24,674 bases of DNA from a virus: IMG/VR virus record IMGVR_UViG_3300012006_000009, positions 18,295 to 42,968 of that record, one strand, 5' to 3'. Within the stretch, counting starts at the first letter, position 1, and each line of letters opens with the position of its first letter. This document shows positions 1 to 24,674 of this stretch, in pieces. The translations under genes and the position numbers were made by a program. Under the pieces are notes generated by a model. That model was not told the DNA's origin and did not search any database. It saw only the letters and a program-made list of their open reading frames with translations.

Positions 1-942
1 TTCTTGGCGCACAACTTAATTAACTCGATCAAAGGTGAGTCACCCGAAGTCAGACGTGAAGCGCGTGCGCGTTTCGTTGGAACAATGGGTATGGCAGCTA
101 TCATGAGCGGAGGAACTGGTCTCTGGGGTTTCTCTACAGTAGCATCCGTCATCAACGCCGTGTTTAATGCAATGGCTGATGACGATGATGAGTTGCCGTT
201 TGACTTTGAGTTAGCGTTTGCAAACTGGGCTACTGAAACATTTGGCGCACAGGTTGGTATGGCTATAACTCGTGGTATCCCTAACGCTGTGACTGGGTTG
301 GACATTGGTGGTCGCGTTAAGCTCGACGATATGTGGTTCCGTGATGGGCGCAAAAACCAAGACGAAGCGGATGCTTTGCAGTCGTTCTTGGTCGATGCGT
401 TAGGGCCAACGATTGGGATTGGTATAAACGCCGCCCGCGCTGTTGATCTGTATAACCAAGGTCATGGAGATCGTGCAATAGAGGCCATATCACCTGCGTT
501 TATTAAGAACGCGTTGATCGCTGGCAGGATGGGTCGTGAAGGCGGTGCAACAACATTGCGCGGTGACATGCTCACTGAGGATGATTCACCGTTTACTTTG
601 ATGATGCAGGGGCTAGGCTTGCGTTCAGCAGAATTGGCAGAGCGCCAGTACTACAACATTACTGTTAAAGGTTCGGAACAAGCAATTCTGAAGGAACGTC
701 AAAACCTGTTGAACTACTACGGTCTGACTTTTATGTCAAACGATGTAGAGGCAAATGAGAAAGCCTTCGACAAGATTATGGAGTTCAATCAGAAGCACGT
801 AACGGTAGCTATTCCTGCAAGTTCAATTATTAGTTCTATTAAAAATAGAATTAAGAAGGGCGTGCAGACTGATCATGGTATGTACATAGACCCGCGTCTA
901 CGAGCCCAACTGTCTCAACAAGACTACTTAGCTAACCAGTGA
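1..942 (+). CDS. C-terminal part of a large PLxRFG-type virion protein (5' end outside window)
   Basis: The frame is open from base 1 and ends at TGA 940-942, so this is the 3' end of a longer gene; the first possible start in the window (TTG at 4) is unlikely to be real. The 313 visible residues start with a hydrophobic Gly/Ala-rich helix pair (about residues 24-56), followed by an acidic DDDDELPFDFE stretch, a conserved-looking GLDIGGRV segment, and a basic, charged tail. This order resembles the C-terminus of the very large PLxRFG-domain proteins of podoviruses, which are thought to be virion or ejected proteins; that is family memory, not a search result. It is the only rightward gene and converges on the replication operon, so it probably ends the structural/late region. 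The tail ends within a T/A-tract shared with the opposing terminator. Confidence 0.6.
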   Translation, partial: FLAHNLINSIKGESPEVRREARARFVGTMGMAAIMSGGTGLWGFSTVASVINAVFNAMADDDDELPFDFELAFANWATETFGAQVGMAITRGIPNAVTGLDIGGRVKLDDMWFRDGRKNQDEADALQSFLVDALGPTIGIGINAARAVDLYNQGHGDRAIEAISPAFIKNALIAGRMGREGGATTLRGDMLTEDDSPFTLMMQGLGLRSAELAERQYYNITVKGSEQAILKERQNLLNYYGLTFMSNDVEANEKAFDKIMEFNQKHVTVAIPASSIISSIKNRIKKGVQTDHGMYIDPRLRAQLSQQDYLANQ

Positions 943-971
943 AAAAAAGCCCCGCTGTTTAAGGCGGGGCT
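942..971 (-). terminator. Intrinsic terminator of the leftward primase operon
   Basis: A perfect 8-bp stem, AGCCCCGC (948-955) with GCGGGGCT (964-971) and an 8-base loop, is followed on the minus strand by seven T (bases 948 to 942 read as A on the plus strand). Only the minus-strand side has a T-tract; the plus side continues AATCACTAT. It therefore mainly stops the leftward transcript, about 45 bases after the last leftward gene. The T-tract overlaps the stop region of the convergent virion gene, so the two transcripts share this boundary. Confidence 0.85.
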
Positions 972-1015
972 AATCACTATCTAAGGAGAGAGCAACTGCA
1001 AGTTGCAAGCGGATT

Positions 1016-1216
1016 CTAACGCTTAATTCTCCAGACCCGTAATCCCCTTATCCCATCCTCTATTACTAGCTTAATAGATGTGGCGTAATTAAGACGCTTC
1101 AGCTTACGCTCTAAAAGCTCTCGTGCTTCTCTGTCATTGAGACACGGCACAAAGAAGGAGCTACCTACGGTGAACTCCAGCCAGTTAAGTTTGTAGGTTA
1201 TGCCTTCAATCCGCAT
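1016..1216 (-). CDS. Small basic protein of unknown function, last gene of the leftward operon
   Basis: 66 residues from ATG at 1216. The frame is open further upstream to 1258, but that extension lies inside the primase gene; I chose the internal ATG, which overlaps the primase stop by 11 bases and suggests translational coupling. The protein has an aromatic N-terminal strand (YKLNWLEF), a basic helix (REARELLERKLKRL) and a strand-rich end with GIRGLRVWRI, so it looks like a compact alpha/beta domain. I do not recognise the family. No strong ribosome binding site is visible. It lies just before the terminator at 942-971. It is co-transcribed with the primase-helicase, so a role in replication is possible but not shown. 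Confidence 0.6.
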   Translation of the reverse strand: MRIEGITYKLNWLEFTVGSSFFVPCLNDREARELLERKLKRLNYATSIKLVIEDGIRGLRVWRIKR

Positions 1217-4052
1217 CGCCAGCAGTTGGAGGTTCGATGCCCAGCAAGTCAGCGTCAAACTCTAGGGCTACTACGGGCGGGACGGTCATCTCCATACCCA
1301 TATCTAAGCGAGTGCGCACCTCAGCTATAAATGCGCCGGTCTTGTTCAAGCCTTCGAGCAGGTCCATGAACGTAACTTGACGGCTTACGCAGAAGTCCTT
1401 CAATGCTTGGCGCACGATAAATATCTTCTTGGTGTCAGGCTCGTAGCGAATCATCAGCGATCCCTTGGGGCTAACGATAGGTGAAGCGGCTATACCGGAG
1501 CGGGACGTGCTGTGACGGTTGCAGACTAGCGTATTCACGTTGTGCTTGAGTAAGAACTCACCCACCACGGTAGCGTAGTCTTCAAAGGTCAGGCGTGTAG
1601 CATTCTGCATACCTGAGATTTCACTGACTGACCAGTCGTAGACGCGTCTGACGTCTATGTCGTGAAGCCCTAACTTCTTAGCGACCAGAGCGCCAGTAAA
1701 GTTAGCCGCCGCCATGCCCGACCAGTAGCGTTCACGAGTCTCAATCTTTACTGCGGCATCGAATTTGAGTTGCATACGCAACGCCATATCAACGACTTCT
1801 TCTAGGTTCTGCACCAAATACTGGGCATAGGGTAAACCCGCTAACCCGTGGTTGCTGTTGAGCCGACCGAAGATATGCTTAGCTGTGGCCTTGTCTAGGT
1901 TATTGGTTGGGTCAATCCTGTACTGCAACAAGCGCATCAGTTCACCTTCAGACGTAGACTTCAGCGACTCCAGTTTGTCAGTCATACTAGAGTTAGATGT
2001 GCTGACCATCATGGTCGCCCAAAAGCCTTGGGACTCGCGCTCTTCGTTGGCAGACGCCTTCATACGACGCCGTGGTGTGCCTTGGGTAACGCTATAGGCT
2101 AGGTCGGAGAAGTCGTCGCCACTCATCTTAGTGATCTCGTCCACACCGATTGGCAGGTTACACATCACAGCCATGCGGTGTAGCTTCACGTTTAACGTAT
2201 CCCGCCACTGGAGCATCAGATAATCAGGATGCCCCCATACGCTGTTCATAACCTGCAGAATGGTGGACTTGCCCGTACCTGAGCGGTTGTTGACTAGGTT
2301 AATGATGCCGCCTTTGAGGTTCATGAACTTCAGTAGCGGCGCACCAAATGCCGTGAACACAGCGAAGGCATGTGGCTCAAAGCCAGACATGTTGTAAACA
2401 TTGATGATGTCTTTCCAGTCCTCCAGCGTACCAGCAGGGCGCAGGGCGTGAGCCACTTCACGGGTAGCCTTAGACGGCGGGCTATACCGAATGAAGCTAG
2501 GGCCGATCTCTCGGTCGCCCAGAATAAACTTAGAGTCTTCGTCAGCCCATCCAAATTGTAATCTCATCATTTCTGCCTCGTTTGATACCTGCAGTTCCTT
2601 TGCGCACTGCACGAGATACTCGAGAATCAAGTTCATCTGTAGCTGCATGGCAATAACGCCTTGGAACGAAAGCACCTTACGTAGTTCTTCTTTACTAAGC
2701 GCATCTACCAACGTAAGGGAAAATTCTTTAACACCATCTTTGGGCAAAGCCAGATGTATCAAGACTGTCTCGCCCTGCATAGGGTCAAATAGCCGCTTGA
2801 TAACGAATAGGTCGTACTCATAGACAAGGACAACGCCCATGCCACCATCTTCCGATTCTTCGTCTTTTACGTTCTTGTATATACCACCGTTCTTGCCGCG
2901 AAAGTATTTGTTTGGGAGCTTGGGTACTTTGAACCCCGTCGTGGTTGAGGCTATGGATGCCACCGCTGGGTTGGTCGCATAGTTGATCTCCGCGCCTTCT
3001 TCGGACTTGGCGATCTCATGCCCGATGACGATCGGAGATTTGATATGCCCGCGATGGCTACAGTTGGAGCAGATGTTTGGGGCAAAGGAGTCAAAGGTAT
3101 CGCAGGTGTAAGGACCCTTGGTCTTAGCGGCTTTGCGCTCAGTCTCGGCGGGGTCGTACTGCGGGTGCTTCTTGGATATGGCGTGTATGGCTACATCTCT
3201 GTCTACGCAATGCTGGGCTATGGAAAGCCCCGCCCGCCATAACGGTTCTTCAATGGTGTCTTGGTTGTCAATGACGTTCTGCAGTTGTGCACAACCCTTG
3301 CCCTCAGCAGTCTTCATCAGAATGGTCTTGAAGCGAGACTGCCTATTCCCTATTACTGCTCTCGTGAAATCATCTAATTCTTTAGTTGGCGTGTGAGGCT
3401 TCACCGGAGTGATTGGTCCCAGCTTGTCAGCAAACTCCTCGAACGTAATCGGTGGTGCTAGGTGCATCAGCGTTACGTCGTGGGGCGGTGTGTCCTTGAA
3501 GTTCTTAGTTCCGGGGATACGCAAGATACGGGCGGCATCCGCAGGTACGGCTGGGTCAACTATGAACTTGTGTTGCAGACATAAAGCCTTGAACGTGTTC
3601 GCCACAGGTTGCCACTTGTCCCGCTCTACGGGTTCGGTCAGCGTCCAGTAGACATGCCAGCCACGCCCTGAGTTGACGATAGATGGGCGCGGTAGGCTGA
3701 GTGTCTTGCACAAATCCTTGAGCGCATCCATGCCCGTGGCTTGATCAATGTAGCCCTTGATACGCCCGTACTTGTCTGGCGTAGCCTTATCTGCTCCGCA
3801 GTCAATGTCTAGGAAAAACGATTGCATCCAACCGCAGTTGTCAGCATCTCGGTTCTCATCAGTGATAAAGCGCCCGCACGCGTAGAACGCATCGGCCTCT
3901 GCCGCAACTAAGCGATCAGATTCAACCGCGACTTCGGCTAGTGTTTTGTAGTGCTCTTGGGATACAAACTTCCCATTTTTTAAACCCAAGACGCAGTACC
4001 AACCTTCTGCAAGGTTAGGTACTACAGCCTCAAGTAATCGAACATCCGTCAT
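1206..4052 (-). CDS. AEP-type primase fused to a DUF927-like helicase/ATPase
   Basis: 948 residues. The N-terminal part has archaeo-eukaryotic primase (PrimPol) signatures: SFFLDID with acidic D82/D84, SGRGWHVYW with H133 (the sxH-type motif), and AARILRIPGTKNFK at about 173-186. A Cys/His cluster (C317, C328, C331, H333, H336) follows and may bind zinc. The C-terminal part carries Walker A SGTGKST (591-597), a Walker B-like IGVDE (D638, E639) and STSN near 684-687, matching DUF927-type ATPases fused to primases in mobile elements. The expected role is primer synthesis and unwinding at the phage fork, in place of a T7 gp4 or DnaB/DnaG pair. It ends the operon that begins at the promoter near 5732. 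The start ATG 4052 has only a weak GGGA upstream. The AEP assignment is firm by motif; helicase activity is inferred. Confidence 0.85.
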   Translation of the reverse strand: MTDVRLLEAVVPNLAEGWYCVLGLKNGKFVSQEHYKTLAEVAVESDRLVAAEADAFYACGRFITDENRDADNCGWMQSFFLDIDCGADKATPDKYGRIKGYIDQATGMDALKDLCKTLSLPRPSIVNSGRGWHVYWTLTEPVERDKWQPVANTFKALCLQHKFIVDPAVPADAARILRIPGTKNFKDTPPHDVTLMHLAPPITFEEFADKLGPITPVKPHTPTKELDDFTRAVIGNRQSRFKTILMKTAEGKGCAQLQNVIDNQDTIEEPLWRAGLSIAQHCVDRDVAIHAISKKHPQYDPAETERKAAKTKGPYTCDTFDSFAPNICSNCSHRGHIKSPIVIGHEIAKSEEGAEINYATNPAVASIASTTTGFKVPKLPNKYFRGKNGGIYKNVKDEESEDGGMGVVLVYEYDLFVIKRLFDPMQGETVLIHLALPKDGVKEFSLTLVDALSKEELRKVLSFQGVIAMQLQMNLILEYLVQCAKELQVSNEAEMMRLQFGWADEDSKFILGDREIGPSFIRYSPPSKATREVAHALRPAGTLEDWKDIINVYNMSGFEPHAFAVFTAFGAPLLKFMNLKGGIINLVNNRSGTGKSTILQVMNSVWGHPDYLMLQWRDTLNVKLHRMAVMCNLPIGVDEITKMSGDDFSDLAYSVTQGTPRRRMKASANEERESQGFWATMMVSTSNSSMTDKLESLKSTSEGELMRLLQYRIDPTNNLDKATAKHIFGRLNSNHGLAGLPYAQYLVQNLEEVVDMALRMQLKFDAAVKIETRERYWSGMAAANFTGALVAKKLGLHDIDVRRVYDWSVSEISGMQNATRLTFEDYATVVGEFLLKHNVNTLVCNRHSTSRSGIAASPIVSPKGSLMIRYEPDTKKIFIVRQALKDFCVSRQVTFMDLLEGLNKTGAFIAEVRTRLDMGMEMTVPPVVALEFDADLLGIEPPTAGDAD

Positions 4053-4080
4053 AAGTTGTCCCGCACGTCAGAAGAAGAAA

Positions 4081-4135
4081 GGGGGTAACGGGGGCTGACG
4101 GACACCCCGTTCGCTCCGTCGAGCTAGTTACCCCC
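4081..4135 (-). terminator. Nested hairpin upstream of the primase gene, possible attenuator
   Basis: GGGGGTAAC (4081-4089) pairs perfectly with GTTACCCCC (4127-4135). Inside, GACGGA (4097-4102) pairs with TCCGTC (4115-4120), and alternatively ACGGGG (4088-4093) with CCCCGT (4105-4110), so at least two folds compete. On the minus strand the outer stem is followed by TTTCTTCTTCT, a poor but U-rich tract. The right arm covers the last codons of the HTH gene. Position and shape suggest partial termination or attenuation that lowers primase expression; this is inference from structure only. Confidence 0.45.
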
Positions 4136-4369
4136 AGAACCTTTGGATAAGGACCGAAAAAAGCTGTCGATCATACGACCATGTTGTAGGCTTGGACGAC
4201 TGATGCCATAGAACCAGTTGTAAACTGTTTGCTTGGTCACGTCAAAGTACGACATTACATCGGTAACCGGAATGTCCCTAGCAATACAAAACTTGCCAAG
4301 GCGCACTCCAAGGTTCTTTTGATCGGCTTCTTTATTAGTCCTTACGACTCTTTGAGAGTAGCCAATCAT
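4124..4369 (-). CDS. Small helix-turn-helix DNA-binding protein
   Basis: 81 residues. Residues 31-58 (RDIPVTDVMSYFDVTKQTVY followed by NWF) read as a helix-turn-helix with a typical xTxxTVYNW recognition helix, as in Cro/XRE-like or MerR-like phage regulators. Basic residues at both ends fit a DNA-binding role. Its start overlaps the stop of the upstream gene by four bases (ATGA), so translation is coupled. A structured hairpin separates it from the primase. Candidate targets in this window are the shared -35/operator motif and the 29-base palindromes, but nothing in the sequence ties it to either. It could equally be a replication accessory protein. Confidence 0.7.
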   Translation of the reverse strand: MIGYSQRVVRTNKEADQKNLGVRLGKFCIARDIPVTDVMSYFDVTKQTVYNWFYGISRPSLQHGRMIDSFFRSLSKGSGGN

Positions 4370-5277
4370 TTTTCGTCATCGCCCCATTCGTCGATCAACG
4401 CGCTGAGATTCTGCTTGACCTTTGGTGGGGCTTCTTCTTTCTTCTTATCAGAGCGCACGGTAGGCGTAACGATCTCTTCTTCCTTGGGTGCCACGATCTC
4501 TGCGGCGGCACTGCCCGCAGGTGCGACTAACTTAGGGATATAGGGTGCAGACGCAATAGCCTCTGCCTTCTTGCTGAAGTTCAGCTTGCCAGCGTTAACA
4601 GCGATCTGTGACTCACCTTGTTTGATGCACGTCGTGTAAGTCTCTTTGTCGAGGAACTCAGCGTGCGTGAACACCAGCTTAGGGAAGTCGCTGTCGGTAT
4701 CAAACGTCAAGCGGGTTGTCAGCATGTTCAAGTTGTAGCCCGACTGCGCAACATACTTGGCGTACTGGAGGAAAGGCATGTGCTCAACATCGCCCTGACC
4801 AAACAGAGATTTCTGTGGCAGGATAAGTTGAAATATGTCGCCGCCCACATTGTTGCGGAGCACGACACCTAAGCGCCATGAGTAACGGCAAGCAGCGCGA
4901 CCCGCACCGGCTGAGCCTTTGATAGCCTTGGGGCACTCTTTACAGTTCTGACCTTGTGGGTCAGCAACGTCAGCGTCAGGGCGCTCACCATCGCTAGACC
5001 AGCAGTCAGGGATAGAAGTCTCTTCAGCGTTGTACTCAGCGCCGTAGTAAGCCTTCTGCACAGACTTGCTACCGTTGACGATAACGACGTCCATGTGTGG
5101 GTCAGTGTTCTTGGCAATCTCTTTGCCGCCGTCAACGAGACGGAAGACACGCCCGCGCAGTGTGATGCGCTTCATGCTCCCACCTGATGATTTGAAGGCT
5201 TGGGTGAAATCGTCCAGCTTCACATTTTGCAAATGCTCTGGCAGGTTCTCGCGGAATGTAGTAGTGATGTTGCTCAT
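4366..5277 (-). CDS. Four-cysteine, acidic-tailed protein; candidate single-stranded DNA-binding protein
   Basis: 303 residues. The first 90 residues look strand-rich and OB-like (RITLRGRVFRLV, MDVVIVNGS). C92, C112, C115 and C130 form a plausible zinc site (C-x19-C-x2-C-x14-C) inside a PDCWSSDGERPD context that I remember from other phage proteins of unknown function. The last about 60 residues are low-complexity Pro/Glu/Lys and end in an acidic ALIDEWGDDEK tail, reminiscent of the acidic tails through which phage SSBs contact partner proteins. It is the second gene after the strong promoter at 5732, with AAGGAG seven bases before ATG, so it is probably abundant. Position in the primase operon and the tail support an SSB-like role, but no catalytic or diagnostic SSB motif is seen. 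It overlaps the HTH gene by four bases. Confidence 0.6.
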   Translation of the reverse strand: MSNITTTFRENLPEHLQNVKLDDFTQAFKSSGGSMKRITLRGRVFRLVDGGKEIAKNTDPHMDVVIVNGSKSVQKAYYGAEYNAEETSIPDCWSSDGERPDADVADPQGQNCKECPKAIKGSAGAGRAACRYSWRLGVVLRNNVGGDIFQLILPQKSLFGQGDVEHMPFLQYAKYVAQSGYNLNMLTTRLTFDTDSDFPKLVFTHAEFLDKETYTTCIKQGESQIAVNAGKLNFSKKAEAIASAPYIPKLVAPAGSAAAEIVAPKEEEIVTPTVRSDKKKEEAPPKVKQNLSALIDEWGDDEK

Positions 5278-5288
5278 CTTATTTCTCC

Positions 5289-5705
5289 TTAAAGTGATGG
5301 CTTGCGTTTGACAGTAACAGCGTAACGGCTGTCGACGTTGAGACCCTCGGGGTACTCATCTGGATGTTGCTCCAGAAAATCTTTCATGTTGGTATCGTGG
5401 ACGCGTTTGTGCAGTACGCCGTACGCTTTGTATTTATCAACTAAACGATATACAGCATCCCAGTTTGTTGGGTTGTAACGCTTGGTCACGCGCTTGATGA
5501 CTGTGTATTTTTCAGTAGACATGCTTGTCGTGTTTTCAGCAAGCATGATGTCGATGAGCTTCGATTCGATCTCAGAAAGTTGGTCTGAGTAAACCTTGTC
5601 CTCCTCCTCAAAAACTTCTTTTTTTGCTTCGCGCTCATTGCGAATATCGACGTACCTATTTGATAGGTCGGCGACTGTTTCAGTGTCAGCTATGCTCTCA
5701 TCCAT
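5289..5705 (-). CDS. Coiled-coil phage protein, first gene of the primase operon
   Basis: 138 residues with a long charged helix at about 10-60 (NEREAKKEVFEEEDKVYSDQ and LSEIESKLIDIM), then a strand-turn domain containing HKRVHDTNMKDFLEQHPDEY and a basic end VTVKRKPSL. The LHKR...PEGLNV pattern is common in small proteins near phage single-strand binding genes, whose function I do not know. It follows directly the strongest-looking promoter in the window, with AAGGAG five bases before ATG 5705, so high early expression is expected. Eleven bases separate it from the next gene. A host-nuclease inhibitor (Gam-like) or replication scaffold is conceivable, but the sequence does not decide. Confidence 0.65.
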   Translation of the reverse strand: MDESIADTETVADLSNRYVDIRNEREAKKEVFEEEDKVYSDQLSEIESKLIDIMLAENTTSMSTEKYTVIKRVTKRYNPTNWDAVYRLVDKYKAYGVLHKRVHDTNMKDFLEQHPDEYPEGLNVDSRYAVTVKRKPSL

Positions 5706-5731
5706 AAAAACTCCTTTTGTAGTGAACCTAT

Positions 5732-5759
5732 ATTATATGGCTAAATTAGACTTTGTCAA
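5732..5759 (-). promoter_or_regulatory. Consensus sigma-70-type promoter for the primase operon
   Basis: On the minus strand a perfect TTGACA (5759-5754) is separated by 16 bases from a perfect TATAAT (5737-5732). The -35 is part of the motif TTGACAAAGTCTAATT shared with other promoters of this window. The stop codon of the upstream helicase gene lies within the -35. The first gene starts 27 bases downstream of the -10. Confidence 0.9.
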
Positions 5760-7321
5760 GTGTCAGCCAATTCTTTTTTGTAAAGATCAATCACTTTGTT
5801 GTGATTTGTTATGTTGCTTTGTAGCATTCGATAAAGTTTCTTCTCTATTGGGCTACCTTCTATATGCACGATCGTCATGTTGTTTTTCTGACCGGGCCGA
5901 TCAATACGAGCGTTAGCTTGCAAGTATGTTTCTGTCGAAGTAACAGGAGCGTACCAGATGATAACGTCCGCCGCAGTAAGGGTTACCCCATGTGATGCGG
6001 CTTGTGGTTGGATGACTAGAACTTTTGGTTCTGACTTCTCTTGGAATCGCTTAAACGTATCTGAACGTAAACGCATACCAACATCACCATGAATAACCTC
6101 TGCGGCTATACCCGCTTTAGTTAAGTATTCATGTACCAACTCTATAGCATGACGAAACGGAACAAAGATAAGAACTTTGTTGCTAGTTTCATTAATAACT
6201 TCTTCTACTACGCGTAGTCTTTCGGATACATCAAAGTGCACCACGGCTCCGCTGTCGCTATAAACTGCACCACAAGATATTTGTAGTAATTTGGTCATAC
6301 GTGCGGCGGCATTGACTGTGCTGATCTCTTCGCCCGCTGTCTCCAAAAGCATCTGATTCTTGAGTTCTTGGTAATACTTTCGTTGCGTGGGCGTAAGTGG
6401 GGCATCACGGAATACGTGCGTAACAGGTGGCAAGTCCAAGCAGTCTGCTTTGGAGAAGCGGATAGCGGGTTGCAACATCTCATGCACAGTCTTCTCTGAA
6501 TCAGGGCGTGGCTCCCAACGATACATACCGAAGTTCTGCATGACTGACTCGCGGAAGTCACCAAAGAATCTAGGCGCACGCTCAGGAGCGCACAGCTTAC
6601 CTAAACCGTAAGCATCCATAGGAGATTGCGCGGCTGGTGTTCCAGTAAGCATCCACAACCATGTCTTGTCGGTCACCAACTTGTTCATGAGTTTCCAGCG
6701 TCTAGTCTGTACGTTCTTGTACGCGTTAGCCTCGTCAATGACGATGAGGTCAAACATGCCCGTCTTGATAGTCTCTTCCGCAATAGCAGGGATGCCGTCA
6801 TAGTTAATGATTACGAAGTCGACGTTACTCTTAGCTATTTTCAATCGCTTCTTAGTATCACCGTACGCTATGTCTACACGGCGATGTGTGGCAAACTTAA
6901 ATAAGTCCTGTTGCCATGCGCTCTGCATGATAGACAAAGGGCACACGATTAAGACGCGCTTGATCACGCCCGCGTTGAGCAGGTAGTCAGCCGCCCAAAT
7001 TACTGAGGCGGTCTTGCCCGTACCTTGTTCATTGAAACAAAACGCCCGCTTGCGCAAAGACAAGAACGACGATGTTTCACGCTGGTGGTCGAATGGCTCA
7101 AACCCCATAGGGCGAGGCCACTTGTAATCACGCTTGATGGGCGACGGCACATGCTTCATGTACTGGCTTAGTACGCGTGCTGCCGGAAGATTCCACTTCA
7201 CAGCAACCTCGTACCGCCCGTCACCGTAGTTCATGACAACCTCGCTGTCGGGGATTGTCTGCGTGATACGCGCAGGGTATTTAGTTTTAACCACAAGTGT
7301 GTGGTCGGCTAGTATCTGCAT
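5756..7321 (-). CDS. SNF2/superfamily 2 DNA helicase
   Basis: 521 residues with the full superfamily 2 motif set: a Q-motif-like FEPFDHQRE (74-82), Walker A NEQGTGKT (97-104), VLIVCPLS (123-130), the DEAN box (196-199), LTGTPA (225-230), and the C-terminal motif VI QANARIDRPGQKN (468-480) typical of SNF2-type ATPases. These translocate on or unwind double-stranded DNA; phage members sit beside replication and recombination genes. Length is about that of other compact phage SNF2 proteins. It lacks obvious extra domains. The stop overlaps the -35 of the next promoter, so it closes the polymerase operon. The start ATG 7321 lies one base after the stop of the upstream HNH gene and has no clear binding site of its own, which suggests coupled translation. 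Confidence 0.88.
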   Translation of the reverse strand: MQILADHTLVVKTKYPARITQTIPDSEVVMNYGDGRYEVAVKWNLPAARVLSQYMKHVPSPIKRDYKWPRPMGFEPFDHQRETSSFLSLRKRAFCFNEQGTGKTASVIWAADYLLNAGVIKRVLIVCPLSIMQSAWQQDLFKFATHRRVDIAYGDTKKRLKIAKSNVDFVIINYDGIPAIAEETIKTGMFDLIVIDEANAYKNVQTRRWKLMNKLVTDKTWLWMLTGTPAAQSPMDAYGLGKLCAPERAPRFFGDFRESVMQNFGMYRWEPRPDSEKTVHEMLQPAIRFSKADCLDLPPVTHVFRDAPLTPTQRKYYQELKNQMLLETAGEEISTVNAAARMTKLLQISCGAVYSDSGAVVHFDVSERLRVVEEVINETSNKVLIFVPFRHAIELVHEYLTKAGIAAEVIHGDVGMRLRSDTFKRFQEKSEPKVLVIQPQAASHGVTLTAADVIIWYAPVTSTETYLQANARIDRPGQKNNMTIVHIEGSPIEKKLYRMLQSNITNHNKVIDLYKKELADT

Positions 7322-7322
7322 G

Positions 7323-7577
7323 TTATTTCATTGAACTATCAGGGTTTCGTTTGAATGAGCGGTTCTTGCTGGGGGCTTCAAGTCGGACTCCGTTCTTGTT
7401 GCTTCCGCCTTTAGATAGAGCCTTGACGTGTGCAACATCTTTGCCGCTTCGGTCAACACCTTTGGCGTCAAGTTTTCTTCGGGCACGCTGGCGCTCCATC
7501 CGGTCAGGCAACTCACCTCTAGCTTTTTGTTGTTCATACTCTGTCTTGTAGGGTCGGGGCTTGTTTACGTAAGGCAT
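7323..7577 (-). CDS. Small HNH-like nuclease domain protein
   Basis: 84 residues, very basic. The C-terminal half carries an HNH-like core: DVAH (47-50), LSKGGSN (54-60) with N60, and KNRSF (71-75), in the order and spacing of small HNH proteins of T7-like phages. The first residue before the catalytic His pair position is Ala rather than the more usual Asp/His (DVAH instead of DVDH), so activity is uncertain. The N-terminal half is a charged helix. AAGGA lies eight bases before ATG 7577. It overlaps the 3' end of the preceding gene by 44 bases. Possible roles are DNA nicking or host DNA breakdown. Confidence 0.65.
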   Translation of the reverse strand: MPYVNKPRPYKTEYEQQKARGELPDRMERQRARRKLDAKGVDRSGKDVAHVKALSKGGSNKNGVRLEAPSKNRSFKRNPDSSMK

Positions 7578-7752
7578 CTTCTTTTTCCTTCATGATGATT
7601 AAGGTATTTTGGAGAACGCGGGCCTCAGCTACCAAGATAAGGCACAGCTCAGAAGCCGTGTTTATCTCACGGTCTAATAGCTGATTGTGCATCTCTTTCA
7701 ATAGCTTTTCAATCCGCATCATGGGTGACGCGTAGTCTATAAATGTTGTCAT
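7534..7752 (-). CDS. Small helical protein of unknown function
   Basis: 72 residues, almost fully helical: RIEKLLKEMHNQLLDREI, then a hydrophobic helix SELCLILVAEARVLQNTLIIM and a charged end. Start ATG 7752 overlaps the stop of the nested gene upstream by four bases. The pattern of a short amphipathic helical protein is common in packed early regions of phages. No function is recognised. The 44-base overlap with the HNH gene is long but both frames look like protein, so I keep both. Confidence 0.55.
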   Translation of the reverse strand: MTTFIDYASPMMRIEKLLKEMHNQLLDREINTASELCLILVAEARVLQNTLIIMKEKEDALRKQAPTLQDRV

Positions 7753-7931
7753 AGCAGTGCTTCCTCGTAGTGATGTTTAGTAAATTCTTGTTTTACTTTT
7801 TCTAGCAGCTTTGGGTCTGCTCGCTCGAATGGATTCCAGTCGTTCGAGGTTATTTGCGATATTATTTCTGCGTTCCTCATCAATTGCCTCTTGCGGGACA
7901 ACGACTTCTTGGGTTGTAAATCTGTGTTCAT
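7749..7931 (-). CDS. Possible nested gene inside the zinc-ribbon gene
   Basis: 60 residues from ATG 7931, in a different frame from the zinc-ribbon gene and overlapping it for about 155 bases. The SD-like AAGGAGAG about 9 bases before the ATG is good, but it is also part of the conserved RRREC codons of the zinc-ribbon frame. Its stop overlaps the next start as ATGA, exactly the junction type used throughout this operon, whereas the zinc-ribbon gene leaves a 24-base gap. The product is basic then acidic (SRKRQLMRNA, FERADPKLLEKVKQEF) and looks protein-like. It may be a real overprinted gene, or the zinc-ribbon gene may normally shift frame. I am not sure. Confidence 0.4.
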   Translation of the reverse strand: MNTDLQPKKSLSRKRQLMRNAEIISQITSNDWNPFERADPKLLEKVKQEFTKHHYEEALL

Positions 7932-8022
7932 TAGCGCACTCTCTCCTTCGTGTATACCCAAATGTGGGCGATGTTGTTGTTTGTTTAACTAGCGTCCATG
8001 CTCCGCACGTCGGGCACTTCAT
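7777..8022 (-). CDS. NrdR-like zinc-ribbon protein
   Basis: 81 residues. It starts MKCPTCGAWTLV, and the segment RRRECANEHRFTTQE follows at about 26-40: a C-x2-C plus C-x3-H half-pair arrangement seen in small phage zinc-ribbon proteins that resemble the N-terminal ribbon of NrdR. The ATP-cone of NrdR is absent, so it is not a ribonucleotide reductase repressor as such. The C-terminal half is basic (RPKAARKSKTRIY) and helical. AAGGA stands six bases before ATG, and the start overlaps the upstream stop by four bases. A nucleic-acid-binding accessory role is likely. Its C-terminal half shares DNA with a possible nested gene. Confidence 0.75.
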   Translation of the reverse strand: MKCPTCGAWTLVKQTTTSPTFGYTRRRECANEHRFTTQEVVVPQEAIDEERRNNIANNLERLESIRASRPKAARKSKTRIY

Positions 8023-8264
8023 TCCATATCCTTCAACTTATCAAGGTGCTCCCAAAACAACCTTGTATCTTCTTGGGCTTCATCAATTTGACCGAGGTTC
8101 ACATGTAAACATACATTTCTTGCGACTTCGATTGCGCCTGTTAAGTGCGTATACCCTTTGGCTCCATACTCAAGCCCCATGTCATAGGCTTCAGCCATAG
8201 CATCGATAGTTCTTGAGTCCGCGCCCGCTATGGAAAGCACAGAAATCATTTCATCTTTTTTCAT
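8019..8264 (-). CDS. Small protein of unknown function
   Basis: 81 residues from ATG 8264 (MKKDEMISVLSIAG). The frame is open to 8300, but GGGGAG eight bases before 8264 supports the internal start. The protein looks helical, with the motif GLEYGAKGYTHLTGAIEVAR that recurs in small phage proteins, and an acidic end. The stop overlaps the zinc-ribbon start as ATGA. No function is recognised. Confidence 0.6.
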   Translation of the reverse strand: MKKDEMISVLSIAGADSRTIDAMAEAYDMGLEYGAKGYTHLTGAIEVARNVCLHVNLGQIDEAQEDTRLFWEHLDKLKDME

Positions 8265-8364
8265 CGTCAACGCTCCCCAACATAAATATTGATACCGCAA
8301 CTACCACTACTACCACCCCACCGAGGCATATCAATAAGACTGCCCATGCGATTGTTTCAAGCAT
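8251..8364 (-). CDS. Very short single-span membrane protein (37 residues)
   Basis: ATG 8364 opens a 37-residue frame ending at TGA 8251. Residues 5-28 are hydrophobic, including a run of six valines (VVVVVV), and are followed by a charged end (VDDEKR): one transmembrane helix with no signal-peptide-like cleavage site. GGAG lies six bases before the ATG. The gene overlaps the stop of the upstream gene by eight bases and the next gene start by fourteen, so it fills what would otherwise be a 92-base gap. Small membrane proteins in early regions may alter the host envelope or exclude other phages; this is only a possibility. Confidence 0.65.
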   Translation of the reverse strand: MLETIAWAVLLICLGGVVVVVVAVSIFMLGSVDDEKR

Positions 8365-8572
8365 CTTTTTCTCCTATCTCTAAAAGTTTCTCTTGCAGCC
8401 TACGAATGCGCTGACGGTTGTAGTCAACAACGCTCATTGCATACTCAAGCGACTTCTCTGCTTGCATCTTGGATATAGTTGCATCACGCATCTCTATATC
8501 AATGATTTCTTTTAGCGTTCTTGGTCGCAACATATCTTTAATGAATGCCACTATGGTTTCTCGTTTAGTCAT
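8357..8572 (-). CDS. Small helical protein of unknown function
   Basis: 71 residues, basic and helical, with a coiled-coil-like C-terminus (NRQRIRRLQEKLLEIG). The central MQAEKSLEYAMSVVDY resembles other small phage proteins without a known role. Start overlaps the upstream stop by four bases (ATGA), and its stop overlaps the small membrane gene. No further function can be read. Confidence 0.55.
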   Translation of the reverse strand: MTKRETIVAFIKDMLRPRTLKEIIDIEMRDATISKMQAEKSLEYAMSVVDYNRQRIRRLQEKLLEIGEKDA

Positions 8573-8751
8573 GTGTTCTCCTGTGGGGGCAAGTGTTCAA
8601 GATGGTTTTGTGTCTTCCACCCCATTGCATCAGCGTACCCTTTCTGATACGCCGCATCTACTGCTGGCTTGAGCATATCTACCGCCGTCTCAGTCAGTTT
8701 GGTTTGAACTTCCAACATCTCTGTTAACTTAGAAATTAGCTCGTGTGTCAT
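8569..8751 (-). CDS. Small helical protein of unknown function
   Basis: 60 residues: an N-terminal amphipathic helix (HELISKLTEMLEVQTKLTET) followed by AAYQKGYADAMGW and a polar end. AAGGAG five bases before ATG 8751, and a four-base overlap at both ends, support it. YxKGYxDGxx-like segments are frequent in short phage proteins. Function unknown. Confidence 0.55.
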   Translation of the reverse strand: MTHELISKLTEMLEVQTKLTETAVDMLKPAVDAAYQKGYADAMGWKTQNHLEHLPPQENT

Positions 8752-8906
8752 GTGTTCTCCTTGAGTTTGGCTTCAATGTACTCACGCAGTTCGTCAATCT
8801 CTTCATGTAACCGCTGTTGAATCATTGAGTTGTTAATCATTCCACTTTGATGGTCGGGGTGTTCATCACAGCGTTGATAGAAGTCTTTGATGTCTTCGTA
8901 TTTCAT
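8748..8906 (-). CDS. Small protein of unknown function (52 residues)
   Basis: Minus-strand ATG 8906 to TGA 8748, 52 residues: MKYEDIKDFYQRCDEHPDH, then SMIQQRLHEEIDELREYIEA. It has AAGGAG eight bases before the start and four-base ATGA overlaps at both ends, which makes it part of the translational chain. It is acidic and helical. Function unknown. Confidence 0.6.
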   Translation of the reverse strand: MKYEDIKDFYQRCDEHPDHQSGMINNSMIQQRLHEEIDELREYIEAKLKENT

Positions 8907-9064
8907 GTGTTCAACTCCTTCAATCTTTTTTCCGTTGCTCTGACTACATCAACCCAGTAGTAGAGGTCGGGTAGGTTAAATTTAAGTTCGTTGATGTCTT
9001 GTTCAGACAAACCAACCCAAGGTCGCTTGTAGTCTTGGATGTCATCGTCTTCTTCTACTCTCAT
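8903..9064 (-). CDS. Small acidic protein of unknown function (53 residues)
   Basis: Minus-strand ATG 9064 to TGA 8903, 53 residues: acidic start (RVEEDDD), then RPWVGLSEQDINEL and a helix ending in ATEKRLKELNT. The W-x-GL-S/T-x-E/Q-pattern recalls a family of very small phage proteins of unknown role. It has four-base overlaps with both neighbours. Confidence 0.55.
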   Translation of the reverse strand: MRVEEDDDIQDYKRPWVGLSEQDINELKFNLPDLYYWVDVVRATEKRLKELNT

Positions 9065-9270
9065 GCGTTCTTCTTAGCTTTAGTCTTCATAAAGTCAATG
9101 TCGGGTTGCTCTTTACGTAACTCTGCATACTCTAGCTGTACACGCTGAGCGTTAATTATCTTGCCCGCAGTGTTGTTCATTTCGGTGGCAATCTTTACGT
9201 CAATAGAGCCGTTCTTGAGTCCATCATAGAGAGCGGACAGTTCTGTTGTTAATTCACTGATGTGTTTCAT
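9061..9270 (-). CDS. Small conserved-looking phage protein, possibly DNA-related
   Basis: 69 residues: helical, with ELSALYDGLKNGSIDVKIAT, EMNNTAGKIINAQRVQLEY and PDIDFMKTKAKK. This pattern (LYdGLKxGxId...NNTAGKxI...QLEY) is familiar from many tailed phages, where it is unannotated. GGAG lies seven bases before ATG 9270. It overlaps the upstream repeat protein by 17 bases and the next gene by four. Function unknown; a regulatory or DNA-linked role is only a guess. Confidence 0.65.
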   Translation of the reverse strand: MKHISELTTELSALYDGLKNGSIDVKIATEMNNTAGKIINAQRVQLEYAELRKEQPDIDFMKTKAKKNA

Positions 9271-10099
9271 TTTTAAACTCCGATAGTTTACGTTTAATAA
9301 AAAGTCTCATGCGTGCCGCCTCGAGTAACTCGGGTGTCATCGCTTCAGATTTATACAATTTTCTAATGTATGAATCTGGTGCTCTAGCAATTCGTCGTTT
9401 GCCTTTTGCTTTGAACATTTCGGGATTAGCCTTACGGCGTGCATCCACTCGTACTTTAGCTTGTGCTTTGGCTTTTTCTTTGTTAGCTTGATTCCATTCT
9501 TTTCTCCTTTCTTTAGTTGCCGCGGCATACGCTTTAACGTGTTCTTTGTTAGCTTCCCGCCAAGCCTTACGTCTTGCCAACTCACGTTCCCTGTTGGCTT
9601 CGTGGTACGCCCTACGTCTTGCGTTGTTCTGTTCCTTGTTTGCTTCGTGGTACCTTCTACTACGCTCAGCTACATGCTCTCTATTAGCTTCTGTCCACGC
9701 CTTCTGATACTCGCGTCCATACTCCTTGTTAGCTTGCTCCCACGCTCTGTTCTTTGCTCGTATTGTTTCTCTGTTTGCATCTCGATACGCCTTTCTTTTT
9801 GGGGCTTGTATTTCTTTTGTAGCTAGGTAATACGCTTTTCTACGCTCAAGTAACTCGTCCTCACGACCCGCCCATCTAGCCTTGTCTTGCTCTTTTAGTT
9901 TTTCCTTGTTAGCTTCTCGATATGCTTTTAATCGCGCCTTTACCTCTTCGTTGTTAGCTTCCAAATATATGCGCCGCTTTTCCTTCAGCACTTCTTTGTT
10001 AGCTTCCCGCCAAGCCTTGTTCTTCTCTTTCAGCGATTCTTTGTTAGCTTCCCGCCAAGCCTTAACTTTGGCGGCTCTAGTCGCTTTAGCCTCCTCCAT
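9254..10099 (-). CDS. Tandem 15-residue-repeat helical protein with conserved C-terminal cap
   Basis: 281 residues. An aromatic residue recurs every 15 positions (15, 30, 45, 60, 90, 105, 120, 135, 150, 165, 180), each followed by EANKE-like text: about 12 units of the type KAWREANKE plus six charged residues. The repeat makes one long, highly charged, Lys/Arg/Glu-rich helix. The last about 45 residues (PDSYIRKLYKSEAMTPELLE and AARMRLFIKRKL) match a C-terminal domain I remember in phage and large-virus repeat proteins with putative nucleic-acid contacts. GGGAGG six bases before ATG 10099 is the best ribosome site of its region. It overlaps the following gene by 17 bases. The 45-base DNA repeat unit suggests growth or shrinkage by slippage. 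Exact function unknown. Confidence 0.75.
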   Translation of the reverse strand: MEEAKATRAAKVKAWREANKESLKEKNKAWREANKEVLKEKRRIYLEANNEEVKARLKAYREANKEKLKEQDKARWAGREDELLERRKAYYLATKEIQAPKRKAYRDANRETIRAKNRAWEQANKEYGREYQKAWTEANREHVAERSRRYHEANKEQNNARRRAYHEANRERELARRKAWREANKEHVKAYAAATKERRKEWNQANKEKAKAQAKVRVDARRKANPEMFKAKGKRRIARAPDSYIRKLYKSEAMTPELLEAARMRLFIKRKLSEFKNETHQ

Positions 10100-10114
10100 A
10101 ATTTCCCTCCCGCT

Positions 10115-10609
10115 TTACAGCTTTTCAATCGCTCTAGCCAAGTACCACTGCGCCTTCTTCAAGTCCTCCAACTTGTTGCCTTTGTGATCAGCACGGCTTA
10201 CGTACTTCACTACGTTGCCAAGGTGGTAGCCCAACTCTTTGGCTTCGATGAAGTCGATAGTCTCAACACCGCCCGCTTTGTAGTGTGGTGGGTGATTGAC
10301 CATGTCGGTGTGATGCTGAGCAACTATATCGGGTGCAGGTCGTTCTATCGAGCTCTGCATACGTTGCTTAAACAATAAGCCTCTTTGTTCAGCGTAGTCC
10401 TCGATCTTGACACCTAGCCTTCTAGCAATTTTTGCTTCCGTAGCCGTGACAAATATCTTTTTGGGTTTCATCTTGTGCAACACCTGATAGACGTATTGCG
10501 TATTTAGATTTAATGCCGCAGCAATATCTTTTGGTTTTGCACCAACGTGTTTGGCAACGTAGTCGCGAATCTTTTGCGCGTTACTAATCCATTTTAATTT
10601 TTTAACCAT
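10115..10609 (-). CDS. HTH plus DUF3310 (T7 gp1.7-like) fusion
   Basis: 164 residues. Residues 22-46 (HVGAKPKDIAAALNLNTQYV continuing to YQVLHK) read as a helix-turn-helix. Residues 104-164 form DUF3310, with VNHPPHY (104-110), GVETIDFIEAKEL, GNVVKYVSRADHKG (131-144) and LKKAQWYLARAIEKL. DUF3310 is the domain of T7 gene 1.7, reported as a nucleotide kinase; the domain alone is widespread in phages. An N-terminal HTH fused to DUF3310 is less usual and suggests DNA binding or autoregulation. The start TAATG is shared with the stop of the nuclease gene. Substrate is inferred only. Confidence 0.8.
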   Translation of the reverse strand: MVKKLKWISNAQKIRDYVAKHVGAKPKDIAAALNLNTQYVYQVLHKMKPKKIFVTATEAKIARRLGVKIEDYAEQRGLLFKQRMQSSIERPAPDIVAQHHTDMVNHPPHYKAGGVETIDFIEAKELGYHLGNVVKYVSRADHKGNKLEDLKKAQWYLARAIEKL

Positions 10610-11280
10610 TACTTAGCTCCTTGATTGTGATCACATGAATGAACAGGGCACCAGCCCCGACAGGTAAAGTTGGGTTTAGCGTTCCACACGTCGTTGATGA
10701 CGGAGGTCTCTAATTGCCCAACATCTGAAACCCAGTCGGTCCACAACGTAGATTGCGAATCGGCTGAGTAAACAGTCTTGATGAAGTCATCGGCAAACAA
10801 GAACAGCAGTCCTGCCTTGACGCGTTTGACTTGTGGATAGTGTTTGAACAACGCCAGCGCAAGAATCTCAAGTTGCTTGAGGTCTGCGTACTTGCTCTTC
10901 TTGCCCGTCTTGTAGTCAACAGTAAGAATCGTGTCGCCCTGCAATATGATGATGTCAGCAACGCCACGCCACCATACTTTCTTATCGAAGAACCCGCATG
11001 GCTCGAAGTCAATGGTCAAACCTAGTTTGTTCTCGCATAGCTTCTCGCCCTCCATGTCCTTCAGTGCTTTGAGTGCTGGCTCAATGCCTCTGTACTTCTC
11101 TGGAATAGGTTTGTCCTTAGCTACGTACTCTTCGGCAACCTTGTGAATCTCGTTGCCAAAAATGATAGCTTCACCCAGTTCCTCTTTAATATCCTTCGCT
11201 ACTTTTAAGTGATAGTATTTTTTCGGACACTGTTGATACAGCGCCAGACTACTGTACGACCATGTGAGGGGTTTTGTCAT
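10609..11280 (-). CDS. Cas4/RecB-like PD-(D/E)xK exonuclease with a probable Fe-S cluster
   Basis: 223 residues. PD-(D/E)xK signatures of the RecB/Cas4 group are present: H46 in GNEIHK, D109 in RGVADI, D122-K124 in VDYKTGK, and Q136 in QLEILAL. C18 in the N-terminal LYQQCPKKYY, together with C207, C211 and C216 at the C-terminus (CRGWCPVHSC), forms the four-cysteine Fe-S arrangement of Cas4/AddB-like nucleases. Such enzymes resect DNA ends in phage recombination or replication. It lies between polymerase and DUF3310 genes; AAGGA six bases before ATG 11280 and a four-base overlap upstream support the start. No Cas1/Cas2 or CRISPR array lies nearby, so a CRISPR role is unlikely. Confidence 0.85.
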   Translation of the reverse strand: MTKPLTWSYSSLALYQQCPKKYYHLKVAKDIKEELGEAIIFGNEIHKVAEEYVAKDKPIPEKYRGIEPALKALKDMEGEKLCENKLGLTIDFEPCGFFDKKVWWRGVADIIILQGDTILTVDYKTGKKSKYADLKQLEILALALFKHYPQVKRVKAGLLFLFADDFIKTVYSADSQSTLWTDWVSDVGQLETSVINDVWNAKPNFTCRGWCPVHSCDHNQGAK

Positions 11281-11552
11281 TCGTAGTCCTTTTCGATTTG
11301 TCGGATGTGTTTTATACGCCGCCGCGTAGGTAGGTTTAGTTGTTCGCGTAAGGTTCCAGCTTGTTTGATCTCTACGTTGTACAGGGCTTCCAACGAGTTA
11401 ATCCAGTCGTCCAACAAGTTGAGTTGTGTGTTGCTGTCCATGAGGTAGAACTCAGGCGCTATCTTTATACTACCCGTGCCTTCTCGCACGTTCATGACCA
11501 GCCCGCCTATGTTTATTGAGCGGCGGTTACCCAAAGGGCGTAATTTAGTCAT
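11277..11552 (-). CDS. Small protein of unknown function, coupled to the polymerase gene
   Basis: 91 residues from ATG 11552; the frame continues two codons to a TTG, but the TGATG junction with the polymerase stop points to ATG 11552. The protein has a strand-rich middle (RRSINIGGLVMNV, GSIKIAPEFYLM), an acidic helix (LNLLDDWINSLEAL) and a basic end (PTRRRIKHIRQI). I do not recognise it. Its position directly after the polymerase suggests a replication accessory, without direct proof. Confidence 0.6.
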   Translation of the reverse strand: MTKLRPLGNRRSINIGGLVMNVREGTGSIKIAPEFYLMDSNTQLNLLDDWINSLEALYNVEIKQAGTLREQLNLPTRRRIKHIRQIEKDYE

Positions 11553-13378
11553 CAGCAATCTCCATAGTTTTGAGCCATTCCTGACTCACAGTTAAGGGGT
11601 AGTCCAACGGCCCACTTTGGAGGTGTGCGCATACATTCTTCAATGTACGCACGAGCTTCGTCTGCCTCGTCTACTGGAACTACACAAGCTATGGCATCGT
11701 GGACGGTGAGCACGACCCTATAACGCTTCTCAATGTTGACCATCTGTTCTCCGATGATGCAACGAGCAACCGCCTGACATAAATTCTCGGCAACCTTCCC
11801 GCCGTATATCTTGTTACGCCCCGCCCGTGTTTGGTACGAGAACTCACCATTGCTTGTACGGGTGAGATCGGGGTAGTTGAGGTACAACCCATTAGGTAAA
11901 GCAATACCTGTGAATGGTGTTGTCTGCATGAGTCCAACTCTGTCTACGTGGTGTTCTTTACCTGAGATAAGGGCTACCAACACGGTGTTGAGGTGATTCC
12001 ACCACCCCGCGATTCGCGGGTTACTGGCTCGGTATGACTTGATAATGAACTTACACATATCTAAGTCCACGTTCTTGCCCATGTTGGCAAGTTGCGCTTG
12101 AAACTTCACACCGCCCATGCCGTAGCCCGCACCGAGCACAGTGGTCTTACCAATAAATCGTTCTTCGGGGGTAACGTCGGAATCAAACTTACCATATATA
12201 CGACCCGCCATGTACTTGTATACATCAGCCCCGTCAGCAAATAGCTCGAGTAGCGTCACTTCCCCCGCCAGCCACGCCAATACACGGGCTTCAATCTGTG
12301 ACGAGTCGCAATCAATGATGACATGCCCGCGAGGTGCGACGATGCACCGCTTGAGTTTCCCGCCCGCTTCGCCACGACTAGGCAAATTCTGCAGGTTGAC
12401 TTTGTCCGAGCCACCCCAACGCCCTGTGTGGGCGGCGTAATACTTCAAAGGGATAGGCATCCTCTTGATTGAACCTAGGATTGGTCCGCGCTTGGCTATC
12501 TCTATAAAGCGTTCTGTCCTTGTCTCCTCCAACGTCGACTTCGCACCGAGACGAGCCGCAACTATGGCTTGCACGTCGGGGTTCGGGTGATTCAATAGTT
12601 CGGTGAACTCCTGATCACTCTTTGCGAATGCATAGGTTTCCTTGCCCGTCGTGAGGCTCATCTTTCTCGGGGGAAACACTTTGTTCTGTATCAGTAGGTC
12701 AGCGAACTTGGCTGAACTGTTAAGCACTTCCTTGGTGATGCCTGATTCAGTGAACAGCTTTTCCTTGCGTGTCTGTACTTCAGCAAGGTGAGTCTGCAGT
12801 TTGTCCGCGTCCAACTCCAACAACGGGTCGCTGAACATACGGATGGTTATGTCTATGAGTCGCTTCTCTCTGATGGGGAACGAGGCGTCGAGTTCCTTAA
12901 ATAGCTTATAGGTTAACTCCACGTCGTTGACGCAGTAGCCACCATACGCTGTCAAGTCCTCAACAGAGAAATCTTCTAGTCGTTTACCCTTGGCATCGTT
13001 GACCTCAAGCCCTTTCATACCCAAACCAAACTCTTCAACCAGTGCACCTAGACCCACTTTGGCATTCGGTCCTAGCGTGGCACGAGCCATAGATAGCGTA
13101 TCCAGCCATGCCTTTGGGCGCTGACCGAAAACCCATGAGAGGATGGCGGCATCAAAGATAGCGTTATGGGCTAACACGAAGTGGTTGTGCCAATCGAAGC
13201 CCGCGAGCCACTCAGCCGTTTCTTCGTGCGACCCGCTGAACCATTCGGTAGGGGCGTCGTTCACCTTGACAGCTACCCCGATCACTTGAAACAAATCACT
13301 GCGCACATACTCCTCCGTTGTGACTTTCGTGAGAGAAAAGTCAGCCGAGTAGTAAGTCTCAAAGTCGATAGTGATCAT
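11552..13378 (-). CDS. polA: Family A DNA polymerase with 3'-5' exonuclease
   Basis: 608 residues, shorter than T7 gp5. The exonuclease domain shows D5/E7 in IDFETYY, HNAIFD (H71, D76) and YxxxD (Y148, D152), so proofreading residues are intact. Polymerase motifs follow: a TGRWGGSDKVNLQNLPSR region (318-335); motif A DCDSSQIEARVLAWL (356-370); motif B RFIGKTTVLGAGYG (407-420); motif C TVHDA (H560, D561). At the position corresponding to E. coli Pol I F762 the residue is L415, as in the Leu762 class of viral polymerases, a class linked in the literature with slower, possibly temperate lifestyles. Transcription comes from the promoter at 14079-14107. It abuts the previous stop (TAA/ATG) and has no clear SD. 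Confidence 0.95.
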   Translation of the reverse strand: MITIDFETYYSADFSLTKVTTEEYVRSDLFQVIGVAVKVNDAPTEWFSGSHEETAEWLAGFDWHNHFVLAHNAIFDAAILSWVFGQRPKAWLDTLSMARATLGPNAKVGLGALVEEFGLGMKGLEVNDAKGKRLEDFSVEDLTAYGGYCVNDVELTYKLFKELDASFPIREKRLIDITIRMFSDPLLELDADKLQTHLAEVQTRKEKLFTESGITKEVLNSSAKFADLLIQNKVFPPRKMSLTTGKETYAFAKSDQEFTELLNHPNPDVQAIVAARLGAKSTLEETRTERFIEIAKRGPILGSIKRMPIPLKYYAAHTGRWGGSDKVNLQNLPSRGEAGGKLKRCIVAPRGHVIIDCDSSQIEARVLAWLAGEVTLLELFADGADVYKYMAGRIYGKFDSDVTPEERFIGKTTVLGAGYGMGGVKFQAQLANMGKNVDLDMCKFIIKSYRASNPRIAGWWNHLNTVLVALISGKEHHVDRVGLMQTTPFTGIALPNGLYLNYPDLTRTSNGEFSYQTRAGRNKIYGGKVAENLCQAVARCIIGEQMVNIEKRYRVVLTVHDAIACVVPVDEADEARAYIEECMRTPPKWAVGLPLNCESGMAQNYGDC

Positions 13379-13753
13379 TTAATACAAAGTCTTAGCGTTG
13401 CCAATGATTGCGCGTGGGTCAGCCCAAGTGTTCTGCGCTTGTTGTAAAAGCGAGCGCCCAGTAGCGGTGCTTATCATGAAAGTATTGGGGTCATACCGAA
13501 CAGTTTTATCTTCGGGCACGTTGATAACGATCGCCATTGCGCGTTGCAATGTTGCATCGCGACGGGCTATATCTGCCACCTTGCGACGCACTCGTCTAAG
13601 CATCCAACGCTCGAACTTGGTGATCTCGATCTCGTCGTGGGCTAAAAATCTGTCTATCTTAACGAGGTGACTGGCATCGGGGTTTTGTTCGAGGTTCTCG
13701 ATTAACGCAACGAGTTGCTCAGGGAGCCTCGCCCGTAGGAATTGCTCTAGCAT
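13379..13753 (-). CDS. Protein of unknown function upstream of polymerase
   Basis: 124 residues, helical, with a central basic stretch (ERWMLRRVRRKVADIARR) and a C-terminus ending QQAQNTWADPRAIIGNAKTLY. I do not recognise a domain. The start ATG 13753 overlaps the VRR-NUC gene by 35 bases and the stop TAA touches the polymerase ATG. The preceding AGAGAAC is a weak ribosome site. The basic middle would fit nucleic-acid contact; role unknown. Confidence 0.6.
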   Translation of the reverse strand: MLEQFLRARLPEQLVALIENLEQNPDASHLVKIDRFLAHDEIEITKFERWMLRRVRRKVADIARRDATLQRAMAIVINVPEDKTVRYDPNTFMISTATGRSLLQQAQNTWADPRAIIGNAKTLY

Positions 13754-14057
13754 GTTTGTTCTCTTTCTCGATAGTGTTTAAAATCTTCTCTACCAAATCT
13801 ATGTTGGTTTCGTTTATAACGACGGCTACACCGTTCGCTTTTCTTATCGCTGCGAGTTCTCTTTCTTGTAACGCAGTTGTTCTTCCTTTGCCCGCTTTGC
13901 ATTCGACGGCTACGAATAGCCCGCGATAACAAACTATAATATCGGGTACACCTGCGCGACCCATACCATAGGTGGCAGGAAAGAAGTAGTATGCACCATG
14001 TTGCTTGAGCAAAGCAACTACTTTATCTTTTACTTTCTTCTCTGGTGTAGATGCCAC
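13719..14057 (-). CDS. VRR-NUC endonuclease
   Basis: 112 residues starting at GTG 14057 with AAGGGGAG just upstream. It has the VRR-NUC core: GVPDIIVCYRG (36-46) with P38-D39, then VAVECKAGKGRTTALQE (49-65) with E52, K54 and Q64. This single-domain PD-(D/E)xK-like fold, also found in FAN1, acts on branched or nicked DNA; phage members probably resolve recombination or replication intermediates. It is the first gene of the operon driven by the promoter at 14079-14107, followed by the polymerase. The 35-base overlap with the next gene is long for this region. GTG use here is unlike its mostly ATG neighbours. Confidence 0.85.
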   Translation of the reverse strand: MASTPEKKVKDKVVALLKQHGAYYFFPATYGMGRAGVPDIIVCYRGLFVAVECKAGKGRTTALQERELAAIRKANGVAVVINETNIDLVEKILNTIEKENKHARAIPTGEAP

Positions 14058-14078
14058 TTCTCTCCCCTTTGAGATACT

Positions 14079-14107
14079 AATGTAGTGACTATATTAGACA
14101 AAGTCAA
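14079..14107 (-). promoter_or_regulatory. Sigma-70-like promoter of the nuclease-polymerase operon
   Basis: On the minus strand, TTGACT (14107-14102) and TACATT (14084-14079) are separated by 17 bases. The -35 belongs to the same shared motif (TTGAC, three A/T, GTCTAAT) as other promoters here, but with the central triplet reversed (TTT rather than AAA). Weaker hexamers suggest lower activity than the other four. It lies 75 bases after the terminator at 14177-14202. Confidence 0.75.
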
Positions 14108-14141
14108 GTACTATTTTATTAGGGGAAACACTTACTGTTTA

Positions 14142-14170
14142 GAACATATCGAATTAGTTTCGATTTGTTC
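14142..14170. repeat. 29-base palindrome, copy 1
   Basis: Arms GAACATATCGAA and TTCGATTTGTTC, centre TTAGT; arms pair with one mismatch. It lies in the 166-base gap between the polymerase operon and the 14224 gene, between the terminator and the -35 of the promoter at 14079. Confidence 0.9.
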
Positions 14171-14176
14171 GCGGAC

Positions 14177-14202
14177 AAAAAAAGACCCGCACTTGGCGGG
14201 TC
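14177..14202 (-). terminator. Intrinsic terminator of the MoxR-VWA operon
   Basis: GACCCGC (14184-14190) and GCGGGTC (14196-14202) form a perfect 7-bp stem with a five-base loop; on the minus strand it is followed by seven T (14183-14177). It lies about 20 bases after the stop of the 14224 gene and ends the long leftward transcript just before palindrome copy 1 and the next promoter. Confidence 0.88.
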
Positions 14203-14223
14203 GTGAATAGATACTATAAGTTG

Positions 14224-15096
14224 TTATCGGACAAGTAAGAACACACCAGCTTTTGCTCGAAAGCCTACATTCCTAACCATCTCGTTATCCTGCATAAGTT
14301 GTAGGACTGCGATCTTGTCCTGCATGTTCTGTGATAACTCTTCGTACTCCTTGGTTACCAGTTGAACATCGGACTCCCCCTCAACCATAGTCTTGTACGC
14401 AAACCTACCGCCTACATCAACCACAGCCATTTTGTCAGCGCGTGATACCTCCATAGCCAGTAAGTATTTGTCCACGGCTTCGCCATACTCTTGAGACTTA
14501 AGTTTGCCGTGTGTATCAACCAATTCCTTGTGATCGAACGGTAGATTGTTAGCCATGCAGTACGCTACTAGCTGAACACTTGTGCTGTTGCGTAGTAGTT
14601 GCGAGCCGGAGATAGGGCTAGTTAGATCACGACTCGCACGGTTAACCGCGAGGATTGCATCGTCATGCCCCTTGTCGTACAACTCTAGGATGTTGCGCTT
14701 CTTGAATGTCTTCTTACACTCACGCACCGCTACATCTATCTTCTTAGTCGTAGTAGTATTGCGTCGCCCGCGAGCCTTATCTATCCGCCAGTTTGACACG
14801 GTGTAGATAAACCCTTCGTCACCCCTACTGTCTTGGTCTACGCCGACAACGCCCACCTTCTCGTTGTCTTCGTATACCGACATAGTGCGGATGTATTTGC
14901 AATCATCGGGGGCTTTGTACTTCTCTTTGGCTTTAGAGAAGTTAAAAGACACGTCGTACTCGAACTCGCTAACCTGCTTCGGTTGAATGAATACAAGTTT
15001 CGGGTTAAGCATTACTAGCTTATCGATTAGCACCTTGAGGCGTGGGTCAACCAACACCTTTGGGTCGGTCATACGAATGTTTACAAATGCAGTCAT
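14224..15096 (-). CDS. Phage protein of unknown function, last gene of the MoxR-VWA operon
   Basis: 290 residues. An N-terminal part rich in strands (AFVNIRMTDPKVL, FEYDVSFNFSK) leads to a basic central segment (NWRIDKARGRRNTTTTKKID and VAVRECKKTFKKRN) and a helical C-terminal half. I do not recognise a domain; no catalytic motif stands out. AAGGA six bases before ATG 15096, the four-base overlap with the gene after it in the plus direction, and the terminator just downstream place it as the last gene of the long leftward unit. The basic middle could contact nucleic acid or an acidic partner. A role with the MoxR-VWA-DUF3150 module is possible from context alone. Confidence 0.65.
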   Translation of the reverse strand: MTAFVNIRMTDPKVLVDPRLKVLIDKLVMLNPKLVFIQPKQVSEFEYDVSFNFSKAKEKYKAPDDCKYIRTMSVYEDNEKVGVVGVDQDSRGDEGFIYTVSNWRIDKARGRRNTTTTKKIDVAVRECKKTFKKRNILELYDKGHDDAILAVNRASRDLTSPISGSQLLRNSTSVQLVAYCMANNLPFDHKELVDTHGKLKSQEYGEAVDKYLLAMEVSRADKMAVVDVGGRFAYKTMVEGESDVQLVTKEYEELSQNMQDKIAVLQLMQDNEMVRNVGFRAKAGVFLLVR

Positions 15097-15347
15097 GCTT
15101 CTTCCTTTCTATTCTGCATCTCATCCTGTACTTCTTTGCTAACGCACCCATGCAAGAGAAACTTGAATGTGCCTGTATCTACATCACCCCTGTCACCGAT
15201 AGGGAAGATTGCCCCATTACTAACAACGGGCTCTAGGTCTGCTACATGAAACGATAAGTTCATGATTGCGCCCGCAAGGTTTTCTTTCCAATCAACATCA
15301 TCACCCGCTACGGTGACGCTAAGATTGATAGTTACTTCGTGTTTCAT
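15093..15347 (-). CDS. Small protein of unknown function
   Basis: 84 residues, with a strand-rich start (HEVTINLSVTVAGDDVDW), a helix and a mixed C-terminal part ending basic-acidic (DEMQNRKEEA). It overlaps the following gene by four bases (ATGA) and has AAGGA six bases before ATG 15347. No family recognised. Many phages have similar-sized proteins with the VTVAGDDVDW-like start, whose role is unknown. Confidence 0.6.
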   Translation of the reverse strand: MKHEVTINLSVTVAGDDVDWKENLAGAIMNLSFHVADLEPVVSNGAIFPIGDRGDVDTGTFKFLLHGCVSKEVQDEMQNRKEEA

Positions 15348-15356
15348 ATAGGTTCC

Positions 15357-16229
15357 TTACCAATTAAATTTATTGATGATCTCGTCCACGCTAGACTTCA
15401 ACTCTTGACGAGCACTCGGTATCTTGCGTAGGTCTTCGGGGTCAATGCCCAACACCGTATGCTCTAGCATTCGTCTAGCCTTCTCGAGCTCGGGGTCCTT
15501 GGTTACATTCAAACGCGTGAGCAGATCACACAAGCCTACCGCGTTGTTGACGATAGAGTCGCGGAAGATTTTGCGCTTGCCATCTGGTGAGTCCGTCAAT
15601 GTATCACTCATCTTTGTGAGTAACTCATGCAGTCTCTCCCAAGGGTCACGCATTGCTTCAGCTAACTTGTCGTTGTATACCTTCTCGTACTGGTCGGCTA
15701 GGTCTTGGCGTACTCTGTCCTCACATTGGAGGCGGAAGTCACCCTTCTCTGGAACAGGGAGAAAGTTAGCGATAAACTTGAAACGACGTGGCAGAGACTC
15801 CGCAGTTGGGAACTCTGACGCATCGAAATACTTGCCGAGTTTGAACGCTTGTGCGTTGACTAGCGTAGGGTAAGCAGTGATGAACTCAGCTACTAGTCTG
15901 TCAAAGTTGTTCTCCATCGTACCCAGTTGCTCACGATACGAGAAGAAGTTCTCCATCGGTAGCAAGCCAACGCCTTTCATCCAAGGCAAAGTCTGTGTGC
16001 CATTCCATGCACGGCATTTGGCGGCGTACTTCTCGATCTTGTCGAGGTGATCACTGCCCGCCATGAGGTACTTGTAAACAGAACTCGCGTCTTGCGACGC
16101 CTCCTTCGCTGTATTCAGATCAGCAGTTGTCTCCTTGTCACGCTTACGCGCAGTCCAAGTGCTGATGCGTAGTTCAACTAGCATAGCCATTGACGATAAT
16201 GAAACCGGTGGTGCAATCATATTAGACAT
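15357..16229 (-). CDS. DUF3150-like protein of the MoxR-VWA module
   Basis: 290 residues from ATG 16229 (MSNMIAPPVSLSSM), with GGAG six bases upstream; the frame opens at a TTG four codons earlier. The order LRISTWTARKRDKE, the LDKIEKYAAKCRAWNGTQTL block followed by PWMKGVGLLPMENFFSYRE, then EFITAYPTLV, and FLPVPEKGDFRL recalls DUF3150, a family commonly found beside MoxR-type ATPases and VWA proteins in phages. Function is unknown; it may be a substrate, adaptor or structural partner of the AAA+ machine. A long helical region spans residues about 190-250. The matching AAA+ gene is at 20750 and the VWA gene at 18141, so the three lie in one transcript but are interspersed with small genes. 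Family call from memory. Confidence 0.75.
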   Translation of the reverse strand: MSNMIAPPVSLSSMAMLVELRISTWTARKRDKETTADLNTAKEASQDASSVYKYLMAGSDHLDKIEKYAAKCRAWNGTQTLPWMKGVGLLPMENFFSYREQLGTMENNFDRLVAEFITAYPTLVNAQAFKLGKYFDASEFPTAESLPRRFKFIANFLPVPEKGDFRLQCEDRVRQDLADQYEKVYNDKLAEAMRDPWERLHELLTKMSDTLTDSPDGKRKIFRDSIVNNAVGLCDLLTRLNVTKDPELEKARRMLEHTVLGIDPEDLRKIPSARQELKSSVDEIINKFNW

Positions 16230-16251
16230 ATATTTCTCCAAGATAGTTTGG

Positions 16252-17343
16252 TTATGAACTTATCGAATTCGATTCGCTTTGTTCGCTTAGGGCAGGCTCC
16301 GTTACATAGTGCCTGTTGCTCTTAGATGGGACAACTCCCTCCTCTAGTTGCTCTTCGATGAATACCTCATCCGCATACACGACGCAGATCAGTTCTTCAA
16401 TATAGTTAGTCAAGTCATCGCCTTGGAACGATAGTGTGTAGATGGGTGACATGTTGTGTCGGTACTCGTGCTGTTGTGTGCCACCCTGTCTGAGTAACAC
16501 ATACAAAGCCCACGACCAATCCTCGGTTGGCTCAGTCCCCGAAATCCAATCGAGTAAGAGTTTGGCACTCTGCATATGACTCCAATGCTTGCCGTACCTA
16601 TGCTTGCGAGGCAGGGGTAGTTCGTCAAGTGTGCACATGTCGTAGCTGAACTCTTTACGAAACGGGTCGTCGTAACTAAGGTTGCTGTAATGTTTACGAT
16701 ACTTCTCGTCGTACCAAGCCGATGGTCTGTACCCACACGCCACACGCAATCTGTTGTGAGCAGACTCAGTCTCATCCTTGAACTCACTCTGTTTGTTATC
16801 AATGGACATGACTAAGGCTACCCAATCTATGAATGGTTGGTACTTCGCCCCGATCTTCTTCGTGATTCTGGGTCGCTTACGATAGTTGTATTCTTTAGGA
16901 TAGGACTCCAAGTCGTAGCCCGTTTCCGTCATGATGAACTTCAACGACCCGCGCTTATCCAAGACAATACTCTTGCCAACATCACTCAGTCTCACAATCA
17001 AGCGCCCTTTGTTCCATTGAAAGAACATGGGGTTAGGTAGGTAGTTGTGTAGCGTGTGCACAGTAAACCCCGAGTAATGGTACGGGGCGTTCAGCGTGAA
17101 CCCACCCGCGTTGTGCCACACCATGAGAGGGAACCCAAGGTAGTTGAGTTGCACATCACCTGTCGTCCCATCGTATGAGATAGAAGCAGATGGGTGATGA
17201 CGGCGTATACCGAGTGGGCGCACAGTCTTACCGCGTATCGGGGCTACGCTGTTGTAGTGTGCCAACGCTTCATCGTAGTTAGCGAGTGGTTTGATACCAA
17301 AGGTGTTCATGTAATAAAATTCCTTACTGGTTATGTCGAACAT
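16252..17343 (-). CDS. Phage protein of unknown function with palindrome-derived C-terminus
   Basis: 363 residues, rich in aromatic residues (Trp, Tyr, His) and mixed strands and helices; no catalytic motif recognised. Two starts compete: ATG 17343, with AAAGGA seven bases upstream, and ATG 17310, with AAGGA ten bases upstream; the first lies inside palindrome copy 3. The final residues EQSESNSISS are encoded by palindrome copy 2, with the stop just beyond it, so the original C-terminus may have been extended by a repeat. It lies between the DUF3150-like gene and a ribbon-helix-helix-like gene. Many phages carrying a MoxR-VWA module have one further large protein of this type, but I cannot prove a link. 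Confidence 0.6.
   Translation of the reverse strand: MFDITSKEFYYMNTFGIKPLANYDEALAHYNSVAPIRGKTVRPLGIRRHHPSASISYDGTTGDVQLNYLGFPLMVWHNAGGFTLNAPYHYSGFTVHTLHNYLPNPMFFQWNKGRLIVRLSDVGKSIVLDKRGSLKFIMTETGYDLESYPKEYNYRKRPRITKKIGAKYQPFIDWVALVMSIDNKQSEFKDETESAHNRLRVACGYRPSAWYDEKYRKHYSNLSYDDPFRKEFSYDMCTLDELPLPRKHRYGKHWSHMQSAKLLLDWISGTEPTEDWSWALYVLLRQGGTQQHEYRHNMSPIYTLSFQGDDLTNYIEELICVVYADEVFIEEQLEEGVVPSKSNRHYVTEPALSEQSESNSISS
16256..16284. repeat. 29-base palindrome, copy 2 (coding)
   Basis: Arms GAACTTATCGAA and TTCGCTTTGTTC, centre TTCGA; arms pair with three mismatches. It lies in the 3' end of the 16252 gene and encodes EQSESNSIS. It is also 27 bases upstream of the DUF3150-like start. Confidence 0.9.
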
Positions 17344-17366
17344 ATCGAATTCCTTTCGGTTAGTTC
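17338..17366. repeat. 29-base palindrome, copy 3 (stop/start junction)
   Basis: Arms GAACATATCGAA and TTCGGTTAGTTC, centre TTCCT. It contains the TAA stop (17360-17362) of the small gene upstream and the ATG (17341-17343) plus AAAGGA of the 16252-17343 gene. Confidence 0.9.
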
Positions 17367-17518
17367 GTTTCGTTGAAGAAGACTGCGATCAAATGGCGCA
17401 CCACTTGTCCGTTAGTCGGCTCGAACCCTAGTCTGTCGACGAGGGCGGTCTTGACCTCTTGAAGCAGGTCGTATGTTTCTTTGTTAAGGGCTACTGAGTA
17501 GCCTTGTGTAGGCTTCAT
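17360..17518 (-). CDS. Small ribbon-helix-helix-like protein (52 residues)
   Basis: 52 residues from ATG 17518 (MKPTQGYSVALNKETYDLLQ); one more in-frame ATG at 17521 gives an equally good ATGA overlap with the stop of the gene before it. The layout, a short basic strand (YSVALN) followed by a helix (KETYDLLQEVKTALVDRLG) and a second helix (TNGQVVRHLIAVFF), matches a ribbon-helix-helix fold such as Arc/CopG-type repressors and antitoxins. Such proteins bind short inverted repeats. Its stop codon lies inside palindrome copy 3, which would suit autoregulation; this is a testable guess. It could also be a plain small helical protein. Confidence 0.6.
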   Translation of the reverse strand: MKPTQGYSVALNKETYDLLQEVKTALVDRLGFEPTNGQVVRHLIAVFFNETN

Positions 17519-17763
17519 CATTTCTTGGTCTCCTCTTCAATAGTCTTTGCGTTTGCATCAAGCTCCATGCGAAAGATGCCAGTCATCGGTGCGATGTAAC
17601 ACGCCTCGTTGCTTGGCTTCTCTACAACAGTCAGCGAACAATTCTTGCCCCACTTACTCCCAACGCGTTGACACGAGTTGAGGACGCGGGCTACCTCCAT
17701 AGCCTCGCCCATAGTAAGCAAGAACCTACTACTACCTACATTCAAGATTACTTCTTCATCCAT
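17518..17763 (-). CDS. Small protein of unknown function
   Basis: 81 residues starting MDEEVILNVGSSRFLLTMGE; mixed strands and helix, with a strand-rich centre (KNCSLTVVEKP, ACYIAPMTGIFRMELD) and an acidic-basic end (TIEEETKK). AGGAG lies six bases before ATG 17763. It overlaps the 17756 gene by eight bases and couples to the ribbon-helix-helix-like gene. I do not recognise it. Confidence 0.6.
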   Translation of the reverse strand: MDEEVILNVGSSRFLLTMGEAMEVARVLNSCQRVGSKWGKNCSLTVVEKPSNEACYIAPMTGIFRMELDANAKTIEEETKK

Positions 17764-18166
17764 TTCTCTCTCCTAATACAAGGAACCACCCGACTAACGG
17801 GCTGTCGTTACTACAATAGACTTCGTATGGGAAGCCGTGCGAAATAAAACTACTCGCGGTCGACACCGCGCTGAAACCATCATTGCCCTCAGCTTTGGCT
17901 ATGTCCGCGCAGTAATCCCACAACTTCTGAAAGCCTTCGAGCGTATCGAACTTGGGTAACCCAAGATCAAATCGCGCCTTAGCAAACAAATGATAGTGGT
18001 CATACATGTTGTGTGTATAAGCAGTTGGGTCTATCTCCTTGATGAGCGCCATGCCCGCAGGGTTTAGGCGCATCGCAAAGTTAGTCTGCCCCACCGTGCA
18101 AAGAGTATTTGCATGATGGATGCGTTCAACCATCGGGTCACTATCGGATAACAAGTTTCTGTCCAT
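17756..18166 (-). CDS. Protein of unknown function downstream of the VWA gene
   Basis: 136 residues from ATG 18166 (MDRNLLSDSDPMVERIHHAN). An upstream extension to 18280 exists but lies fully inside the VWA gene in another frame and looks unlike protein; GAGG six bases before 18166 supports the short form. It still overlaps the end of the VWA gene by 26 bases. Features: an N-terminal acidic part, TNFAMRLNPAGMALIKEIDP, a HNMYDHYHLF segment, and C-terminal hydrophobic SPLVGWFLVLGER. No domain recognised. Its place next to the VWA gene suggests a shared function. Confidence 0.55.
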   Translation of the reverse strand: MDRNLLSDSDPMVERIHHANTLCTVGQTNFAMRLNPAGMALIKEIDPTAYTHNMYDHYHLFAKARFDLGLPKFDTLEGFQKLWDYCADIAKAEGNDGFSAVSTASSFISHGFPYEVYCSNDSPLVGWFLVLGERNG

Positions 18167-19439
18167 TGGGGACCTCGTACTTGTCATTACCGAGAATGCA
18201 CCACAGGGTAGGCGCTTTGATAGCCGCCCACTTCTGCTTGTTGGTGTGCATAAACCCATCCGACAGCATGATGAGTGCATCGGGGGTCATGCGTTTCTCT
18301 TGCATGAAGTCCACCACTACATCGGGGTCAGTACCGCCACCACCCTTGGGGTTAGTCTGATGCACAATGTTCTTGGTGTTACCTTTGTAGGTCTCATGTC
18401 CGGCTACCTCGGCGTCCCAATAGATAACATCAACACGATCAGCGCCGATGCTTGCCAAACACCCATTCATCTCTGATAGGAAGTCGGTCAAGAGCTGCCC
18501 CTGAATCGAACCTGATGTGTCCATACCGAGGACGAGCCACTTCACGCGCTTGCCCAATATGCTTGGGAGAATCACGTCCTGCCATAAGAAGTTCTTATGC
18601 GCCTTACGCCATGATGCGGAGTCCCGATCTTTGAGTGAAGTACGCATGAACCGACGCAAGACTTCGCGCCAATCAATCTTTGGCTTGAGTAGTTCACCGA
18701 TCTCGCGTGACATAGTCCCACCGACCTTGCCCGCGTAGATACCACCTTGGCGCAACACCTGATCAATGTCACGCTCGAGTTGCTTCTTCTCGTCCTCGGA
18801 CATACCGTTCTTGGCATCTTCCCATTCGTGCACATCAAGAGCCTTGAACTTTCCGAAACCTTTTCGCTTTGTTCCTTTGCCCTTGTCACCATCGTCGCCG
18901 TCATCACCATCGTCGCCGTTATCAGGACCGTCCGGACCGACAGGACCATCGGGCTCTTCGGGTTCTTCGCACTCATCCATGAGAATGTCGAACACCTGCT
19001 TCGCGTCCATGCCACGGAAGCGCTCATCGAAACAACCGATACGATCACCCGACTGCTTGTCGCGAGGGAACGCGAGACAAGTCTCGTTGGGGTCCATGTC
19101 CACCAGTTGCACATTGATAACAAAGTCACACGCGTTGTTGGCTATGCCCGCGTTGACTTCCCACAACTTACGCCATGTAGTCAGATGACGATAGCACTTG
19201 TGCATGTTCTCGTGCATGATAAGGAAAGCCAATTCTTTATCTGTGAGAGAGTCCACAAAGGCGCGACCATACTTAGCGTCGCGCCCGTTGGTGCTCGCTG
19301 TGTAATGTTCACTCTCTACGATAGTGATCTTGCCTACCATGAATAGACCAGCGAACAACGCGAACTTGGGGTCACGCATCAAACTCACATGGACTACCTC
19401 TATCCGCTTCTCAGCGGGAAGTCTTGCTTTAACTAGCAT
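18141..19439 (-). CDS. Putative metallopeptidase-VWA (DUF2201-like) protein, CobT-like partner of MoxR
   Basis: 432 residues. The N-terminal domain has LIMHENMHKCYRH (73-85) with an intact HExxH zinc motif (H76, E77, H80), as in the DUF2201 N-terminal putative metallopeptidase. A Gly/Asp/Pro-rich linker (about 160-195) follows. The C-terminal VWA-like domain has the MIDAS pattern DTSGS (307-311), T370 in GGGGTDP, and D394 in LSDGF. Proteins of this type pair with MoxR/CobS-like AAA+ ATPases; here that gene is at 20750-21826, in the same transcript. Phages often annotate them as 'CobT-like', though no cobalamin gene is nearby, so chelation is unlikely. A substrate-remodelling or protein-cleaving role is plausible. 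Palindrome copy 4 sits in the linker. AAGGAGG five bases before ATG 19439 is the strongest SD here. Confidence 0.85.
   Translation of the reverse strand: MLVKARLPAEKRIEVVHVSLMRDPKFALFAGLFMVGKITIVESEHYTASTNGRDAKYGRAFVDSLTDKELAFLIMHENMHKCYRHLTTWRKLWEVNAGIANNACDFVINVQLVDMDPNETCLAFPRDKQSGDRIGCFDERFRGMDAKQVFDILMDECEEPEEPDGPVGPDGPDNGDDGDDGDDGDKGKGTKRKGFGKFKALDVHEWEDAKNGMSEDEKKQLERDIDQVLRQGGIYAGKVGGTMSREIGELLKPKIDWREVLRRFMRTSLKDRDSASWRKAHKNFLWQDVILPSILGKRVKWLVLGMDTSGSIQGQLLTDFLSEMNGCLASIGADRVDVIYWDAEVAGHETYKGNTKNIVHQTNPKGGGGTDPDVVVDFMQEKRMTPDALIMLSDGFMHTNKQKWAAIKAPTLWCILGNDKYEVPNGQKLVIR
18846..18874. repeat. 29-base palindrome, copy 4 (coding, linker of VWA gene)
   Basis: Arms GAACTTTCCGAA and TTCGCTTTGTTC, centre ACCTT; same 12-5-12 shape. 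In this gene it is read as GTKRKGFGKF, a frame different from copies 2 and 5. It lies in the Gly/Asp-rich linker, a tolerant site for insertion. Confidence 0.8.
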
Positions 19440-19611
19440 TTTGTACCTCCTTGTACTCTGTAATTAACCTATCACGCAACTCTTCGTCTTCGAGTAACGC
19501 TTGAATAAAGCGTCTACCCATTTGCGAATCATGCTTGAATCTAAGGGCGTAGCCCGTAGCGATGATCGCCCACGCGAACAACGCTATCTCTGTTATAGAT
19601 ACTTCAATCAT
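19429..19611 (-). CDS. Small single-span membrane protein (60 residues)
   Basis: ATG 19611 with AGGAG seven bases upstream; the frame is open to 19701, but that extension overlaps the gene before it and is basic and unlike protein. Residues 5-25 (ITEIALFAWAIIATGYALRF) form one membrane helix, followed by a soluble charged helix (FIQALLEDEELRDRLITEYK). It overlaps the VWA gene start by 11 bases and the preceding gene by eight. Its position next to the VWA gene might mean that it anchors this module at the membrane; this is inference. Confidence 0.65.
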   Translation of the reverse strand: MIEVSITEIALFAWAIIATGYALRFKHDSQMGRRFIQALLEDEELRDRLITEYKEVQNAS

Positions 19612-19825
19612 TCTCGAACTCCTGCTCATGTAAAACAGGATTACCAAGTGCCGTCTTGAAACGGTCGACCAACTCTTGCAATTCCTCAAAGGTATCGCCA
19701 CCCATAAACGGATTACCGTATGAATGGGCTACGCCCTTGTCGTCGTAATAGACTTCTTTAAAAAGAAAGCAGTCCTCACCACCGTTCTCCGATGGGCAGT
19801 TCATCACTCTATGATTCCAATTCAT
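19604..19825 (-). CDS. Conserved-looking small phage protein
   Basis: 73 residues from ATG 19825 (MNWNHRVMNCPSENGGEDCF), with GGAG six bases upstream; the adjacent ATG 19828 is a close alternative. The sequence then reads FLFKEVYYDDKGVAHSYGNP and ETFEELQ-type helix text, ending KTALGNPVLHEQEF. The pattern NWNyRV...EVYYDdkG...GnPvL is familiar from phages and some prokaryotic small proteins of unknown function. It overlaps the genes on both sides. No activity can be assigned. Confidence 0.65.
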   Translation of the reverse strand: MNWNHRVMNCPSENGGEDCFLFKEVYYDDKGVAHSYGNPFMGGDTFEELQELVDRFKTALGNPVLHEQEFEND

Positions 19826-19920
19826 CATGGTCTCCAAATAGTTATATCTAACACCAATACGACAAAGCCTACGAACAAGGCAATGCCAACCAACCAACTA
19901 ATGTCATAGTCTTTACGCAC
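19825..19920 (-). CDS. Very short single-span membrane protein (31 residues, GTG start)
   Basis: GTG 19920 with GGAGG six bases upstream opens a 31-residue frame ending at TGA 19825: a basic start (RKDYD) then a hydrophobic segment SWLVGIALFVGFVVLVLDITIW covering nearly the whole rest. No ATG start gives a sensible protein here; the upstream open frame to 20013 runs inside the next gene. It overlaps both neighbours. It is the third short membrane protein of the window and the second in this operon. Confidence 0.55.
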   Translation of the reverse strand: MRKDYDISWLVGIALFVGFVVLVLDITIWRP

Positions 19921-20272
19921 AGGGTTCCTCCATATCTTTCTTGTACTGTTCCCAATCAACCCAATGCTCATCCAATAAGGTAGAGCCAGCATCATGTAGC
20001 GCAGTGAATACATTCCACATCATGTCGATCACTTGGTCTTCGCGTAGCGTATGCCACCCCTCGCCCTCATCGAGATACCATTCGGCTATCGATTCAGCTT
20101 TGGCGAACACCTGCTTCCAACCTTCCTCCCAGTTGGTCATGTCGTACTCACCTACATAATGCCCGCCACTCCCGCACTCACCTTGCAGGGATAGAACGAA
20201 CCATTTGATCTTGCCGTTGTCGTGCGGTATGCCCGAGTCCTGCATCCAGTTGTCCATATCAATATCACTCAT
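19913..20272 (-). CDS. Acidic protein of unknown function
   Basis: 119 residues, acidic and Trp-rich (IKWFVLSLQGECGSGGHYVG, NWEEGWKQVF, EWYLDEGEGWHTL, DEHWVDWEQYKK). Mixed helix and strand. The acidic, aromatic-rich make-up suits an inhibitor or DNA mimic, but nothing diagnostic is seen. GGAAGGG seven bases before ATG 20272 is a good SD. Four-base overlap with the gene before it. Confidence 0.6.
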   Translation of the reverse strand: MSDIDMDNWMQDSGIPHDNGKIKWFVLSLQGECGSGGHYVGEYDMTNWEEGWKQVFAKAESIAEWYLDEGEGWHTLREDQVIDMMWNVFTALHDAGSTLLDEHWVDWEQYKKDMEEPCA

Positions 20273-20580
20273 GGTCTTACCCTTCCTCTAGTAAGGCGTA
20301 GCGCAAACACCTCCATGTCCTGCGCCTCATCGTTCATGTTAATCATGCGTAGGTTGTCAGCCAAGCGCATACTGTGGTGATAGATGCGTTCACGAATGTC
20401 GGCATCCATCTCGATCTCGGAATTTATCGAATCCAATTCGATTTGTTCGTCCTCGACCTCGTCCTCTTCGGTAGGTTCTTCGACTTCAATATTGATGACG
20501 CGTACGCCCTCCAATATCTCGACGATCTCGTACTCCGCACCGATGCGATCTAACACATCGTAGATTTCGTTAGGTTTCAT
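20269..20580 (-). CDS. Acidic protein interrupted by a palindrome-derived segment
   Basis: 103 residues. The N-terminal part is strand-rich (EYEIVEILEGVRVINIEVEE), then a run of acidic residues, then EQIELDSIN, encoded by palindrome copy 5, and a helical C-terminal part (ERIYHHSMRLADNLRMINMN) with a basic end. The palindrome-derived stretch lies between the two folded-looking halves. The reading frame is the same as in copy 2 of the 16252 gene. Four-base overlaps at both ends. Function unknown. Confidence 0.6.
   Translation of the reverse strand: MKPNEIYDVLDRIGAEYEIVEILEGVRVINIEVEEPTEEDEVEDEQIELDSINSEIEMDADIRERIYHHSMRLADNLRMINMNDEAQDMEVFALRLTRGRVRP
20420..20448. repeat. 29-base palindrome, copy 5 (coding)
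   Basis: Arms GAATTTATCGAA and TTCGATTTGTTC, centre TCCAA; the only copy where the outer GAAC is GAAT. It is read as EQIELDSIN inside the 20269 gene. Confidence 0.9.
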
Positions 20581-20747
20581 TCTTCTACCTCTTCCCTTTC
20601 TTGGCGCGTATACAACTCGTTGTCGTGCGCCATGTCGGACACTTGATCTTCAGACATATAACAAAGGCAAGCCATAGCGATGCTTTCCCATGTAAGCACG
20701 CCTTCGTCTACCATTTCCATAAGTTTGGTTGTTACTTTTCTAGTCAT
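20577..20747 (-). CDS. Conserved-looking small phage protein next to MoxR gene
   Basis: 56 residues from ATG 20747 (MTRKVTTKLMEMVDEGVLTW), with AAAGGG five bases upstream; an extension to 20825 lies inside the ATPase gene and is rejected. The text LTWESIAMACLCYMSEDQVS with DMAHDNELY resembles a very common family of small phage proteins without known function. It overlaps the next gene by four bases and starts two bases after the MoxR stop. Confidence 0.7.
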   Translation of the reverse strand: MTRKVTTKLMEMVDEGVLTWESIAMACLCYMSEDQVSDMAHDNELYTRQEREEVEE

Positions 20748-20749
20748 GA

Positions 20750-21826
20750 TTACCCTTTCAATCCCGCGAACATGTACTGGTTCTCGCGAGCCCATGTCAC
20801 GAACGATGGATGCGCCATAGCCCACTGCTTCTTGGTGCTGATCTCTAAGAGAGAATTAATAAAGACGGCTTGCGTTTCTTTAGGCATACGCTTGACATAG
20901 CGCAACCACACCGCGAATGACTCACGGGTACACACCATCACACCCTTAAAAGCAAGAATACAAAGAGCCGCAGGGCTAGTCGGTATCGGTGCTGTATCAG
21001 GAGACTGCTCGATAGACTCACGCGTTGGGAGCTGGTCTGACAACGAGATGTATGCTTGCAGATCACGCGATGCAGAGATGCCGATAGTGCCGTCCAGCGC
21101 ACAGATCAACGAGTTCTCTGATATGTTGTGACGGACATTGACCCAATGCGATGCCTTGAACGCAGAGCGAGGAGAGAAGAACGCGGTTTGACTCGCGTCC
21201 GTTGGGTTGAAGATGTACGGATTCTCTTTCTGTCCACCGTCCATGTACGACGCCATGCTGTGCGGGTACTCCTTGACCCACGCTTGAATCTCAGGTGCCA
21301 CGCCCGCGTTGCCCGCCCACACTAGCCACTCGTCTGCAGTTGGCTTCATGTAAGTCATCCATGTCTGACGATTACGAGTATGTGCCTTGGCATGATCACC
21401 GACACCATCGGCATCGTTGTTACCAGTAGTAAAGACAATCGACTCAGGGTGCAGATAACGATCACTCATGCGTCGCTCGTGTAGCAGTGGGTGTAGCGTG
21501 TTGCGCACATAGTCATCGGTCTTTGTCCACTCGTCGATCATGATTACGCATGGTTCGTTGAGATGCAACTTGAAGTTCTCCGCAGGGTAGAAGTCCAAGG
21601 TGCGCGTCGTATGGTTGGGAATAGGCATACCCGCTTGACCCACATCGGTGTTAGGTCCGTCGATATACACCTTGTGGAAACCGGTCTTCGCGACGATCAC
21701 ATCTTGGATCGCGGTCTTACCAACTCCGGGTTCTCCAGTAAGGTGTATTGAGTTATGCCCGCTGTTGATGAGCAAGTCCACCGCTTCGTTGAAGTTGATA
21801 CGGCGGTTAAAAGATAGTTCTGACAT
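20750..21826 (-). CDS. MoxR-type AAA+ ATPase (CobS-like)
   Basis: 358 residues. Walker A GEPGVGKT (31-38), Walker B VIMIDEW (94-100, D98 and E99), sensor 1 TTGNN (133-137) and an arginine-rich stretch at about 151-153 that may provide the arginine finger. The ATPase domain is followed by about 150 residues with little resemblance to known domains. MoxR ATPases act with VWA proteins as chaperone-like remodelling complexes; the partner at 18141-19439 is in the same transcript. Phage members often appear as 'CobS-like', but the chelatase reaction is not supported here. AGGA eight bases before ATG 21826; palindrome copy 6 lies just upstream. Confidence 0.88.
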   Translation of the reverse strand: MSELSFNRRINFNEAVDLLINSGHNSIHLTGEPGVGKTAIQDVIVAKTGFHKVYIDGPNTDVGQAGMPIPNHTTRTLDFYPAENFKLHLNEPCVIMIDEWTKTDDYVRNTLHPLLHERRMSDRYLHPESIVFTTGNNDADGVGDHAKAHTRNRQTWMTYMKPTADEWLVWAGNAGVAPEIQAWVKEYPHSMASYMDGGQKENPYIFNPTDASQTAFFSPRSAFKASHWVNVRHNISENSLICALDGTIGISASRDLQAYISLSDQLPTRESIEQSPDTAPIPTSPAALCILAFKGVMVCTRESFAVWLRYVKRMPKETQAVFINSLLEISTKKQWAMAHPSFVTWARENQYMFAGLKG

Positions 21827-21858
21827 TTGGTTTTTCCTAGATAAGTGAGGATAAAAAA

Positions 21859-21887
21859 GAACAAAACGAATTGAATTCGATTAGTTC
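21859..21887. repeat. 29-base palindrome, copy 6
   Basis: Arms GAACAAAACGAA and TTCGATTAGTTC, centre TTGAA. The TAA stop of the zinc-ribbon gene (21881-21883) lies in the right arm; the MoxR ATG is 33 bases downstream. Confidence 0.9.
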
Positions 21888-22162
21888 GAACGGGGGTTTT
21901 TCTGATTCGTGTCGAGCAAAGTCTGTGGTGCAGACTCCACCGTTACGAGCATATACGGACCCTTGCCGTATGGTTGCACCACGCACCAAGAGGCACGCTC
22001 GGCAAGTGCGGAATCTTCCCCGCACATCATGCAGAGTTTGAAACCTAGGTTCCAACGCTCCACGCGTACATCGTCACCGCAGTGAACGCACGCACGCCAG
22101 TCGAAATTTGAGGGCGCAGCGCCTACAACATCATCGTATTCTTGTACTTTCTGAGTAAACAT
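21881..22162 (-). CDS. Zinc-ribbon protein of the phage TNQKNPR type
   Basis: 93 residues with two CxxC pairs (C25-C28, C44-C47), a four-cysteine zinc ribbon, followed by ALAERASWCVVQPYGKGPYM and a C-terminal TNQKNPR. The text YGKGPYxxVT/SAPxTLxxTNQKNPR is shared by many small phage proteins whose role I do not know. It is the first gene of the long MoxR-VWA transcript. GGGAGG six bases before ATG 22162 gives strong initiation. Its stop lies inside palindrome copy 6, and palindrome copy 7 lies in its leader. Confidence 0.75.
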   Translation of the reverse strand: MFTQKVQEYDDVVGAAPSNFDWRACVHCGDDVRVERWNLGFKLCMMCGEDSALAERASWCVVQPYGKGPYMLVTVESAPQTLLDTNQKNPRSN

Positions 22163-22179
22163 AATCTACCTCCCTGATT

Positions 22180-22208
22180 GAACAAATCGAACTGGATTCG
22201 ATAAGTTC
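22180..22208. repeat. 29-base palindrome, copy 7 (leader)
   Basis: Arms GAACAAATCGAA and TTCGATAAGTTC, centre CTGGA. It lies in the leader between the promoter at 22247 and the zinc-ribbon start at 22162, just upstream of the GGGAGG. Confidence 0.92.
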
Positions 22209-22231
22209 TGTTAACTATCGTTGTCATTGAA

Positions 22232-22249
22232 AATCTACTGAAGTAGATT
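22232..22249 (-). promoter_or_regulatory. Operator-like 18-base palindrome at the start site (copy A)
   Basis: AATCTACTTCAGTAGATT on the minus strand: an 8-2-8 perfect inverted repeat overlapping the last bases of the TATAAT and the start region. An identical arrangement with one centre change is present at 23180-23197. A repressor bound here would block RNA polymerase. Confidence 0.75.
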
Positions 22250-22275
22250 ATAGCATACAAATTAGACTTTGTCAA
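22247..22275 (-). promoter_or_regulatory. Consensus promoter of the MoxR-VWA operon
   Basis: TTGACA (22275-22270), 17-base spacer, TATAAT (22252-22247), a perfect sigma-70 consensus with the optimal spacing. The -35 is in the shared TTGACAAAGTCTAATT motif, and codons of the upstream gene's end (GERAIDKV) overlap it. Confidence 0.9.
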
Positions 22276-22546
22276 TAGCGCGTTCGCCATTTGAGCGTTG
22301 TGTTCGTACATTGAGTACGCGTGCCATTTCCTCCACGGAAAGCTGTTCGGGCTTACCGCGAATCCAATCAAGGTAGCCTTCACCTAGCAACAATGCCCGC
22401 CGAGCGTTGTCAACGCTGATTGCTACATTGCCGTCTTTCGCATAGGTTTCTTTTGGGTGCATGGCTTCATGCCCATGCTCCGCGTAAAACATTGCCCAAC
22501 GCAACGCATTAGTTAAATCTTCGAGAATCCAATCTGCTTCACTCAT
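22262..22546 (-). CDS. Protein of unknown function whose end overlaps a promoter
   Basis: 94 residues from ATG 22546 (MSEADWILEDLTNALRWAMF), with AAGGA six bases upstream and ATGA overlap with the gene before; an extension to 22573 is not needed. Helical start, then HGHEAMHPKETYAKDGNVAI, SVDNARRALLLGEGYLDWI and a C-terminal VEEMARVLNVRTQRSNGERAIDKV. The last eight or so codons lie in the 56-base promoter block that is also present upstream of 23076, so the C-terminus may have been replaced by the duplicated block. Function unknown. Confidence 0.6.
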   Translation of the reverse strand: MSEADWILEDLTNALRWAMFYAEHGHEAMHPKETYAKDGNVAISVDNARRALLLGEGYLDWIRGKPEQLSVEEMARVLNVRTQRSNGERAIDKV

Positions 22547-22779
22547 ACTTGTTCCTTCCATGCGCTCATCCATTGCTCGAGCGTTGGTTTCTGTGGGGTG
22601 TTGGTGAAATGAGCCTCAGCTTTGGCTATGTCTTGGCAAAATACGACGTACCTTTTGCGCATAGCAACTAACTGCCTTGTGGTCAATGTCTCGTTGAGCA
22701 TCTTGCTAAGTATGAGCGCGTCTCCCTGTTGCTTGGCGTTGTATAAAGCAAGCAATGCTTGTTGATTGTCTTGTGTCAT
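22543..22779 (-). CDS. Small protein of unknown function
   Basis: 78 residues, mostly helical: MTQDNQQALLALYNAKQQGD, LILSKMLNETLTTRQLVAMR, a tyrosine-rich middle (KRYVVFCQDIAKAEAHFT) and a C-terminal PTLEQWMSAWKEQV. Four-base overlaps with both neighbours. No domain recognised; a small transcription or DNA-linked factor is conceivable. Confidence 0.55.
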   Translation of the reverse strand: MTQDNQQALLALYNAKQQGDALILSKMLNETLTTRQLVAMRKRYVVFCQDIAKAEAHFTNTPQKPTLEQWMSAWKEQV

Positions 22780-22898
22780 GTGCGTTCCTTTCGCTGTTGT
22801 TTAAGAATACGAACCCAGTCAATCCGTGATAAGAACCAGCGGTAAAGTGGGGTTGAGCAGTCTTGGCAGAGCAAGACTTCGTTGTCACCTTGTGTCAT
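22776..22898 (-). CDS. Very small protein with one CxxC pair (40 residues)
   Basis: ATG 22898 (MTQGDNEVLLCQDCSTPLYR), with AAGGGG six bases upstream. The frame is open to 23045, but the upstream part lies inside the next gene and reads like noise. One LCQDC pair, then a basic end (WVRILKQQRKERT). The single cysteine pair is half a zinc site, so the protein may dimerise or bind metal weakly. Starts ten bases after the preceding stop. Confidence 0.45.
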   Translation of the reverse strand: MTQGDNEVLLCQDCSTPLYRWFLSRIDWVRILKQQRKERT

Positions 22899-22908
22899 GT
22901 GCATCCCC

Positions 22909-23076
22909 TTAGTGCAACTCAAAGGCTGAGTCGTCGCCGTCATAGAACCAGTCGGTGTAGGAATAGATACTTCCTGAGACTGAGGTGTGCGAGCCGTGGT
23001 ATTGCTCGGATTCTTCTTCATACTCCGCTTCCTCCAAGGATACAAAGCGGGCAGTGTTACTCATATCAACTCTCAT
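22909..23076 (-). CDS. Small acidic protein (55 residues), first gene of its operon
   Basis: ATG 23076 (MRVDMSNTARFVSLEEAEYE) with GGAG six bases upstream. The frame is open to 23145, but those codons run through palindrome copy 8, so I take the shorter form. Acidic, tyrosine-rich C-terminus (TDWFYDGDDSAFELH). Its promoter is at 23195-23223; it may act in an early step. No family recognised. Confidence 0.55.
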   Translation of the reverse strand: MRVDMSNTARFVSLEEAEYEEESEQYHGSHTSVSGSIYSYTDWFYDGDDSAFELH

Positions 23077-23107
23077 AATGATCTCCAATATAGGATTTAA
23101 GGTTACC

Positions 23108-23136
23108 GAACAAAGCGAAATGAATTCGATAAGTTC
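23108..23136. repeat. 29-base palindrome, copy 8 (leader)
   Basis: Arms GAACAAAGCGAA and TTCGATAAGTTC, centre ATGAA. It lies in the leader of the 22909-23076 gene, between its promoter and ATG, as copy 7 does for the zinc-ribbon gene. Confidence 0.92.
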
Positions 23137-23179
23137 GGCGGACATAGTAGTCAGTTAGTATTGCTTCGCTCTACCATCC

Positions 23180-23197
23180 AATCTACTAAAGTAGATT
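23180..23197 (-). promoter_or_regulatory. Operator-like 18-base palindrome at the start site (copy B)
   Basis: AATCTACTTTAGTAGATT on the minus strand, 8-2-8 perfect inverted repeat, overlapping the -10. It matches copy A (22232-22249) except for one centre base. Confidence 0.75.
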
Positions 23198-23223
23198 ATA
23201 GCATACTAATTAGACTTTGTCAA
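23195..23223 (-). promoter_or_regulatory. Consensus promoter of the five-small-gene operon
   Basis: TTGACA (23223-23218), 17-base spacer, TATAAT (23200-23195). The whole block 23180-23235 matches 22232-22287 with only three differences in 56 bases, so promoter, spacer, operator and upstream part were duplicated together. Confidence 0.9.
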
Positions 23224-23237
23224 TAGCGTGTTCGCGT

Positions 23238-23915
23238 TTATGGGGCTGTGTTCGAGCTTTTGGATTTACCTATTGCATCAAAGAGTTTGCTGGTAAATAC
23301 GTCAAAGTCCTCATCCTCCACCACGGGTTTCTTGGCTTCTTCTGCTTCCCGCTTCTGCTTCTCTACGAGCGAGCGCATGATCAGCACGGGTTTGGAATTC
23401 TCCCCTGTGCGTGGCACTTCCTCACCCTTGTGATGTATGTGCGAGAGCCCGACAAACCTACGGTTCTTGAGACCCATGCAGTCATAGCCCGCTTCGCCCG
23501 CTGACTGCGCAAGCAGATCAGTAAAGATAGGATTGGTTGGTTTCAGCGCATGGAGTGTTGCTTCGTCAGGTGCAATCAAATGCCTGTGGGAATCTTGCTC
23601 GGGCAGATCATCGAATGGCAGAACTTGCTTGCGTCGCTTCTCCATGAATGGTTTGGCTTCGCGGTGATGCCACGGGTTGACGCAGAACTCAGTTGTACAC
23701 CAGCGGGTAATGCGGGATGAGGCGGGCGGGAATTTGATAATGGTGAATAGGATGCGAGCGATCGAGGTTGTCGCGAATTGCTTCGCCAGCGGGGAGTTGG
23801 CGGTGAGTATCGGGGCTAAAGAGTTGGATGTGTTGGGCCAAACGAAACAGTAACCTCGGGTTGTGCAGTTCTCAAGCAAGGTATCAGCGTTGTGGTATTT
23901 GACGGGACGGGACAT
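23238..23915 (-). CDS. HNH-like zinc-fold protein, possibly degenerate
   Basis: 225 residues from ATG 23915 (MSRPVKYHNADTLLENCTTR) with AAAGG nine bases upstream; the frame is open to 24059 but that extension crosses the promoter. The first 85 residues have an HNH-like zinc skeleton: C17 and C23 in CTTRGYCFVWP, C73 and C78 in RWCTTEFCVNPWHH, matching the CxxxxCvNPxH signature of phage HNH endonucleases, but the catalytic His-Asn-His set is not clearly complete. The C-terminal 140 residues are low-complexity and basic-acidic (EKQKREAEEAKKPVVEDED), then a short helix. It may be a decayed homing-type nuclease reused as a DNA-binding protein. It is the only gene on its promoter. Confidence 0.6.
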   Translation of the reverse strand: MSRPVKYHNADTLLENCTTRGYCFVWPNTSNSLAPILTANSPLAKQFATTSIARILFTIIKFPPASSRITRWCTTEFCVNPWHHREAKPFMEKRRKQVLPFDDLPEQDSHRHLIAPDEATLHALKPTNPIFTDLLAQSAGEAGYDCMGLKNRRFVGLSHIHHKGEEVPRTGENSKPVLIMRSLVEKQKREAEEAKKPVVEDEDFDVFTSKLFDAIGKSKSSNTAP

Positions 23916-23976
23916 GATGGGTAGCCTTTCTATAATAGATAAAAAACAGTCAAAATTTATATAACTGGGTGTTAAC

Positions 23977-24004
23977 ATTATAGAATAAAAGCGGGCTTTG
24001 TCAA
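23977..24004 (-). promoter_or_regulatory. Consensus promoter upstream of the HNH-like gene
   Basis: TTGACA (24004-23999), 16-base spacer, TATAAT (23982-23977). It keeps TTGACAAAG but not the GTCTAAT part of the shared motif. A leader of about 60 bases without the 29-base palindrome leads to ATG 23915. Confidence 0.85.
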
Positions 24005-24337
24005 TAGCCATGCGGGTTTGAAGGTAATTATATATTCTATGTTCTATATACTCGTGCAAACAAAGTATTGTGAGAGAGGGAGAAATAAAGTTGGGGAAGT
24101 TGGGTGGAGCCTTGCCCGCCGGATTCCTCTAAACCAAAAAGATTTGGGGTTCCTTCTCTCTCTCTCTCAAAGACAAATATATTATATATATATTATAGAA
24201 TAGAAAAGAAGAAAGAAGAAAAGCTAATGCTGGCGCGGGTTTAGGTCTTTAGGTTGTGCCTTTATTCTATAAGATTAGGTATGAGTTATATATTTTCACC
24301 CTCCGATTTTGCGGACCTGCTATATAACTCGGTACTT

Positions 24338-24352
24338 CCCCACTCTGTGGGG
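24338..24352. repeat. Small GC hairpin
   Basis: CCCCAC (24338-24343) and GTGGGG (24347-24352) pair perfectly around a TCT loop, between two TATATAAC-type tracts. No T-tract follows directly on either strand, so it is not a good terminator. Confidence 0.6.
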
Positions 24353-24384
24353 TATGCCTATTATATAACAAGTAGCGTTTTTGT

Positions 24385-24454
24385 GTACTACTTTTAGACT
24401 AGCTTCGCACTCGGCGAGGCGGGCGTTGCCTCAGAGCCCCCCAAAAAGTAGTAC
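24385..24454. repeat. Long-spaced inverted repeat with inner hairpin
   Basis: GTACTACTTTT (24385-24395) and AAAAGTAGTAC (24444-24454) are perfect 11-base inverted repeats. Between them GAGGC (24416-24420) pairs with GCCTC (24428-24432). The whole could fold as one structured RNA or DNA element immediately before palindrome copy 9. Confidence 0.6.
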
Positions 24455-24460
24455 TAAATA

Positions 24461-24489
24461 GAACAAATCGAATAAGTTTCGCTTTGTTC
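24461..24489. repeat. 29-base palindrome, copy 9
   Basis: Arms GAACAAATCGAA and TTCGCTTTGTTC, centre TAAGT; arms pair with one mismatch. It lies seven bases from the 11-base inverted repeat in the non-coding region. Confidence 0.9.
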
Positions 24490-24674
24490 GCTGAGCCCGC
24501 CATGCCGGGGCATCATTAAGCCTAGCCCGTTACTACAGAATAGGGAGATTAGCCCACCATGTGAACACAGACTAGCCCGTTACGAACTACACCGTTTAGG
24601 GAACTGGTTTCGCTCACTACCGTTCGCTCAGAATACGGATACCAATACGGGAACTGGCATCGGGGCGGGCGCGA

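Follow-up and report, generated by a model that had tools for sequence, protein, structure and literature searches.

The DNA analysed here, a window of 24,674 nucleotides (bases 18295-42968 of a 42,968-base IMG/VR virus record), probably carries a phage-encoded system for silencing early genes, a reading to which we give a probability of roughly 0.6. Such a system would resemble the stoperators of mycobacteriophages in its action and would differ from them in its sites and in its candidate reader, which is apparently unrelated. The region, whose direction of transcription is the minus strand, contains two almost identical promoters with an 18-bp palindrome over the -10 box and start (OpA), together with dispersed copies of a 29-bp palindrome (Pal29). 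Both palindromes are under selection at the level of DNA, their positions are conserved, and Pal29 switches sequence in concert and covaries with an orphan phage protein, here called reg; repression, the binding of Pal29 by reg and the timing are each what we infer. Taken together, these elements look like a previously undescribed switch that turns the early block on and off, the terms “early” and “repressed” being putative descriptions based on its position and anatomy.

As relatives we fetched 29 loci encoding the neighbouring MoxR-like ATPase, and whole-record scans used eight long records (42-65 kb each, possibly incomplete). A nucleotide search of isolated phages gave no match, and the bacterial genomes searched gave a single weak match, to an Armatimonadetes MAG contig, which is insufficient for naming a host. 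The features of the window are collected in Table 1.

Table 1. Promoters, palindromes, repeats and genes of the window (position 1 is its first base).
Feature	Coordinates	Strand	Description
Early promoter copy 1	23195..23223	(-)	TTGACA 23223-23218, 17 nt, TATAAT 23200-23195; extended TGn -10
Early promoter copy 2	22247..22275	(-)	TTGACA 22275-22270, 17 nt, TATAAT 22252-22247; -35 overlaps end of upstream ORF
Further perfect promoter	24004-23977	(-)	Before gene A; without OpA
Second promoter position	14079..14107	(-)	TTGACTTTGTCTA...TACATT, before VRR-NUC/replication genes; without OpA
Third promoter position	5732..5759	(-)	TTGACAAAGTCTAATTTAGCCATATAAT; without OpA
OpA copy 1	23180..23197		AATCTACTTTAGTAGATT (minus strand); perfect 7+4+7 dyad over -10/+1
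OpA copy 2	22232..22249		AATCTACTTCAGTAGATT
GAAC-N16-GAAC direct repeat	23230..23253	(-)	GAAC at 23250 and 23230; ends 6 nt upstream of copy 1 -35; outer Pal29 4-mer
GAAC-N16-GAAC direct repeat	22282..22305	(-)	GAAC at 22302 and 22282; upstream of copy 2 -35
Pal29	24461..24489		Upstream non-coding region
Pal29	23108..23136		Leader of promoter copy 1
Pal29	22180..22208		Leader of promoter copy 2, 17 nt before zinc-ribbon gene start
Pal29	21859..21887		Over zinc-ribbon gene stop, 32 nt before MoxR start
Pal29	20420..20448		Inside ORF 20269-20580
Pal29	18846..18874		Inside VWA gene
Pal29	17338..17366		Over stop of 53-aa RHH-like gene
Pal29	16256..16284		3' end of 363-aa gene, before 290-aa gene
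Pal29	14142..14170		Last site, between 290-aa gene and VRR-NUC promoter
Gene A	23238..23915	(-)	225 aa; evolves fast; no family match
Zinc-ribbon-like gene	21881..22162	(-)	93 aa; downstream of promoter copy 2
MoxR-like ATPase	20750..21826	(-)	phrog_1297
VWA (name used here)	18141..19439	(-)	432-aa protein; phrog_1314; Pal29 within gene
RHH-like protein	17360..17521	(-)	53 aa (beta-alpha-alpha); candidate OpA reader

Duplicated promoters and the palindrome over their start

The original prediction described a duplicated promoter-operator cassette in which 22232-22287 and 23180-23235 differ at three of 56 positions. The cassette is borne out and the count is exact (53/56 identical), with similarity reaching over 75 nt at 87%; a 53/56 match has a chance probability of about 1.5e-28, or about 1e-19 over all pairs in the window. 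Each module holds, as proposed, a perfect consensus promoter, TTGACA-17-TATAAT with an extended TGn -10, which lies on the minus strand. The copy at 22.2 kb also doubles as the end of a coding sequence, its -35 encoding the final IDKV-stop (ATT GAC AAA GTC TAA) of the ORF ending at 22262. The 29-base palindromes and ribosome sites described for the leaders are likewise in place downstream of the promoters: after the palindrome at 22180-22208 come GGGAGG and, 17 nt from the palindrome, an ATG, and after that at 23108-23136 come GGAGATC and an ATG. Two copies of the cassette occur in all six genomes of one lineage that reach both positions (G000 and G002-G006), and one copy was found in the remaining promoter-bearing relatives. 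Two further viral contigs, L140 and L141, each carry two OpA promoter copies.

The 18-base palindrome foreseen over the -10 and start of both modules is a perfect dyad with arms matching at 7/7 positions from the AAT of the -10 box. When the cassette was sought in relatives, giving a comparison set of 31 matching promoters from 25 genomes, the OpA arms matched 7/7 in 29 of the 31; OpA begins at the -10 in every promoter compared and its arm spacer is 3, 4 or 5. Changes in one arm are mirrored in the other (AATCTAC/GTAGATT, AATGTAC/GTACATT, AATATAC/GTATATT), and this mirroring holds when the -10 becomes TATACT (ACTCTAC/GTAGAGT). As the start is expected near the centre of OpA, a transcript would hold the distal half alone, and the symmetry is therefore a feature of the DNA, whose simplest reading would be the site of a dimeric repressor. 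One regulator could plausibly control both cassettes, as proposed, but need not: G002 and G006 each carry two OpA copies that differ symmetrically from one another (AATCTAC vs AATGTAC or AATATAC).

Candidates for the reader of OpA are the 53-aa RHH-like protein and an 81-aa Xre-like protein. The predicted model of the former has an extended N-terminus and helices at residues 14-31 and 37-52; its best structural matches are TCP, NikR, MazE and ParD, at Z of 5.0 or less, and it has no Pfam match over the cut-off. The 81-aa protein (4124-4369), of HTH type, is kept in the long relatives, and its recognition helix, VSKQTVYNWF, hardly varies. The sequence of OpA correlates best with the 290-aa protein g290 (0.65), which we set aside as more a proxy for phylogeny than a candidate.

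The -35 region TTGACnnnGTC[TCA]A is common to three promoter positions per phage (OpA, VRR-NUC and a middle promoter) and nearly missing in shuffled sequence; this short dyad may serve as one more operator or as a promoter signature specific to the phage. It was seen in G000, G005, G008, G009, G012 and G015.

Upstream, gene A has, in the window and in 24 relatives, invariant Cys/His/Asn-Pro residues (CxxxxCVNPxHH) that recall an HNH-type zinc fold minus the usual catalytic histidine, and Pfam, PHROG and PDB searches with gene A gave chance-level matches only. Beyond it, no convincing gene was seen over the long stretch 24100-24674, where cgggctag-like blocks recur. Elsewhere in the window, 9254-10099 encodes a protein of 281 aa that matches HNH weakly and contains 45-nt repeats in frame.

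A palindrome family at fixed positions in the early block

The original prediction treated the leader palindromes as part of the cassette. They are indeed present after both promoters, but they belong to a separate, genome-specific family that extends across the early block, with nine copies in the window against 0.01 expected. Relatives carry 7-11 copies per phage, confined to an early block of ~10-12 kb: each of the eight long records has 7-9 well-matching copies, all between the block's first gene and the VRR-NUC gene, and none of these records has a copy outside the block at 2 or fewer mismatches. The slots are kept with great regularity, being filled upstream of MoxR in 24/24 genomes, inside VWA in 23/24, upstream of g290 in 21/22 and upstream of VRR-NUC in 21/21.

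Within these fixed slots the sequence itself changes. The cores switch wholesale between phages (TCGAAT, CCGACA, TCGACA or ACCCT), giving the half-sites GAACnnAtCGAA, GAACnnnCCGACA, GGAAnnnTCGACA and GGACnnnTCGACA and, in G012, GGAAnnACCCT, while the sites of any one genome are of a single type or of the closely related c/d pair. All nine sites of G012 are GGAAnnACCCT, including the one at the MoxR stop codon, a place that reads GGATAAATCGAC in one phage and GGATAAACCCTT in another. Some phages read the site within VWA in frame 0 and others in frame 1, with unrelated peptides, and selection therefore acts on the DNA and not on the peptide. Pal29 most likely has its own reader, separate from that of OpA.

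Part of Pal29 recurs at the promoters. In the OpA promoters the outer Pal29 4-mer stands 10 and 30 bases before the -35, and in several genomes at 50 as well, and this 4-mer fits the Pal29 class of its own genome (GAAC, GGAA/GGAG or GGAC), a match that none of 5000 genome permutations reached. The reader of Pal29 may thus also touch the promoter, judging from four shared bases; as the outer 4-mer is all that is shared, the promoter repeats could belong to another protein.

A candidate reader and its rivals

The candidate reader of Pal29 is reg, an orphan phage protein of ~215-242 aa encoded by the first gene of the block in relatives; the record of the window ends just short of this gene. The 242-aa form lies at 5765-6490 of L007, and a class-b homologue at 4664-5317 of L008. 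A Pal29 lies 35-46 nt before the reg start in most loci where the start could be set, which suggests possible autoregulation. Between genomes, Pal29 site distance follows reg distance with a partial r of 0.76 given MoxR, the highest among nine proteins; on the same measure g290b reaches 0.44, VWA 0.24 and VRR 0.20, and gene A and the zinc-ribbon protein are at about 0 or below. Among 17 comparable genes of G004, reg alone lies nearer to the class-b phages than to those of class a. Class b forms one clade in the reg tree (support 96) and is rejected as a clade by the MoxR+VWA+g290 core tree (AU p 5e-5), a conflict that depends mainly on G004. On the core tree, class b may instead be a paraphyletic, ancestral set and class a a group derived along a fast branch, and no exchange would then have taken place; the covariation of reg with Pal29 would stand either way.

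The predicted structure of reg is all-helical (pLDDT 85). A Pfam search gave no match over the cut-off and a PDB-sequence search none above chance, PHROG matches were weak, scattered and at chance level, and Foldseek and VIA-align returned nothing convincing for the fold, so that DNA binding by reg is unsupported by homology. A relative of reg lies at 8387-8827 of L086, a contig from an Armatimonadetes metagenome bin, which may be a hint of the host or contamination of the bin.

We propose that this region governs the block of genes that the phage transcribes first. On entry, the host RNA polymerase would fire two strong promoters of host type (most relatives have one). Each is preceded, at about -42 and -62, by the outer Pal29 4-mer as direct repeats and has a Pal29 downstream, and Pal29 recurs at set gene positions from the block's first gene to just before the VRR-NUC promoter. 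Reg, encoded first, would bind Pal29 and the upstream repeats and, as it accumulated, would repress its own gene and shut the early block, combining shut-off at initiation with a stoperator-like roadblock to the polymerase elongating along the block. OpA, over the -10 and start, would be read by a dimeric phage protein as a second, independent control. The eight long records, which may be incomplete, have no tyrosine or serine integrase (PF00589, PF00239; control genomes were matched for PF00589), and ParA (PF13614) and ParB_N (PF02195) are absent from them. With none of these families found, the system more probably times events in lytic growth than governs lysogeny, for which a role is not indicated.

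Several other explanations account for part of these observations. Pal29 might be read by another phage protein (g290, the 53-aa RHH-like protein or gene A) while reg evolves in parallel, which we consider unlikely. In its favour, g290 has a partial r of 0.62 given MoxR and keeps 0.41 once reg is also removed, g363 reaches 0.45 and RHH 0.40, and the RHH-like protein resembles a known DNA-binding fold. Reg is nevertheless the strongest, at 0.65 given MoxR, g290 and VWA, and for the inner core alone it holds 0.51 vs 0.18 for g290; the RHH protein, for its part, is 96% identical between G000 and G004 despite their different Pal29 cores, and gene A was rejected as the Pal29 reader since it shows no correlation with site sequence. 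We find it similarly doubtful that Pal29 and its reader activate the early promoter or organise the DNA, as a centromere or nucleoid-like structure would, instead of repressing. Direct repeats at about -42 and -62 occupy classic activator positions, and the lack of an integrase match is shared with plasmid-like prophages; the promoters, however, are already full consensus, Pal29 lies within transcription units and in the early block only, and a centromere-like role is at odds with the missing PF13614 and PF02195.

Far less probable is an RNA hairpin or translational control near start codons, although several Pal29 copies stand 15-45 nt before one. Sites are also found at a distance from starts, within VWA and across stop codons, and the arm-covariation test spoke against a hairpin: degenerate positions pair no more than independent arms would and mostly less (at position 5 of class a, 0.21 observed vs 0.51 expected), and such non-complementary arms argue for a protein site. 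The arms are less complementary than expected at positions 5-7 and 23-25, and there are hints that each site may have a polarity. Least probable of all is that the two promoter modules are a recent segmental duplication and nothing else, with no shared control. Their 53/56 identity and a similarity that continues a few bases upstream of the -35 would fit, but the promoter and OpA of relatives with 75-80% identical MoxR are nearly as conserved as the two copies are with each other, so that constraint explains their likeness.

Early-gene silencing by reg thus remains our preferred reading. A broader claim is tentative, at a little under even odds: that a bipartite 29-bp palindrome, set at 7-11 fixed positions, genes included, is read by a new regulator family that has no recognisable homologues and also reads the outer module at the early promoter, where it stands as direct repeats spaced by 20 bp. 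The specificity of this family would have been re-coded wholesale at least three times, with all sites in concert. The material offers a natural series of matched regulator-operator pairs, with at least four to five site classes, from uncultured aquatic phages, and a testable candidate reader without a known fold match.

Comparison with known dispersed-operator systems

Dispersed palindromes among early genes have precedents. Phage phiC31 has dispersed palindromic repressor sites in its early region, which are 17-bp intergenic repeats, and the likeness, compared by description only, lies in the palindromic form and early location. N15 carries dispersed sopC centromere sites, palindromes in early lytic genes that depend on SopA/SopB; the scatter of palindromes among early genes is similar, whereas the phages studied here have no ParA or ParB_N match. 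In two isolated distant relatives, Pseudomonas phage Rollin (where a run of N clouds the result) and Rhizobium phage RHph_TM29, the scanned stretches hold no comparable repeat family.

The SPbeta master repressor MrpR (YopR), which has a tyrosine-recombinase fold, acts on a dispersed 15-bp motif, SPBRE, in promoter regions (PMC10516654). The proposed system would likewise pair a phage master repressor with a dispersed element repeated at many loci, but PF00589 has no match in the eight long records. In Cluster A mycobacteriophages, the repressor (L5 gp71, Bxb1 gp69) binds 24-34 dispersed 13-bp asymmetric stoperators genome-wide, which are mostly intergenic and keep one orientation relative to transcription, the promoter operator being a copy of the same site; from one subcluster to the next, the stoperator consensus changes along with the repressor (PMC3029335, PMC5712189). 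As in Cluster A, the phages described here have many near-identical dispersed sites, nine in the window and 7-11 in each relative, whose positions are kept among relatives and whose consensus shifts together with the repressor or, in this case, its candidate; an operator also lies over the early promoter. In contrast to the 13-bp asymmetric stoperators, Pal29 is a 29-bp palindrome in 7-11 copies, restricted to the early block and sometimes within genes; the promoter operator OpA differs from it, sharing through the upstream direct repeats only the outer 4-mer; and Pfam and PHROG searches with the candidate reader brought out no recognisable HTH. Since site asymmetry and a shared operator sequence are missing and the eight long records gave no match for the recombinase fold, we place the system in neither the stoperator nor the MrpR group. 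Such phages would allow one to ask how some ten dispersed operators come to be re-coded together, and whether the class of site determines mutual exclusion between phages, as the stoperator class does in mycobacteriophages.
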